Source: Desulfobotulus pelophilus (lineage in GTDB: Bacteria > Desulfobacterota > Desulfobacteria > Desulfobacterales > ASO4-4). Taken from it: a stretch of 64,000 bases of DNA. The notes under the pieces are model-generated. The model searched no databases and was not told the origin of the DNA. It was given only the letters and a program-made list of their open reading frames with translations. Shown in pieces: positions 1 to 64,000 of this stretch. A program made the translations under genes and the position numbers. Positions within the stretch are counted from its first letter, which is position 1. Each line of letters starts with the position of its first letter. Where the stretch lies: the NCBI RefSeq assembly GCF_026155325.1, contig NZ_JAPFPW010000002.1, forward strand, positions 186,001-250,000, given 5' to 3'.

Positions 1-867
1 AATGTTTTCTCCGGTAATGCGTTCAAACTGGCGGGCACCCTGCCTGTCAAAGCTGATGGATACGTAGGCTTCATTAAACTGGGAGTCCACCTGTACTCTT
101 GCATCGGTTAGGGACGCTCCGGTGAGAACGGCTCTTCTCTTCACAAGATAGGGGATTCTTCCCGTTTCCTGACCAAAGGCATCCCGACGTATTTCATAGA
201 GAAGTTCGGTCCCCGGTGGTATCCGGCCATCCAGGGCATCCTGAACATCATAGCTGTCGTCCACAATTTTGAATTCCAGAAGGGCGGTTTTACCGATCAG
301 ATCCTTTGCCCGTTCCGGGTCTTCGATACCGGGAAGCTGGATGGTTATTCTGCGCTCTCCCTGTATGCGGATATCCGGTTCATTGACTCCGAACTCATCA
401 ATGCGGTTCCGGATGGTTTCCAGTGCCTGTTCCGTGGCCATTTTTTCTATATGCGCTTTTTCTTCCGCGGAAATGGAAAAGCGGAACTCAATATCCTGAT
501 CCACGGTATGTCTGCGCATGGTCATATCCGGAAATTCTTTCCGGTGAAATTCGGAGAATGCGTTGGCATCGGCGGTATCGGCCAGCCGGACGGCAATACT
601 TCCATCCGGCAGCTGGCGGACAGAGGTGTAGCGGATACGCTCCTTCCTGAGCTGATCCCGGAGTTCATAGGTTCGGCGCTCCATGGTGCTTTCCAGAGCT
701 TTTTCGACCTCAACATCCAGCACAAGGTGCATGCCGCCCTGAAGGTCCAGTCCCAGGTTGATGGTTTTGTATGGCCACAGACCGGGTTGGAATGACGGTA
801 AAATATAGATAATGGCCAGGATCAGTGCCACGCAAACGGCATAGAATCTCCAGGAACGTACTTTCAA
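1..867 (-). CDS. secD: Protein translocase subunit SecD, N-terminal part (cut by left edge)
   Basis: SecD pairs with SecF in the inner membrane and uses the proton gradient to help pull exported proteins through SecYEG. The visible 289 codons hold one N-terminal membrane segment (about residues 6-24), the conserved motif GLDLQGGMHLVLDV just after it, and the start of the large periplasmic P1 region, including the QLPGIEDPERAK stretch. The C-terminal membrane half and secF would lie beyond the left edge. I chose the TTG at 867 because it is preceded by AAGGA and leads straight into the membrane segment; no ATG lies in a suitable place. yajC lies 95 bp upstream in the same direction, the usual yajC-secD-secF order. 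The family call is secure; the exact start is less so. Confidence 0.93.
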   Translation of the reverse strand, partial: MKVRSWRFYAVCVALILAIIYILPSFQPGLWPYKTINLGLDLQGGMHLVLDVEVEKALESTMERRTYELRDQLRKERIRYTSVRQLPDGSIAVRLADTADANAFSEFHRKEFPDMTMRRHTVDQDIEFRFSISAEEKAHIEKMATEQALETIRNRIDEFGVNEPDIRIQGERRITIQLPGIEDPERAKDLIGKTALLEFKIVDDSYDVQDALDGRIPPGTELLYEIRRDAFGQETGRIPYLVKRRAVLTGASLTDARVQVDSQFNEAYVSISFDRQGARQFERITGENI

Positions 868-962
868 GGCCCAAATCCTTTCCAGTGGCAGAAAAAAGTG
901 GGCGGCACCACGCTCTGCTGCGGTGCCACCGTCAGGTTGTGGGTAGGGGGCTTGGGGCTTTG

Positions 963-1292
963 TTACTCTTTTTCCCCGCCGGCTTTTCCCGGAACTCCTG
1001 CAACATTGGCGCGAACCATTTTAACCCGGACTTTTTCGGCAATTTCAACGGTAAGGGTATTGTCGTCAATACCGGTAACCGTGCCGTAAATTCCTCCGGA
1101 TGTGATGATTCGGTCACCTTTTTTCAGGCTGTTCACCATTTCCCGGTGCTCTTTGGCTTTTTTCTGCTGGGGGCGGATAAGAAGAAAATAGAAAATCACA
1201 AACATTAAAATCAGGGGCACAAGCTGTATGAAGCCGCCGCCCTGTCCTCCCTGGGATCCGGCTTCTCCCATTGCGTAAGCAACTCCGATCAA
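963..1292 (-). CDS. yajC: Sec translocase accessory subunit YajC
   Basis: YajC is a small single-pass inner-membrane protein that co-purifies with SecDF. The 109 residues begin with a Gly/Gln-rich stretch, followed by one hydrophobic helix (about 22-42) ending in the diagnostic LLIRPQQKK motif and then a small beta domain with KKGDRIITSGGIYGTV. Start codon is TTG with a strong AAGGAGG ribosome site five bases upstream. A TATAAT hexamer on the same strand at 1322-1327, about 30 bp before the start, is a possible -10 box, though I see no good -35. secD lies directly downstream. Confidence 0.95.
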   Translation of the reverse strand: MIGVAYAMGEAGSQGGQGGGFIQLVPLILMFVIFYFLLIRPQQKKAKEHREMVNSLKKGDRIITSGGIYGTVTGIDDNTLTVEIAEKVRVKMVRANVAGVPGKAGGEKE

Positions 1293-1534
1293 GGGTTCCT
1301 CCTTAACGTAATACGTTCTTTATTATATTTTAGAATACGTGACCGGCATGGATACAGATTTCTCATGCCTTCATGGGGCTTTCTGATGCAGGCACCTGTA
1401 AACATCCCAGCAGCGGATCAGCACAAAGCATATAAAAGAAATCAGGGCCTGCGTCAATTCATTCCGGGTCTTTCCTTCCACACCCGCTCCCGGCAGAAGA
1501 ACCGTTGCAAGGCTTGCGGGGAAGCAGGGGTGAA

Positions 1535-2287
1535 TCATGGGGCTGCAATCCATAGGTTTTCCCCGTCAAAGCGGATGCTGTTTACGTTTTCACCATTGAG
1601 AGAGTCCAGCAGGCCGCTGATTTCTTTCATGTTATAGATAATAATTTTTTCAAAGGGCTGGATAATGTGAATATCTTCTGCAAAATTTTTTTCTTTCATG
1701 TTGTAGATGCGAACCATGCGTTCAGAGAATTTCAGCACCCTGCCAACACCGGAGCTGTATCCTGAAGGGGTCGGCCTGTCCGCACCGGGAGGCAGTTCGA
1801 TTCCCCGTGAACCCAGGTATTCTTTCAGCAGCCGGAAGTGGATATTCCAGATGTTGTCTCCGGGACGAACCACGTGGATACCGTAATCCTGCACAGGACT
1901 CTGGTCCAATCCCCCATCCAGGGGCCGGGCGACAATCTTCCCTTTGCTCAAGGCGTCTTTTTCTTCAAAATCTCTCATGGACAGGGTTGTGTCTCCAACA
2001 CGGATACTTTCTTCGGAGGTGACCATCATGTCCATGCTGTCGCTGATGCCATAGTGCTGTTTCCGCTGGCTCATGGCTGCTGTCTCTTCAGCTCCCAGAG
2101 CACCGAAATCGATGATCTGTTCAGGGTCAATGCTTTGCCTTGTGGTGATGGTCTGCTCCTGTCGTTCTTCGGCTGGCGGAAGGCTCCGGGTGGCAAGGTA
2201 AACGACCACAAGGGCCAGTGTCATGAAAAGCATGAGCAGGGAAAGACGCATTCGCCGGGAAATACGGGCCAGACGGTTTCGAAGCAT
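1535..2287 (-). CDS. Membrane-anchored protein with LysM-like C-terminal region, function unknown
   Basis: A 250-residue protein with a basic N-terminus (RNRLARISRRMR), one membrane helix at about 13-33 and a long extracytoplasmic part. Residues around 130-150 (HVVRPGDNIWNIHFRLLKEY) resemble the beginning of a LysM peptidoglycan-binding repeat, so it may bind the cell wall; this is inference from a short motif. I chose the ATG at 2287 because AAGGAG is six bases upstream; the ATG at 2293 abuts the ribosome site. It sits between rng and yajC, all leftward, so may share their transcript. I do not recognise a named family. Confidence 0.75.
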   Translation of the reverse strand: MLRNRLARISRRMRLSLLMLFMTLALVVVYLATRSLPPAEERQEQTITTRQSIDPEQIIDFGALGAEETAAMSQRKQHYGISDSMDMMVTSEESIRVGDTTLSMRDFEEKDALSKGKIVARPLDGGLDQSPVQDYGIHVVRPGDNIWNIHFRLLKEYLGSRGIELPPGADRPTPSGYSSGVGRVLKFSERMVRIYNMKEKNFAEDIHIIQPFEKIIIYNMKEISGLLDSLNGENVNSIRFDGENLWIAAP

Positions 2288-2405
2288 CTGCATCTCCTTA
2301 TATAAAATGAGAAATATGGCACCGCCGTGCTGACGGGGTTCTGACAAAGCAGGCTAACATATAAGGGGGCCGTGGGCCACAGTCCAGCTGGTCTCTGAAA
2401 CAGGA

Positions 2406-3869
2406 TCAGGGAGAGCAGAGGATTTCAGAGTGCCCGGGGATCATGCTGGCATCTGCTTCAATGAGAATGCTGAGTCCCCTGCGCTGCTCTATTTCAAGAA
2501 GTTCGGATCGTTTCCGGTTGAGTACGTAGAGGGCCACATCCGGTGGAAGCAGGCCCCGTACGTTTTTAATGTCGGGTTTAAGGGTTTCCAGCCGCAGTTT
2601 CCGTAAAAAAGTCAGGGCCAGACTGTCTGTGGAAAAAGTCAGGCCCCGGCCTGAACAGTGAGGGCAGGGTACAAGACTGCCGAAACTGATGGACGGACGC
2701 AGGCGCTGGCGGCTCAATTCCAGAAGACCGAACTGAGAAATTTTGCCTACTTTCGTGCGCGCTTTATCTTTTTTGAGCTCCTCTTTGATCTTTTTTTCTA
2801 CGGCAGCCCGATGTTTGGCGTCCCGCATATCGATAAAGTCAATGACGAGAAGGCCGCCCATATCACGGATACGCAGCTGGCGGGCAATTTCCTCTGCGGC
2901 CTCCAGGTTGCTTTGAAAAGCTGTTTCTTCAATGGAACCTTTTTGAGTGGCTTTGCCGGAGTTTACATCGATGGAGACAAGGGCTTCGGTTTGATCAATC
3001 ACGATGGACCCGCCAGATTTCAGAGGGACTCTGGATTCAAAGATGGTCCGGATCTGTTCTTCCAGCTGGTATTTGGTAAAGATAGGTTTTTCGCCCCGGT
3101 AATGCTTGATGCAGCTGCCCTGTTTGGGAGCAATCAGTTCCACAAATTTTTTGATTTCTTTGTAGGCATCCACATTGTCGATGAGCACTTCCGAAACTTC
3201 CGGAGTCAGGGAATCCCTGATGGCCCGCATGGCCAGATTCTGTTCTCTGTAGAGGGGCGCGGGGCCTTCCACTTCCATGGCTTTCTGATTAATATTTTTC
3301 CAGAGCCGGAGGAGGTAGTTGAGGTCTTTACTCAGAACGGTTTTGGTGCAGCTTTTTCCGGCTGTACGGATGATGGCCCCAAAACCATCGGGCAGGGTGA
3401 GCTTGTCCAGAAGGTCTTTGAGCCGAGAGCGTTCTTCTTCTTCCTCTATTTTACGGGAAATACCCTTGTTGGTCGATCCGGGCATCAGAACAAGGTGGCG
3501 TCCGGGCAGGGAAAGAAAGGTGGTGAGCATGGCACCTTTCTTCATCACAGGATCTTTGGTTACCTGAACAATGATTTCCTGCCCTTTTTTGATGAGGTTT
3601 TTGATGTGGGGTTTGCCGGACGGGCATTCCTGAAAGTAGTCTGTGTGGATTTCCTGAAACTGGAGAAAGCCGTTACGTTCGGCCCCGTAATCCACGAAGG
3701 CGGCCTGAAGACTGGGTTCCACATGGCTGACAATGGCTTTGTAGATGTTGCCCTGAGTGATTTCACGGGCAGCAGTTTCGAGGACAAAGTCTTCGAGTCG
3801 GTTGTCGATGACAGTGGCTATCCTGCATTCTTCGGCATCAACGGCATTGATCAGAATTTTTGTGCTCAT
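2406..3869 (-). CDS. rng: Ribonuclease G/E family endoribonuclease
   Basis: Cleaves single-stranded AU-rich RNA, with roles in 16S rRNA 5' end maturation and mRNA decay. The 487 residues show an S1-like RNA-binding domain (about 35-120, with QAAFVDYGAERNGFLQF), the RNase-E-type catalytic domain with metal-binding residues in SIDVNSG (D301) and DFIDMRD (D344/D347), and the CPHC zinc-link (C402, C405) used for subunit pairing. Length matches RNase G; the long scaffold tail of RNase E is absent, so Rng is the better name. It is the first gene of a leftward group toward yajC-secD. The start has only a weak ribosome site. Confidence 0.93.
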   Translation of the reverse strand: MSTKILINAVDAEECRIATVIDNRLEDFVLETAAREITQGNIYKAIVSHVEPSLQAAFVDYGAERNGFLQFQEIHTDYFQECPSGKPHIKNLIKKGQEIIVQVTKDPVMKKGAMLTTFLSLPGRHLVLMPGSTNKGISRKIEEEEERSRLKDLLDKLTLPDGFGAIIRTAGKSCTKTVLSKDLNYLLRLWKNINQKAMEVEGPAPLYREQNLAMRAIRDSLTPEVSEVLIDNVDAYKEIKKFVELIAPKQGSCIKHYRGEKPIFTKYQLEEQIRTIFESRVPLKSGGSIVIDQTEALVSIDVNSGKATQKGSIEETAFQSNLEAAEEIARQLRIRDMGGLLVIDFIDMRDAKHRAAVEKKIKEELKKDKARTKVGKISQFGLLELSRQRLRPSISFGSLVPCPHCSGRGLTFSTDSLALTFLRKLRLETLKPDIKNVRGLLPPDVALYVLNRKRSELLEIEQRRGLSILIEADASMIPGHSEILCSP

Positions 3870-4432
3870 AGTGGTAATAATTCGTCCCGCGGATGGGGCA
3901 ACGGGCGAAACGGACCTTTCGAGTGAGGTTGATGTTGAAAAGTGTGCCGGTTCCTCTGAATGTCCTGGCGAGATTCACCGGATTCGGTATGGTGGCAGGG
4001 AAGGCGGAAAGATCAGGGGCGGAGAGGGAAGCCTGCCTGTATCCGGTAAACTTCTTTGGAATTCCTGCGCATTCCATGCATCAGGTACAATCTTGTCAGA
4101 GAATGGGAAAAGCGGCGGGTACATCCTTAAAGCCAAATGGATTTACGGGCTGGATCGGAACACTTTTGTCTGCTTGTATGCAATTGTCATGTTTGCGTCA
4201 ATGTTTTTTTGTGTCACAGCGTTTGCCCGGCATAGGTTTTTCGGTGGATTTCTTGCCATTTTTGTTTCTTTGTGGCATTCAAGGCAGCTGTTGTGTGGCG
4301 TTGATTTCTGCTATGAAAGGGCCATCCCCGGTTTGATATGGGGATTTTTGGTATAATAACCGGAAAAGGGCAGGAAGTCTGATTTTCCCGGCGGCAAAGC
4401 CGCCCACCATAGAGAAGGGGAGGAAGCAGCCG
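3870..4432 (+). other. Intergenic region between divergent rng and leuS
   Basis: This 563-bp stretch holds open frames but none with a ribosome site or recognisable protein; I judge it non-coding. A TATAAT hexamer at 4352-4357 is a candidate -10 box for leuS, without a convincing -35. The leuS leader contains a GC-rich hairpin GGCGGC-aaa-GCCGCC (about 4390-4404) lacking a U-tract, so it is not an obvious terminator. The leuS ribosome site is GGGGAGGA just before 4433. Confidence 0.5.
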
Positions 4433-7024
4433 ATGTTGTCAGAAAGTTACAATCCCATGGATATTGAAAATAAGTGGCAGCAGAAGTGGGATGCTGACGG
4501 GGTGTTCAGAGTCCATGAGGACCTTCAGAAACCCAAATACTATCTTCTTGAAATGTTTCCTTATCCTTCTGGCAAAATCCATATGGGTCATGTGCGTAAT
4601 TATACCATCGGAGATGTGGTGGCCCGGTATAAGCGCATGCGGGGATTCAATGTGCTGCATCCCATGGGCTGGGATGCCTTTGGTATGCCTGCGGAAAACG
4701 CTGCCATTCAGAACCGGACCCATCCGGCTGCCTGGACCTATGAAAATATAGCTTCCATGCGGAAGCAGTTGAAGCGTCTGGGGTTCAGTTATGACTGGGA
4801 CAGGGAGATAGCCACCTGTACCCCGGAATATTACCGGTGGGAACAGTGGCTTTTTATCCGTATGTTTGAAAAAGGTATGGTGTATCGTAAAGAATCTTTT
4901 GTCAATTTCTGTGATCCCTGCCAGACGGTTCTTGCCAATGAGCAGGTGGAGGATGGGGCCTGCTGGCGTTGCGGTAAGGAAGTTCGCCAGAAAAAGCTGT
5001 GGCAGTGGTATTTTCGTATTACGGATTTTGCTCAGGATCTCCTGGATCATTGCGACAGGCTTCCGGGCTGGCCGGAAAAAGTTACTACCATGCAGAAAAA
5101 CTGGATCGGGAAATCGACAGGAGCCCGTATCTGCTTTGGCATAGAGGGCAGGGATGGGGCCATTGATGTCTTTACCACAAGGCCGGATACCCTTTATGGT
5201 GCCAGTTTTGTCTGTCTGGCTCCGGAGCATCCACTGGTAACTGAGCTGGCAGCTGGTACGGATCAGGAAGCTGATGTGGCCGCTTTTCTGGTAAAAATGG
5301 CTCGTCAGGAGCGTACGGCCAAGGCCATAGAAACGGCGGAAAAGGAGGGTGTCTTTACGGGGGGCTATGCCCTGAATCCCGTCAATGGAGCCCGGGTTCC
5401 CATCTATGCGGGAAACTTTGTTCTCATGGAGTATGGTACCGGTGCTGTGATGGGTGTTCCAGCCCATGATCAGAGGGATTTTGATTTTGCCATCCGGTAT
5501 GACCTGCCCCGCCCTGTGGTGGTGCAGCCGGAAGGCCGTGTGCCAGCGGAGGATGGTTTTTCAGAGGCCTGGACAGGCCCGGGTCTTCTGGTGAATTCCG
5601 GGGAATTTACGGGTATGGGAAATGAAGTGGCCCAGTCTGCCATTGCCGAATGGCTGGAAGCCAGGGGGCTTGGGGAAAAGGCAGAACGCTTTCGTCTGCG
5701 GGACTGGGGTATTTCAAGGCAGCGGTACTGGGGTACTCCCATTCCCATGATTCACTGTGATGACTGCGGCATCGTGCCAGTGCCTGAAAAGGACTTGCCT
5801 GTCCGCCTTCCGGAGGAGGCCAGGCTTCTTGAAAATGGCGGTTCTCCTCTGGCCAGGCTTGCCTCTTTCTACGAAGTGGCCTGTCCGAAGTGTGGCCGTA
5901 AAGCCCGGCGGGATACGGACACCATGGATACTTTTGTGGAGTCCAGCTGGTATTTTCTGCGTTACTGCAGTCCGGGGGAAGAAAGGGCCATTTTTAACAA
6001 AGATGCGGTGGCATACTGGATGCCCGTGGATCAGTATATAGGTGGTGTGGAACATGCTGTGATGCATCTACTATACTCCCGCTATTTTACCCGCGTTCTG
6101 GAAGCAGATGGGCTTGTGGATTTCAAGGAGCCCTTCACCAGGCTGCTGACCCAGGGAATGGTGTGTAAAGAAACGACAACCTGCGAAGAACATGGCTTTC
6201 TCTACCCGGAAGAGGTTGATTTTTCAGGAAGTACACCGGTGTGTACCCGGTGCGGCAACCCTGTTACCATTGGCCGTGTGGAAAAAATGAGCAAGTCCAA
6301 ACGGAACGTGGTGGATCCCACTGTGCTGCTGAATCGATACGGGGCTGACACCACAAGGCTGTTTTGTCTTTTTGCCGCGCCTCCGGAAAGAGATCTGGAG
6401 TGGAGTGACACCGGTGTGGAAGGTGCTTTCCGTTTTGTGAACAGGGTATGGCGTCTGGTGTTGCGGTATCAGTCGGTGGCCCGGGACGCGATTGCCTATG
6501 ATGGAGATCTGGCGGCTTTGAGTGAGGGAGACCGGGATCTTTTTCGGAAAACCCACCAGACCATAAAAAAAGTGGCGGAGGATGTGGACCGCTTTCATTT
6601 TAATACGGCCATCAGTGCTGTTATGGAGCTGGTGAATGCCGTGTTTGCCTGCGGTGAGAAGGGTGAAGAGATGGGACATCCGGGGGTGGTTCGCCATCTT
6701 CTGGAATCCGTATGTATGATGCTGGCGCCTGTAGTTCCCCACCTTAGCGAAGAAATCTGGTCTGCCTTGGGGGGCGAAGGGTATCTTGCAGAAAAAGCAT
6801 GGCCTTTATGGCGGGAAGATGCTCTTCAGGAAGACAGGATGCTGGTTGTGGTACAGGTGAACGGCAAGCTGAGGGACCGTGTGACCCTTGCTGCGGATGC
6901 GGATGAGGCAGCTATCCAGTCGGCGGCTCTGGCATGCGAAGGTGCCCTTCGCTTTATGGAAGGCAAAGAGGTGAAAAAAGTCATTGTGGTAAGGGGAAAA
7001 CTTGTCAATATTGTTGTGGCCTGA
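4433..7024 (+). CDS. leuS: Leucyl-tRNA synthetase
   Basis: Charges tRNA-Leu with leucine in the cytoplasm. The 863 residues show the class I signature HMGH at 50-53 within [11 protein letters not shown], the Leu-specific PMGWDAFG and AWTYENI motifs, a CP1 editing domain (about 225-420, with [12 protein letters not shown]), a WGTPIP segment, and KMSKS at 618-622. Cysteine pairs near 160-180 and 440-490 suggest zinc knuckles. Length is normal for bacteria. lptE follows 89 bp downstream, as in many proteobacteria. Confidence 0.98.
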
Positions 7025-7113
7025 TCGTTAGCCTGGGATTTTTTTTCGGGTTCGGCTGTCCGGTGAGCAAGACCGGACAGCTTTTTATGGGTTTCTTTGA
7101 CAGGTGGTCAACA

Positions 7114-7635
7114 ATGAACAAGATAATTTTCCGGCAATATCTACCTGCTTTTTTGTTCCTTTTTTGTTTGCTGGGGGGGTGTGGTTACGGGTTTTCCGGT
7201 TCGGGAGTTTTGCCGGGGGGGGTCCAGCATATTTATGTGGCCCTTGTAACCGACCGTGTAGGTGAGGCTGGTCTGGCCACACGCATGACCGATGATCTGG
7301 TTTATGTGATGGTCCGTAGTCCTCAGGGGGCTGCTGCCGACAATGCGGATGGGGCGGATGCCTTTCTGGAGGGAGAGATCCGTTCCGTATCCCAGACTGC
7401 TTTATCCCGTACGGCCGGAGATACGGATATTGAAAGGCGTGTGACCCTTACGGGCTTTTTTGTGCTGAGGGCAAAGGATGGTCGCGTGCTCTGGCAGCGG
7501 GAAATGCGGGAGGATGAGGTTTATTCTGTGGGAGGGAATAAGGCGGCAACGGAAAGCAACAGGAGGAATGCCCTGGAAACGGCATCTCTTCGCATGGCGG
7601 AGCAGGTAGTGGCCCGCATGGGGGATGACTTCTAG
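7114..7635 (+). CDS. lptE: LPS-assembly lipoprotein LptE
   Basis: LptE plugs the LptD barrel and helps insert lipopolysaccharide in the outer membrane. The 173-residue product has a lipoprotein signal peptide with lipobox LLGG|C, followed by the GYGFSGSG start typical of LptE (CGYGF). A central stretch of beta-type sequence (EGEIRSVSQTALSRT..ERRVTLTGFFVLRAKDGRVLW) fits the family. The longer frame starting at 6934 runs through the leuS end in another frame and is unlikely; ATG 7114 follows an AGGTGG ribosome site. Its place right after leuS supports the call. holA, which follows lptE in enterobacteria, is not present. Confidence 0.88.
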   Translation: MNKIIFRQYLPAFLFLFCLLGGCGYGFSGSGVLPGGVQHIYVALVTDRVGEAGLATRMTDDLVYVMVRSPQGAAADNADGADAFLEGEIRSVSQTALSRTAGDTDIERRVTLTGFFVLRAKDGRVLWQREMREDEVYSVGGNKAATESNRRNALETASLRMAEQVVARMGDDF

Positions 7636-7669
7636 GTTTCCATTATGCATGAAGGAATATACATAAAAA

Positions 7670-7699
7670 AAGGATACCTGTCTTAAGATAGGTATCCTT
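7670..7699 (-). terminator. Intrinsic terminator of rpsT
   Basis: A 30-bp near-perfect palindrome with arms AAGGATACCT and AGGTATCCTT. Read on the minus strand, the stem is followed by a run of seven T, so it terminates the leftward rpsT transcript. On the plus strand it has no T-run, so it may block lptE read-through only weakly. Confidence 0.85.
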
Positions 7700-7729
7700 A
7701 TGATTACGGATGGGAAAAAAAGCTGTTTG

Positions 7730-7993
7730 TCAGGCGCTTGCCTTGTTGATCAGCTGGGCGAGACGGGAAACCTTGCGGCTGGCGGTATTCCGGTGGATCA
7801 CGCCTTTTTTGGCGGCCTTGTCAATGGCAGCGGTAGTTTTCTGCAGAGCTTCGCCTGCAGCTGCCGGATCTTTTTCAATGAGACCGCGAAGATGAGTGAT
7901 AGCGGTCTTTACCTGACTTTTAATGCCACGATTACGCACTCTGCGGACTTCATTCTGTCTGGCCCGTTTTTTGGCGGATTTATGGTTTGCCAA
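7730..7993 (-). CDS. rpsT: 30S ribosomal protein S20
   Basis: Binds 16S rRNA in the body of the small ribosomal subunit. The 87-residue basic protein starts (M)ANHKSAKKRARQNEVRR, the usual S20 N-terminus, and ends in an Ala/Lys-rich helix pair. The start is TTG at 7993 with AAGGAG six bases upstream; the ATG further upstream at 8038 would add 15 residues absent from S20. Single-gene unit with its own terminator at 7670-7699. Confidence 0.96.
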   Translation of the reverse strand: MANHKSAKKRARQNEVRRVRNRGIKSQVKTAITHLRGLIEKDPAAAGEALQKTTAAIDKAAKKGVIHRNTASRKVSRLAQLINKASA

Positions 7994-8011
7994 AGTGATA
8001 CTCCTTCTTGC

Positions 8012-8038
8012 ATTGTAAATAATTTTCAAGGTGATCAA
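8012..8038 (-). promoter_or_regulatory. Candidate sigma-70 promoter of rpsT
   Basis: On the minus strand, TTGATC and TACAAT are separated by 16 bp, giving a short 5' leader before the rpsT ribosome site. Match to consensus is fair, not perfect. Confidence 0.45.
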
Positions 8039-8282
8039 AACCAGCAGGTTTATATTTCCTAAAAAATAAAAACTAGACCTTTTAAGCCCCTATGTCAATC
8101 TTTTTTCAGCTACGTTTTTTGCCCTGACCGCGTCTGATCAAAACGAAGCTGTGGTTTTCCGGGGCGGTGAAGCGAAAAGGTGTATTTTGATTCCATATGG
8201 ATTATAAGGACTCTGCACCCACCGTGTACCCGTTCGGGACAAGGCCTGGTGGGGGAGTTTTTTCATACGAAAGGAGTTTTTT

Positions 8283-8690
8283 GTGAAAAAGTGTATCTGC
8301 ATCGGTACTGTAGCCATTTTGGTATTTTTTCTCTCTGTTTTGTCCGTTCCTGCACAGGGACGGGAACCTGATTTTGCAATTCACCGTGTTGTGTTTGCCA
8401 AGGGTATAGAAAACAGGGAACCCGTAGGAGCGGCGGTTGTGTTTGCTGCGGGAACCCCTAAGGTTTATTGTTTTATTGAAGCGCTTGATATTGTAAAGGA
8501 TACAACTCTGACCGTTATCTGGATCCATGAGGGTGAAGAGGTTCATCTGACCGAACTGCCCCTTTCTGCCGGGCCCCGGTGGAGAACGCGGGCGGAAAAG
8601 ACTATCCGTGGTTTTAATGGTAGCTGGCAGGTTGAGATCCGTGATGGTACGGGTAGTCTTGTCAGTGCGGCAGGATTCCGGGTGGAGTAG
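8283..8690 (+). CDS. DUF2914-type secreted protein
   Basis: A 135-residue exported protein of unknown function. It has a signal peptide (hydrophobic residues 5-20, likely cut after VPAQG) and a single beta domain with the DUF2914-like pattern: VYCFIEALD, TLTVIWIHEGEEV, then SWQVEIRDGTGSLVSAAGFRV at the end. Start is GTG at 8283 with GAAAGGAG upstream. It is transcribed away from rpsT and toward the FAD-dependent dehydrogenase, 154 bp apart. Family assignment rests on remembered motif pattern. Confidence 0.75.
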   Translation: MKKCICIGTVAILVFFLSVLSVPAQGREPDFAIHRVVFAKGIENREPVGAAVVFAAGTPKVYCFIEALDIVKDTTLTVIWIHEGEEVHLTELPLSAGPRWRTRAEKTIRGFNGSWQVEIRDGTGSLVSAAGFRVE

Positions 8691-8844
8691 GGCCTGATTT
8701 GCCGGTGTCCGAATGGAAAAGGAGGACCGCTGCGTGTTTTGTGTGCTGGGTAAAACAGGGCATGGCCGGGTATTCTTTGAAGCGACAGGGTTTTATCGGG
8801 TAAAAATCTGCTTTTTATGATGGACAGGCCTAGGAAGGACGATA

Positions 8845-10446
8845 GTGCCGGAGAAGGACGGACCTTTGCAGCTTGTGATCAGTAATGTGAAAATTCCGGT
8901 AGAAGAATATGGTCCTGAGGCCTGCCTTGAGGCAGTACGTCATCGGCTCGGGTGCTGTGATAATGTCCGGATTGTCAGGATGCTCAGCAGGATTCTTGAT
9001 ATGCGGGACCCTGAGCAGTTTTATTACACCCTGACCATGGTGGCAGAAACAAGCGATGATGCGGTATGCAAAGGGTGCTTTCCCGTTTATGTGGAGCCGC
9101 CTGTCCCGGATAGAAAAAAGGTGGATGCAGACCGGAAACCCATTGTGGTTGGCTTTGGACCGGCTGGAATGTTTGCTGCTCTGGAGCTTCTGGAGCATGG
9201 ACTGAAACCAGTTATTGTTGAGCGCGGTAAAACCATAGAAGAGCGCACGCTGGATGTGGAGCGATTTATCCGTGAGCGCCGATTGAACCCGGAGTCCAAT
9301 ATCCAGTTTGGGGAAGGCGGTGCGGGTTCCTATTCCGACGGGAAACTCTTTTCCCGCAGGAACCGTAATTCCGGGTATGCGGGAAGGGTGCTGGATACGT
9401 TTATTCGTTTTGGTGCACCTCCTGAGATTGCCTATATGGGTAAGCCTCATCTGGGTACGGATGTTTTGTGTCGTATTGTAAGGAATATCAGAAATCATAT
9501 TCTGCAAAAGGGGGGGGAAATCCATTACAGTTCAAAAATGACGGATATGGTTATCTCCGGAGGCAGAGTGCAGGGGGTCTGCACCAGCAAGGGCGAAACC
9601 CTGGAAGCCGATATGGTTTATCTGGCCATGGGACATTCGGCAAGGGACACCTTTTTCCTCCTGCATGAAAAAGGTGTTGCCATGGAACCACGGCCTGTAC
9701 GCGTTGGTGTGAGGATTGAACACCCTGCGGATACAGTGAATCTGATGCGCTACGGCAGCAAGTATTACCGGCATAAAAATCTGGGTGCTGCCACCTATTC
9801 TCTAAACCATACCGACCGCGCCATCAAAAGGGGGGTGTATACCTTCTGTATGTGCCCGGGAGGTGAAGTGGTGAATGCCTCTTCCCATCCCGGTGGCCTG
9901 GTGCTGAACGGCATGAGTTATGCTGCAAGGTCTTCTGTTTTTTCCAACGCGGCCTTGGTGGTCACCTGCCATGTGGAAGATTATCCCGGAAAGGATTGTC
10001 TTGCAGGATTCCGGTTTCAGGAAGGTATTGAAGCAAAGGCATTGAAAGCAGGCGGTGGGGCATGGCGGGCTCCGGCCCAGAACCTTATGACTTTTTTAGG
10101 GGAAAAAAGGGGCTGTTTTTTTCCGGAAACATCCTATAAAATGGGCATTCAAGCCGCAGATATGCATGATATTTTTCCGGATTTTATCCTAGACTGCCTG
10201 CATGCCGCTTTTCAGAAGTGGCGCAGGGAGGTACCCCTTTTTGTGTCTGAGGAAGCCTTGCTTATGGCTGCGGAAACGCGGACATCCTCACCGGTTCGGA
10301 TTCTTCGCAACGAAGAGTATGAGTCCCTGAACGTGAAAGGCTTGTTTCCCATAGGCGAAGGGGCCGGTTATACGGGCGGCATTACCAGTTCTGCCATTGA
10401 TGCCATAAAAGCTGTGGAAAGACGCATTGCCGCGCACTTTGTCTGA
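8845..10446 (+). CDS. FAD-dependent dehydrogenase of unknown substrate (COG2509-like)
   Basis: A 533-residue cytoplasmic flavoprotein. A ~95-residue N-terminal domain (VISNVKIPVEEYG..) precedes a Rossmann FAD-binding site VVGFGPAGMFAALELLEHG at about 100-118 with Glu-Arg (IVERG) ending the second strand. The motif QFGEGGAGSYSDGKL and the C-terminal FPIGEGAGYTGGITSSAIDAI, which closes the FAD site, are typical of this uncharacterised dehydrogenase family. Start is GTG at 8845 after AGGAAGG. No partner gene indicates the substrate; murJ follows 43 bp downstream. Confidence 0.85.
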   Translation: MPEKDGPLQLVISNVKIPVEEYGPEACLEAVRHRLGCCDNVRIVRMLSRILDMRDPEQFYYTLTMVAETSDDAVCKGCFPVYVEPPVPDRKKVDADRKPIVVGFGPAGMFAALELLEHGLKPVIVERGKTIEERTLDVERFIRERRLNPESNIQFGEGGAGSYSDGKLFSRRNRNSGYAGRVLDTFIRFGAPPEIAYMGKPHLGTDVLCRIVRNIRNHILQKGGEIHYSSKMTDMVISGGRVQGVCTSKGETLEADMVYLAMGHSARDTFFLLHEKGVAMEPRPVRVGVRIEHPADTVNLMRYGSKYYRHKNLGAATYSLNHTDRAIKRGVYTFCMCPGGEVVNASSHPGGLVLNGMSYAARSSVFSNAALVVTCHVEDYPGKDCLAGFRFQEGIEAKALKAGGGAWRAPAQNLMTFLGEKRGCFFPETSYKMGIQAADMHDIFPDFILDCLHAAFQKWRREVPLFVSEEALLMAAETRTSSPVRILRNEEYESLNVKGLFPIGEGAGYTGGITSSAIDAIKAVERRIAAHFV

Positions 10447-10489
10447 TAGCGGAAAACAGTAACCCATTGATTGCGGGATAAGAAAACTG

Positions 10490-12058
10490 ATGGCAGAATC
10501 GGAAAAGCGGCAGGTGGCCCGTGCCGTGGGAATTGTGGGAGCGGCAACTCTGCTCAGCCGTGTTCTCGGTTTTGTAAGGGATGCGGTGATCGCTGCTTTT
10601 TTTGGGGCTTCCATGGCAGCGGATGCTTTTTTTGTAGCTTTCCGGATTCCCAATCTCATGCGGCGTCTTCTGGCAGAAGGCTCTCTTTCCATGGCCTTTG
10701 TGCCCGTATTCAATGCCATTATGGAAAAGGAAGGGCGGGCAGAGGCCTATAAGTTTGCAAGATCCGCTTTCAGGATTCTTGCCCTGATTCTTTTGTTTAT
10801 TACGGTGATGGGAGTACTGGCGGCTCCCTTCCTTGTTCAGGTGATTGCTCCGGGCTTTGCGGATACGCCGGAAAAAATGGGGCTCACGGTTTTGTTGACC
10901 CGTATCACCTTTCCCTATGTGTTTTTTATCTGTCTGGTGGCTCTGACCATGGGCATGTTGAACAGCCTTGGGCATTTTGCTGTTCCGGCCCTTTCACCGG
11001 TGGTACTCAATGTTGCCATGATTGCCAGTGTATGGATTCTGGCCAGCCGTTTGGATCCTGCTGTAACGGCACTGGCCATTGGTGTTCTGGGCGGAGGGGT
11101 GTTGCAGCTTGCCATGCAGTTGCCCGTTCTCTGGCGCCGAGGGTTCCGGTTCCGGGCCCCGGCCCCCTGGATGCATCCCGGTGTCCGGCGGGTGGGGAAG
11201 CTCATGCTGCCCACGGTTTTTGGTGCAGCGGTATATCAGGTAAGTATTGTAATTGGAACACTCCTTGCGTCATTTCTGGAGTCCGGCAGTGTCTCCTATC
11301 TGTACTATGCTGACCGGCTGGTGCAGTTCCCTCTGGCTATCTTTGGCATTTCAGCTGCTACAGCCGTGCTGCCGACCCTTTCAAGGCAGGCGGCTTCGGG
11401 TCGGATGGAGGATCTGGAAGATACCTTTGGTGAAGCATTGCGGTGGATGCTTTTTATCAATCTGCCTGCCATGGTGGGGCTTGTGGTGCTTGCCCATCCT
11501 CTCGTGGCTCTTTTGTTTCAGAGGGGGGCCTTTGATGCCGCAAGCGTTGCAGGAACGGCAACGGCTCTGGTTTATTATAGTGTGGGGCTGTGGGCTTTTG
11601 CCTGTGTACGTATTGTGATTTCCGTATTTTATGCCATGCAGGATACCCGTACTCCGGTGATCATGGGTGCCCTTTCTTTGGGTGCTGCGGTTCTTTTTTC
11701 CCTGCTGCTCATGCATCCCATGTCTTATGGAGGGCTGGCCCTTGCCACCAGCCTGGGGTCTATGGTGAATTTCGGACTTCTGTCATGGGTACTTTCCCGA
11801 AAGGTACCGGGCCTTTTTTCCCTGAAAACCCTTGCCAGTGCCGGCCTCTCCCTTTTGAATTCAGGAATAATGGGCGTTATGGTATATCTTGCAGACCGGG
11901 TGGTGGCAGCGAATATGGGGGAAGGGAGTGCGGCAATGGGGGTGCGGGTGCTGGTGGGGATGGCTGTGGGAATGGGCATCTATACCGCTTTGTCTGTAAT
12001 GATGAAAAGTCCAGAGCTGGCTATGGCTCTGCGCTGGATCCGGAGGCGGAAAAAGTGA
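10490..12058 (+). CDS. murJ: Lipid II flippase MurJ
   Basis: Flips the peptidoglycan precursor lipid II across the inner membrane. The 522 residues form about 14 membrane helices of the MOP superfamily. The N-terminal RAVGIVGAATLLSRVLGFVRDAVIAAFFGAS, with the RxxGFxRD pattern containing conserved charged residues, and MAFVPVF at about 65 are hallmarks. It overlaps the following ftsB-like gene by four bases (GTGA), so the two are probably translationally coupled and tie wall precursor export to septum formation. Confidence 0.95.
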   Translation: MAESEKRQVARAVGIVGAATLLSRVLGFVRDAVIAAFFGASMAADAFFVAFRIPNLMRRLLAEGSLSMAFVPVFNAIMEKEGRAEAYKFARSAFRILALILLFITVMGVLAAPFLVQVIAPGFADTPEKMGLTVLLTRITFPYVFFICLVALTMGMLNSLGHFAVPALSPVVLNVAMIASVWILASRLDPAVTALAIGVLGGGVLQLAMQLPVLWRRGFRFRAPAPWMHPGVRRVGKLMLPTVFGAAVYQVSIVIGTLLASFLESGSVSYLYYADRLVQFPLAIFGISAATAVLPTLSRQAASGRMEDLEDTFGEALRWMLFINLPAMVGLVVLAHPLVALLFQRGAFDAASVAGTATALVYYSVGLWAFACVRIVISVFYAMQDTRTPVIMGALSLGAAVLFSLLLMHPMSYGGLALATSLGSMVNFGLLSWVLSRKVPGLFSLKTLASAGLSLLNSGIMGVMVYLADRVVAANMGEGSAAMGVRVLVGMAVGMGIYTALSVMMKSPELAMALRWIRRRKK

Positions 12059-12363
12059 AAACCCTATTGCTGTATGCCCTCTGGGTTGCTGTGGCTGCTT
12101 TTGGTGCCCGAACCCTCCTGGGAACGGACGGTTTTGTTGATTACAATGCCCTGAGGCAGCAGCATCAGATGCTGCTGGATGAAAAAAAAAGCCTTGCGGT
12201 ACGCAATGCTGAGCTGAATCGCCGGGTTTGGCGGTTGCAGGAGGACTGGGTATATATAGAAGCCGTGGCCCGTAGGCAGCTGGGTATGGTTCCGGAGCAT
12301 GCGAAGGTGTATATGTTCAGGGAAACCCGTGGATGGGAAGATGACAGCAGCTTTTTCCCTTAA
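12055..12363 (+). CDS. ftsB: FtsB/DivIC-like septum formation initiator
   Basis: A 102-residue bitopic protein: a short cytoplasmic N-terminus, one membrane helix (about 3-20), a periplasmic coiled coil (YNALRQQHQMLLDEKKSLAVRNAELNRRVWRLQ) and the family ending with YIEAVARRQLGMVPEHAKVY. Proteins of this type join FtsL and FtsQ in the division machine. Start is GTG at 12055 inside the murJ stop region, with GGAGGC upstream. The longer open frame beginning at 11590 is inside murJ and not real. FtsB versus another DivIC-type protein cannot be settled here. Confidence 0.8.
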   Translation: MKTLLLYALWVAVAAFGARTLLGTDGFVDYNALRQQHQMLLDEKKSLAVRNAELNRRVWRLQEDWVYIEAVARRQLGMVPEHAKVYMFRETRGWEDDSSFFP

Positions 12364-12453
12364 ATGGAGGCGATAGGAAGGTTGCGGATGAATCAATGCG
12401 CCCTTGCAGGGGCAGAATCAGTATGCAAATTTTTATTGTAAAGGGAAATAGGG

Positions 12454-12648
12454 ATGGGTGAAAAAAAAATAAGTTCTCTCGACAGGCTGCGTTGTATGCA
12501 GGGTCTGCCACCCTTGCCATCTCCTGAAGACAGGGTGGTTGAGAATCTTGAGATATGGCTGGCCTGCCTTCTGGAGCGGCAGTCTTCGCAGCAGATACGA
12601 AGACTGCGTGGGGTCTGGTTGAAAGGTGTTCGGCAAGGTCTTCCGTGA
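12454..12648 (+). CDS. Possible small protein, 64 residues
   Basis: Begins MGEKKISSLDRLRCMQGLPP and is helical and basic toward the end (QQIRRLRGVWLKGVR). An AAGGG-like ribosome site lies upstream, and the frame fills the space between the ftsB-like gene and the convergent trmJ. No known family recognised. It could be a real small gene of the murJ-ftsB unit or chance. Confidence 0.4.
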   Translation: MGEKKISSLDRLRCMQGLPPLPSPEDRVVENLEIWLACLLERQSSQQIRRLRGVWLKGVRQGLP

Positions 12649-12664
12649 TGGCCCGGCGGTGCTG

Positions 12665-13429
12665 TCAGATTGACGGGTTCTTATTCTTCTGGCCATTTTC
12701 GTAGCAGTGCTGACCATACCAGAGGATCTGGCGGCAGATGCCCCGTAGCATCCTGACTTCCCTTGCCCTCATGGGCAGACGTGAAATCAGGTGCCGGAAA
12801 TTGTCCAGCCAGTATTCCGGGTTATCTTCCCGCATAAAATCAATGCGTATCAGAACTTCCTGCATGTGGGCATAAAGGGCTTCCAGTTCTTTGCGGGAAG
12901 CGAGTTTTGGTGTGGTTTCCAGTGCCGGTACGGCATCATGGGAAAAAAGGGTGTGGGTTATGATCATTACGGCCTGGGCGAGGTTAAGAGATGAGAAATC
13001 GGCTGTGGGAATATGCACAAATGTATGGCAGAGTCGGAGATCATCATTTTCAAGGCCTCTGTCTTCTGGTCCAAAAAGGATGGCTGTTTCATTATGAACG
13101 GCCATGCGGCAGACCTGATCCGCGAGCTCATGGGGGGAAAGGAGGCTGCGTTTACGGTTTCTTCCCAGCCTTGCGGTTGTACCGGCTACATAGCCTGCCT
13201 GGGCAACAGCCTCTGCCACATTGCCGTACCAGGCAATGCTGTCCACCACATCCCTTGCCGCATGGGTGGCCATGCGATAGATTCTTTCCATATCCGGCTT
13301 TTCTTCCGTGACCACCACCAGACGGGAAAACCCCATATTTTTCATGGCTCTTGCTGCGGATCCGATGTTTTCCGGAAACTTCGGGCGACAGAGTACAATT
13401 GAAACCTTATCCCGTAACAGGGCTTCCAT
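12665..13429 (-). CDS. trmJ: tRNA/rRNA methyltransferase, TrmJ-like (SpoU superfamily)
   Basis: A SAM-dependent 2'-O-ribose methyltransferase with a knotted SPOUT fold. The 254 residues contain motif 1 PENIGSAARAMKNMGF (about 19-34), motif 2 ILFGPEDRGLENDDL, and motif 3 SLNLAQAVMI. TrmJ modifies position 32 of several tRNAs; the C-terminal extension fits TrmJ better than TrmH. ndk ends two bases upstream, so the two genes form an operon. Confidence 0.88.
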   Translation of the reverse strand: MEALLRDKVSIVLCRPKFPENIGSAARAMKNMGFSRLVVVTEEKPDMERIYRMATHAARDVVDSIAWYGNVAEAVAQAGYVAGTTARLGRNRKRSLLSPHELADQVCRMAVHNETAILFGPEDRGLENDDLRLCHTFVHIPTADFSSLNLAQAVMIITHTLFSHDAVPALETTPKLASRKELEALYAHMQEVLIRIDFMREDNPEYWLDNFRHLISRLPMRAREVRMLRGICRQILWYGQHCYENGQKNKNPSI

Positions 13430-13431
13430 GG

Positions 13432-13845
13432 TCAGGCTCGCTCCCTTGTGCTGAAAAAGAAGGCAATTTCTTCCCTTGCCGTTTCTTCTGCATCGGAACC
13501 GTGGACGGCATTGCGTTCCAGAGCTGTGGCGAATTCTTTTCTCAGGGAACCTTCTTCGGCTTTTCGGTAATCCGTGGCTCCCATGATTTTTCTCCAGTGA
13601 GAAATCGCATTCTCCCGTTCCAGCACAAGGGCTACCAGAGGCCCGGAAGTCATGAAGCTGACAAGGCTGTCAAAAAAGCTTTTTCCTTTATGAGCATGAT
13701 AGAAGGTGGCAGCTTCATGGGTGGAAAGGTGCAGCATTCGCATGGCGCAGATACGGAATTCTTCCCGTTCCATGCGCTGAATAATGGCACCCACAGCATT
13801 GGACGCAACGGCATCCGGCTTGATGAGAGCAAGGGTCTGTTCCAT
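13432..13845 (-). CDS. ndk: Nucleoside diphosphate kinase
   Basis: Transfers the gamma-phosphate between nucleoside triphosphates and diphosphates through a phospho-histidine. The 137 residues include TLALIKPDAV at the start, ATDYRKAEEGSLRKEF, and the active-site motif NAVHGSD with the catalytic His near residue 115. Length is typical. It is the first gene of an ndk-trmJ pair. Confidence 0.97.
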   Translation of the reverse strand: MEQTLALIKPDAVASNAVGAIIQRMEREEFRICAMRMLHLSTHEAATFYHAHKGKSFFDSLVSFMTSGPLVALVLERENAISHWRKIMGATDYRKAEEGSLRKEFATALERNAVHGSDAEETAREEIAFFFSTRERA

Positions 13846-13953
13846 AGTTGAACCTTTCTTCCGGAATGGCCATCCTGAGGAAGGAGGGCTTGTTTCCGCG
13901 ATGAATCAATTGTGTCAGGCAATGTCCGGACCGGCGGGGCAGCGGATGAAAAA

Positions 13954-13980
13954 ACCGGTCCGGGGAATTCCCGAACCGGT
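13954..13980 (-). terminator. Terminator-like hairpin upstream of ndk
   Basis: Arms ACCGGT-C-CGGG and CCCG-A-ACCGGT form a stem with one mismatch. On the minus strand it is followed by six T. It lies about 110 bp upstream of the ndk start with no minus-strand gene before it, so it could be an attenuator in the ndk leader, a terminator for a short RNA, or a barrier between the divergent ndk and gsp units. Confidence 0.5.
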
Positions 13981-14113
13981 AGCTTCTGATTCTTTTTCTA
14001 GCAAAGGGTGGATGACGGGTCAAGCCAGCGTTGCCTTTTGTTCTTTTTTTTCGTACACATGTGCGTGTTGAATAAGCTTTTTTAGAGCAGGCGAACTTTT
14101 GTATGGAGGTCTG

Positions 14114-14548
14114 ATGAAGGGGATTTTGTCAAAAAAAGGCTTTACCCTGATTGAGGTTATGGTGGTGATAGTCATTCTCGGTATTCTTGCCGGGTGGATT
14201 GCGCCTAAACTTCTGGGCAGAACCGATGATGCAAGGAGGGTAAAGGCGGAAATGGATATTGCCTCCTTTGAGACGGCCCTGCGTCTTTACCGTCTGGATA
14301 TGGGCCGTTATCCTACAACGGAGGAGGGGCTCGAATCTCTGGTCCGGGCTCCGGACAGTGGGGGGGCTCGCTGGAGGGAGGGAGGATACCTGGAAAGCCG
14401 GAGAATCCCCCTTGATCCATGGGGGAATGCCTATATTTATCTTTCTCCCGGAATTCATGGAGAGTACGATATCTTTTCCTATGGTGCGGATGGTGTAGCC
14501 GGTGGTGAGGGACCCAATGCGGATATCACTTCGTGGGATGAGGACTGA
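14114..14548 (+). CDS. gspG: Type II secretion major pseudopilin GspG
   Basis: Forms the body of the periplasmic pseudopilus that pushes substrates through the secretin. The 144-residue precursor has a short basic leader and the prepilin cleavage motif KKG|FTLIEVMVV with Glu+5, a hydrophobic helix, and the GspG ending (GRYPTTEEGLESLV, DPWGNAYIY, YGADG..GPNADI) that carries the calcium-binding loop. ATG 14114 is preferred to 14099 because GGAGG lies just upstream. First gene of the gsp operon. Confidence 0.96.
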   Translation: MKGILSKKGFTLIEVMVVIVILGILAGWIAPKLLGRTDDARRVKAEMDIASFETALRLYRLDMGRYPTTEEGLESLVRAPDSGGARWREGGYLESRRIPLDPWGNAYIYLSPGIHGEYDIFSYGADGVAGGEGPNADITSWDED

Positions 14549-15041
14549 GAACTTGTTGCAGGACTCTGCTGCAGGTTTCACGCTGATGGAACTTATGGTG
14601 GTGATGGTCCTCATTGTTCTTATCATGGGGCTCAGTTTTCCGAAAATACGCACAGCCATGGATGGGGATGGGGAGCGACGGGCGGTGGATGCTTTGATTT
14701 CCATGCTCCATGCCACGGCTGTGGAGGCTGTGGAGATGAATAGGTCCATTACACTGCAACGGCATCCGGATAAGCGGGGCTTTTACCGGGTTACGGAGGA
14801 CGAGGGATCAGACAGAGAGTGGTTGTTCCCAGCCCATATGCACCTGTCTGCCATGCGCCGTGCAGGAAAGAATGTGCCCGAAAGTATGGAGTTTACTTTT
14901 TATCCCGCGGCGTACGCAGACCCGGTTTTTTTCTGGATAGATGGGGTCAGGGGGCGTAGAACCCTGATTCTGCACCCTCTGCAGAGTCGGGTGGAAATAC
15001 GGGAAGGTTTTTTGATTCCTGCGGGATGGGATAATGGCTGA
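14538..15041 (+). CDS. gspH: Type II secretion minor pseudopilin GspH
   Basis: Precursor of about 167 residues with cleavage motif AAG|FTLMELMVVMVLI and a diverse beta-rich C-terminal part (RRTLILHPLQSRVEI), as in GspH/FimT proteins. The start at 14538 overlaps the gspG stop by eleven bases; the frame also opens at 14502, so the exact start is uncertain. Minor pseudopilins cap or modulate the pseudopilus. Confidence 0.85.
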   Translation: MRTENLLQDSAAGFTLMELMVVMVLIVLIMGLSFPKIRTAMDGDGERRAVDALISMLHATAVEAVEMNRSITLQRHPDKRGFYRVTEDEGSDREWLFPAHMHLSAMRRAGKNVPESMEFTFYPAAYADPVFFWIDGVRGRRTLILHPLQSRVEIREGFLIPAGWDNG

Positions 15042-15435
15042 ACTCCGGAAAAAAGAGAGGGAGTGGGGATTTACGCTTCTTGAGGTTATGATTGCCTTAA
15101 GCATTCTGGCCATTGTGCTGACAGCCGTCCTGCGTCTTCATGGTCAGAGCATCCGTCTGCTGGAGCGTTCCAGAACAGCGGTGGTGGCGCCATGGCTGGC
15201 AGCCGGGGTTGTCAGCCGATTGGCAACAGCTCTTCCGGATCCTCCTTTACGGCAGGGTAATTTTGATGGTTTTCCCGATTTCAGCTGGAAAGCTTCTGTT
15301 ACTCCCGCATCCGGTGATGTTACGGGAATGATAGCCGAAGAGGAAAGCCAGCATCTTTTTTGGGTGGGTGTTGAGGTGAGAAGGCACGGAGAAGTGGTGT
15401 ATTCCATCGGGACCCTCCGGGGGGATCTGCCATGA
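15034..15435 (+). CDS. gspI: Type II secretion minor pseudopilin GspI
   Basis: A 133-residue prepilin-like protein with motif EREWG|FTLLEVMIALSILAI, then a compact beta domain. GspI nucleates the GspI-J-K tip complex. It overlaps gspH by eight bases and gspJ by four, indicating tight translational coupling. Confidence 0.9.
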   Translation: MAELRKKEREWGFTLLEVMIALSILAIVLTAVLRLHGQSIRLLERSRTAVVAPWLAAGVVSRLATALPDPPLRQGNFDGFPDFSWKASVTPASGDVTGMIAEEESQHLFWVGVEVRRHGEVVYSIGTLRGDLP

Positions 15436-16148
15436 AGCCGTATGGTTTCCGGAGATCCCTGTCTGATGCGGTGGCCGGAAAGGCGGGGTTTACACTGATG
15501 GAAATTCTTGTGGCCATGGTGATTCTTTCCATTATCATGGGAGCCTCTTACGCTTCTTTCAGGGCCATTGCGGGAACGGATCAGGCCCTGGGGCCCATGC
15601 TGAAAAATCTGGAACAGGGACGCATGGCCATGGAAAGACTGTCGAAGGATTTCAGGGCTGTATGGGTTTCCCTCCCCCCTTCCTACCGTATACCGGAGCT
15701 TTTTGATGATACGGGAGATCCCTTTTATTTTGAAGCGGGAGAAGAGAGGGTGGGCAGCATCATGATGCCCTACGTACGTTTGGCGGCTGATAGCCATCTT
15801 CCGTTTTATGGTTCCTCTCTAAGGGGCATTGCCCGGATTGCTTACAGCATACGGGAAAGGTCCGACGGAAGCCTTGCCCTTTTCCGGAGTGACCACCTGC
15901 ATCCCTATCCGGATGAGGATGCGGAACTCCGTTTTCTTGTTTGTGAGGATGTGACTGTTTTTGAACTGGAATTTCTGGATTCCGACGGAAGGTGGCACAG
16001 GGGCTGGGATTCCCAAAGCCGTGATTATGGTTATGGAACGCCCAGATCCGTGCGTATCCGGCTGGAATCAGGATCAGGAGCGGATAAACGGCGCATGGAG
16101 ACGGAAGTCCTGATTCCCGTTTGGCGAAAAGCGCAGGAAGATCTGTGA
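15432..16148 (+). CDS. gspJ: Type II secretion minor pseudopilin GspJ
   Basis: A 238-residue precursor with motif AG|FTLMEILVAMVIL near residue 20 and the larger globular domain of GspJ (ending DKRRMETEVLIPVWRK). It forms the pseudopilus tip with GspI and GspK. Overlaps gspI by four bases (ATGA) and gspK by one base. Confidence 0.92.
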   Translation: MKPYGFRRSLSDAVAGKAGFTLMEILVAMVILSIIMGASYASFRAIAGTDQALGPMLKNLEQGRMAMERLSKDFRAVWVSLPPSYRIPELFDDTGDPFYFEAGEERVGSIMMPYVRLAADSHLPFYGSSLRGIARIAYSIRERSDGSLALFRSDHLHPYPDEDAELRFLVCEDVTVFELEFLDSDGRWHRGWDSQSRDYGYGTPRSVRIRLESGSGADKRRMETEVLIPVWRKAQEDL

Positions 16149-17200
16149 TGCAGAAGGATTCGGGGATGGCCCTGATAGCCGTACTGAGCATGATGCTGGT
16201 GCTGGTGGCTCTGGTGACCACCCTGCACCGGCAGATGGGCAGTCTGGCTGTTACAGCGCAGAAAACCGGGGACCGGATGCAGGCCCGTGCGGCAGCCATG
16301 GGAGGGGTGGAGGTGGCAAGAGCCCTTCTTGCCCGGGACAGGGAACTTACGGAAACCGATACCCTTCAGGATATCTGGAATGATCCGGAAATCCTTTATG
16401 CGGCGGTGAGTTCGGCAGGTCTGGACCCCCTGCCAGAAGTGCTCATTGAGGATGAGCTGGGAAAGATTCAGGTCAATGCTCTGGTCCATCGACCCAATGA
16501 GGTGAACGCAGATCAGGCTCAGCTGTGGGACCGTTTTCTGAAGGTATTGATTCTTCATGATGAAACGCTGATGGGAACCACCCGGCCTTCGGCCATCATC
16601 AATCCCCTGATTGACTGGCTGGATTCCGAAGATGACGACAGGGTAACGGGCCTGGATGGTGCGGAAGCCGATTATTATGCCACACTGGATCCTCCCTATG
16701 CCCCCCGCAACGGGCCTTTTACGGATCTTTCCGAACTGCAGCGGGTACGGGGCATTACACCGGAACTCTGGGATCGTGTGGGAGGAGCGGAAGGGCTTGG
16801 CAGGGTTATGACCGTATGGAACGGAGAAACCCGTTCCGGACGGCGTATACAGGTGGATGGCCGGATCAACATCAACACGGCCCCACAGGAAGTGATTGCG
16901 GCCCTGATCACGGAGATGTCCAGCCTGCATATGGCGGCGGAAATTCAGGGTTTTCGCGATGAAAAGAGTGAGGGGATCTATATAAACGAACTGGAAGGCA
17001 ACTGGTACCGGCGCTGTACCGGCTGTGAGGATGTGCCACTGGCAGAAAATCTTATTACCCGCCGAAGCGATATTTTCCGCATCATTTCCCGTGCCGCTCA
17101 GAATGGCAGTGCGGTGGAGATTACTGTCATTGTCAGGCGGGAGAAAGATAATGAAACCGGTCGTTTTTTCTGCAGAATCTTGCGGTGGCATGAAGAATAG
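16148..17200 (+). CDS. gspK: Type II secretion minor pseudopilin GspK
   Basis: A 350-residue precursor starting MQKDSG|MALIAVLSMMLVLVAL; like other GspK proteins it lacks Glu+5. The large C-terminal domain includes NPLIDWLDSEDD, the YAPRNGPFTDLSELQRVRGIT helix-turn and INTAPQEVIAAL, all GspK hallmarks. ATG 16148 overlaps the gspJ stop (TGATG) and has AGGAAG upstream, so the 16121 start is rejected. A 196-bp gap before gspL may hold an internal promoter. Confidence 0.94.
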   Translation: MQKDSGMALIAVLSMMLVLVALVTTLHRQMGSLAVTAQKTGDRMQARAAAMGGVEVARALLARDRELTETDTLQDIWNDPEILYAAVSSAGLDPLPEVLIEDELGKIQVNALVHRPNEVNADQAQLWDRFLKVLILHDETLMGTTRPSAIINPLIDWLDSEDDDRVTGLDGAEADYYATLDPPYAPRNGPFTDLSELQRVRGITPELWDRVGGAEGLGRVMTVWNGETRSGRRIQVDGRININTAPQEVIAALITEMSSLHMAAEIQGFRDEKSEGIYINELEGNWYRRCTGCEDVPLAENLITRRSDIFRIISRAAQNGSAVEITVIVRREKDNETGRFFCRILRWHEE

Positions 17201-17396
17201 CCTATAAGGTGGCAGATTTCCGGGTCTGCTGTGATGGTATGTTGTTTACAGGCTGCCGCTGAACAGTTGTTTTTTTCAGACTGTGTTGCCGTGATGTATC
17301 TGAAGGAGTATACAGGTTTAAACGGGGCCAGGAATGTCTGCTATTGTATGTATGATTATTAAATTGTCGTGTGAATAAGAAGGGGTTTCCTTTTTT

Positions 17397-18791
17397 ATGT
17401 CCCAAGCCTTTCTTGCTGTGGAAATTAGCTCAGATGGTATAAGGTCCCTTTCTTTTTTACGCGAAAAAGGGCGTCACGTCCGTATTGGTAAAACAGCGTT
17501 TCGATCTGTCGGGACCGATGAACCCCTCGCTGCAGCGGTACTTTCCGCCGTGGAAGCCGTGGCAGAGGAAAGGGGCAAGGTACATCTTTATCTTCCTGGC
17601 TGGGACTTTATGGCCCGGAATATGGTAACTCCTTTTCGGGGTACGGCCAGAATCCGTCAGGTTCTTCCCATGGAAATGGGGGCTGGTCTGGGGCTGGTCC
17701 CGGATAGCTGCGAGGTCTGTTTTGTTGAGACCCGTAAAACCGCAGGCAGTACAGAGGTGCTGGCTCTGGCGCTGGAGCACAGCCGTGCGGAAGGCGTGGC
17801 CCAGTTTCTCGGAGATGCGGGTTTTTTTGTGGAATCGGTGGATGTTTCCCATCTGGCAGCGGCAAGGGCTGTCGCTGCACAGGAAGGAATAAAAACACCG
17901 TGGTTTTTTGTGGATACCCGAGGATGCCTTGTCCTTATGGCAGGGGGCCATCCCCTTGCCATGCGCATGATCAGTGGAATGAGCCGTGGCCGTGATGTTT
18001 TTCTGCAGACATTCATGGCAGCTTTCACAGAACTTGGCTGTCTCCGATTCCGGGATCACATCCCTGAGGTTGTTTGGGTTGTGGGGCCGGGTTCGGATTC
18101 TGCCGTGTCTCTGCTGGCGGAGGGAGCGGGTATCTCCACCCGCTCTGGTCTGGAAGAGCCGCTATGGGGGAGCTGCCTGCGGGAAGATCCTGCCGGAGCC
18201 TCCATTTTTCTGGCAGCCTTAGCCGGGGCACAGGGCAAAACAGGCCTTCCGTTCCGGGAGAGGGGCTGGCGTCTGGATCAGTTTCTGTCTGTTCATGGAA
18301 AACGTCTCGGCCTGTCCGTCCTGCTGACCCTTGTGGTGGCAGTCATTGGTGGTACTCACTTTTTTATGGACATGCAGCGCCTCCGACAGCGGGACAGGGC
18401 TCTGGACATGGAAATCCGCAGGGTTTTTAGCCGCACACTTCCGGATGTAAGCCGTATTGTGGATCCTCTTCATCAGATGCGTACCCATCTGTCGGAACTG
18501 GAGAAAGCTTCCGCCTTTGCCGCAAGCGGTACGACAGACCGCAAAATGGTGGATCTTTTGAAAGAGATTGTGGACAGTGCTCCGGAGGGGGCTCCCATGA
18601 GTTTTACGCGTCTTGCCATTACGGGAGACCAGCTGACCCTGACTGGTGAAACGGATACCTACAATAATGTGGATGGCCTGAAAAACCGACTGGATGCCAG
18701 GCCCATGTTTTCCGGAGTTACCATCACCCGGGCCAGTGCGGAGCAGGAAGAAGGGCGTATCCAATTCAATCTGCGGGCTGATATACGTTGA
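17397..18791 (+). CDS. gspL: Type II secretion protein GspL (actin-like fold plus periplasmic domain)
   Basis: GspL links the cytoplasmic ATPase GspE to the membrane platform. The 464 residues comprise a cytoplasmic actin/PilM-like half (1-290), one membrane helix (about 304-323, VLLTLVVAVIGGTHFF) and a periplasmic ferredoxin-like domain preceded by a coiled coil, ending TLTGETDTYNNVDGLKNRL, which resembles PilN/GspL. The call rests on position before gspM and on this architecture. Confidence 0.85.
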   Translation: MSQAFLAVEISSDGIRSLSFLREKGRHVRIGKTAFRSVGTDEPLAAAVLSAVEAVAEERGKVHLYLPGWDFMARNMVTPFRGTARIRQVLPMEMGAGLGLVPDSCEVCFVETRKTAGSTEVLALALEHSRAEGVAQFLGDAGFFVESVDVSHLAAARAVAAQEGIKTPWFFVDTRGCLVLMAGGHPLAMRMISGMSRGRDVFLQTFMAAFTELGCLRFRDHIPEVVWVVGPGSDSAVSLLAEGAGISTRSGLEEPLWGSCLREDPAGASIFLAALAGAQGKTGLPFRERGWRLDQFLSVHGKRLGLSVLLTLVVAVIGGTHFFMDMQRLRQRDRALDMEIRRVFSRTLPDVSRIVDPLHQMRTHLSELEKASAFAASGTTDRKMVDLLKEIVDSAPEGAPMSFTRLAITGDQLTLTGETDTYNNVDGLKNRLDARPMFSGVTITRASAEQEEGRIQFNLRADIR

Positions 18792-18882
18792 CATCCGTGC
18801 CCTGTCACAGTCAGCCGGCATACCCCCAGGTCCTTTTGTGAACCAGAGAGGCAACTGGCCGTATATGGCCTGAAAGGACTCC

Positions 18883-19410
18883 ATGCTTTTTCTTTCCCGA
18901 AGAGAAAAAATGATTATTCTGGCTGCCGGTCTGATCCTTGCCGCCCTTATGGTGGATCAGCTTATTTTTTCACCCGTCAGGGCATGGCAGCAGAGACTGG
19001 ACCGCAGCATCAGTGTGAAAAGCCAAAATCTTGAAGAGCTGAGAGGGCTTGCGGAGCGTTACCGGAATCTGCAGGGCAGTGATCAGGCGGCTGTTACAGC
19101 TCTGGCCGCCCGGAGGGAGGATTTCACTTTGTTCGGCTTTTTGGAACGGGTTGCCGGAGAGACCGGGGTCAAAAGGAACATTGCTTCCATGAAACCGGGT
19201 ACAAGCGAAGACCGAATAACGGGCATGCGCTTTTCTGTGGTGGAAATACGGTTGGAAGATGTGGGTATGGTGGATGTCACCCGTTTTCTTCTGCAGCTGG
19301 AGACAGCTCCTGAGAATGTGCAGGTGCGCAGCCTGTCCATTGGCCGGAAGGGCGCAAGGGAACCGGCCACCCTTTCCGTTATTCTGCATGCGCAGACCCT
19401 TGCCGGATGA
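18883..19410 (+). CDS. gspM: Type II secretion protein GspM
   Basis: A 175-residue bitopic protein: one membrane helix at about 10-28, a coiled coil, and a small periplasmic ferredoxin-like domain (EIRLEDVGMVDVTRFLLQLE). GspM partners GspL in the assembly platform. The start follows gspL by 91 bp; gspN begins seven bases after the stop. Confidence 0.82.
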   Translation: MLFLSRREKMIILAAGLILAALMVDQLIFSPVRAWQQRLDRSISVKSQNLEELRGLAERYRNLQGSDQAAVTALAARREDFTLFGFLERVAGETGVKRNIASMKPGTSEDRITGMRFSVVEIRLEDVGMVDVTRFLLQLETAPENVQVRSLSIGRKGAREPATLSVILHAQTLAG

Positions 19411-19417
19411 GGAAAAC

Positions 19418-20293
19418 ATGATGAAACCCCTTATGGTGGCCACCGCCTGGTTTTTGTATTCTTTGGTTTGCCTGTTGTTTTTCATGTATCTGCTGTTTCC
19501 GGCAGATGCTCTGCGCCTTTTTGCCGAGGGAGAAATACAGCGGCAAACGGGAATGGAGGTCCACCTGGATGATGTTTCCCTGCGGTTTCCCATGACTCTG
19601 GTTGCCGGGCCCTGTACCATCCAGAGGAAAGAAGGGCCGGAGTTTGTCATGGAAAAAATCCGCTTCCGACCCTTTCTGACCTCTTTTCTTCTGGGAGACA
19701 TGGGAGGTTCTTTCCATGGGAAGATGCTGGAGGGAACGGTGGATGTTTCCCTGCGTATGCCGCGTGATTCTTGGCTGACATCGGAGGGGGTGCTTCTCCT
19801 GAAGGGCCTGGACCTGGCTGCACTTGTGAGTCTTGTGCCCCGGCTTCTTCCCTTTGACATCCATGGAAAGGGTTCGGCCCGCATGGTCTGGAAACCGGAC
19901 GGTGGCGGGCTGGATATCCGGGGCAGGGTGGACCTTGATGGAGGAAACATGGCATTTTTATTTCCTGCATTTCAGCCTCCTGCCCTTCGCCTTACCTCAC
20001 TGGAGCTGGAAAGTCGTGTGGAGCATGGTCAGCTTGAGGTAGCCAGTATTCTTGCCACAGGAAATTTCGGAAATCTTCATCTGAAGGGAAGCATAACCGG
20101 ATTTCCCGCGGGTTCCGCCCGCATGAGTCTGGCAGGCGGAATTCGGCCTGATCCGGTTTTTCTTCAGGAGTTGACTGCCATGGGGGGTATGGGCCCTGTT
20201 ATCAGCCGTTTTGCAGGGCAGCGGGAAATACCTCTGCGTATGGCAGGAACCCTAGAACGCCCGCAGGTAAGCCTTGCGGGTATGCGTTTTTAG
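19418..20293 (+). CDS. gspN: Type II secretion protein GspN
   Basis: A 291-residue protein with one N-terminal membrane helix (AWFLYSLVCLLFFMYLLF) followed by an AsmA-like beta repeat region (LKGLDLAALVSLVPRLLPFDIHGKGSARMVW..DIRGRVDLDGG) as in GspN of deltaproteobacteria. ATG 19418 or 19421 both follow GAGGA; the frame opening at 19259 overlaps gspM and is rejected. GspN is optional in type II systems and poorly understood. Confidence 0.82.
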   Translation: MMKPLMVATAWFLYSLVCLLFFMYLLFPADALRLFAEGEIQRQTGMEVHLDDVSLRFPMTLVAGPCTIQRKEGPEFVMEKIRFRPFLTSFLLGDMGGSFHGKMLEGTVDVSLRMPRDSWLTSEGVLLLKGLDLAALVSLVPRLLPFDIHGKGSARMVWKPDGGGLDIRGRVDLDGGNMAFLFPAFQPPALRLTSLELESRVEHGQLEVASILATGNFGNLHLKGSITGFPAGSARMSLAGGIRPDPVFLQELTAMGGMGPVISRFAGQREIPLRMAGTLERPQVSLAGMRF

Positions 20294-20300
20294 AGGCACT

Positions 20301-21170
20301 ATGGCCCGGTATCTGTTTGTATTATGGAATATCATTATGGTTCCCATCGGAGCCTTTGCTGCCGTCTCTCTGGGATACGGGCTGATCACGGAAAAGCTTC
20401 TGGAACCGGCAGAAACAGCAGCGGTTCTGTCTCCGGAAGCTACCGGAGCGGAGAAAAGAGGCCGGGCGGCGGCACCGGTAGATGGAGCTTCCTATGCCCT
20501 TATCTATGAACGGAATCTTTTTGGTACCCTGATTAAGGAGCAGGCGGAAAAAGAACAGCCGCCTGCCATTGATGTGGATGCCTTGCAGCGAACGAGTCTG
20601 AGACTCAGGCTATGGGGAACCATTGCTTCGGAAGACGCGGGTCAGGCTTTTGCCGTGATTGAGGATACAGGTAAAAAGGTCCAGGAGCTCTATGGCGTGG
20701 GAGACGCCATTCAGGATGCCACCGTCAAACTGATTCTGAGGCAGAAGGTGGTGCTGACCCGGCGGGGGCAGGATGAGGTACTGGAAATGGATGCGGAGGA
20801 GGGCCAGCGCTCTGTGGATCCGTCCATTCGATTCTCCCCGGGAGTGCAGGATTCCCATGAGGTTTCACGGGATATGATCGATGAATCCCTTCAGGATATC
20901 AACTCGCTGATGCGTCAGATACGCATCCGTCCGAATTTCGAGGATGGTCAGCCCGCCGGCCTGAGGGTGGACCGTCTGCGTTCCGATTCCATTTTCCGGC
21001 AGCTGGGTCTTGAAAACGGAGATGTGATCAAGGGCGTCAATGGCCGGGAGATCCAGTCCGTGGATGATGCCCTGACGTTTTATGACCAGCTGAGAAATGC
21101 TTCCACCGTTTCCCTTCAGGTGGAGCGGGGAGGCACACCTCAGACCCTTTCTTATACTATTAGAAATTAG
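20301..21170 (+). CDS. gspC: Type II secretion protein GspC with PDZ domain
   Basis: Inner-membrane protein that joins the platform to the secretin. The 289 residues show a membrane helix (about 5-27), a homology region (YERNLFGTL, LRLWGTIA..AFAVIED..VQELYGVGDAI) that binds GspD, and a C-terminal PDZ domain (GLRVDRLRSDSIFRQLGLENGDVIKGVNG). It is seven bases after gspN and 33 before gspD. Confidence 0.92.
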   Translation: MARYLFVLWNIIMVPIGAFAAVSLGYGLITEKLLEPAETAAVLSPEATGAEKRGRAAAPVDGASYALIYERNLFGTLIKEQAEKEQPPAIDVDALQRTSLRLRLWGTIASEDAGQAFAVIEDTGKKVQELYGVGDAIQDATVKLILRQKVVLTRRGQDEVLEMDAEEGQRSVDPSIRFSPGVQDSHEVSRDMIDESLQDINSLMRQIRIRPNFEDGQPAGLRVDRLRSDSIFRQLGLENGDVIKGVNGREIQSVDDALTFYDQLRNASTVSLQVERGGTPQTLSYTIRN

Positions 21171-21203
21171 AGGCGGCATGGCCGTCAATGGAGAACCCTG
21201 CGG

Positions 21204-23327
21204 ATGATGCTGACCCCGACACGAACTCCCGAAGTCCGATCTTTTCTGACCGCCTGTATTCTGGGGTTGCTGCTGGCACTGGCAGCCCTTCCTGCGATGG
21301 GGGCGAACCGAAATGTGAACATCGACTTCAATGATGTGGAGATTTCAGTTTTCATCAAGTACATCAGTGAGGTCACGGGGAAAAACTTTGTGATTGATAA
21401 CCGTATCCGGGGGAAAGTCACCATTGTTTCACCGGGTGCGGTTACGGTTTATGAAGCCTGGGATATTTTTGAATCCGTACTGGAAGTCCATGGTTTTGCC
21501 GCCATTCCTTCCGGTGAGGTCTACAAGGTTGTAACCCAGCCGGATGCAAGGACCAAGGCTATGCAGACAAGCTTTGGCGAGGGAGGGCTAGGGGAGAGTG
21601 ACCGCATGATTACCCAGATCATTCCCCTGCAGTATGCGGATCCGGAGGAGCTGCGACGTCTGTTTGCCCCCCTTGTGTCCAAGACCAGTGTTCTTTTATC
21701 CTATGCCTCCAGCCGTATGCTGATTGTTACGGATTCAGAATCCAATATACGCCGAATCCTTGAGATTGTCCGTTATATTGACGTGCGGGACAAGGGCCGT
21801 GAAATCCGGATGATTTCCCTGACCCATGCTGATGCCGCAGAGCTTGTAGGTACCCTTGAGGCCGTTTTTCGGCAGACCCGCAGGGAAGAGGGCAGCAGTG
21901 TAACCGAAGATGCGGTCAAATTTGTGGCGGATAAAAGAACCAATACCCTGATAATTCTTGCCAGCAAGGTGGATGTGGAGCGGGTGGAACCCCTTGTGAG
22001 ACAGCTGGACAGTGCCCTGCCCAAGGGACGGGGCCGTGTGCATGTGTACTATCTTGAAAATGCCGTGGCAGAAGATCTGGCGTCTGTGCTGCAGGCCATG
22101 GTGGGCAGGAATACCGCCGGTGGTGGCACGGGAACCAATCAGCCTGTGGTATCTGCCGATGTGACCGTGACGGCGGATTCTGCCACTAACAGCCTCGTGA
22201 TCATGGCGAATCAGGGCGATCATGCTGTGCTGGGAGATGTGATTCAGAAACTCGATATTCCCAGATCCATGGTGCTGATTGAAGCCCTGATCGTTGAGGT
22301 CAGCGTGAGCAGCACCTTTGGTCTGGGTGCGGAGTGGGCTGTAGGGGATACCTTTTCCAAAGGGGGGGCCGACGCTGCCTTTGGAGGGGGCTTTTCCGGT
22401 ACGGCCGGTAACTCCGCCTGGAGCAACAGCATAGGGCTGGCAAAGGGTGGTATGTTACCCAGCGGTTTTTCCATAGGTGTGGCCGCAGCCCCCCTTGTGC
22501 TGAAATCCGGTGGGCAGGAAATTACCTTTCCCAATCTGGGGGCCCTGATACAGGCCTATGAGTCGGACAGAAACTCCCATATTCTCGCTACTCCTCAGAT
22601 TACCACCCTGGACAACCGGGAGGCCAGCATCACTGTGGGCCGGAATATCCCCTACCTCATCAAATCGGCCACGGGCGATAATGCCTATAATAATTATGAG
22701 TACAAGGATGTGGGGGTGCAGTTGAAAATTACGCCTCAGATCAGCAAGGAAGGTCTGATACGCCTGGATATTTTTCAGGAGGTAACGCGCCTGCTGTCCA
22801 CCGCAGGAACCCTGAATGAGCTGCCCACAACCTTAAAGCGGAGCATTGATACAACGGTGCTGGTCCGGGATCGTAATACGGTGGTCATTGGCGGGCTGAT
22901 TGATGACAGCTTTTCCGAGTCCGAGTACAAGGTACCCTGTCTGGGGGATATTCCGGGTCTCCGGCTTCTGTTCAGCAGCATGGGGCGGGAACGGGAGAAA
23001 ACCAATCTTTTTGTCTTTATTACGCCCCATATCATCCGTACGGTGGAGGATGGCAACAGGGTGACTCAGGACAGGCTCGAATCCATCAGTGAGCTGTCTC
23101 CCACCACTATTCCCCTGTACGAAGAAAACCGTAAAGCTAAGGAGCTGCCCCGACCCATGGTGATGCCTTCCGACTCTCCGGGCGGAGAAGCGGCTGCAGA
23201 AGAAAAGAATGAGTCCGGTGAAGTTTCTGCCGATACTCCTGAATCAGAGCGGGTTCCTTTGTCGGAGCGTCCTGCTTCCGACCCTTCTGTTTCTGCGCCG
23301 GATGGGGAGAGCGACTTTGATGCATGA
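21204..23327 (+). CDS. gspD: Type II secretion secretin GspD
   Basis: Outer-membrane multimeric channel of the system. The 707-residue precursor has a signal peptide ending ALPAMGA, an N0 domain (VNIDFNDVEISVFIKYISEVTGKNFVIDN), three N-domain repeats and the secretin core (SHILATPQITTLDNREASITVG, VGVQLKITPQIS, TVVIGGLIDDS..VPCLGDIPGLRLLF). The tail after about 640 is acidic and Ser/Pro/Glu-rich and may bind a pilotin, of which no gene is seen here. Confidence 0.96.
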   Translation: MMLTPTRTPEVRSFLTACILGLLLALAALPAMGANRNVNIDFNDVEISVFIKYISEVTGKNFVIDNRIRGKVTIVSPGAVTVYEAWDIFESVLEVHGFAAIPSGEVYKVVTQPDARTKAMQTSFGEGGLGESDRMITQIIPLQYADPEELRRLFAPLVSKTSVLLSYASSRMLIVTDSESNIRRILEIVRYIDVRDKGREIRMISLTHADAAELVGTLEAVFRQTRREEGSSVTEDAVKFVADKRTNTLIILASKVDVERVEPLVRQLDSALPKGRGRVHVYYLENAVAEDLASVLQAMVGRNTAGGGTGTNQPVVSADVTVTADSATNSLVIMANQGDHAVLGDVIQKLDIPRSMVLIEALIVEVSVSSTFGLGAEWAVGDTFSKGGADAAFGGGFSGTAGNSAWSNSIGLAKGGMLPSGFSIGVAAAPLVLKSGGQEITFPNLGALIQAYESDRNSHILATPQITTLDNREASITVGRNIPYLIKSATGDNAYNNYEYKDVGVQLKITPQISKEGLIRLDIFQEVTRLLSTAGTLNELPTTLKRSIDTTVLVRDRNTVVIGGLIDDSFSESEYKVPCLGDIPGLRLLFSSMGREREKTNLFVFITPHIIRTVEDGNRVTQDRLESISELSPTTIPLYEENRKAKELPRPMVMPSDSPGGEAAAEEKNESGEVSADTPESERVPLSERPASDPSVSAPDGESDFDA

Positions 23328-24984
23328 GATAGTTGCGGAAAAACTGGGTCTTTCCCTTGGTTGTCGGCGGGAGCTTGTGCTTTCTATCATGAAGGAGGGT
23401 GAAGAGGGACTTGTGGAGGGGCTTATCAAGGCCCGGGCAGGGGATGAACGAAGTGTTCTGGCTGCCGTATCCGAGGCCTTTCATATTCCTCTGATGCTGG
23501 AAATAGAGCCGGGTTCCATGGATTTTGCCCGGAAGGTACCCATTCATTTTTTAAAACGTCATCTGCTTCTTCCCATGGAGGGTGAGGGCCGGGTTATCAT
23601 GCATGATCCCTTGTCCCTTGAGGCTGCGGGAGACCTCTGTCCTCTGCTGGGAACGGAGCCTCTGTCTCCGGTGCTGGCTCCCAGAGCCCGCATTCTTGCG
23701 GCCATCAATCAGGCTTATGACGAGGCCAGAGGCTCTGCGGAAGAGCTGGCCCAGAACCTGGAAGAGGAGTCCGGAGATTCCATTCTCAGCGAGATCGAGG
23801 AAGCGGCTGATCTTCTGGATGACAGCAACGATGCTCCCATTATCAAGCTTGTCAATCACATTATTGCCCAAGCTGTCAAAGCCAAGGCCTCGGATATTCA
23901 CATTGAGCCCTACCAGGACCGCTTTGTGATCCGTTATCGTATGGATGGCATGCTCTATGAGCTTATGCGTCCTGCCAAGTGGATGCAGGCACCACTTGTT
24001 TCCCGTATTAAAATTATGGCCAAGCTCAATATTGCGGAAAAACGGCTGCCTCAGGACGGGCGTCTTGAGGTGAAAATCGGGGGGCAGTCCGTGGATGTCC
24101 GTATCTCCACCGTACCCACAGCTTTTGGTGAAAGGGTGGTGCTGCGTCTTCTCAACAAAGCGGGCAACCTGCTGACCCTGTCGGATTTCGGTATGGCAGC
24201 GGATACCTACCAGACCATTCAACGGCTGATTCATCAGCCCAATGGGATTATTCTTGTAACCGGTCCCACGGGCAGCGGTAAAACGACCACCCTTTATGCG
24301 GCACTTTCGGAGATTAACCGGGAAGATCTGAATATTGTCACGATTGAGGATCCCGTGGAATATCGTATCCCCGGTATCGGTCAGATTCAGGTGAGTCCTA
24401 AAATCGGCCTGACTTTTGCCAAAGGGCTGCGCTCCATTGTCCGCCAGGATCCGGACGTCATTCTTGTGGGAGAAATCAGGGATCAGGAAACAGCAGAAAT
24501 AGCCGTGCAATCTGCCCTGACCGGTCATTTGGTTTTTTCCACCCTCCATACCAATGATTCGGCCAGTGCCATTACCCGCCTTGTGGATATTGGCATAGAG
24601 CCCTTCCTGATTGCTTCGGCTGTAAAGGCTGTCATGGCCCAGCGTCTTGTACGGATTCTCTGCCCGGAATGCAAAATTCCCTATCAGCCTTTACCGGAGG
24701 AAATCGATACTCTCGGGCCAGAAGGCGAGTGCCTGAGGAGCAGGGAGGTCTTTCAGCCGGTGGGCTGTACTGCCTGCCTGCAGACAGGATACAGGGGACG
24801 CATGAGTATTTATGAAATTATGGAGATGGACAGCACCCTGAAAAAGCTTGTTTTAAAGACATCCGATGCCAACCCCATTCAGAATGCGGCCGTACGGGCA
24901 GGGATGGTGACCTTGCGTAAGGATGGTATTCGTAAAATAGGAGAGGGGCTTACCACCATAGCAGAAGTGTTACGGGTTTCATGA
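23320..24984 (+). CDS. gspE: Type II secretion traffic ATPase GspE
   Basis: Cytoplasmic hexameric ATPase that powers pseudopilus growth. The 554 residues include the N1E GspL-binding domain, ASDIHIEPYQDRFVIRYRMDG, Walker A GPTGSGKTTTLY, the Asp box (TIEDPVEY), Walker B VILVGEIRDQETAE, the His box (GHLVFSTLHTNDSASA), and a C-terminal zinc-binding module with CPEC and CTAC pairs. ATG 23320 overlaps the gspD stop by eight bases and has GGGGAG upstream. gspF, which usually follows, is absent. Confidence 0.96.
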   Translation: MHEIVAEKLGLSLGCRRELVLSIMKEGEEGLVEGLIKARAGDERSVLAAVSEAFHIPLMLEIEPGSMDFARKVPIHFLKRHLLLPMEGEGRVIMHDPLSLEAAGDLCPLLGTEPLSPVLAPRARILAAINQAYDEARGSAEELAQNLEEESGDSILSEIEEAADLLDDSNDAPIIKLVNHIIAQAVKAKASDIHIEPYQDRFVIRYRMDGMLYELMRPAKWMQAPLVSRIKIMAKLNIAEKRLPQDGRLEVKIGGQSVDVRISTVPTAFGERVVLRLLNKAGNLLTLSDFGMAADTYQTIQRLIHQPNGIILVTGPTGSGKTTTLYAALSEINREDLNIVTIEDPVEYRIPGIGQIQVSPKIGLTFAKGLRSIVRQDPDVILVGEIRDQETAEIAVQSALTGHLVFSTLHTNDSASAITRLVDIGIEPFLIASAVKAVMAQRLVRILCPECKIPYQPLPEEIDTLGPEGECLRSREVFQPVGCTACLQTGYRGRMSIYEIMEMDSTLKKLVLKTSDANPIQNAAVRAGMVTLRKDGIRKIGEGLTTIAEVLRVS

Positions 24985-25140
24985 AGCGGCACCTGTCTCT
25001 AACGCTTGTGATTGTTGGTTGTCACTGTCTGAAGTCCGGGGGTAATTTTCATTGAGTAGGGCAGAAGGTCTGGGCCCTGTGGTCTGTTACATCATGATAC
25101 GAAGTCTGCCCCGCATTTATGGGTGGGAGAACAGGTTTGT

Positions 25141-26040
25141 ATGAAGAGATTCTTTTGGTTTTTCTGGGGAGTCTGTTTTCTGGTTTTATCCAATGTTCAT
25201 GCCGAGGAACAAAGCGGCTGCAGAGAAAGGGCCCTTTTTGACTATGGCATCAGCCGGTACGGGGCAGGCCTCTGGGATCTGGCGGCTTCGGGGCTGGATC
25301 GGTTTCTTTTTTTCTGCCCGGAAGATGAAAAAAGGGATGCAGCCGCAATCTTCATTGCCCGTTGCCTGTCACAGCAAGGCCACCATGGGGAGTCTGCGGA
25401 TCTTCTGCGCAGGGTTCACCGGGAAGGGGGGGCAGAAGCATCCCTTGCCGGGCTTCTGCTGGCTTCTCTTTATGCGGAAACGGGAGAAGCCGGCCAAGCC
25501 GTGTTATGGGCGGAAAATGTAGTGAGAACCACGGCAGACAGTGGTGAGCGGATTACGGGGCTCTGGATAGCGGGGGGGCAGTATCTGAAGGCGGGAGATC
25601 CCCATGGTGCGGCGGCAAGGTGGGATCTGCTGCCGGAAGAAGAGCGCAGACAGGCGGAAAATCTCTGGGTCGCCTGGCAGGATAAGCCGGAAGATGGAAA
25701 AAAAAATCCTGTTTTAGCAGGTATACTGGGGGTAGTTCCCGGTGGCGGTTATTTTTATACCGGCAGAAAGCAGGCCGGGACCATGGCTTTTGGCCTTACC
25801 ATTGGTATGGGAGCCGCCGCATGGGAAGCTTTTGATCAGGACCTTCCGGTTCTCGGTACCTTTCTGGCCCTTGTTACCCTGGGTTTTTACGGTGGCAGCA
25901 TGAAGGGGGGCATGGAGGAAGCCCGCATGATGAATCGGAATATGGATGCCGCCCATGAAGAAGCGGTGCTGGCTGGTAACCGGAAGGAGGAGGTTTTTTC
26001 CCTTGGTGGAGGCAGTATCCGTATATCCCTTCCTTTTTAA
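25141..26040 (+). CDS. Exported TPR-like protein of unknown function
   Basis: A 299-residue protein with a signal peptide (MKRFFWFFWGVCFLVLSNVHA). Residues 30-190 are helical with Sel1/TPR-like spacing (ARCLSQQGHHGESADLLRRVHREGG). The last third has a Gly-rich hydrophobic section, GILGVVPGGGYFYTGRKQAG, and a likely membrane helix pair. It lies 156 bp downstream of gspE but is not GspF. No specific role can be assigned. Confidence 0.7.
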   Translation: MKRFFWFFWGVCFLVLSNVHAEEQSGCRERALFDYGISRYGAGLWDLAASGLDRFLFFCPEDEKRDAAAIFIARCLSQQGHHGESADLLRRVHREGGAEASLAGLLLASLYAETGEAGQAVLWAENVVRTTADSGERITGLWIAGGQYLKAGDPHGAAARWDLLPEEERRQAENLWVAWQDKPEDGKKNPVLAGILGVVPGGGYFYTGRKQAGTMAFGLTIGMGAAAWEAFDQDLPVLGTFLALVTLGFYGGSMKGGMEEARMMNRNMDAAHEEAVLAGNRKEEVFSLGGGSIRISLPF

Positions 26041-26051
26041 CCGATGCCTTT

Positions 26052-26702
26052 CTACGGGAATCGCCGCCTCCAGTCCAGTGCTTCCCGCATCAGTGCCCCG
26101 GATGTGCAGACATTCAGTTTCTTTTTGATGGTTTCCCTGTAGCTGCCTACGGTTTTGACACTGATACCCAGAAGATCGGCAATTTCTTTTCTCTGAAACC
26201 CCTTTCCCATGAGCTGGAACACTTCCAGCTCCCTGTCCGAAAGGCTTTCCACGGGGTGGCTTGCGGGGTCGGTTTTCCGGGTTAACCGGCCCACCATGCG
26301 ACTGACCATGGTGTCACTGGCATAGATACGGCCGGAAAGCACCTGACGTATGGCCTGTATCACCGTATCGCTCATTTCGCCTTTCATAATATAACCCATG
26401 GCCCCCAGCCGGAAGGCTCTCTCCGCATAGAGGGATTCATCGTGCATGGATATGATGAGGGTTGGCAGGCCGGGTCTTGCGGTCTGGACTTCGGCAAGAA
26501 GTTCCAGGCCGCTTTTGTCTTTGAGGGTGATGTCAATGATGACCATATCCGGATCAAGACGTACCAGCTTCTGCTGGGCGGTGTCCACATCCTCTGCTTC
26601 TCCGCATACTTCCATATCTTTTTCTTCGTTGATGAGCTGGGCCAGACCTTTACGGAAAACGGGATGATCATCCACAATCAGGATGCGTGCGGTATGAGGC
26701 AT
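26052..26702 (-). CDS. LuxR/NarL-family response regulator
   Basis: A 216-residue transcription factor: receiver domain with acidic pair D11-D12, phospho-acceptor D57 (VIIDITL) and Lys near 105, then a C-terminal HTH (LSDRELEVFQLMGKGFQRKEIADLLGISVKTVGSYRETIKKKL). It overlaps by 25 bp the end of the sensor kinase gene and is clearly its partner. Its targets are not evident from the sequence. Confidence 0.93.
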   Translation of the reverse strand: MPHTARILIVDDHPVFRKGLAQLINEEKDMEVCGEAEDVDTAQQKLVRLDPDMVIIDITLKDKSGLELLAEVQTARPGLPTLIISMHDESLYAERAFRLGAMGYIMKGEMSDTVIQAIRQVLSGRIYASDTMVSRMVGRLTRKTDPASHPVESLSDRELEVFQLMGKGFQRKEIADLLGISVKTVGSYRETIKKKLNVCTSGALMREALDWRRRFP

Positions 26703-28168
26703 AGGATTTCTACTCCTGGATGAAGGTTGCGGATCTCAAATTCCGCTCCGATGCGACGGGCTCTGTGGGCCATAATACCCAGTCCCATGCCCTGATCCGG
26801 CAGAGGATCGGGCAGTCCCTTGCCATTGTCCTGAATGCGAAGGCAGATATGCTGTCCGTGGCAGGAAAGCTCCATATGAATGCGTTCGGCCCTGCCGTGA
26901 CGCAGGGCATTACTGATGGCTTCCTGGGCAATGCGGTAGAGGTTGATGGCCGTATTGTGATCCATTTTCATGTCACGGGTCAGTGCTTCCATGTGGCAGC
27001 GGACATGAAACACATTGTCAATCTGTTCTGCCAGCTGGGAAAGGGCCGTCCCCAGTCCTCCGGCATCCATATTTACCGGACAGAGGCCCTTGGCCATGTC
27101 GCGGGTTTTGGTGGTGGCGGAACGGATGAGATCCGTGATCTCTCCGGCAAGGGCAGCGGCGGGGTTTTGGGCTATGGTCAGCCGTTTATGGAGAAGGCGC
27201 GCCATGGCCTCCACACCCACAAGGTGCTGGCCCAGATCGTCGTGGAGATCATAACCGATTTTTCGCCGTTCTTCTTCTCCTGTGCGCAGAATTTCCTTTT
27301 CCAGTCTGCGTTGCTCCGTAATATCCAGAATGGCGTTGAGCATGCAGGGTACACCACCAAGGTCAACTATATCCGCAGAAAGATTGGCATTGCGGATGTC
27401 ACCGCTATGGGTTCGGTAGACAATTTCCCGTTGATGAAACTGACCCCTGGCAAGAAGCTCCCTTGCCAGATTTTTAAAAAGCCCTGTGTCCGGCCAGAAA
27501 TCCATATCCCGTATGCGGGAGCCAATAATGGCCTGCCTTGGATACCCGGCTATTTTAATAAAGGTATCATTGACGTCCAGAATTCGGCCTTCGGACATGG
27601 TGGCAATCATCATGGCAACGGGAGTGGACTGAAAGGCTTTGGCAAATTTTTCTTCGGATTTGCGAAGGGCTTCTTCGGTTTTTCTGCGTTGGGTGATGTC
27701 CAGAACGGAGGCGATGCTTTGCTGGGTACCGGGAATCATGGCCACAGTCATGGTGGCGATGAGCCGTTCGCCGTTTTTATTTTTCAGTCGGCACTCATAG
27801 GTTCTGGGAGCGGCGGAAGGATTGATTCGGCGCAGGTGGTGATAGCGTTTCATGCGTTCACGGTCTTCCACATTTTCCACAAAAACCGTCCAGACCTGTC
27901 GGCCTTCCACCTCATGACGGCTGAAACCCGACAGTCTTTCAAATTCCGCATTCACCATGGCAATGGTGGCGTCTTCTTCGATGAGGATGGTGGCAGTCCC
28001 CGTATTGGCAAACACGGTACGGTAGGTTTCCTCGGATTTGGCAAGATCTTTCTGTGCCCTGCGCAGACCGGCGGCATCGCCTTCCAGCCTGCGGATACGG
28101 CGCTCCAGTTTCTGTCTCTGCAGGCGAAGGAGGCGGTGTTGTCTGAACGGAGAGCAGAGAGGTGTCAT
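26678..28168 (-). CDS. PAS-domain histidine kinase of the NarX/DegS type
   Basis: A 496-residue soluble kinase: N-terminal coiled coil, two PAS domains (SEETYRTVFANTG.. and SEEKFAKAFQSTP..), each followed by a PAC-like DITQRR/DITEQRR motif, then a HisKA_3 dimerisation box (EEERRKIGYDLHDDLGQHLVGVEA, His in DLHDD) and an HATPase domain (N box EAISNALRHG, G1 QDNGKGL, G2 GMGLGIM). No membrane helix, so it probably senses an internal signal such as redox state. ATG 28168 has GGGAG upstream. Confidence 0.92.
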   Translation of the reverse strand: MTPLCSPFRQHRLLRLQRQKLERRIRRLEGDAAGLRRAQKDLAKSEETYRTVFANTGTATILIEEDATIAMVNAEFERLSGFSRHEVEGRQVWTVFVENVEDRERMKRYHHLRRINPSAAPRTYECRLKNKNGERLIATMTVAMIPGTQQSIASVLDITQRRKTEEALRKSEEKFAKAFQSTPVAMMIATMSEGRILDVNDTFIKIAGYPRQAIIGSRIRDMDFWPDTGLFKNLARELLARGQFHQREIVYRTHSGDIRNANLSADIVDLGGVPCMLNAILDITEQRRLEKEILRTGEEERRKIGYDLHDDLGQHLVGVEAMARLLHKRLTIAQNPAAALAGEITDLIRSATTKTRDMAKGLCPVNMDAGGLGTALSQLAEQIDNVFHVRCHMEALTRDMKMDHNTAINLYRIAQEAISNALRHGRAERIHMELSCHGQHICLRIQDNGKGLPDPLPDQGMGLGIMAHRARRIGAEFEIRNLHPGVEILCLIPHAS

Positions 28169-28427
28169 GATATGGATCTCCCGTATAAAAAAATAGAATG
28201 GAAACAAGATAGCCCTTCCTGTGCTTTGAAGTCCATATAAATGAAGGTGGGAGCTTATTCCTGCGTATTGTGCGGGGTTGGATCAGGGTCTTTTGCCTAG
28301 GGGGAAAAGGGTTTTTGAACCGTAGGGATATCGGTGGATGCCGGATTCTTTTTACTGACAGTGGGGGCTATATTGTCAGAATAGGAGTATGCGCTGTAAC
28401 CAGACCTTTTTTCAAGGAGGAAAGCCC

Positions 28428-30677
28428 ATGGCAGCAGAAACGCGCTTTATGGCCGATGTGGAAGCCTGTGTGGATGCCATCATTGAAACCGTAGGCAGGG
28501 ATGTGGTGCTGGGCATGCCCCTTGCTCTGGGAAAGTCTCACCATGTGACCAATGCCCTGTATGCCCGCGCCAAGGCTGATCCGGACATGAGTCTTACCAT
28601 TCTCACGGCTCTGGCTTTGGAAAAGCCCTCTCCCTCCAGTGAGCTGGAGAGACGTATGCTGGAACCCATGGTGGACCGCATCTGGAAGGGTGTACCGGAT
28701 TTTGATTATATGAAGGATTACAGGCAGGGCCGTCTCCCGGATAATGTGAAAATCCGGGAGTTTTTTTACAAGGCGGGCAGTTACATGAACATGCCCGAAG
28801 CCCAGCAGGAGTATATCAGCAGCAATTATACCCATGTGGTCCGGGATCTGGAGGTCAACGCCATCAATGTCTACTGCCATATTGTAGCCAAAGGCGAGGA
28901 AAACGGACGGTTGATGTTCAGTGATTCCTGTAACTCCGACCTCGGGCGTGACGTTATTGCCTATATGGAGAGGGCAAAGGCCGCAGGCCGCAAAGTCGTT
29001 CATGTGGCCCATGTGAACCGCCATCTTCCATTCATGTACGGTGATGCGGTGAACGGGCCGGAAGTTTTTGACATGGTGCTGGAGGGGGAAGCTATGCACA
29101 CGCCCCTGTTTTCCGTTCCCAAGGCTTCCGTAGCTCCGGCGGATCATGCCATCGGCCTCCATGTGAGCAGCCTGATCCGTGACGGAGGCACCCTGCAGAT
29201 CGGTATCGGTGCTCTGGGAGATGCCATAGCCGATAGCCTGATTCTGCGCCATGAGCACAATGATGTATACAGGAACCTTCTGGCTGATGCGGGAATTGAT
29301 GAACAGTACGGAGATCTGGTGGATAGCCTTGGAGGCCGTGCACCTTTTGAAAAAGGGCTGTACGGCGCAACGGAAATGCTGGTGGAAGCCTTTCTGTATC
29401 TCTATCATGCTGGCATCCTGAAGCGAAAGGTTTATGGCAGTGAACCGGTCCAGAGGCTGGTTAATGAAGGAAAGCTTGCGGAAAGGGTTCATCCGGAGGC
29501 ACTGGCTCTGTTGCTGGGAGAAAAACCATTTTATCCCATGCTGACGCTGGAAGATTTCAGTCTGTTGCAGCATTACGGATTGTTCCGGGAAGAGCTGGTG
29601 TATGATGATTTTTCCATATGCGAATCTTCCGGCCACAGGTGGTCGGCCGATATGCGGGATGGTGCGTACAGAAAGGAAGTGGCTGCTGCACTCTGTGGAG
29701 ACTCACTGAAAAACGGCGTTCTTCTTCATGCCGGTTTTTTTATTGGCTCCAACGATTTCTATGAGAGTCTGCGCACCATGGACAAGGATGAGCGAAAACT
29801 GTTTTCCATGACCGGTGTGGATGTGGTGAACCAGCTGTATGGAGATGAGAAGCTCCGGGCACTGCAGCGCAAGGACGCCCGTTTTATCAATACGGGTATG
29901 AAGCTGTCCATTCTGGGAAATGTCTGTTCCGATGCCCTGGAAGATGGTCGTGTTGTTTCCGGCGTTGGCGGTCAGTATAATTTTGTAGCCATGGCCCATG
30001 CCCTGAAAGACGCCCGGTTGATCATGATGCTCCGATCCACGGGCTTCAGGGGAGGTAAGACCGTTTCCAATGTGGTCTTTTCCTACGGACATACCACCAT
30101 TCCCCGGCATCTCAGGGATATGGTGGTTACGGAATACGGTATTGCGGATATCAGGGGGCGATCGGACAGGGAGGTGATTGCCCGGATTCTGGCCGTAACG
30201 GATTCCAGATTTCAGGAAGGGCTCCTGAAAAAGGCAAAGGATGCGGGAAAAATCCATCCGCATTACATGATCCCTGATGCCTTCCGGGACAATACGCCCG
30301 AGCGTCTGAATGCCCTTGCTGCGAAATATAAGAAACAGGGAGTTTTTGCTCCTTTCCCCTTTGGTTCGGAATTTACCCCGGAGGAGCAGATTCTCGGTAA
30401 ATCCCTTCGGGGGCTGAAGCAGAGTCTGGCAAAGAAGAAATGGCCTGCCATTGCCGGTATTCTTTCGGGTATGGTGAAGCCCGTTCCCGAAGCCGTCCTG
30501 CCTTATCTCCGGCGCATGGAACTCCACGAGCCCGTCGGATTCAAGGAAAAGCTGTTGCGCAGCGTCGTCATCCATGCGCTGGTTTCCGGCGGCAGTCTGG
30601 ATACGGCGGCAGTCAGACAGGCTGCCGGATCCCCTGGTCGTATGAAGAGTCGTGTGGCTAAAGCGACAGCCCGATAA
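28428..30677 (+). CDS. Acetyl-CoA hydrolase/transferase family protein
   Basis: A 749-residue cytoplasmic protein of the CoA-transferase superfamily (COG0427 type). The C-terminal AcetylCoA_hyd_C-like region is clear (DALEDGRVVSGVGGQYNFVAMAHALKDARLIMMLRST, VVTEYGIADIRGRSDREVI). The N-terminal half (GMPLALGKSHHVTNALYARA.., SSNYTHVVRDL) fits the family. Such enzymes move CoA between acetate and another acid or release it. AAGGAGG precedes ATG 28428. It converges with the sulfonate-island regulator; a role in acetate handling after acetaldehyde oxidation is only a guess. Confidence 0.82.
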   Translation: MAAETRFMADVEACVDAIIETVGRDVVLGMPLALGKSHHVTNALYARAKADPDMSLTILTALALEKPSPSSELERRMLEPMVDRIWKGVPDFDYMKDYRQGRLPDNVKIREFFYKAGSYMNMPEAQQEYISSNYTHVVRDLEVNAINVYCHIVAKGEENGRLMFSDSCNSDLGRDVIAYMERAKAAGRKVVHVAHVNRHLPFMYGDAVNGPEVFDMVLEGEAMHTPLFSVPKASVAPADHAIGLHVSSLIRDGGTLQIGIGALGDAIADSLILRHEHNDVYRNLLADAGIDEQYGDLVDSLGGRAPFEKGLYGATEMLVEAFLYLYHAGILKRKVYGSEPVQRLVNEGKLAERVHPEALALLLGEKPFYPMLTLEDFSLLQHYGLFREELVYDDFSICESSGHRWSADMRDGAYRKEVAAALCGDSLKNGVLLHAGFFIGSNDFYESLRTMDKDERKLFSMTGVDVVNQLYGDEKLRALQRKDARFINTGMKLSILGNVCSDALEDGRVVSGVGGQYNFVAMAHALKDARLIMMLRSTGFRGGKTVSNVVFSYGHTTIPRHLRDMVVTEYGIADIRGRSDREVIARILAVTDSRFQEGLLKKAKDAGKIHPHYMIPDAFRDNTPERLNALAAKYKKQGVFAPFPFGSEFTPEEQILGKSLRGLKQSLAKKKWPAIAGILSGMVKPVPEAVLPYLRRMELHEPVGFKEKLLRSVVIHALVSGGSLDTAAVRQAAGSPGRMKSRVAKATAR

Positions 30678-30687
30678 TGCATGACCG

Positions 30688-30715
30688 GTCCCCTCCAGAT
30701 TCGGAGGGGACTTTT
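30688..30715 (+). terminator. Intrinsic terminator after the acetyl-CoA hydrolase/transferase gene
   Basis: A nine-bp perfect stem, GTCCCCTCC and GGAGGGGAC, with a six-base loop is followed by TTTT on the plus strand, eleven bases after the stop codon. Confidence 0.85.
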
Positions 30716-30783
30716 GGGGACGGGCTTTGTTGCTTTATGCCGTAGCGGTAAGGTCTGGCAGAAAAAGCTGTCCATCCTTTACA

Positions 30784-32205
30784 TCATGGCGAAGCCCTGT
30801 CCTTTGCGCTATCCGTATTTTTTTTTTGAATTTTTCGAAAGATGGTGCTGCGGTTGACTTTGAAGATCCGTGCTACCTGCTGGACGGAGCCGTGCCAACG
30901 GATGGCACGATCCAGAAAGTCGGACTCAATATCCGCCATTATTTCTTTAAGAGACCGTCCTCCCTGAAGAAGATCGGAATAGGGTTCCGTTTTGGGGGCT
31001 TCTTTTCCAAGGATGGATACGGGAAGATCGGCCGGAGCTATGATGGGACCCTGATGGGTGATAATAAGGGAGTGGATAAAATTTTCCAGCTCACGGACAT
31101 TCCCGGGCCAGCTATAATGACTCATGGCTTTCAGGGTTACATCCATGAAGGCGATGCGTTTATTGTACTTTGCGCTGTACTTTCTGATGAAAGCTTCGGC
31201 CAGGGGCTGGATGTCTGCCTGGCGTTCCCGTAGGGGAGGGATGGTAACCGTAGCCACATTGAGACGATAGAAGAGGTCCTGCCTGAATTTTCCCTCTTCA
31301 ATACGGCTGGCAAGGTCCCGGTTGGTTGCGGCTATGATTCTTGCATCCACCTTCACGGGTCTGCTCCCGCCTATACGCATGATTTCTCCATCCTGAAGAA
31401 CACGAAGAAGACGGGTTTGCATGGCCAGAGGCATTTCACCTATTTCATCAAGAAAAATCGTACTTTCCTTGGCCAGTTCAAAGTATCCTGCCTTTCCTTT
31501 GGTGGAGGCTCCTGTAAAGGCCCCTGGCATGTAACCAAACATTTCCGATTCCACAAGAGATTCGGAGATACTCCCGCAGTCAACCTTCATCATTACCTTA
31601 TCACTGCGCTGACTCTGGCCGTGAACATAACGGGCAAAGACATCTTTGCCAACGCCGGTTTCACCAAGAATCAGCAGGGTGGCATCGGTTTTTGCCATGG
31701 TCTGCAGGAAATTCAGGGTTTCATGCATGACCTCACTGGCAAATATGGGTGTGGTTGTCTGGGACTGTTCCCTTGCCATGTAGGCCATTTGTTCATTGGT
31801 CTGTTCAATGAGCTGTTTCTGCAGGGAGACCTGCTCGTTGAGCTGGGTGATCCTTGTGATATCCCGGGCAAAGGTGATGACAAGACGGAGAGCACCCGTT
31901 TCGTCAAAAACAGGTGTTCCCGTGAGAACAAGCATTTTACCGTTTCTGAGGCGTTGGGTGTGGGTAACGGTTTTTGCCTTGCGCACGACTTCCGGATTCA
32001 GTGCAAGGTCAAAAACGCCTTCTTCCACCAGACTGCGTACCTGACGACCCAGTACCTGATGGCGGGAAAGGCCGGTGAGCTGCTCATACATCCGGTTTAC
32101 GTATAAGGTAATTCCTTCGAGATTGGTGATAAAGACTCCCTCAGGAATGGCGTCCAGAATATCAAGGCTGTGGCTGGCCAGCAGGTCTTTGGCGTTGGGC
32201 TGCAT
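30784..32205 (-). CDS. PAS-domain sigma-54-dependent transcriptional activator
   Basis: A 473-residue enhancer-binding protein. It has an N-terminal PAS domain (about 10-115) as sensor, a coiled linker, an AAA+ domain with Walker A GETGVGKD (181-188), the sigma-54 contact loop GAFTGA (228-233) and Walker B FLDEIGE (251-257), and a Fis-type C-terminal HTH (GSVQQVARIFKVNRSTIFRKI). It lies downstream of the glycyl-radical activase in the same direction. Candidate sigma-54 promoters before the C-S lyase and the TRAP gene make it the likely local regulator. The PAS ligand is unknown. Confidence 0.93.
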   Translation of the reverse strand: MQPNAKDLLASHSLDILDAIPEGVFITNLEGITLYVNRMYEQLTGLSRHQVLGRQVRSLVEEGVFDLALNPEVVRKAKTVTHTQRLRNGKMLVLTGTPVFDETGALRLVITFARDITRITQLNEQVSLQKQLIEQTNEQMAYMAREQSQTTTPIFASEVMHETLNFLQTMAKTDATLLILGETGVGKDVFARYVHGQSQRSDKVMMKVDCGSISESLVESEMFGYMPGAFTGASTKGKAGYFELAKESTIFLDEIGEMPLAMQTRLLRVLQDGEIMRIGGSRPVKVDARIIAATNRDLASRIEEGKFRQDLFYRLNVATVTIPPLRERQADIQPLAEAFIRKYSAKYNKRIAFMDVTLKAMSHYSWPGNVRELENFIHSLIITHQGPIIAPADLPVSILGKEAPKTEPYSDLLQGGRSLKEIMADIESDFLDRAIRWHGSVQQVARIFKVNRSTIFRKIQKKNTDSAKDRASP

Positions 32206-32381
32206 ATCTCTATCTTACCATGCGGTTGGGTAACGCTTGAAAGCATGAATTCCATGCAGAAGATGCCTGTTCCACCGGAGGCAGGGATCGGCATGATTCC
32301 CATACCATCAAGGGGCAGCAGGGCAGAGAGTATCAAAGCAGCCTTTGAAAATAAAGCATTAAAAAATAAGCGTAATCATCG

Positions 32382-33332
32382 TCACTGCCCCGCAGGTATG
32401 AATCGGTTGCCCAGTATGTTTTGTGCTGTGTCCTGCAGGCGGGAAAAGAGCGATTTGTCCAGCTGCACTTCGCCCATGGACGGCATGCGGTCAAGAAAAT
32501 GGTACTTTTGTGTACCCAGACGGTGGTAGGGAAGAAGTTCATAACTGACACGGTTTTTAAAGGGGAGCAGAAATTGGGCAATGGCCCTGATGGCGTCTTC
32601 ATTGTCGTTGAAGTCCGGTACCACAGGAGTCCGGACCAGAATGGGGTGATCTTTCTGCAGGCCTGCAAGGCGGCTGAAGTTGTCCAGAATGCGGGCATTC
32701 CCCACTCCGGTCTGTCGTTCATGTTCCTCACTGTTCATGTGCTTGATATCAAACAGCACGTCATGGACAAGATGGGAGACTTCATGCAGAGTTTCCCATG
32801 GAATCATGCCGCAGGTTTCGATGGCCGTACGAACCCTTCTTTTTTTTGCCTCTCGCAGCAGGGCAATGGCAAAATCATGCTGCAGCAGGGGCTCCCCTCC
32901 TGATAAGGTGAGGCCGCCGCCGGAGCGGGTATAAAAAACAGCATCCTGCTCCACTACGGAAAGTACATCTTCCACACGGCGCATTGCACCGTAAACAATA
33001 AGGCTTCTGGCAGGGCAGGCCTGTGCGCAAAGATGGGGACAATCGCCACACAGATGTCTGTTCACATGAACGAGGTTGTTTTCATCCGCCGTGATGGCAC
33101 CATTGGGGCAGACATCCAGACAGTAACGGCATTTGTCAAAGCCAAGGCATCGTCCTTTGTTGCAGGCCAGCTCCGGGCCATATTGCTGGGATTCCGGGTT
33201 ACTGCACCAGTTGCAGCGAAGCGGGCACCCTTTGGTGAAGACAATGGTGCGGATGCCCGGTCCATCGTGTACGGAATATTTCTGGATATTGAAAATCATG
33301 CCTTGCACTTTTCTGTCTTCAAAGCTGCTCAT
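32382..33332 (-). CDS. islB: Glycyl-radical enzyme activating enzyme (radical SAM)
   Basis: Uses SAM and a [4Fe-4S] cluster to install the glycyl radical on the partner lyase. The 316 residues show the cluster motif C-x3-C-x2-C (C36, C40, C43 in KGCPLRCNWC), two extra ferredoxin-type clusters (cysteines in CNKGRCLGFDKCRYCLDVCP and CGDCPHLCAQACP), and the SAM-binding GG in LTLSGGEPLLQ. ATG 33332 has AAGGAG five bases upstream; the 33368 start is rejected. It lies 93 bp downstream of the lyase gene, separated by a strong hairpin. Confidence 0.92.
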   Translation of the reverse strand: MSSFEDRKVQGMIFNIQKYSVHDGPGIRTIVFTKGCPLRCNWCSNPESQQYGPELACNKGRCLGFDKCRYCLDVCPNGAITADENNLVHVNRHLCGDCPHLCAQACPARSLIVYGAMRRVEDVLSVVEQDAVFYTRSGGGLTLSGGEPLLQHDFAIALLREAKKRRVRTAIETCGMIPWETLHEVSHLVHDVLFDIKHMNSEEHERQTGVGNARILDNFSRLAGLQKDHPILVRTPVVPDFNDNEDAIRAIAQFLLPFKNRVSYELLPYHRLGTQKYHFLDRMPSMGEVQLDKSLFSRLQDTAQNILGNRFIPAGQ

Positions 33333-33372
33333 GATATCTCCTTCCGGGTGTCTTTGTTTGAATAACAAATAA

Positions 33373-33401
33373 GGCTCCGGACAGTCAGACTGTCCGGAGC
33401 C
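33373..33401 (-). repeat. Strong hairpin between the glycyl-radical lyase and activase genes
   Basis: Arms GGCTCCGGACAGTC and GACTGTCCGGAGCC form a perfect 14-bp inverted repeat around one central base. On the transcribed (minus) strand it is followed by a T-rich but interrupted tract (TTATTTGTTATT). It likely acts as a partial terminator or a 3'-end stabiliser, giving more lyase mRNA than activase mRNA. Confidence 0.8.
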
Positions 33402-33425
33402 CGATGCAGGGCAGAACGGAAAACC

Positions 33426-35921
33426 TTACATATTGTCGTGTTCCGTACGCGCTATGAGGTCGTTTTGCAGATCTGGGGAGAGATCCACAAAATAAGCGCT
33501 GTATCCTGCGATGCGTACAATGAGGTTTCTGTATTTGGCCGGATCTTTCTGGGCGGCGATCAGTGTCTCTTTCCGGATGACATTGAACTGAACGTGCCAG
33601 AGTTTCAGGTCACAGAGGGTTCGCATGAAAGAAACCAGCTTTTCCGTACCTTGATCACCTTCCACGCATTTGGGTGTGAACTTGATGTTCAGCATCCGGG
33701 CAGCCCGCTCGCGCATTCCCATATTCTTGGTATTGTAATTGGAGAGCAGCACGGCGGTGGGACCATTGACATCCGCACCATGGGAGGCGGAGGAGCCGTC
33801 GGAAAGGGAGAACCACTCCGTACGTCCGTTGGGCGTGGCGGAAACCACCTTTCCGAAGGGGACGTGGGAGGTGAAGGGTACATAACGGACATCGTTGTGG
33901 ATACCCAGTTCTTTGCTGTATGCCTTACCAAACTCCACGGAGATGCGGTCAATGTCCCGGCCAATGGCATCGGCATAGGGGTCATTGTTGCCATAGCATG
34001 GGGCACTGCGGAGCAGGGCCTGCACGTTTTCATGGCCTTCAAAATTGGCATCAATGGCATCCAGAACCTGACCCATGGTGAGGCGTTTTTCTTCAAATAC
34101 AAGCTTTTTGATAGCAGCCAGCGAATCTACCACCGTGCCGAGCCCCATGTATTCAAAGTAGCCAAGGTTGATTCCTTCTGGGATCTCAGCCTGATGCAAA
34201 TCCACACAATGTTTCATGCACAGATCATGCATGGCTGATCCCAGCGGCTGGGCAAAATGACGGGCCCGCAGATGGATGATGATATACTGCTGAATAAAGG
34301 CAGTTTTCATAAAAAGAATATGCTGGGACTTATAAGCTTCCCAGAATTCTTCCCAGGATGCAAAGGTGTTGGGATCGCCGGTTTCCACACCCAGAACCTG
34401 ATCCCCGTATTTTTTCATGCGGCCATTGCGGAGTACCATTTCGACGGCAGCGGCAAAGTTGATATAGGCTCCGCCTGAGGTATAGGTGTCGCGGTTGGGC
34501 ATACGGGCTTCCGTGCATCCGGAAACGGCATAGTCCAGAGCCTCTTCAAAGGTGGCACCCTTGGATACATAAATGGGGACAATTTCTTCGTCATTGATGA
34601 TTTTGGGAAAGCCGGAGCCGTCTTTGATGGTTTCTGCCACATCCCAGAGGTAGCTTTCCGGTGAACGGGAGTGGATGCGGGCGGCAAGGTCCGGGTAGTG
34701 AAGGGGAAATTCCCGCTTGGATTTCAGAATGAGATGGGTCAGTTCGTTGGTGGCATCATAGCCTTCCGGGGTCTGTCCGCCAACGGTTACGGCCTCCCAG
34801 TGGGCATATCCTTCATTGAAGGCACCGCCCGTGGGCGATATGTACATATCGATAAACTCTGCCATTCCCACCCACATGCACTCCAGCAGCTCCATGGCCT
34901 GTTCTTCCGTAATCCGGCCTTCGTTCATATCCTTTATATAGTAGGGGTAGAAATACTGATCCATGCGTCCGTTGGAAATGGTGGTACCTGTTTTTTGTTC
35001 CAGACGGGAGAACATCTGAGTGAACCACTGGCTTTGCACGGCTTCGTAGAAGTTTCGGGCTGGTTCGCCGGGTACTTGTTCTGCAATCTCAGCCATGCGC
35101 CGCAGTTCGGCCCGGCGGACGGGATCCTTTTCTTTTTCCGCCATCTGACGGGCCAGTTCCCCATGGCGTTTGGCCCAGAGAACAATGGCCTCACAGACAA
35201 TAACAATGGCTTCAAGGAAAGGTTTTTTTTCGCAATTGTCCAGAGGACTCATGGGATCAAGGGCTGCCAGTTTTTCTTCCGCCTCCCTGCGGATGCCATT
35301 GAAGCCTCGTTTGAGGATTTTTTCATAGTCGTGTACCCACTGAAGGGAGGAGCGGAAAGAAGATGTTTCATTAACAATGAAGCGGGAAATCAGCCCTTCC
35401 GGATCGTCATAGGTCAGCTTGTGAACCTCGGGGGGAAAGGCCTTGCTTAATGCTTCATGGTAGGTTTTGCCTTTCCAGTAAGGAGAAATTTTCTCAATGA
35501 CCAGTTTGGCATCTTCTTCGGTGATCGTCGCAGGAGACTGGCTCCGGGTGGGCAGGTCTCGTACGGCAATGTCAAGAAAATCCCCGTCCAGTTCCGGATA
35601 CAAAATGCCATAGCGGCCATCACAACCCGCACGTCCCAGAAGCAGCTGATCTTCCTGTACATAAACGGTCATGTTCCGTGCAATATGCATGAGTGCCTTT
35701 GCCCAGCGCAGGGGCAGGGGTTGCCCCTCGGTTTCCTGCATGGACTGGGTGAAATACAGGGCACGTTCCACATCAATACGTGGTTTCTGTCCATCAAACC
35801 GTTCCAGCATTTTAAAAACACGTGGATGGGTCTGGCGGAACATATTCTCTTTGCCTTCAATGCTTTCCAGAAGACGCTGTTCCTGGGGGGATACGCAGTC
35901 ACACCCTGCATAATCGTACAT
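33426..35921 (-). CDS. islA: Glycyl-radical C-S lyase, probable isethionate sulfite-lyase IslA
   Basis: An 831-residue glycyl-radical enzyme. The radical site is G806 ([12 protein letters not shown]), the thiyl cysteine C469 and general base E471 lie in [12 protein letters not shown]190, Q194, W375 and R679 line up, each exactly one residue later, with R189, Q193, W374 and R678 that I recall as the sulfonate-binding and active-site residues of Bilophila IslA. IslA cleaves isethionate to acetaldehyde and sulfite. AGGAGG lies seven bases before the ATG. No microcompartment targeting extension and no shell genes nearby. The dihydroxypropanesulfonate lyase HpsG is the main alternative; TRAP genes, activase and sigma-54 regulator nearby fit either. 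Confidence 0.85.
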
Positions 35922-36005
35922 AGATCTACCTCCTCTGTATTACTATATAATGAATAAACGGCTGGCTTGGTCTTGTGATAACTGCCTCCAACTGGCCTTC
36001 TTTAA

Positions 36006-36021
36006 TTCAATTTTTGTGCCA
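36006..36021 (-). promoter_or_regulatory. Candidate sigma-54 promoter of the lyase gene
   Basis: On the minus strand TGGCAC-N5-TTGAA gives GG-N10-GA: a perfect -24 element and a near-consensus -12 (TTGA instead of TTGC). A start point about 12 bases on would leave a ~75-base leader. The sigma-54 activator encoded downstream supports it. Confidence 0.6.
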
Positions 36022-36375
36022 TTTTATATAAGTATCTGATTTATAATACTATAATCTATGATTGCGCTTTGGATTGCTGCGGGGTTGAATGGGCTGGGAA
36101 GTTTGGATGCGTATTTGCGACAGGCTGTTTGTACGGGGGGAAAAAACGGGAGGGCCTGTTGCGTAATTGCATCGGTTCTCGTGTCATTACCGGGGCTGGG
36201 CTGCGCAGGATGGATGATACGGTCATCTGTCGAGAACAGGTGTTTATTTTCGGATCCTTATTTGTCTCTGTCTGGAACGGCGTGGTGCATAAATGCAACT
36301 TCTCCTTGTGGTTCATAAACAAAAAGCCACCGCCGGGTGGCGATGGCTTTCGTAGAAAAAAGGATGGCTGTGCCT
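36022..36375 (-). other. Upstream regulatory region of the lyase operon
   Basis: This 354-bp non-coding stretch contains the terminator of the preceding gene (36325-36348) and two inverted copies of the nine-base word GCRACAGGC, at 36117-36125 on the plus strand and 36154-36162 on the minus strand. They lie about 95-140 bp upstream of the candidate sigma-54 promoter, a normal place for activator sites. The open frames here have no ribosome site or recognisable product. Confidence 0.45.
36325..36348 (-). terminator. Intrinsic terminator after the small binding-protein gene
   Basis: Stem AGCCACCGCC / GGCGATGGCT with a four-base loop (one mismatch). On the minus strand it is followed by TTTTTGTTT. 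It separates the chemosensory/transport genes from the lyase operon. Confidence 0.8.
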
Positions 36376-37095
36376 TTATCGTACCTGCTGAATGATTCTG
36401 CTTTCTGCTTTTTTAATGAGAATATCCAGTTCTCCACTTTGCTTCATTTCGCTGATGACAGCATCCACACGGGGGACCAGATGTTTGTTTTTTTCATGGA
36501 TATAATGAAAGAGATCCAGCACGGCGAGGGGCTTGTCCACGGTAAGGATGTCTTCAAAGCCCAGTTTTTTGAGAATCAGCATTCCGTCCACGGTGTTGGC
36601 AAGGGCCACATCCGCGCGGCCGTGCTGGAGAAACTGCATCATCTGCTCAGTGGTGTTGACTTCATGGATATGTTCTTTGGAAAGCCCTTCCGTTATCTGA
36701 TTGGTATGGATGATGCCCCGGACTTTGACATTTTTATATTTCTCAAGATCTTCTCTGCTTTTGATTTCAACTCCGCTGTTTTTTCGGATGAAAGCCATGG
36801 TTTCGAGGTAATAGTATGGTGTGGGAACACGGATCATGGAAGGATTGGCTTCTCCATAGGCATAGATCCGCATGATTTCCCCGTCCTTTACACCGGAAAC
36901 GGCTTCCTCCTGTGCCCGTCTTCCCGGCATGGGTGTAATGCTGACTTCCATACCCAGTTTTTTATATATTTCAGGGAGAACAACACGGCCTACTTCCTGT
37001 TCGATGAGCTGCTCGATACTAACGAAGTGATACTCTTCCGCCATGGTAAAACCTGCCATACAAAAGAAGACAGCCATAAGCCAAAATTTTTTCAT
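36376..37095 (-). CDS. Periplasmic solute-binding protein, family 3 type
   Basis: A 239-residue exported protein with signal peptide MKKFWLMAVFFCMAGFTMA. The mature part looks like a small bacterial extracellular solute-binding protein (LPEIYKKLGMEVSITPMPGRRA, FIRKNSGVEIKSREDLEKYKNVKVRGI, MMQFLQHGRADVALANTVDG). No ABC permease or ATPase is nearby; it follows a chemoreceptor gene, so it may present a ligand to that receptor rather than feed a transporter. ATG 37095 is chosen because AGGAGG sits four bases upstream; the 37197 start would overlap the chemoreceptor gene. Confidence 0.8.
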   Translation of the reverse strand: MKKFWLMAVFFCMAGFTMAEEYHFVSIEQLIEQEVGRVVLPEIYKKLGMEVSITPMPGRRAQEEAVSGVKDGEIMRIYAYGEANPSMIRVPTPYYYLETMAFIRKNSGVEIKSREDLEKYKNVKVRGIIHTNQITEGLSKEHIHEVNTTEQMMQFLQHGRADVALANTVDGMLILKKLGFEDILTVDKPLAVLDLFHYIHEKNKHLVPRVDAVISEMKQSGELDILIKKAESRIIQQVR

Positions 37096-37126
37096 CATTC
37101 CTCCTTGCAAACGATACGAACCACAA

Positions 37127-38713
37127 TCAGAGAATAAAGCGTTGAATGAGTTTTTGAAGCCCGTCGGCCATTCCGGATACGGATCGGGCTTTTTCATTTA
37201 CGTCATTGCTGGTAGCGGTCATTTCCCGGTTTATTTTGTCTAAGCCTTTCATTTCATTCCGTATGTTGTCTACAAAACCTCCCATGGAAGCCATGGTTGT
37301 GTTGACTTCCTGAATTCCCTCCGCAGCCTGCAGCACGCTGGCGGATATTTCCCGCGTAGCCGAAGATTGTTCTTCCACTGCCGTGGCGATCATTGTCACA
37401 ATTTCACTGGTGCTCTGGATGGAGCGGGTTACCGCCATTACTTCATCCGTGGCCTGGTGAATGATGCTCTGTGCCGAGCTGATGATGCTACGGATGTTTT
37501 TCGTAGCAGCGGTCGTCTGGGCGGCGAGAGTTTTAATTTCAGCGGCAACAACGGCAAACCCTTTGCCTGCATCACCGGCGCGGGCGGCCTCAATGGTGGC
37601 GTTGAGGGCTAACAGATTGGTCTGATCGGAAATTTCTGAAATGGATTCCGTTACCGTTCCAATTTCCTGAGCTATACTTCCAAGATTTTCCATTTTTTCC
37701 GATGCCGCTTCGGAACGACTGACGGCTTCACTGGTTGTACGGCGGGCTGTTTCCGTATTGTTGGATATTTCATCAATGGTGGCCGTCATCTGTTCGGCTG
37801 CTGCCGCGACCATGGATGTGTTGGTGGCTGTTTCTTCCATGGCAGAAGCAACGCTGTAGATATTCTGCCCCATTTGTTCGGCTGCCGTGGCGACGGCTGC
37901 TGAGCGTTCTTCGGAGGTCTTGGCATCTTCTGCCAGTTTTTCTGAAATATGCAGAAGGCCGGAAGCCGAAGATGTAAGGCTGTCACCATTGCTGCGTATG
38001 CGAGTCATGATGCTGTGAATCTGGGAGATGAAGCGGTTGATCCAGCGGGCGGCCAGGCTGAGTTCGTCATTTTTTGCTTCCGACATGCGGCGGGTAAGAT
38101 CACCTTCACCTTCCGCAAGATCCCTTATGGCCTGAATCATTTTTTGCAAAGGGCTGAAAATAAGCAACTTCAGACTCAAGGCCATGAGCGCAAACAGCAG
38201 AGTATTAACAAATAATATGGCTGTGATTGTGTTGATCTGAATTCTGCGGAGATTGTTGTGGAAAAAATCCGGATTCATGAGAACTGTCAGATGACCAACG
38301 GATTCATCGTTCCTGCGTACTGCCAGATTACGCAGGAACTCCTGTTCTTCCGGCAGGGCCTCTATGGTTTGCACCCCTTCCCCGGTTCCACGTCCCAGGA
38401 GGAGAAGGTTTTTTTTGCCGGATGAATCAGAAAGGGCCAGGGCAAGCAGGCGATGATCCTGCATTTCTGAAGTGAGGATGGCTTTGGCCTGGTCCAGGTC
38501 AAAGCTGTATAATGGATCCTGAAGGGTCAGGGCCATGCGCTGGATGGCAAGGTCTGCATCCACATTCAATCCGCTTCTCAGTGTCCTGCCTGCATCCAGG
38601 TACTGCCAGATACCCATGAGGGTCATAATCAGGGTTGTCAGAAGAAGAACCGTGCAGATGATGCGTATAAAAATACTTTTCTGGAGTGGAACAGTCAGGT
38701 TGTTTGTGCTCAT
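37127..38713 (-). CDS. Methyl-accepting chemotaxis protein
   Basis: A 528-residue inner-membrane chemoreceptor: membrane helix 1 (about 16-38), a periplasmic ligand domain of about 130 residues, membrane helix 2 (about 165-187), a HAMP domain ([24 protein letters not shown]), and a signalling tip with [34 protein letters not shown]. It follows the amidohydrolase gene by 21 bp and precedes the binding-protein gene by 31 bp, so it belongs to the same transcript. Likely ligand: the sulfonate or a related compound, by context only. Confidence 0.92.
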
Positions 38714-38734
38714 AGCATGATTTCCTGTTGTGCA

Positions 38735-39601
38735 TTATCTGCATACGCAATGGTCGGTGTGTGTTTCTGTACCCAGTTTCAGAACCTTTCTGGCATTTTC
38801 ATACATGACCTTGGCCCTTACCTCGTCTGTCAGCGGGAAGGATTCATAGACTGCCAGGGCATGGCTTAGTTCAATAAAGGGGTGGGCACTGGCAAAAAGG
38901 ACCTTGTCTGAAATGGTGGTAGCCATGGCTTCAATGAAAACATTTGCCATGGGGGCCTCTTCATATTCGGAAAAATCCATGTAGACATGGGCATTGCGCA
39001 TGCAGGCAAAAATGCTTTCATTCACGAAAGGGTAGCCGCCGTGACTCATGATCAGGGTCAGGTCGGGAAAGTCCCTTGCCACACGGTCGATGTCTCTGGG
39101 ATCGGCATAGTCCATGATGGCTCCGGGTACCTGTGGGGGAGGAGCCATGGTTACAAAGACGGGTACATCCAGTTCGGCACACTTGGTGTAAACGGGATAA
39201 AAACGGGCTTCGCTGGCCGGAATGTGGGCAAGGTAGGGGTCTATGGCAATGCCCTTCATCCCCAGCTCCTGAATGGCGTAGTCGATTTCCCGGACGGCAG
39301 CCATTTTTTTGTGTGGGTCAATTCCCCAGAATCCTGCAAATTTTTCCGGAAAGGCTTTGCAAAAGGAGAGGACACTCGGGTTGTTTGCCGGGCTTCCATA
39401 GGTCGTTTCGCAATCCCTGCCCGTGATCACAGCCAACTCCACGTTTCTGGCATCCAGATCCGCAATGATTTCCTCAAGTGGCTGGGGTTTTCTGGCATCA
39501 AAGCCGATGGCCTTGCAGGCAGCTTTGAACATGGCGCTGTTTTGAATGCCATTTATAATTTCAGGGGTGTTGGGGCGAAAACGAAAATCGATCACTTTCA
39601 T
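38735..39601 (-). CDS. Amidohydrolase-fold protein (COG2159-like) lacking most metal ligands
   Basis: A 288-residue TIM-barrel protein of the amidohydrolase/decarboxylase type. The usual N-terminal HxH is replaced by RFR in VIDFRFRP, the strand-5 His is missing (VFVTMAPPP), the strand-6 His remains (LIMSHGGYPF), and the C-terminal Asp is replaced (FASAHPF rather than the usual SDxPF). It may bind metal differently or act without metal. AAGGAC precedes the ATG. It sits between the TRAP permease and chemoreceptor genes, suggesting a role with the transported compound, unknown which. Confidence 0.78.
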   Translation of the reverse strand: MKVIDFRFRPNTPEIINGIQNSAMFKAACKAIGFDARKPQPLEEIIADLDARNVELAVITGRDCETTYGSPANNPSVLSFCKAFPEKFAGFWGIDPHKKMAAVREIDYAIQELGMKGIAIDPYLAHIPASEARFYPVYTKCAELDVPVFVTMAPPPQVPGAIMDYADPRDIDRVARDFPDLTLIMSHGGYPFVNESIFACMRNAHVYMDFSEYEEAPMANVFIEAMATTISDKVLFASAHPFIELSHALAVYESFPLTDEVRAKVMYENARKVLKLGTETHTDHCVCR

Positions 39602-39740
39602 CTTGCTGTCCTTTTTGAAAAATGGGAGTTATGCCGTCACGATGAATATCTCTGAATGGTGCAGAAACCAGACGGGGGGCCGGTCTGCTGCGGTCAGACA
39701 TTCACAATTGTGTGCACAACCCCCTTAAAATGTTGATGGT

Positions 39741-41600
39741 TTATCTGCTCCCCACAAGAAAGAGCGGTATTTCAGGGATAAAGGTGCAGAGCAAAAGGAT
39801 GAAGAGCATGCATACAAGCATGGGGAGTACGGCTACGGACACCTTCTCCAGCTTCACCTTGGCAATGCCACTGGCCACAAAAAGATTGACGCCCACAGGC
39901 GGAGTGATGAATCCGATGGCAAGGTTAAGAACCATGATGACACCGAAATGAAGGGGAGAAACCCCGACACTGGTTACAATGGGTAGCAGGATGGGAGTGA
40001 GAATTACTATGGCCGCAAGGGCTTCCATGAAGGTGCCGACAATGAGAAGGAGAATAATAACAAGTAATAAAATTATGTGTTTATTGCTTGTCAGATCCAG
40101 TAGCCATCTGGCAATACTTCCGGGAACATCCTCAATGGTCATGATGTTGCCAAAGAGGGTAGCCATGGCAATCAGTACGATGATCATGGCCGATGTTTCA
40201 CAGGCCTCCCTGCACGCAACGACAACTCCTTTTGCGCTCATTTCCCTGTACACGCATACCCCTATAAAAAGCCCGTAAAAGGCTGCCACGGCAGCGGCTT
40301 CCGTGGGGGTCATGATGCCACCGTAAATGCCTCCCAGAACAATAACCGGAACCATCAGTGCCCATTTGGCATCCCATGCGGCCCGTGCAAAGGTGGCGGG
40401 TGTACGTTGTTTGGTACTGCCGCGCCAGCCTTTTTTACGGGAATAAAGGTAGCAGTATACCATTAATACAAGACCTGTGAGTAAGCCGGGAACAATGCCG
40501 CTGATGAAAAGATCGCCAATGGAAACCTGGGCGGAAACCCCGTATACCACAAAGGGATTGCTGGGGGGGATCATCACGCCCACGCATCCGGCGGCAGCAA
40601 TCAGTGCCGCAGAAAAGTGGATGTCATAACCCCTCTCTTTCATGGCTGGAATGATGAGGGCGCCAATGGCTGCTACCGTAGCCGGACCGGAACCGCTGAT
40701 GGCTCCGAAGAACATGCAGGTCACAATGCAGGTCAGGCCCATTCCGCCGTACAGTCCACCCACGATTTCATCGGCAAGGGCCAGCAGGCGTTCGGAAAGA
40801 CCGCCTGCTCCCATGAAAACACCCGCTGCAATAAAAAACGGAATGGCCATAATGGGAAAACTGTCTATGGAAGTAAAGGTAATCTGTGCCATGTAACCCA
40901 CGGGGAGGGTGTCTGCGCAGATAATGGTGGCCAGGGTGGAAAGCCCAAGGCTGATGGCAATGGGCACACCCAGAATGCAGAGCAGGATAAAATAGCCGAA
41001 TAGTACGGGAATCGGCTCAATGTAGCCAAAAATGAAACAGGGTGAAATGATGGCCATGGTAAGGGCCAACCCTGTAACACTGTCCTGTACTCCACAGGTT
41101 CTGAACTGACGGCTAAGGGACTGGAGAAGCCGCAGGGACATCAGGCCGAAGCCGATGGGCAGGATCAGATAGGGAACAAGAAAGGGGATGCGCATGGCCG
41201 GAGTGCTTTGCGGAAATTGCAGCAGGTTCTGGATTTTGCCGTACCCGAACCAGGCAATGGTGAGAGTGAGGCAGAGAAAGAGAACCTCCACAATTATCCA
41301 GCTGATCCCCTGAAATCTGGGGGACAATTTGTCATAAATTATATCCACCCGTATGGATGAGCGTTTTCGGATGGAAAAGCTCAGGGCAAGGTAGGATATC
41401 CAGATAAAGATATATCTGGATAACTCTTCGGCCCATACGGAACCGCCGGCCCTCTCAATGAAACTGACAAGGATGTACCGGTAGAAGACCTGCCAGGTAA
41501 TGAAAAAAATGATGGCCAGAAGGCCGGTGACCATGAAGATGGATTCAAAGTTTTCGTTAATCCAGTGCAGGGGGCTTTGTTTTGTTCTTGCAGCTTCCAT
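39741..41600 (-). CDS. dctQM: Fused TRAP transporter small and large membrane subunits (DctQM)
   Basis: A 619-residue inner-membrane protein that couples sodium-driven uptake to the solute-binding protein. Residues about 1-170 form the four-helix DctQ part (FFITWQVFYRYIL, EELSRYIFIWISYLALSFSIRKRSSIRVD), and about 185-619 the DctM permease (FGYFILLCILGVPIAISLGLS, GGLYGGMGLTCIVTCMFFGAISGSGPATVAAIGALIIPAM). ATG 41600 has GAGGG upstream; the longer frame to 41672 runs into the intergenic hairpin. Confidence 0.93.
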   Translation of the reverse strand: MEAARTKQSPLHWINENFESIFMVTGLLAIIFFITWQVFYRYILVSFIERAGGSVWAEELSRYIFIWISYLALSFSIRKRSSIRVDIIYDKLSPRFQGISWIIVEVLFLCLTLTIAWFGYGKIQNLLQFPQSTPAMRIPFLVPYLILPIGFGLMSLRLLQSLSRQFRTCGVQDSVTGLALTMAIISPCFIFGYIEPIPVLFGYFILLCILGVPIAISLGLSTLATIICADTLPVGYMAQITFTSIDSFPIMAIPFFIAAGVFMGAGGLSERLLALADEIVGGLYGGMGLTCIVTCMFFGAISGSGPATVAAIGALIIPAMKERGYDIHFSAALIAAAGCVGVMIPPSNPFVVYGVSAQVSIGDLFISGIVPGLLTGLVLMVYCYLYSRKKGWRGSTKQRTPATFARAAWDAKWALMVPVIVLGGIYGGIMTPTEAAAVAAFYGLFIGVCVYREMSAKGVVVACREACETSAMIIVLIAMATLFGNIMTIEDVPGSIARWLLDLTSNKHIILLLVIILLLIVGTFMEALAAIVILTPILLPIVTSVGVSPLHFGVIMVLNLAIGFITPPVGVNLFVASGIAKVKLEKVSVAVLPMLVCMLFILLLCTFIPEIPLFLVGSR

Positions 41601-41639
41601 GCAATCGCCCTCGTTTGGGTAAAAAGTTGGCAGCAGAAA

Positions 41640-41665
41640 GGGTGTTCTCCCATAAGAGAACACCC
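41640..41665 (-). repeat. Hairpin between dctP and dctQM
   Basis: A ten-bp perfect stem GGGTGTTCTC / GAGAACACCC with a six-base loop, 19 bases after the dctP stop. On the minus strand it is followed by only a short T-run (CCTTTCTG), so probably a partial terminator or mRNA-stabilising element that favours the binding protein over the permease. Confidence 0.8.
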
Positions 41666-41684
41666 TGATCATGATGTCGGGTAT

Positions 41685-43572
<1,888 letters not shown>

Positions 43573-45558
43573 TCAGAATAAAACAGAGGTCAGACTCCGG
43601 ATAAAACAGCCTCCTCCGGAACCCGACGGAATGAGGGGTTCGTACCGTACATGGTCCACCCACCCGGCATCCTTACCGCTGCTGACGATCTCATCTTTTC
43701 TGTACGTCCACTCGAGTACATGGTCACCCCCGGGCAGGGCGAAGGAACGGGTTTCCCAGTCCCTATGGCCGGAAATCCTTTCTGCTGGTTCTCCATTGAT
43801 GGAAAATTCCAGAAAATCATAGTCTTTTTCAGATGAAACCATCCAGTTGAAGCGCAGGGTCCCCGGACCGTTCACCCCGGTTCTGAGAATGGATTGCTGG
43901 TTATCGCGGAGCATGCCGCTGCGAGCGGCACTGCCTCCCTGAGCGGAGCTGCTCGTATCGCCAAACCATTCTGCCTCTCCAAGGCTTTCCCATATGAGAT
44001 GACCATTGTTCAGGGCCTGAGCAAGGGGAAGGAGATAGAGGGCCGTGACCACCCTGTTGCTGTCCATGGTGATGGTGCAGTTTCTTCCGTTTGGGGCAGG
44101 GCAGCCGGACCAGCCTTGAAAAATGGATTCGCCGGACTGGAGGGGAGCCGTAAGGGTGAAGGTGCTGCCTTCCTGTGCGTGGGTGATGACATAGGGGGTA
44201 GTGCCGCCGTAGCCCGTTGGTGTGGAGTTTATAATGACGCTCTCCGTTCCCGATGCCTGAACGGTGAGAATGGGGCTGGTCATGCTGCTCCGGTATGGCT
44301 CTATGTTGCGGGCCATACCCTGATTGAACCAGTTGAAGTTGAATAAGGGGTTGCCTGACTCCGTGTATTGGATGTTGTTGGAGGCATACCATCCATCGTA
44401 CTGACCATTCCAGCCCATATGAATATGGATCTGATCGGGATCGGACCGGTAGCCGCTGACCACCACGGCATGGCCATAGCGGCGCTTGCCATCGACCTCT
44501 TCGGCTATGCTTAGAATAGCGGGCCTGCCATTTTCCGTTTCTTGCCGGAAGAGATTCATCCATGCGCTGTCTGACATATATTCCGCTCGGTATGCCCACT
44601 CAATGGTGTCTTTGTACCGGAAATAGCGGGGAAGTACGGTGAGAATATCGTCGGTGAAGGCCATGGAAGCGGTGGGGCCGAACTCCATTTGAAAGGCCAT
44701 GGCCACGTCCGCTGCCAGCATGGACAGGGCTTTTTGTTGCAGGGTGGTTGTAACATCGGCGGCTGCATCCGGCATTTGATGCCAGTCGTAGGTCCGGGTA
44801 CTGAAATTTTGTTGGAGGGTGATGGTTTCGTTGCCGTTGTTCCACTCGTAGTCAATGCTGTCACGTCCCATGGGTGGCCAGCGGTGGTAGTGCATGATCT
44901 GAGTTGTGGCGGTGGCGACACAACCCACAAGGGTAGGGCTGCCATCGTGCCACAGGGGAGTTTCCAGATTGAATGGATAGCTTTGTCCCCAGAGGCTTGT
45001 TACCAGAGGACCGATGAAAACAGGGGCAGATGGGCCGGGGTCTCCGTCCCGTCCGTCTGCGGTATTCTGCTCTCTTCTTTTTTCCAGCTGGTACCAGAGC
45101 CGGGTATTGGCAGAGTGATCCGCAAAGGAACCTGCACCGGCACCATCTCTGGCAGAAGGGGGCTGTCCGAGCATCTCGGCCAGATGGGAAAGCTCCTGAA
45201 GCATGGCCGTGAAAAAAGGAGGAATGCCCGCGGTCCGGTTCAGCCTCAGGGTGCTGGAATGGGAGAACAGTTTGATGGGTGGCAGGGTGTCATGGGCGCT
45301 GACAAGGATATGGCCTCTGGGGGAGATGATAAAATTATAGGCCACGGGCTTTTCATTGTAATAAAGGGTTTCCATGTCATGAATGCGGGGATAATGGGCG
45401 GAGTCCGACCAGTCATCCGAGTTTTCCACCTGATGGTCCAGCCAGTTTTCCGCAACCTTCCAGGCCCGCTGCATATCTACAGGAGCAGCCTGAGCAGGCA
45501 GCAGGAGGATGGAGAAAATGAGCAGGAAGGCAAATGAAAGGGCGGGAAATCTTTTCAT
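43573..45558 (-). CDS. Secreted C10-family cysteine peptidase with C-terminal repeat and CFI-type tail
   Basis: A 661-residue precursor with signal peptide (cut near PAQA|A). A propeptide precedes a streptopain-like catalytic domain with nucleophile C213 in VGCVATATTQIMHYHRWP and H363 in YGHAVVVSGY. A beta repeat follows (STFTLTAPL..IFQGWSGCPAPNGRNCTITMDSNRVVTALY), then a lectin-like module with a DYDFLEFSINGEPAERISG core, and the tail GSGGGCFIRSL, which recalls the GGGCFI C-terminal sorting motif. Likely exported by the type II system encoded nearby; host function unknown. Confidence 0.85.
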   Translation of the reverse strand: MKRFPALSFAFLLIFSILLLPAQAAPVDMQRAWKVAENWLDHQVENSDDWSDSAHYPRIHDMETLYYNEKPVAYNFIISPRGHILVSAHDTLPPIKLFSHSSTLRLNRTAGIPPFFTAMLQELSHLAEMLGQPPSARDGAGAGSFADHSANTRLWYQLEKRREQNTADGRDGDPGPSAPVFIGPLVTSLWGQSYPFNLETPLWHDGSPTLVGCVATATTQIMHYHRWPPMGRDSIDYEWNNGNETITLQQNFSTRTYDWHQMPDAAADVTTTLQQKALSMLAADVAMAFQMEFGPTASMAFTDDILTVLPRYFRYKDTIEWAYRAEYMSDSAWMNLFRQETENGRPAILSIAEEVDGKRRYGHAVVVSGYRSDPDQIHIHMGWNGQYDGWYASNNIQYTESGNPLFNFNWFNQGMARNIEPYRSSMTSPILTVQASGTESVIINSTPTGYGGTTPYVITHAQEGSTFTLTAPLQSGESIFQGWSGCPAPNGRNCTITMDSNRVVTALYLLPLAQALNNGHLIWESLGEAEWFGDTSSSAQGGSAARSGMLRDNQQSILRTGVNGPGTLRFNWMVSSEKDYDFLEFSINGEPAERISGHRDWETRSFALPGGDHVLEWTYRKDEIVSSGKDAGWVDHVRYEPLIPSGSGGGCFIRSLTSVLF

Positions 45559-45720
45559 GGGCTGGCTCCGGTATGATAGGGGATATTCACGGGTGGAAAA
45601 AGGCTTTTCTGTGGTTCTTTTCTCACTTTTTCAGTATTCTGTACAGCCTGTCATGGGCCGTTATCCTTCTTGGGACACTATCCATGTGAATCTTTTTAAC
45701 CAGAACAGGAGGCTTTGAGC

Positions 45721-48315
45721 ATGCCCCTTCCCTTCACATCCGGTCTTCCGGGGCTGGATCAGGTTTTTAAAGGCGTTATGGCCGGGGATAATATTGTCTG
45801 GCAGATTGACAGTATTGATGAATATAAGGCGCTGGTCATCCCTTTCACGGAAGCGGCGGCAAAGCAGAGGCGTCGTCTTATCTATTTCCGTTTCGCCACC
45901 CATCCCGTATTGCTTCCGGAGGACAGTCCGGCGGAAGTGCATCATTTTGACCCTCATATGGGGTTTGAACGGTTTGTCACAAAGATTCATGGTGTTATCG
46001 AGGAAGCCGGTTACGGTGCCGCCTATGTGTTTGACTGTCTTTCCGGACTGGCAGGAGCATGGAAGTCCGACCAGATGCTGGGAAATTTTTTTGTTCTGAC
46101 CTGTCCGAGGCTGTACGAACTGGAAACGGTGACCTACTTTGCCCTGCAGCGCAATGCCCATTCCGCCTTTGCAACGGATCCCATTACGGCTACCACCCAG
46201 TATCTGCTGGATATCTTCCGGTATAACAACCGCATGTACATTCGCCCCATAAAGGTTCAGTACCGGTCCACTTCAGCCATGAATACCATTCATTTCTGGG
46301 AGGATGACAATACCTTTCCTCCGGTTACGCGCAGTGCCCTGATTGCGGAAATTCTGGCATCCGCCCGCTGGCCGGGGCTCCATGCGGAAAGGAAAATTGG
46401 TTTCTGGCGCAGAATTTTTACAGATGTACCCAGGGTGCTGACGGAATCCAGAGCCGGCCTTATCCCGAAGGAAAAGGAGGAAAAGCTGTTTATTCGTCTT
46501 GCCCGCCTCATGCTTTCCAGAGACGAGCGCATGCTGGAGCTGATTCGGAAATACATGACCCTTGAGGATGTGCTGGCCATCCGGGACCGCATGGTAGGCA
46601 TCGGCTTCATTGGCGGAAAGGCTGTTGGAATGCTGGTGGCACGGGCCATTCTCCGACAGAAGGGCAGTCGGTTTCAGGATCTTATGGAAACCCACGATTC
46701 CTTTTATGTGGGTTCCGATGTTTTTCATACCTTTCTTGTGAGAAACGGTATCTGGTGGATACGGCAGAAGCAGCGCAGGCCGGAAACCTTCCTTGCCGAC
46801 ATTGCGGAAGCCCGAACCCGCATCAAGCAGGGTGGCTTCATACCCTACCATATGGAACAGTTCATGAAAATCATCGATTATTTCGGTGAGTCGCCCTATA
46901 TCGTACGGTCAAGCTCCCTTCTGGAAGATAATTACGGCAATGCCTTTGCAGGAAAATACGACAGTGTTTTCTGTGTGAATCAGGGCTCACGGGAAGCCCG
47001 GCTGGAGACGCTTTTGCATGCCATACGCCATGTCTATGCCAGCACCATGAGCGAGAATGCTCTTTGCTACCGTAACCAGAGGGGGCTTCTGGATAAGGAT
47101 GAACAGATGGCCCTGCTGATTATGAGGGTATCGGGCCAGCCTTCGGGAAAGACCTTTTATCCCCATGCGGCGGGTGTAGGATTTTCCTATAATCCCTATG
47201 TATGGAACCGGGAAATTGATCCAAAAGCCGGAGTCATTCGTCTGGTTTTCGGTCTTGGCACACGGGCTGTGGACAGGGCTGATGATGATTATACCCGGGT
47301 GGTGGCTCTGAATGTGCCGTCCCGACGGCCGGAGGCCAACTTTGATGAGGTTTGTGAATACTCCCAGAAACGAATGGATTATCTCGATCTTGCGGCCAAC
47401 AAGCTGGTGTCGGGCTATTTTTCGGAACTCGGTCCCCAAAACCGGGATCTGCCTCTGGAGCTGGTGGCTTCTCTGGCGGGAGGAGGTCTGCTCAGTAAGG
47501 GGCCCAGACACTGGATTGTCACCTTTGATAAACTGCTGACAACCACTTCTTTTGTGGAAGACATGAAGGAAATGCTGCAGGAACTGGAACGTGCCTACGA
47601 GCATCCCGTGGATATTGAATTTGCCGTAAATTTCATGGAAGATGCTTCCTACCGGATCAATCTTTTGCAGTGCCGTCCCCTGCAGGTAGAGGGTGTGGAT
47701 GAGGTGGCCCTTCCTGAAGTGGAGATAGCTCGTGAAAACCGCATTCTTGAAGCCAGAGGTGCCGTGGTGGGCCGCAGCCGGATTCTTCCCGTTGACCGTT
47801 TCATCTACGTGGTTCCCAGTTTGTATGCCGGGCTTCCCGTTAAGGAACGCTATGAAGTGGCCCGGATCATCGGACAGCTGAACCGAATGACGGACAGAGA
47901 GAATTGTAACCTCATGGTCATGGGGCCGGGACGATGGGGAACAAGCAGCCCGGACTTAGGTATTCCAACCCATTTTTCGGAAATTGACCGGGTGCGTGTA
48001 CTCTGTGAAGTGGTGACCATGCGGGAAAATCTTATTCCTGATGTGTCTCTGGGAACACATTTTCTGAACGAACTGGTGGAGATGAATATGCTTTATCTGG
48101 CCCTTTTCCCGGAGGGGGAGGGCAATGACCTCAAAGAAACCCTTTTTCTGGATGCGCCCAACAGCCTGCTCTCTTTTCTGCCCGGTGCGGAAAAGTGGCA
48201 GGACATGATCCGCGTGCTGGAAACCTCCTCCCTTGTGCCAAAGGATACCCGGATTACCCTCATGGCGGATGCGGTGGAGCAGAAAGTGGTGGTATTTCTG
48301 GATAAGCGGCCGTAG
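45721..48315 (+). CDS. PEP/pyruvate-binding (PPDK N-terminal-like) protein with degenerate KaiC-like N-terminus
   Basis: An 864-residue cytoplasmic protein. Residues 1-210 resemble a RecA/KaiC-type domain (SGLPGLDQVFKGVMAGDNIVWQI) but lack a Walker A Lys/Ser-Thr. The middle has the pyruvate-phosphate dikinase ATP-grasp features: IGFIGGKAVGMLVARAIL, SPYIVRSSSLLEDNYGNAFAGKYDS and, later, NPYVWNREIDPKAGVIRLVFGLGTRAV. The phosphohistidine and PEP-binding barrel of true PEP synthase are missing, so the enzyme cannot run that reaction alone. ATG 45721 follows AGGAGG by eight bases. Confidence 0.8.
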   Translation: MPLPFTSGLPGLDQVFKGVMAGDNIVWQIDSIDEYKALVIPFTEAAAKQRRRLIYFRFATHPVLLPEDSPAEVHHFDPHMGFERFVTKIHGVIEEAGYGAAYVFDCLSGLAGAWKSDQMLGNFFVLTCPRLYELETVTYFALQRNAHSAFATDPITATTQYLLDIFRYNNRMYIRPIKVQYRSTSAMNTIHFWEDDNTFPPVTRSALIAEILASARWPGLHAERKIGFWRRIFTDVPRVLTESRAGLIPKEKEEKLFIRLARLMLSRDERMLELIRKYMTLEDVLAIRDRMVGIGFIGGKAVGMLVARAILRQKGSRFQDLMETHDSFYVGSDVFHTFLVRNGIWWIRQKQRRPETFLADIAEARTRIKQGGFIPYHMEQFMKIIDYFGESPYIVRSSSLLEDNYGNAFAGKYDSVFCVNQGSREARLETLLHAIRHVYASTMSENALCYRNQRGLLDKDEQMALLIMRVSGQPSGKTFYPHAAGVGFSYNPYVWNREIDPKAGVIRLVFGLGTRAVDRADDDYTRVVALNVPSRRPEANFDEVCEYSQKRMDYLDLAANKLVSGYFSELGPQNRDLPLELVASLAGGGLLSKGPRHWIVTFDKLLTTTSFVEDMKEMLQELERAYEHPVDIEFAVNFMEDASYRINLLQCRPLQVEGVDEVALPEVEIARENRILEARGAVVGRSRILPVDRFIYVVPSLYAGLPVKERYEVARIIGQLNRMTDRENCNLMVMGPGRWGTSSPDLGIPTHFSEIDRVRVLCEVVTMRENLIPDVSLGTHFLNELVEMNMLYLALFPEGEGNDLKETLFLDAPNSLLSFLPGAEKWQDMIRVLETSSLVPKDTRITLMADAVEQKVVVFLDKRP

Positions 48316-48332
48316 CCGGAAGAGTACGGGAT

Positions 48333-51300
48333 TCAGGGTGAAAAAATAAGGATGGGGGCGGAGACCACGCAGTTTCTGCCCTTTTCTTTGGCCCTGTACA
48401 GGGCTGCATCCGCCTCACGGACAAGATCCTCCGCCGTGAAACTGTCCGATGGGATAATGGTGGCCGTACCGGCACTGACGGTAACCACGCCAGCGATGGG
48501 GGAGCCTGCATGCTCCATGGCCAGATTCTTCACGGCCATGCGGATGGTGTCTGCCACTTTTTCAGCACCTTTTTCATCTGTTTCCGGAAGAATCAGGATG
48601 AATTCCTCCCCTCCATAGCGGGCAAGGAAATCTTCCGGCCTGTGGATTCCCGAGCGCAGGGTATGGGCTACGGCAATGAGGCAGTCATCCCCTTTCTGAT
48701 GGCCATAGGTGTCATTGTATTTTTTAAAAAAATCCACATCACACATGATTACGCTTAATGGAAATTTCCTTCGTTTCAGGGAGTTCCAGATGCGTTCCAA
48801 ATAGCTGTCACAGTGACGGCGATTGGCAACTCCCGTAAGTCCATCCTGATGGGCCAGTTCCTGAAGTCGCAGATTGAGTTGCTCCAGCTGCGCCGTGCGT
48901 TCCGCTACCCGTTCTTCCAGTGTGCGGGAATATTCCTGCACCTGTTCGTACAGTCTGGCATTTTCAAGGGAGATGGCAGCCTGGGAGCACAGGGTTTTCA
49001 GGAGGGAAATATGGCTGGTCCGGAATGCGCCTGTGGTGAGGTTGTTTTCCAGATAGAGAAGCCCCAGAAGCTTTGAGTGGCGGCGGATGGGCAGGCAAAG
49101 TACGGAAAGGGGCTGGTGGCTGAGGATATAGCCGTCTGCTGCAAAATCATGATCCAGGCGGGCGTCATCCATAACGAGGTGGTTACCGGACTGAGCCACG
49201 TACTGGGCCAGGCGCAGGGGGTAGGAGGTGATGTCCTGGATTTCCGGGCCTGTCTTCACTTTGTCTTCGTTCTGCCATCGGGTATGGGCGCGGGCTTCTA
49301 TGGCAAAACCTCCACCGGGTCTGGGAGCCAGAAGGATGGCGTATTCTGCGCCTGTACTTTCCAATACTGCTGTCATGAGGGTCTGCAGCAGACGCTCCAG
49401 CACGATTTCACCGGAAATGGCGCGGGTAACCCGAAGTATGGCATCCAGATCCACCATGCGGCTGTCCGGTAGTGGAATGCTGCTGAGGCGGGTGTCGTTG
49501 TCGCAGATGTTACCGGGCAATCTGTTTTCGCAGAGGCCGGGGGTGTGTTGCTGCAGTGCTGCTGCTTTGGCGTCGGCTCCCCATAGCCGGTAGCCGAGAA
49601 GGGCATCGCCGGAGTGGAGATCTCCATAGCTGGCATAGCCTGTTTCTGACCAGAATCTGGCGGCACTTTCATTGCTGAGTGCCTCTATGTTGAGGAACTT
49701 GTTTTTTCTGGCATCGGCAGCCGCTTCCGCATACAGGCGAAGTGCTTCTGCCGTATGTTTCTGGAGACGGGCGTTTTCTGCTTCCAGAAGGAGATGGCGG
49801 CAGAGAAAATTCTCCGGACAGTTTTCTGCCCATATGCGGTTATGTTCCCGGTAGTGGGAAAGCCGTTCCTCATAATAGTTTTTCTCATCCCGGTCCAGCT
49901 GGTGGAAAACGGCACCGATGGCCAGGGCAAAATAGAATCCATGTTCTGCAAGGATCACCATGCCGGGAACGGAAAGCATGAATTCCTCAAAGGCTCTGCC
50001 ATGGTAAAGGGCCTGCTCCCACCGGCTGAAGTAACATGTCTGGATCAGCTTTATGGTATGGTAGAAGGCAAGCCCCATGGCGTTGTCTTCTCCTTTCATA
50101 AAGGCAAGGAAGTCCTGTTCCGTGAGAATTTCCGTATCCAGGCTGTCTTGGTCACGTGTTTTGCCCATGAGGCTGCAGATGAGATTGAAGTGCATCTGAA
50201 TGATGGGAAGGATGGGTTGAGAAGTGGTCTTCCGGGCCATGGCAATCGCCTGGGAAGCTTCCTCGTACAGCTCCGGAAGGAGGGCGGACCGGGCAAATCG
50301 CAGGGATGATGTGTTCAGAAGGAGGAATGCTACATGAAGAAGGTCTCCGGCTTCAATGGTGGCCTGGTAGCATTCCTGCCACAGCGGGTCGCATTGGGTA
50401 AAGGGCTCCTTCCAGAACTGGGTATACATGGAGAAATAGACGAAAAGCCTGCCCCGCAAACCGGAGTTTCCCTGTTTTTGGTTGAGGGCAAGGGCCATTC
50501 GGCCAAACTGCCAGGCCTCATCATAGCGGTGCTGTTCTGTAATGCAGCAGGAATAGGCGGCATAGGCATGGGCAGAAAGTTCCGAATGTCCGTATTGCAG
50601 ACCAATATTCATCACGGTGGTTATGAGGCAGATCATGCACCATGGCCGTCTGCTTCGTGTTTGGACGCTTGCTGGCAGGGTCGTGATGAGAAGTCTGAGC
50701 ACTGCCTCCATCCTTGCATTCTGAATGGGGGGCAGATCGGTCAGATCCTGTATGGCCCGGTCTGCCATCAGCTGTCTGAATTGTCTGTCAAGGTTCAGCC
50801 AGTCTTTTTCGGAGGGGTCTGTTTTGAGTATTATGTTCCACTGGCTGAGAACCCGGGAGCAGAGCAGCAGTGCTTCTTCCATTCTGTTGCCGGTGATATG
50901 GATCTGAAGCTGACGCTCATGAATACGGCTGCGATCCATCTCGTTGTCTACCCCCTGAAGCATGGTGGAGAGGAGGGCCTCTCCTTTGCTGAAGTGACCC
51001 TGGAAGACCTCACAATCCGCCTGAATAAACATGAGTTCCAGCCAAAGACTGTGGTGGTGCAGCCATGCCTGTTCCGGAAGCAGGGAAAGTCCGGTTTTGG
51101 CATAGGCAAGCGCCGTATCAAAGGCGTTGATGGTTTTGGCTGTCCGGGCTGCCGTCAGATTGAGATCCGCGAGGTTCAGCCGTTCCCTGTTGTCCATCAT
51201 CAGGCCTGCTCCCGCATTGAGATGCCGGATTACATCAAAGAGAGTATCTTTGCTGCAATCCGGATCACTGGCTTTCATCAGTCGTCCTGCCTGCAGGTGG

Positions 51301-53387
51301 ATGCCTGCTTTTTCTTCCGTGGGTATCATGGCATAGGCTGCTTCCTGCACCCGATCATGGAGAAAACGGTACTGGTTGATAATCATGGGTGAATTCATTT
51401 TGTTTTCAGCTGGTTCTGGTTCTGAGAGTGCCTGTATCAGGCCCGCAGCGGTTGCCGGCATCAGTCCGTTGAAGATGGTTTCCGGTCGGCTCTGCTCGAT
51501 AATGGCAAGGGTTCCGATGGTAAAACTGTTCCCTATGCAGGCTGCCCGGGAAAGGAGGTGGCGGGTGGACCGTGGGAGCCTGCTGAGTTTTCCGATCATG
51601 AGATCGGCCACATTGCATGTGATTCCCATCCTGCGGATATGAGAAAGATCATAATCCCATGTCTGATGCAGGGGGTTGAAGCGCAAGGCTTTTTCCTCGT
51701 GCAGGGTGCCGAGAAACTGATTGACAAAAAATGGGTTGCCAGCGGTCTTTTCCTGAATCAGTTCCGTCAGCTCCCCAACGGTGTCCGCCGGACGGAGCAG
51801 GCTGTCTCCGATCATTTGCCCCAGATCTTCTTTTTTCAGCGCTTCCAGCATGATGCAGAAGGAGGATGGGTTTTTTGACCGGATTTCATCCATGGCCGCA
51901 AGCAGGGGGTGCGGGAGGGTCACTTCATTATCCCTGAAAGAGCCTATCAGGAAAAAATAGCGAATGTCCTTATCCGATGCAATCTGCGTGATCAGGTCAA
52001 TGGAAGAGGGGTCCGCCCACTGAAGGTCATCCAGAAACAGGGTGAGGGGGCGTCCTGGTTCGCAGCAGGCCATGAGAAATTGTTTAAAAACAAATTGAAA
52101 ACGGTTGCGGGCTTCGCTCATTCCCACTTCAGGAACGGGGGGCTGAGATCCGAGAATGAGTGCAAGATCCGGTAGCCGGTCGATGATAATCTGTCCGAAG
52201 GCACCGAGGGCCGAAGCCAGATGCTGACGACGGATGGCAAGAGCTTCCTCACCCAGTCCCAGATAGTGCCGTATCAGTCCGGAGAAGGCCTGTGCAAGAG
52301 CACTGTAGGGTGTGCTGCCCTGCAGCTGATCGAATTTCCCCTGAATGAAATAGCCCCAGGACCGCGTAATGGGTTTGTATATTTCCCGAACGAGTGCTGT
52401 TTTGCCACATCCCGGGTATCCTCCGATAAACACGCTGCGGTTGTTTCCGCAGGAGGCTTCTTCAAAAGCGGCAACCAGCAGGCTCACCTCCCTGCTGCGG
52501 CCATAGAGTTTCTGGCATATCTGAAATTTTTCAGGTATATCCCGCTGGCCCGGGGTAAACGGACTGACGGTATTCTGCCTCCAGCGATCCCGGCATGTCC
52601 GGAGGTCGGAGAGAATTCCCTTCAGGCTTTGGTAGCGGTCTTCGGGGTTTTTGGACATCAGCTTCATGACCACCAGGGAAAGGTCGGCGGGAATATGCGG
52701 ACATCGGATATGAAGATCTTCGGGCTTACGGGCAATATGGCAGTGGATGAGTTCCAGCGGATCCTTGCTTGCAAAAGGCAGCCCGTTGCTGAACAGCTGG
52801 TAGAGGGTAACGCCCAGTGCATAGTAGTCCGTACGGTAGTCAACGCTGCGGTTCATGCGGCCGGTCTGTTCCGGAGAAATGTAGGCCACGGCTGTGCCAG
52901 ATGAATGGGAATGGTGAGGAAAGGGTTCTACATTGGGCAGTATGCTGGCTGTGCTGAAATCAATAACAGCCACCTGTCCGGTATGGGTATGGATGATAAG
53001 ATTGGACGGATTGATATTCCGATGGATAATCCCGGCCTGATGGACCTTTTGTACGGCTTCTGTGATGGCAATGGAAAGGGACAGGGCGCTGTCAGGGGGG
53101 AACGGCTGAAGCAGGTGCTGTTCCAGAGAAATGGCACCTGTATCGTCAAAAATCAGCATGAGCAGATTGCCATGTTTTTCCATACGGCAGCGGCCATATA
53201 CTCCGTGCCGTGCCAGATGGAGTCCCACATTGTAGGCCTGCATGTAGCCCGCAATATCTGCCGGAGAATGGGAACGGAGGAGTTTGAGGATAAGGGATTT
53301 CCCCTTCTTGTCATCCGTGGCCCTGTAGATAAGGGAGCGTTCTGACTGGTGGACTGTGGATTCAATGCGGTAATGCCTGATGTGCAT
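48333..53387 (-). CDS. Giant signalling protein: kinase-like, AAA ATPase, GAF and GGDEF domains
   Basis: A 1684-residue protein. An N-terminal protein-kinase fold (1-270) has Lys36 (LILKLL) and HRNINPSN where the catalytic HRD Asp is Asn (N124); the DFG position reads DFS. Next is an AAA/NTPase domain with Walker A GGYPGCGKTALV and LTLFLDDLQWAD, then long TPR-like helical repeats (about 700-1250), a GAF domain (TRAISGEIVLERLLQTLMTAV..), a coiled coil, and a GGDEF domain with intact ARYGGEEF. It resembles HstK-type multi-domain kinases but ends in a diguanylate cyclase instead of a histidine kinase. ATG 53387 follows AGGCGG. Confidence 0.88.
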   Translation of the reverse strand: MHIRHYRIESTVHQSERSLIYRATDDKKGKSLILKLLRSHSPADIAGYMQAYNVGLHLARHGVYGRCRMEKHGNLLMLIFDDTGAISLEQHLLQPFPPDSALSLSIAITEAVQKVHQAGIIHRNINPSNLIIHTHTGQVAVIDFSTASILPNVEPFPHHSHSSGTAVAYISPEQTGRMNRSVDYRTDYYALGVTLYQLFSNGLPFASKDPLELIHCHIARKPEDLHIRCPHIPADLSLVVMKLMSKNPEDRYQSLKGILSDLRTCRDRWRQNTVSPFTPGQRDIPEKFQICQKLYGRSREVSLLVAAFEEASCGNNRSVFIGGYPGCGKTALVREIYKPITRSWGYFIQGKFDQLQGSTPYSALAQAFSGLIRHYLGLGEEALAIRRQHLASALGAFGQIIIDRLPDLALILGSQPPVPEVGMSEARNRFQFVFKQFLMACCEPGRPLTLFLDDLQWADPSSIDLITQIASDKDIRYFFLIGSFRDNEVTLPHPLLAAMDEIRSKNPSSFCIMLEALKKEDLGQMIGDSLLRPADTVGELTELIQEKTAGNPFFVNQFLGTLHEEKALRFNPLHQTWDYDLSHIRRMGITCNVADLMIGKLSRLPRSTRHLLSRAACIGNSFTIGTLAIIEQSRPETIFNGLMPATAAGLIQALSEPEPAENKMNSPMIINQYRFLHDRVQEAAYAMIPTEEKAGIHLQAGRLMKASDPDCSKDTLFDVIRHLNAGAGLMMDNRERLNLADLNLTAARTAKTINAFDTALAYAKTGLSLLPEQAWLHHHSLWLELMFIQADCEVFQGHFSKGEALLSTMLQGVDNEMDRSRIHERQLQIHITGNRMEEALLLCSRVLSQWNIILKTDPSEKDWLNLDRQFRQLMADRAIQDLTDLPPIQNARMEAVLRLLITTLPASVQTRSRRPWCMICLITTVMNIGLQYGHSELSAHAYAAYSCCITEQHRYDEAWQFGRMALALNQKQGNSGLRGRLFVYFSMYTQFWKEPFTQCDPLWQECYQATIEAGDLLHVAFLLLNTSSLRFARSALLPELYEEASQAIAMARKTTSQPILPIIQMHFNLICSLMGKTRDQDSLDTEILTEQDFLAFMKGEDNAMGLAFYHTIKLIQTCYFSRWEQALYHGRAFEEFMLSVPGMVILAEHGFYFALAIGAVFHQLDRDEKNYYEERLSHYREHNRIWAENCPENFLCRHLLLEAENARLQKHTAEALRLYAEAAADARKNKFLNIEALSNESAARFWSETGYASYGDLHSGDALLGYRLWGADAKAAALQQHTPGLCENRLPGNICDNDTRLSSIPLPDSRMVDLDAILRVTRAISGEIVLERLLQTLMTAVLESTGAEYAILLAPRPGGGFAIEARAHTRWQNEDKVKTGPEIQDITSYPLRLAQYVAQSGNHLVMDDARLDHDFAADGYILSHQPLSVLCLPIRRHSKLLGLLYLENNLTTGAFRTSHISLLKTLCSQAAISLENARLYEQVQEYSRTLEERVAERTAQLEQLNLRLQELAHQDGLTGVANRRHCDSYLERIWNSLKRRKFPLSVIMCDVDFFKKYNDTYGHQKGDDCLIAVAHTLRSGIHRPEDFLARYGGEEFILILPETDEKGAEKVADTIRMAVKNLAMEHAGSPIAGVVTVSAGTATIIPSDSFTAEDLVREADAALYRAKEKGRNCVVSAPILIFSP

Positions 53388-53453
53388 GGTACACCGCCTG
53401 TGGTTGAGATGGCTGGGAGGGCAGCGATCAGTCTGCAGCGGAAAGAGCGACAT

Positions 53454-53952
53454 GGGAAAGAAATCGTTTGGTTGATTTCGGGTATACCCTGCAGAGGAAA
53501 GAAATGGGGTGGGGCAGAGTTAGAAGTATGAAAAGAAAAATAACCCGGATGGACCCGCAGGTCAAGCTGTACCGGCTAGGGGACCATCACCTGCAGCCAA
53601 AGTCTTTGTTCGGGGTGCTGTTGGGAGGATGGAATGGAGGAAAAGGGTTCTTGAATTTTAAAAGATTTTACTTGACAGGTTTTTTGTTTTTAATATATTA
53701 TGGTTAAAAGTTTTTTGAAGGGCGAGCTGGTTTGGTATGGAAATTGTTTATTTCCGGCCCGGAACCGTCGTCCTCCCCCCCTCGTCCGCATTCTGCCCCT
53801 TTGTTAGGGCTGGTGCGGGTGTTTTGGTTTAAGCCCCCCATGGTTTCTGTTACTTTGTATGGATTGCTATGGTTGGTGTGCGGGATGTTTGTTCTACGGT
53901 TTACTATTATAATTTTTAACCTCGTTTTTTTACAAATTTTCAAAAGGAGCCA
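53454..53952 (+). other. Non-coding region with promoter and long leader
   Basis: About 500 bp with no supported gene. It holds a strong sigma-70 promoter (53672-53699) and, downstream of it, some 245 bases of leader before the small gene at 53953. The leader has short GC-rich inverted pieces (for example GCCC/GGGC near 53805-53820) but matches no riboswitch I know. Confidence 0.4.
53672..53699 (+). promoter_or_regulatory. Strong sigma-70 promoter
   Basis: TTGACA and TATATT separated by 16 bp within an AT-rich block; a perfect -35 and one mismatch in the -10. Expected start near 53706. Confidence 0.7.
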
Positions 53953-54195
53953 ATGATGAGAAGCGACGAAGTGAACAATATTCTGATGCTGCTGGGTAGT
54001 GCACATTTTACGGATTCACCGGGTATTTTCCCCCAGAGATATGGTGAACCCGCTCCGCAAGCAACGGAAGGCAACAGGCTGTCCGTCCTGATCAGGGAAC
54101 GGGACAGGCTTGCAGAGCAGCTGAAGATGAAAAGCAGAGAGTATGATGAGTTGGTGCGCTCTCTGGGATCAACCAAAAGACTGAGAACGGTCTGA
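53953..54195 (+). CDS. Small coiled-coil protein, 80 residues
   Basis: Begins MMRSDEVNNILMLLGSAHFTDSPG and ends with a charged helix (NRLSVLIRERDRLAEQLKMKSREYDELVRSL) that looks like a coiled coil. AAAGGAG lies four bases before the first ATG and seven before the second. No family recognised, but ribosome site, promoter and amino-acid composition make it a likely real gene. Confidence 0.65.
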   Translation: MMRSDEVNNILMLLGSAHFTDSPGIFPQRYGEPAPQATEGNRLSVLIRERDRLAEQLKMKSREYDELVRSLGSTKRLRTV

Positions 54196-54237
54196 TCAGG
54201 ATGCTGTTGGAAATCTGTGAAAAAACGGAACGAGGCT

Positions 54238-54996
54238 CTACGGTATTTTTCTTTTCAGAACCCCGCGAAGCATATCTTTCTTGAAACGGAAACCAGGAAT
54301 TTTTTCCACGGAGAAGCCCTGCTCTGACAAGGCTCTGCGTACAAAACCAGCTGCCGTGAAGGTGGCAAAGGTACCACCCCGGGCTGTCCATTTGCCCATG
54401 GTCTGGAAAAGATTCCTGGACCACATCTGAGGGTTGACGCCTGGTGAAAAACCATCCAGAAACCAGGCGTCAACTTCTTCCTCCATCCATCCATCCAGCT
54501 CAGCCGCATCGGCCAGAATCAGGTCCATGCCCATTCTCTGTTCCGGAAAAAGAAGATGTTTTTTCCCGGGACTGCATGCCGGGTAATGATCAAGAAGAAG
54601 ACGGGAAAGCCCATGGAGTGAGGGCCATGCTTTATGGATTTCTGCCAGATGTCCTTTGGGAATGGGGTGTTTTTCAATGGACGTATAGTGAAGAAAGGCA
54701 CCCGATGGGGCAAATCGTCGCCAGAAATCCATGGTCAGAAGAAAGTTCAGTCCGGTGCCAAAACCCGTTTCACATATATGAAAGACGGGCTTTTCCAGCC
54801 ATCGGTGGGGAAGACGGTTCTGTTGCAGAAAAATATGGCAGCTTTCAGCAATGGCTCCGGCTTTGGAAAAATAACTGTCTTTGTAAAGGGGCGAGACAAG
54901 AAGACGGTTTGGTTCCCATACGGGGCATACTTCACAGAAATCCATGGGTGCCTGTAACTCCGCAGAAGGCAGGGTGAGTGTGCCGGGGTCTGTCAC
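54238..54996 (-). CDS. mnmD: tRNA (mnm5s2U34) methyltransferase MnmD
   Basis: Methylates the aminomethyl group at wobble uridine 34 using SAM. The 252 residues show VFHICETGFGTGLNFLL (SAM-binding motif I, about 71-87), SIEKHPIP, MDLILADAAEL and the family-typical DAWFLDGFSPGVNPQMWS, then GGTFATFTAAGFVRRAL. The FAD-dependent MnmC oxidoreductase half is absent, so it is the stand-alone MnmD form. cysK lies 78 bp upstream in the same direction. Confidence 0.88.
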   Translation of the reverse strand: MTDPGTLTLPSAELQAPMDFCEVCPVWEPNRLLVSPLYKDSYFSKAGAIAESCHIFLQQNRLPHRWLEKPVFHICETGFGTGLNFLLTMDFWRRFAPSGAFLHYTSIEKHPIPKGHLAEIHKAWPSLHGLSRLLLDHYPACSPGKKHLLFPEQRMGMDLILADAAELDGWMEEEVDAWFLDGFSPGVNPQMWSRNLFQTMGKWTARGGTFATFTAAGFVRRALSEQGFSVEKIPGFRFKKDMLRGVLKRKIP

Positions 54997-55074
54997 AGCT
55001 TTGGGGTCCTTATGCTTTGGTGTCTGCTCCGGAGAAGGGTTGCATGCTTTTTGTTGGAAGTGCAGCGTTTGTGT

Positions 55075-56007
55075 TTACGCCGTTCCCTCAAAGAGCGGTG
55101 TGCTGAGATAACGCTCGCCTGTGCTGGGAAGTACTGTGGCAAAGGTACGTCCGGCTCCCTCCGGTCTGTCGGCCAACCGGAGGGTGGCGGCTACCGCAGC
55201 CCCGGATGATATGCCACAGAGAATGCCGAAGGTGCGGGCCAGCCACCGGGCCTTTTCCATGGCTTCTGCACCGGAAATGCCTATAACGTCATCCATGAGG
55301 CGGGTATCCAGAATGGGGGGAATCAATCCGGCTCCAATACCCTGTATGGGGTGGGAGCCTGCCTGACCGCCGGAAAGAACGGGAGATTCTTCAGGCTCCA
55401 CAGCGACAGCGCGGAAATCAGGATTTTTTCTTTTGAAATAACGGGCCACACCGGTCAGGGTGCCGCCTGTCCCCACACCTGCCACAAAAACATCCAGCTT
55501 TCCATGAAGATCCCTGTCCATCTCAACGGCTGTTGTCTTTTCATGGGCTGCCGGGTTGGCGGGGTTGGCAAACTGATCCGGCATGAACATGTGATTGTTT
55601 TTTATAAGGATTTCTTTGGCAGCATCCATGGCTCCTGTCATTCCGGCGGATGCGGGTGTAAGCACAAGGTTTGCTCCGAGAAAGCGAAGCAGCTTTTTCC
55701 GTTCAAGGCTCATGCTTTCCGGCATGGTAAGGGTGAGCCGGTAGTTTCTTGCCGCACAGATGGCCGCGAGGGCAATACCCGTATTGCCACTGGTGGGTTC
55801 AATGATATGACTCCCCGGCCCGATTTTTCCTTCCTGCGCTGCTATGGTGAGCATGGCTTCTGCAATGCGGTCTTTGACACTGCCCAAAGGGTTGAAAAAT
55901 TCCAGCTTGGCGAGAATGCGTGTTCCCTTTGCTTTCAGCTGCGGAGGGGTGATGTCCACCATGGGCGTCCTGCCCACGGCAGCTGGGATATCCGTATAAA
56001 GGGTCAT
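55075..56007 (-). CDS. cysK: Cysteine synthase (O-acetylserine sulfhydrylase)
   Basis: PLP enzyme joining sulfide to O-acetylserine to give cysteine. The 310 residues contain the PLP lysine K45 in LGSVKDRIA, the substrate loop PTSGNTGIALA, the phosphate loop GVGTGGTLTGVARYFK, and GIGAGLIPPILD, all standard for CysK. In a sulfide-producing organism this would be the direct assimilation route. The gene precedes mnmD and follows ybjQ by 209 bp. Confidence 0.96.
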   Translation of the reverse strand: MTLYTDIPAAVGRTPMVDITPPQLKAKGTRILAKLEFFNPLGSVKDRIAEAMLTIAAQEGKIGPGSHIIEPTSGNTGIALAAICAARNYRLTLTMPESMSLERKKLLRFLGANLVLTPASAGMTGAMDAAKEILIKNNHMFMPDQFANPANPAAHEKTTAVEMDRDLHGKLDVFVAGVGTGGTLTGVARYFKRKNPDFRAVAVEPEESPVLSGGQAGSHPIQGIGAGLIPPILDTRLMDDVIGISGAEAMEKARWLARTFGILCGISSGAAVAATLRLADRPEGAGRTFATVLPSTGERYLSTPLFEGTA

Positions 56008-56216
56008 GGAGAGTCTCTCTTTTTCGGGGTCTGCTGCACACTGAACCGGAACCGGATGAGCATGATGCCATTTTCAGTCCCAACACACCGGCAAAAATCA
56101 GCCCTGTTCTGAAAAATGTAAAAAAACGAAGGTATAAGCGGTTATAGCTGCGTCTATGCCCACAGGGTATTGTTTATTGCAGAGCCGGAAGTTGCGCAAT
56201 GCAGGATCTGGATCCG

Positions 56217-56534
56217 TCAGCGGAAGGCGATGGCCGTACCGTAACAGAGAACTTCCGAAGAGGTAGACATGATGGCCGATGTGCCGTAGCGGACGCAGAT
56301 TACTGCGTCCGCGTTCATGGTCTGGGCCTGAGCCATCATACGATTCATGGCCGTTCGGCGGGATTCTTCCAGAAGCTGGGTGTATCCTCTGAGTTCACCG
56401 CCGATGAGGGATTTCAGCATGGCCAGGATATCCCTGCCAAGATGTTTGGTAAAAACCACGGAGCCTTCCGCAAGGCCCAGTACCGTATAGCTGGTAATGC
56501 CGGGAATTTTGTCTGCCGTTGTGATGATCATCAT
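56217..56534 (-). CDS. YbjQ family (UPF0145) protein
   Basis: A 105-residue protein matching the YbjQ/UPF0145 pattern: MIITTADKIPG start, VLGLAEGSVVFTKHLGRDI, GGELRGYTQLLEESRRTAMNRMMAQAQTMNADAVICVRY and a final CYGTAIAF. The fold forms homopentamers of unknown function. Its ATG overlaps the stop codon of the megasynthase gene by four bases (ATGA), suggesting translational coupling. Confidence 0.9.
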   Translation of the reverse strand: MMIITTADKIPGITSYTVLGLAEGSVVFTKHLGRDILAMLKSLIGGELRGYTQLLEESRRTAMNRMMAQAQTMNADAVICVRYGTSAIMSTSSEVLCYGTAIAFR

Positions 56535-59500
56535 GGGGTCCTCTGCTGTCGTTCTGTGGTAGGGGAGTTGCTGAAAGACGCCTGCATGTCTTTCTTTTTT
56601 CTATCACAGACAGCAGTTTTTGAAAAATCATTCAAGGCCAGTCTGCGTACCTGAAAGTTTTCTGCCGTATAGATGCAGAGACCGTCGCAGAATACGGCCG
56701 CCTGACAGCTCAGCCCTTCCCTTTCATCCTTAAAAATTTCCTTCACATTGATAACACAGTGCATGGCCGCACTGCCGGGCCGGATCTGGCCTCTGTAGGT
56801 CCAGCTGTGGCTCTGGGGGGTGACAAGAAAATCCTCCATGGGCCTTTTCAGTATCCGGGAGGCTGTCCAGCAAAGGGTGGTGAAGACCGCCTGAAGCCCG
56901 AGGGAGCCGGGGCATACGGGGTCGTCCTTGAAATGGGCGTGGAAATACCAGTCCTGATCGGAAATATCCATGACAGCAAGGGTTTCACCAAGGCCTTTGG
57001 CTCCGCCCTTTTCTTCAAAGGAAAGGATGCGGTGGACCATGCGGAAGGCCTGTTCCGGATTGTTGTCCGGATGGGGCAGGGGGCTGTTTATCCCAAAATC
57101 GTGGATGACTTCCATCCCTTTCAGATTTTCCGGAAGATCAAGGCCCAGAGGTGCGGCCATTCCCTTTTGATCTGACAGGGATTCTTTGGTGAAAAAACCA
57201 AAGTGGGTTGTGCATTGTAAAACGGGCTTTTTCCCCTGAAAGCATGCAATCTCGAAAAAGAGAATCTGCAGATCGCCGTTTTTCACGTAGCGGGTCAGGG
57301 TGGCTTTGGTTTCAATTTCTTCTCCATGGAAAACAGGGGCAAGGATGGTTGCATCTCCTCCGAGGTTTCTGAAGAAAAGATCCCTTTCGCTTTTCAGGGA
57401 ACATCCCATCCAGGCTGCCATGAGACCGCAGGGCTGCAGGGCGGCCTCCAGAAGCAGGGCATAGGGGAGATGGCTTTTTTCATGCCCGAAGTCCGGGTTT
57501 GCAGCTTCCGGATGCCAGATGGCGGTGATCTGGCTTTTTTCCGCAATGTGGCCCGGCGTGAGATGGGCATGGCTTACGGCGTCCACCGTGAGATAGGGAG
57601 GCCGTGGAAGTCGGGCGAGAAAACGTCCCTGATCAAAGGGGGCGTAGGTTTTTCCTAGGGCTTCTTCCGCACGGCCATCGCAGAAGGCAAGGAGTCTTTT
57701 TTTGTCCCACAGGGGTTTTTCTTCTTCTGTTTCTGACCAGATGGCGGCAAGACCTTCCCTGTCCGTTCCCTCCAGCATGAGGCTCATGCCCTCAAAGCGG
57801 ACAATGCATTTGCCATCGGCGTACATGAGGGCATCGGCCAGCACAAAGGGCTGGGGAGCAAAATCCATTTGGCGGATATGGATTTCATAGCGTACCTGCG
57901 ATGTTTCCGGCGTTACCGGCCCCCGGCATTTGAGGCGGCTTTCGGCACCGGGCAGGGGCTCCCAGGAGCAGGTTCTGTCTTCAGGTATCCATCCTGTGGC
58001 CATGACGTACACCCGTAAGGTCTGCATGCAGCATTCATACATCAGGGTGCCGGGCATGACAGGATCATCGGAAAAGTGGCAGGTGAGAAACCAGTCGTCC
58101 GGGTGGATATCCGCCTCGCCGATGGCAAGGCCGCAGCCATAATGACCGCCCTTGGGGTCCATTTCCCTCATGCGGTGAACCAGCGCCAGCATGCCGCCGG
58201 GCAGACGGATCTTTTCTCCCATGGTTTTTCCTTTGAAAAGGGGACCAAAGGCCTTTTCAGCATCTCCTTTTCGCAGGGCTTCCATTTTTTCTTCGGAAAG
58301 GGCCGAGGCAGGAAAGCTGTGGATGGGGATGGCACCGGGGGCGATGCCCCTGTCCTTCATGATGGCCGGGAATCTCTCCTTTGGGATTACGCCTCCGGAA
58401 TCACGGATTTCTTCGGGTGTGAAGAATCCGGCACAGCCCTTTTCCATGGTGATGAGTTTTTCCCTGCCGATGAATCCCGTAAAGCGGAAGAAAAAGATGT
58501 GGGTTTCTCCCTGCTGCACAAAACGCTGGATTTCGATTTCATAGCGCACCGTTTCACCGGGCCTTGGCAGTCTTCTGTGGAAGGATGCCACCGCATCCAG
58601 AAGACGGTAGGCCCTTGTGCCCTTTACCTGAAGATCTATGCCCATGTAGGCGCAGAGGAAGAGATCGGCCTGACCGGATTCAATGGCAATGGAAAAGGGG
58701 GTGCGGCCTCCGTCCAGATACCAGGCGTCTTCTTTTACTTCATGCTCCGTGACGATGGTTCCGGGTCCGGTGCGGCCCTTTACGGCATCAATGGAGAGGA
58801 TTCGGTCCACCAGCAGCAGGGGTGGGGCCGGAAGCCGTACCCGCACAGGATAGCTGTCCACCGCAGCAAAGTCTTTGCCCAGAACCTTTTCTGCCTTGCC
58901 GATGGCAAATTCAAGGCAGGCTTCATGGTCAAAGGCAGGGGGCGGTGCAGCCGCAGGGGAAGGGGGTGGAGCCGTAGGTAAAGGGGGCAGAGGTGCAGGT
59001 AAAGGGGGGGCAACCCAGTCCGTGCCGCTTTCCTTGTTTCCCAGCAGGGTATCCAGAGTACGGAGGCGCTGGGCACAGCCATCAAGGTAGATTTGATGCA
59101 GGCGGCAGGTCTCCTTCTGTATGGAGGAAAACTGGCTGAAGGCCATTTTATGCAAAGGGTTTTCTGCCATGCCACCTTTTTTGATCCAAGGCTCTGCCAC
59201 ATGCCAGATGGCTCTGGCTCTGGTAATGCTGATGACTTCCGCCTCGTCTTTTTTGGAAAGGCTGAAGGCCAGATGGGGACGGTCTCCTAAGATACGGCGG
59301 ATCATGCGGGTGCAGGAGTCCGATGGTCCCATCTCCACAAATATCCGCACACCGTCCTCCCATGCTTTGAGAACCAGTGATGGAAAATGAAAGCCCCGGA
59401 GGTTTTGGTCTAAAATGGCCGTACAGCAGCTCTTTGTATCCGGAGTAAAGGCTTTTTCGCTGGCACAGGAATAATAGCGGTAGGGTTGTGGATGAACGGG

Positions 59501-62500
59501 GAAGGTGTGCAGGGTTTCATAGGCATTGCGTGCGGGTTGTAAAGCATCGCAGTGTACGGAAATGACCCCTTCAAGGAAGATGGGAGCAAGGCCCAGATCC
59601 GCTGCCAGTTTTTCAATGTCCTTTTTTTCTCCTCCCACCACACATTCTTTGAAGGTGTTCACAATGAGGCGGCGCAGTCTGGGATAGGCGGGGAGCTGGC
59701 TGTCCAGTGTCTCCATTTCCACGGGAATGAGGGCGGCGGCCCAGCAAAAGGGTTCTTTATCTCCGATGCCCCATTGTTTCCGTAAAGCCCTGCAGGGACC
59801 GGAAAGTTCTTTGGTGAAAAGATCGGAGTCTTTCAGGCGCTGCTGCATGATTTCCGGGTTTTCCCAGAGGCCTGTGGCAAAAAATCCGGCTGTTTCTCCG
59901 AGGGAATAGCCCATCACCGCCTGGGCCGCAAAGCCTTCTTCTTCGGCAATGCGGGTCATGATGCGGCCATAGCGTACCTGGGCGAAAATGGCAGGGCTGG
60001 GGTCATCATTATGGTCCGGGGAGAGGAGAGGGATGGCTTTTTTATTGGAAAAGCTTTCTTCATCGGCCTTTAGGATGTGGGGCCAGAACTGTTCAAGGCT
60101 TTTTCCCATGCCATGGAAATGATTACCCGAGCCCGGATAGACAAAGGCCGCTTCTCCCCGGATGCCTTTTTGCAGGGAGGGCGCAAGGAAGGCGGCTCCT
60201 TCCCGGCCAGCAGGCAGGAGGGTCCGGCCTTCGGCGATGGCCTCTTCAAGGATGGCACACCAGGAGCCAATCCGTTTTACATCACAGGCCAGAAGGGCCG
60301 ACCTGAACTCTCCTTCCGATGACCGGCAGGCTGCAAGGCTTGAAGCCTCGGGGAGAAGGGAAAGGTTTTTCACTTCTTCACGGAGAAGGCGGCAGGCCCG
60401 GATCAGCTCTTCTTTTGAATCGGCGCATAAAGGATAAACCTGTACGGGAGGGGATGGAGCTGCGGCTGGACTTTTCGGAGCATTGGGTGATGCCTGCTTT
60501 GTTTCCTGCCGGGGGAAGCGGGAAGGAAGGTTTCCTTCCGCTATGCGGAGCAGGCCTTGGCCGGAACTTTCCCAAGGCTTTTTCCCCGAAGCCTTTTCCA
60601 TCTCTTTTTCCCATTTTTCCGGAGAGATCTCTCCAAGGATGGTTTCACCACATTGAATGGCATCTTCTTTTTTGCGGAGAATCAGGCAGATGGCACCGGA
60701 GAATGGCTCGTCTGCCATGCCTTCAAGGCCCCGGCAAAGGTAAGACAGGGGATGGCTGCGCATATCCGAGGCGGCAAGGATAAAGGCCTTGCTTTTCCCT
60801 TGTTCAAGGCTTTGCTCCGCCATGTGCAGGGCTTCGATGGTGGCTTTTCCATCGCCGGAGAGGGTGATGCATGGCCCGCCCAGCCCGAAAATCTTGGCCA
60901 CCCGGCTGGCCGCCATGCTGGTGAGGGAGCCTGTAACGTGGTCCGCATCCAGAGGGGGAAGGGCAAGGGCTTGTTTATCTTTGGGAAAGGCCCATCTCAG
61001 GCTGAAGTCCGTTGCCGCAGGATCAAAATCAACCAGAGCTGTAAGACCCGTGGCTGCCCGTGTGCTTTGGTCCCAGTCCAGATTTTGAAGGGCATTTCTC
61101 ACGCAGAGGAGCAGCGCCCTGTGGTCCGCCAGCATGGCTTCGCTTTCTTTCGGGGGGATGGAAAAAAGGCCGGGGGGAATGGGAGCTTCTTTTTTGTCGT
61201 AGCGTGCCGCACCCACGATGACAAGGGAGCTTTTCCTGCGTGAGGAAGGGATAAAGGGTCCGGGTTCCGGTGCTGTGGGTGCTTCTTCCACTATCATATG
61301 GGCGTTGATACCGCCAAATCCAAAGGCATTGACTCCGAAGGCTCTGGGCTTTACGCCTTTTTTCTCCCATGGCTCAGCCGAGTTGAGGATGCAAAAGGAG
61401 CTTTTTTCAAGGGGGCTTCCATGGGCTGCCTTATCAAATGATGGGGTGATGGGAAGAGTGCCTTTTTCAAGGCAGATCAACATGCGGCTGAGACCAGCGG
61501 CTCCGGCGGCCGTCAGCAGATGCCCGGTCATGGATTTAACCGAGGCCAGGACGGGTCCCTGTTTTCTGCTCTTGCCGAAAATTTCTTTAAGGCTGAGAAT
61601 TTCCACGGGATCTCCCGTGGGTGTGCCCGTACCATGGCATTCCACGGCATCCAGATCCTGAGGCGTCATACCCGCCATGGACAGGGCCTGTGCCATGGCC
61701 CGGATCTGTCCTTCGGATCTGGGGGCCAGCACATTGCCGCCGATGTCGTTGGAAAGGCCGATGCCCCGGATGACGCCTAAGATGGGGTCCTGATGTCTGA
61801 GGGCATCTTCCAGTCGTTTTAAGGCAAAGAGTCCGCAGCCTTCCCCCACCACAAGGCCATCGGCCCTTTCATCAAAGGGGCGGCAGTATCCCGAAGGAGA
61901 AAGGGCTTTGAGCTGGGTGAAGCCGATCTGAAGAAAGGAAATGTCGGCTCTGGAAATGCCACCGGCCAGCATGAGGTCCGCGCGTTTTTCCCGTAAGATA
62001 TCACAGGCCAGACGGAGGGCCACAAGGGAGGAGGCGCAGGCCGCATCCAAAGTAAAGACAGGCCCGCCAAGATGCAAAGCCCGGGCCGTAATCAGGGCAG
62101 GACTGCCCGTGACTCCGAAGCAGGGGTTTGTGCCATTGTCCGTAAAGTATGATTTTCCCTTAAAGGATGTGCGGGCAAGCCGGGTGATGCTGTCCGTGGG
62201 AAGCCCGAGAAGACCCGTAATCAGCCCCGTTCGTTTCTTAAGGCTTTCCCTTGCCTGGCAGCTATGGAGAAGGCCTGCTGTATTGTGGACAAGAAGTCTT
62301 GGGAGGGGATCTGTGAACCATTCCTTTCTCATGCTGCTTTCAGGAAAAGGAGACAGGGTTTCGGGAAGGGGAGCCAGTGCCGCCATGGTGCTGATGGTCC
62401 TGTCCGGAAGATGGCTTTCCGAAAGAAAGCGGGCCTGATCCGGCCAGCGTTCTTCGGGGATTTTTCGGATGGCCACATGACCTTTAAGAATATGACGGCC

Positions 62501-62575
62501 GAAGGTGGCAATATCCGGTGAGTCGGGAAAGGTACCGCTCTGGGCGATGATGGCAATTGGCATAAAGGATGTCAT
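56531..62575 (-). CDS. PUFA-synthase-like megasynthase, KS-CLF-AT-DH-DH (Pfa3/PfaC-like)
   Basis: A 2014-residue multidomain synthase. A ketosynthase has the complete triad C180 (DAACASS), H314 (ECHGTGTPTGDP) and H352 (SMTGHLLTAAGAAG). A second KS-like domain has GDG where the Cys would be, so it is a chain-length-factor type. The acyltransferase has S891 in GYSLGET. After a Pro/Ala-rich linker (near 1270) come two double hot-dog FabA-like dehydratase units, each with an HFxDDPVxPG motif. The order matches myxobacterial Pfa3. No ACP, KR or ER domain is present here. Start uncertain: upstream ATGs reach 62695, but homology begins near MPIAIIAQSGTFP. Confidence 0.87.
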   Translation of the reverse strand: MTSFMPIAIIAQSGTFPDSPDIATFGRHILKGHVAIRKIPEERWPDQARFLSESHLPDRTISTMAALAPLPETLSPFPESSMRKEWFTDPLPRLLVHNTAGLLHSCQARESLKKRTGLITGLLGLPTDSITRLARTSFKGKSYFTDNGTNPCFGVTGSPALITARALHLGGPVFTLDAACASSLVALRLACDILREKRADLMLAGGISRADISFLQIGFTQLKALSPSGYCRPFDERADGLVVGEGCGLFALKRLEDALRHQDPILGVIRGIGLSNDIGGNVLAPRSEGQIRAMAQALSMAGMTPQDLDAVECHGTGTPTGDPVEILSLKEIFGKSRKQGPVLASVKSMTGHLLTAAGAAGLSRMLICLEKGTLPITPSFDKAAHGSPLEKSSFCILNSAEPWEKKGVKPRAFGVNAFGFGGINAHMIVEEAPTAPEPGPFIPSSRRKSSLVIVGAARYDKKEAPIPPGLFSIPPKESEAMLADHRALLLCVRNALQNLDWDQSTRAATGLTALVDFDPAATDFSLRWAFPKDKQALALPPLDADHVTGSLTSMAASRVAKIFGLGGPCITLSGDGKATIEALHMAEQSLEQGKSKAFILAASDMRSHPLSYLCRGLEGMADEPFSGAICLILRKKEDAIQCGETILGEISPEKWEKEMEKASGKKPWESSGQGLLRIAEGNLPSRFPRQETKQASPNAPKSPAAAPSPPVQVYPLCADSKEELIRACRLLREEVKNLSLLPEASSLAACRSSEGEFRSALLACDVKRIGSWCAILEEAIAEGRTLLPAGREGAAFLAPSLQKGIRGEAAFVYPGSGNHFHGMGKSLEQFWPHILKADEESFSNKKAIPLLSPDHNDDPSPAIFAQVRYGRIMTRIAEEEGFAAQAVMGYSLGETAGFFATGLWENPEIMQQRLKDSDLFTKELSGPCRALRKQWGIGDKEPFCWAAALIPVEMETLDSQLPAYPRLRRLIVNTFKECVVGGEKKDIEKLAADLGLAPIFLEGVISVHCDALQPARNAYETLHTFPVHPQPYRYYSCASEKAFTPDTKSCCTAILDQNLRGFHFPSLVLKAWEDGVRIFVEMGPSDSCTRMIRRILGDRPHLAFSLSKKDEAEVISITRARAIWHVAEPWIKKGGMAENPLHKMAFSQFSSIQKETCRLHQIYLDGCAQRLRTLDTLLGNKESGTDWVAPPLPAPLPPLPTAPPPSPAAAPPPAFDHEACLEFAIGKAEKVLGKDFAAVDSYPVRVRLPAPPLLLVDRILSIDAVKGRTGPGTIVTEHEVKEDAWYLDGGRTPFSIAIESGQADLFLCAYMGIDLQVKGTRAYRLLDAVASFHRRLPRPGETVRYEIEIQRFVQQGETHIFFFRFTGFIGREKLITMEKGCAGFFTPEEIRDSGGVIPKERFPAIMKDRGIAPGAIPIHSFPASALSEEKMEALRKGDAEKAFGPLFKGKTMGEKIRLPGGMLALVHRMREMDPKGGHYGCGLAIGEADIHPDDWFLTCHFSDDPVMPGTLMYECCMQTLRVYVMATGWIPEDRTCSWEPLPGAESRLKCRGPVTPETSQVRYEIHIRQMDFAPQPFVLADALMYADGKCIVRFEGMSLMLEGTDREGLAAIWSETEEEKPLWDKKRLLAFCDGRAEEALGKTYAPFDQGRFLARLPRPPYLTVDAVSHAHLTPGHIAEKSQITAIWHPEAANPDFGHEKSHLPYALLLEAALQPCGLMAAWMGCSLKSERDLFFRNLGGDATILAPVFHGEEIETKATLTRYVKNGDLQILFFEIACFQGKKPVLQCTTHFGFFTKESLSDQKGMAAPLGLDLPENLKGMEVIHDFGINSPLPHPDNNPEQAFRMVHRILSFEEKGGAKGLGETLAVMDISDQDWYFHAHFKDDPVCPGSLGLQAVFTTLCWTASRILKRPMEDFLVTPQSHSWTYRGQIRPGSAAMHCVINVKEIFKDEREGLSCQAAVFCDGLCIYTAENFQVRRLALNDFSKTAVCDRKKKDMQASFSNSPTTERQQRTP

Positions 62576-62859
62576 GGCTTCCGGGCTTTTTTGTTTGTAT
62601 GATTGGGAGCTAGTGCTGAAACTTGAAAAAAACCCTGCCATACTGCCATGTTTTGCTCTCTGAAGGCAAGGCGGGCTTTGTCTCTTCCTCTTCATTTCTG
62701 TATGAATCCATCAGGAAAGCAGTGAAAGAGTCTTTCTTTCCGATGAGCAATCACTTATACTCCATATCATACGATACAAAACAGATGCCGCACCCTATAC
62801 CCGTCCCGATTCCCATGCAGGAAAAACGATGTTTTCATTTTATTTTTATGGGGTATTCC

Positions 62860-64000
62860 ATGCGTTTTGTTTTATTCAGAAATCATGTTGCCCGTGGTCT
62901 TACCCAGCGGATAGTGGTGATCACGGCCGGTTGTTTTTTTATAGCCATGGTCATTCTCACCCTTCTTATCTCACGGCTGCTGTTTGTTGAGTCCCAGAGA
63001 AGTATTGTGGGACACCAGCAGGAACTTGTGGATATGCTGGTGAAACGCATGGAAAACGAGCTGGAGGCCCGGAGTCAGACCCTTCAGGGTTTTTCCCGTT
63101 TTATCCATGATGGTGAAAAGCTTGTTTCTGTTGCCGATATTGAAAAGCTCCTTTCCACAAGGGTTCGTCTGCTGGAATACTTTAACGGTGGTATCCTCGT
63201 AGCCGATGAAAGGGCTGTTGCCATCGCGGAAACCATTTTTGTACCGGGCCGTATTGGCACCGCCTACCCGGACAGACCCCACGTAATCCAAGCGCATAAG
63301 ACAAAAAAACCTGTTTTTACAAGGCCTTATATTGGAAGGGCCACGGGAGTCCCCCTCAGCACCATTACCGTTCCCGTACTTTCCGATTCAGGTCGTGTCA
63401 TCGGTTTTTTGTTCGGGAACACCCTGCTGGCAGAGGATAATCTTTTTAAGGAAATCAGCGAGGAAACCCTCGGGCATCAGGGTACGGTTTTTGTGCTGGA
63501 TCCTTTGCTCGGCATGGTGGTGACAGCCTCGGATTATAGTCTGGCCATGCAGATTCTGCCTGAAAAGGATTTTCCCACGGTGGTGGATGCTGTGCTGTCT
63601 GGCAGCCCTTCGGGAAAGGCCAGGGATTTTCGTGGAGAGGAAGTGGTATATGGCTCCGCCACCCTGGAAAAAATGGGCTGGAAGGTGATTCATACCCTGC
63701 CCGCTGCCATGGTCTCTGGCGCAGGGAAGCCTGTGATCATCAAAATGTCTTTTTTCATTGTCGGCCTGATGGTGGCTACTTCCCTTGTCACTGTGTTTTT
63801 GTTGCGCAGGGAGCTTTTCCCCCTGCAGGAGGTGGCGGAAACCATTAATGCCATGGCCACGGGAAAGATTCCTGCCCAGCCCCTTTCTCCTGTACGGATC
63901 AATGAGATTGAAAAAATTTGTCTTGCGTTCAACCGCCTGCATGCGATGCGGGAGGAGCAGGAAACAGTACTTCGGGAAGAAAGGGACTTTTTGAAAAGTC
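62860..64000 (+). CDS. Membrane sensor with Cache-like domain and HAMP (cut by right edge)
   Basis: The visible 380 codons show membrane helix 1 (about 19-42, VVITAGCFFIAMVILTLLI), a periplasmic double-Cache-like domain (EYFNGGILVADERAVAIAE, STITVPVLSDSGRVIGFLFG, GHQGTVFVLDPLLGMVVTASD), membrane helix 2 (about 291-313), and a HAMP-like segment (FPLQEVAETINAMATGKIPAQPL). The output domain lies beyond the edge; GGDEF or histidine kinase are both possible. ATG 62860 has GGGG six bases upstream; ATG 62848 is in frame. Confidence 0.8.
   Translation, partial: MRFVLFRNHVARGLTQRIVVITAGCFFIAMVILTLLISRLLFVESQRSIVGHQQELVDMLVKRMENELEARSQTLQGFSRFIHDGEKLVSVADIEKLLSTRVRLLEYFNGGILVADERAVAIAETIFVPGRIGTAYPDRPHVIQAHKTKKPVFTRPYIGRATGVPLSTITVPVLSDSGRVIGFLFGNTLLAEDNLFKEISEETLGHQGTVFVLDPLLGMVVTASDYSLAMQILPEKDFPTVVDAVLSGSPSGKARDFRGEEVVYGSATLEKMGWKVIHTLPAAMVSGAGKPVIIKMSFFIVGLMVATSLVTVFLLRRELFPLQEVAETINAMATGKIPAQPLSPVRINEIEKICLAFNRLHAMREEQETVLREERDFLKS

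Follow-up and report, generated by a model that had tools for sequence, protein, structure and literature searches.

The product of the gene studied here, in a window of 64,000 nucleotides of Desulfobotulus pelophilus DNA, is probably a multidomain c-di-GMP synthase that belongs to the STK-AAA-GAF family with a COG3899-like ATPase (the CP1 kinases). We favor a reading in which its kinase fold is a pseudokinase that would act as an allosteric or docking module, and in which the GGDEF domain would be switched by the ATPase. The pseudokinase assignment is well supported by the sequence and the diguanylate cyclase is apparently competent, while the gating and the ATPase-switched oligomerization are steps that we infer from domain order and conservation. 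A sequence-only reading of the same DNA had placed the gene at 48333-53387, quoted the motif HRNINPSN and proposed a pseudokinase fused to an active-looking diguanylate cyclase. The minus-strand frame 53387-48333 and its translation confirmed the position and the motif, the pseudokinase proposal was backed by the residues, the orthologues and the family comparison detailed below, and the cyclase was borne out by intact GGDEF motifs.

An additional in-frame ATG occurs at 53453, but the starts of the orthologues line up with 53387 instead. From the N terminus onward, the protein comprises a kinase fold, an AAA_16 ATPase, a long helical region, a GAF domain, a coiled linker and a GGDEF domain (Table 1). 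Pfam Pkinase (PF00069) matched residues 20-253 with an E value of 2.3e-18. Within the long region there was a weak match to TPR_CHK1 (residues 1144-1232, E 0.0025), its 17.6 bits lying below the family cut-off of 27. No Pfam match to HisKA or HATPase was found in the protein at E ≤ 0.01, and the C terminus is GGDEF.

Table 1. Features of the window protein and its gene, with positions in the window.
Feature	Residues	Coordinates	Strand	Basis or remark
Whole gene	1,684 aa + stop	48333..53387	-	Open frame; start matches the orthologues' starts
Protein-kinase fold	1-267	52587..53387	-	Pfam and AlphaFold model
β3 Lys35, retained	35	53283..53285	-	Family alignment
Ala51 at the α-C Glu column	51	53235..53237	-	Family alignment
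Catalytic loop HRNINPSN	122-129	53001..53024	-	Asn124 replaces the catalytic Asp
Asn124, sense codon AAT	124	53016-53018	-	Sequence
DFSTAS at the DFG position	143-148	52944..52961	-	Sequence; Asp143 retained, Gly replaced by Ser
AYISPEQTGRMNR	168-180	52848..52886	-	Holds Pro172 and Glu173, constant in all 63 fully scorable Asp-lost relatives
AAA_16 ATPase domain	293-480	51948..52511	-	Pfam, E 9.9e-34
Walker A GYPGCGKT	323-330	52398..52421	-	P-loop intact
LTLFLDDLQW, which we take to be Walker B	448-457	52017..52046	-	Sequence
Long region, probably a helical repeat array	641-1320	49428..51467	-	Repeat nature inferred
GAF domain	1330-1474	48966..49400	-	Pfam, E 3.6e-14
Linker of coiled-coil appearance	1475-1511	48855..48965	-	Judged by eye
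GGDEF domain	1512-1672	48372..48854	-	Pfam, E 1.4e-50
RPEDFLARYGGEEF, RxxD site and GGEEF loop		48600..48641	-	Sequence

Convergent with the focus gene, at 45715-48315 on the plus strand, is a gene for an 866-aa protein with PPDK_N at residues 298-663; its N-terminal ~290 residues had no Pfam match at E ≤ 1e-5 and looked RecA/KaiC-like by eye. A gap of ~17 bp separates the two stop codons. Upstream of the focus gene, the AT-rich stretch 53537-53957 gave 7 sigma-70-like matches over the two strands against 0.9 expected from shuffles, and these are possibly driven by composition. The window also holds a 661-aa C10-family (streptopain-type) peptidase (43573-45558, minus strand), with a signal-like stretch at its N terminus and a long C-terminal extension, both judged by eye, and a 2,054-aa protein (56531-62695, minus strand) with a ketosynthase and two FabA-like dehydratase stretches, presumably akin to a subunit of a polyunsaturated fatty acid synthase. 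Six neighboring window genes were tried and none was found within about 20 kb around the orthologues of two same-genus genomes (G001 and G002), so gene context gives no functional clue. Integrase-like and transposase-like frames, recognized by eye downstream of the G002 orthologue (L306, 14969-16526), fit this lack of shared neighbors.

We took as a pseudokinase any kinase fold that has lost at least one of the VAIK Lys, the HRD Asp and the DFG Asp, and the window protein falls in this class through Asn124. Two further changes went beyond those in the sequence-only reading, namely the replacement of the α-C Glu by Ala51 and of DFG by DFS. Across the family, Asn is frequent at the Lys position of HRD-x-K-x-x-N, with many members reading HKDINPSN and others HKDIKPxN, so that the Lys-to-Asn change in the loop is not in itself unusual. 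The stretch at the Gly-rich loop, SERSLI, is without glycines, and nucleotide binding may therefore be lost too. Asn129 is retained, along with Lys35 and Asp143. The sole other Pkinase-family match in the genome is canonical, with GRGGMG, HRDIKPWN and DFG.

An AlphaFold model of residues 1-638, built on a 70-row alignment, contained a complete kinase fold (mean pLDDT 86.6, pTM 0.80). In fold searches, which barely probed the AAA part, the 50 matches listed by each were headed by Mycobacterium tuberculosis PknB (1mru; Z 29.5, rmsd 2.3 over 255 residues, 27% identity), and STK40 (5l2q, titled a kinase homology domain) ranked 33 in the list that gave these values.

The orthologues in G001 and G002 are ~61% identical to the window protein. 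The G001 site reads HKNINPTH with DFS, and that of G002 reads HKDINPSH with GFS, the Asp having been kept and the Mg-binding Asn and the DFG Asp lost. At positions 35, 124, 129 and 143 the states are K-N-N-D in the window protein, K-N-H-D in G001 and K-D-H-G in G002; each of the three is missing one or more of the essential kinase residues, in differing combinations. With Asn also present in G001 and a broken site in every orthologue, a sequencing or assembly error is an unlikely source of the Asp-to-Asn change. On a 52-row tree, the three proteins formed one clade (100/100), and the next clade added G486 (100/99), the nearest sister, which is a GGDEF protein with an intact kinase site.

These residues also bear on whether the fold could be a weak but real kinase, in which Asn124 would permit autophosphorylation at a low rate, whether in cis or in trans, that suffices to set a regulatory state; Lys35, Asn129 and Asp143 are retained in the window protein, and HER3 and JAK2 JH2, which also have Asn, are listed with low activity (excerpt of PMC4718504). 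We consider such activity unlikely, because the window protein is without the α-C Glu and the loop glycines, and because the ~61%-identity orthologues have lost the Mg-binding Asn, and G002 the DFG Asp as well, so that activity is not conserved within the genus. The lysine and metal ligands that remain would likewise suit another nucleotide-dependent reaction of the fold, for example AMP transfer, the activity of the kinase-fold protein SelO. SelO, whose HRD motif is altered, is tabulated among the pseudokinases of bacteria (excerpt of PMC12599244), but the metal ligands are lost in the orthologues, and a reaction of this kind appears very improbable here.

We calculated dN/dS (NG86) for the orthologues. 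For G001 against G002, the kinase domain (0.164) and the gene as a whole (0.168) had nearly the same value, a similarity which indicates that the fold is being preserved even as its active site changes. In the comparison of the window gene with G001 the value was 0.361 for the kinase domain versus 0.230 for the gene, with the N-lobe highest at 0.440 and dS, at ~0.9, near saturation; partial relaxation of the kinase domain in the window's lineage is possible from these values. Among eight segments, the linker (1475-1511) was the best conserved across the three orthologues, at 78-97% identity, and the N-lobe was narrowly the least conserved between the window protein and its orthologues, at 53-55%, followed by residues 481-640 at 54-56%. 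The low identity and high dN/dS of the N-lobe would be expected of a decaying relic, in which the kinase domain is functionless and the diguanylate cyclase is driven by the other domains. That outcome seems to us distinctly improbable, given that dN/dS is well under 1, that the kinase frame is open in all three orthologues, and that Glu173 and Arg251 are invariant in 252 of 252 family members. We take Glu173 to be the APE Glu and Arg251 the Arg that usually forms its salt bridge.

Those 252 proteins are the analyzed part of at least 262 distinct members that we collected, 10 without a kinase part having been dropped. Genomes were searched with a profile of 20 relatives at E ≤ 1e-60, scoring 5 candidates per genome in the window's order and 3 in its phylum, and the family was present in at least 95 of 242 genomes of the order and at least 29 of 395 of the phylum. 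A set of named loci consisted of the best 79 of 585 confirmed matches, ordered by similarity to the query. L048 is the same DNA as L234 and L097 the same as L230, and both are counted within the order. The full-length set omitted 15 order matches, mostly truncated at contig ends or without part of the kinase region; G463:C224 was later added from these, and G476:C6 and G527:C40 are present as search loci. Some partial matches from the phylum search and from the search that gave the orthologues were also left out.

Position 124 was Asp in 86 of the 144 order members, Gly in 18, Asn in 12, Ala in 11, Glu in 5 and another residue in 12. The Asp was thus lost in 58 of 144, compared with 0 of 72 cyanobacterial members. 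Of the 138 order members in which each of the four catalytic positions could be scored, 73 were intact, 55 had lost the Asp and 10 had lost another residue, and the remaining phylum members (n = 24) divided into 13, 8 and 3, respectively. Among the named loci, 71 of the 72 cyanobacterial members were intact and none had lost the Asp, and all 12 of the others were intact. Since the named loci had been chosen by similarity, we also surveyed whole genomes. Four cyanobacterial genomes had 43 of 44 scorable members intact and no Asp lost, in counts that overlap with the 72 named members, exclude small fragments and leave aside 3 further members that were partly scorable. One Polyangium genome (G624) had 15 of 21 scorable members intact and 1 with the Asp lost, and HLN and HQN stood at this site in two more members that could be scored in part; here 24 members were examined out of 50 matches, with kinase-only matches and one AAA-side fragment excluded. 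In 5 of the 6 damaged Polyangium members (L361, L367, L369, L372, L375 and L376), the HRD Asp is retained and it is the DFG Asp that is missing, a pattern unlike that of the window's order, where loss of the HRD Asp prevails.

Whether Asn is unique to the window protein had been posed as an alignment check by the sequence-only reading, and it is not: 14 of 246 fully scorable members have it, and within the order Gly is commoner (18 versus 12 of 144). The counter-case named in that reading, Asn being common among active family members, did not arise in the material examined. A loss ancestral to the whole family was ruled out, as 169 of the 246 keep all four residues and hardly any cyanobacterial member is damaged. 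We mapped the Asp state on a FastTree tree of 249 rows, for which the columns of the trait itself had been removed and which carried long-branch warnings. The state changed at least 25-26 times on this tree, loss and gain being indistinguishable, compared with a mean of 56 (range 49-61) for shuffled labels. The Asp state is therefore clustered yet often changing, and in the sequences sampled its loss recurs, with a bias toward certain lineages. At L173 two family members lie in tandem (G087 C17; 983-6406 and 6693-11735, minus strand), a GGDEF member with an intact HLDIKPDN beside an Asp-less one with HGAIKPNN and GFG, possibly an active/inactive pair.

We also asked which residues persist once the Asp is gone. 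In all 63 fully scorable Asp-lost members, Pro172, Glu173, Tyr189, Gly192, Lys246, Arg251, Tyr252 and Asp261 were constant, and Lys35, Asn129 and Asp143 were present in 56, 48 and 59% of them. The Walker A Lys was lost in 1 of 60 Asp-lost and 1 of 183 Asp-kept members, or 2 of 243. Another catalytic residue was lost in 40 of 60 Asp-lost versus 14 of 183 Asp-kept members; between tree-independent pairs, this association with Asp loss did not reach significance (median sign-test p 0.25, 16 pairs). We tentatively propose, as an idea that may well prove wrong, that in the window's order the CP1 kinase fold has repeatedly been converted from an enzyme into an allosteric part, in which the chemistry of the ATPase and output is kept, decay of the kinase site is tolerated, and the signal reaches the attached output through a C-lobe surface that does not vary (the region of SPEQTGR, including the E173/R251 pair).

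The C-terminal outputs of the family are diverse. Out of 252 members, 35 were truncated, and the other 217 ended in a histidine kinase (108), GGDEF (24), a PP2C-like domain (20), a cyclase (11) or something else (54). This typing, by phmmer with few reference domains, is coarse; the last class includes unnamed outputs, and a degenerate GGDEF could be missed. All 24 GGDEF-type members keep GG[DE]E[FM], a count biased toward intact domains by the intact GGDEF references used to find them, and the kinase site is intact in 17 of the 24 and damaged in 7. Kinase loss was not tied to GGDEF output, the damaged fraction in the order being 7 of 18 GGDEF members versus 20 of 53 scorable histidine kinase members. 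The HstK-type kinship named in the sequence-only reading held, with 38-45% best-segment identity over the first ~630 aa to the best 79 of 585 loci, mostly cyanobacterial, while its statement that such proteins usually end in a histidine kinase stood only in part, this being the commonest output and far from universal.

At the other end of the window protein, the features by which a diguanylate cyclase is recognized in sequence, a GG[DE]EF loop together with metal and guanine motifs, are all present. The loop GGEEF, which we take to be that of the active site, occupies residues 1592-1596, and RPED (RxxD), presumably the inhibitory site, residues 1583-1586; CDVDFFKKYNDTYGHQKGDD (residues 1549-1568) holds an intact CDVDFFKKYND motif. 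Among the solved structures closest to the domain in sequence are WspR constructs and 3bre, a two-component response regulator. The host genome has 23 GGDEF, 9 EAL and 8 PilZ matches, so that c-di-GMP can probably be degraded and read as well, and by its gene content c-di-GMP signaling exists in this organism.

Under the reading that we favor, the kinase fold may still hold nucleotide, as its HER3/JAK-JH2 residue pattern would allow, and would serve in allostery or docking. The oligomeric state would change when ligands bind the helical and GAF regions and ATP binds the AAA module; the coiled linker would then bring the GGDEF domains together for c-di-GMP to be made, with product inhibition through RxxD. 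If repeated conversion has occurred as proposed, the family would provide a set of separate natural cases in which an enzyme became a regulator while the architecture stayed the same. An easily assayed output, c-di-GMP synthesis, would allow a direct test of the effect of a bacterial pseudokinase on its own protein, and the genus trio with its three differently broken sites, plus the intact sister G486, makes a ready comparison set.

Published systems share parts of this design. In HER3, where the α-C Glu and the HRD Asp are replaced, Mg-ATP is bound with a Kd of ~1 uM and one Mg ion, with weak activity (excerpt of PMC4718504). Both HER3 and JAK JH2 have Asn for the catalytic Asp, as does the window protein, and HER3, like it, keeps the Lys, the Asn and the DFG Asp without the α-C Glu; as these are animal tyrosine-kinase lineages, the likeness is one of residues, not of kinship. 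Among fungal hybrid histidine kinases, Chk1, Mak2 and Mak3 are described as large sensors with an N-terminal Ser/Thr-kinase domain and GAF, and deletion of the kinase-like domain of Candida albicans CHK1 alters phenotype (excerpts of PMC5383687 and PMC9069115). The window protein is likened to them by description and by the sub-threshold TPR_CHK1 match, but their output is a histidine kinase and receiver, not GGDEF. A 1,826-aa Clostridium thermocellum protein with a kinase, 6 TPR and GGDEF was reported in 2005 (excerpt of PMC1262709) and, compared at the level of architecture, has the same N-terminal kinase, helical repeats and C-terminal GGDEF.

HstK and the cbSTKIII dual kinases have the same STK-AAA-GAF body, the first ~630 aa being about 40-45% identical. 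Every cbSTKIII protein was called a KD kinase; DFS was noted in 30 and Gln at the α-C position in 27, and of five cyanobacterial STKs without the Asp, one, SpkE, showed no activity (excerpt of PMC2176072). The DFS and the altered α-C Glu (Gln there, Ala here) are thus shared, whereas HstK and cbSTKIII proteins end in a histidine kinase and the window protein in GGDEF, with Asn in place of the catalytic Asp of the cbSTKIII KD kinases.

The family to which we assign the protein is CP1, found mainly in cyanobacteria and proteobacteria, in which a kinase is linked to a COG3899 ATPase, often with GAF/PAS, and ~40% of members are pseudokinases with one or several degraded motifs (excerpt of PMC12599244, O'Boyle et al. 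2025). Kinase domain and GAF are common to both, and the AAA_16 domain of the window protein (293-480), matched by Pfam, would fit the COG3899 ATPase of CP1. The ~40% of that account compares with 65 damaged among the 138 scorable members of the window's order. In a word search, the main text of the same review did not contain GGDEF, diguanylate or cyclic di-GMP. The literature searched, partly by titles alone, yielded no paper describing a pseudokinase fused to a diguanylate cyclase, and none joining COG3899 with GGDEF. According to the review, almost nothing is known of the role of CP1 pseudokinases in Leptospira, and research on bacterial pseudokinases is very limited (excerpt of PMC12599244). 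The window protein is not a new kind of protein but an example of a catalogued family in which dead kinases are common, with an output that is known, if little noted.
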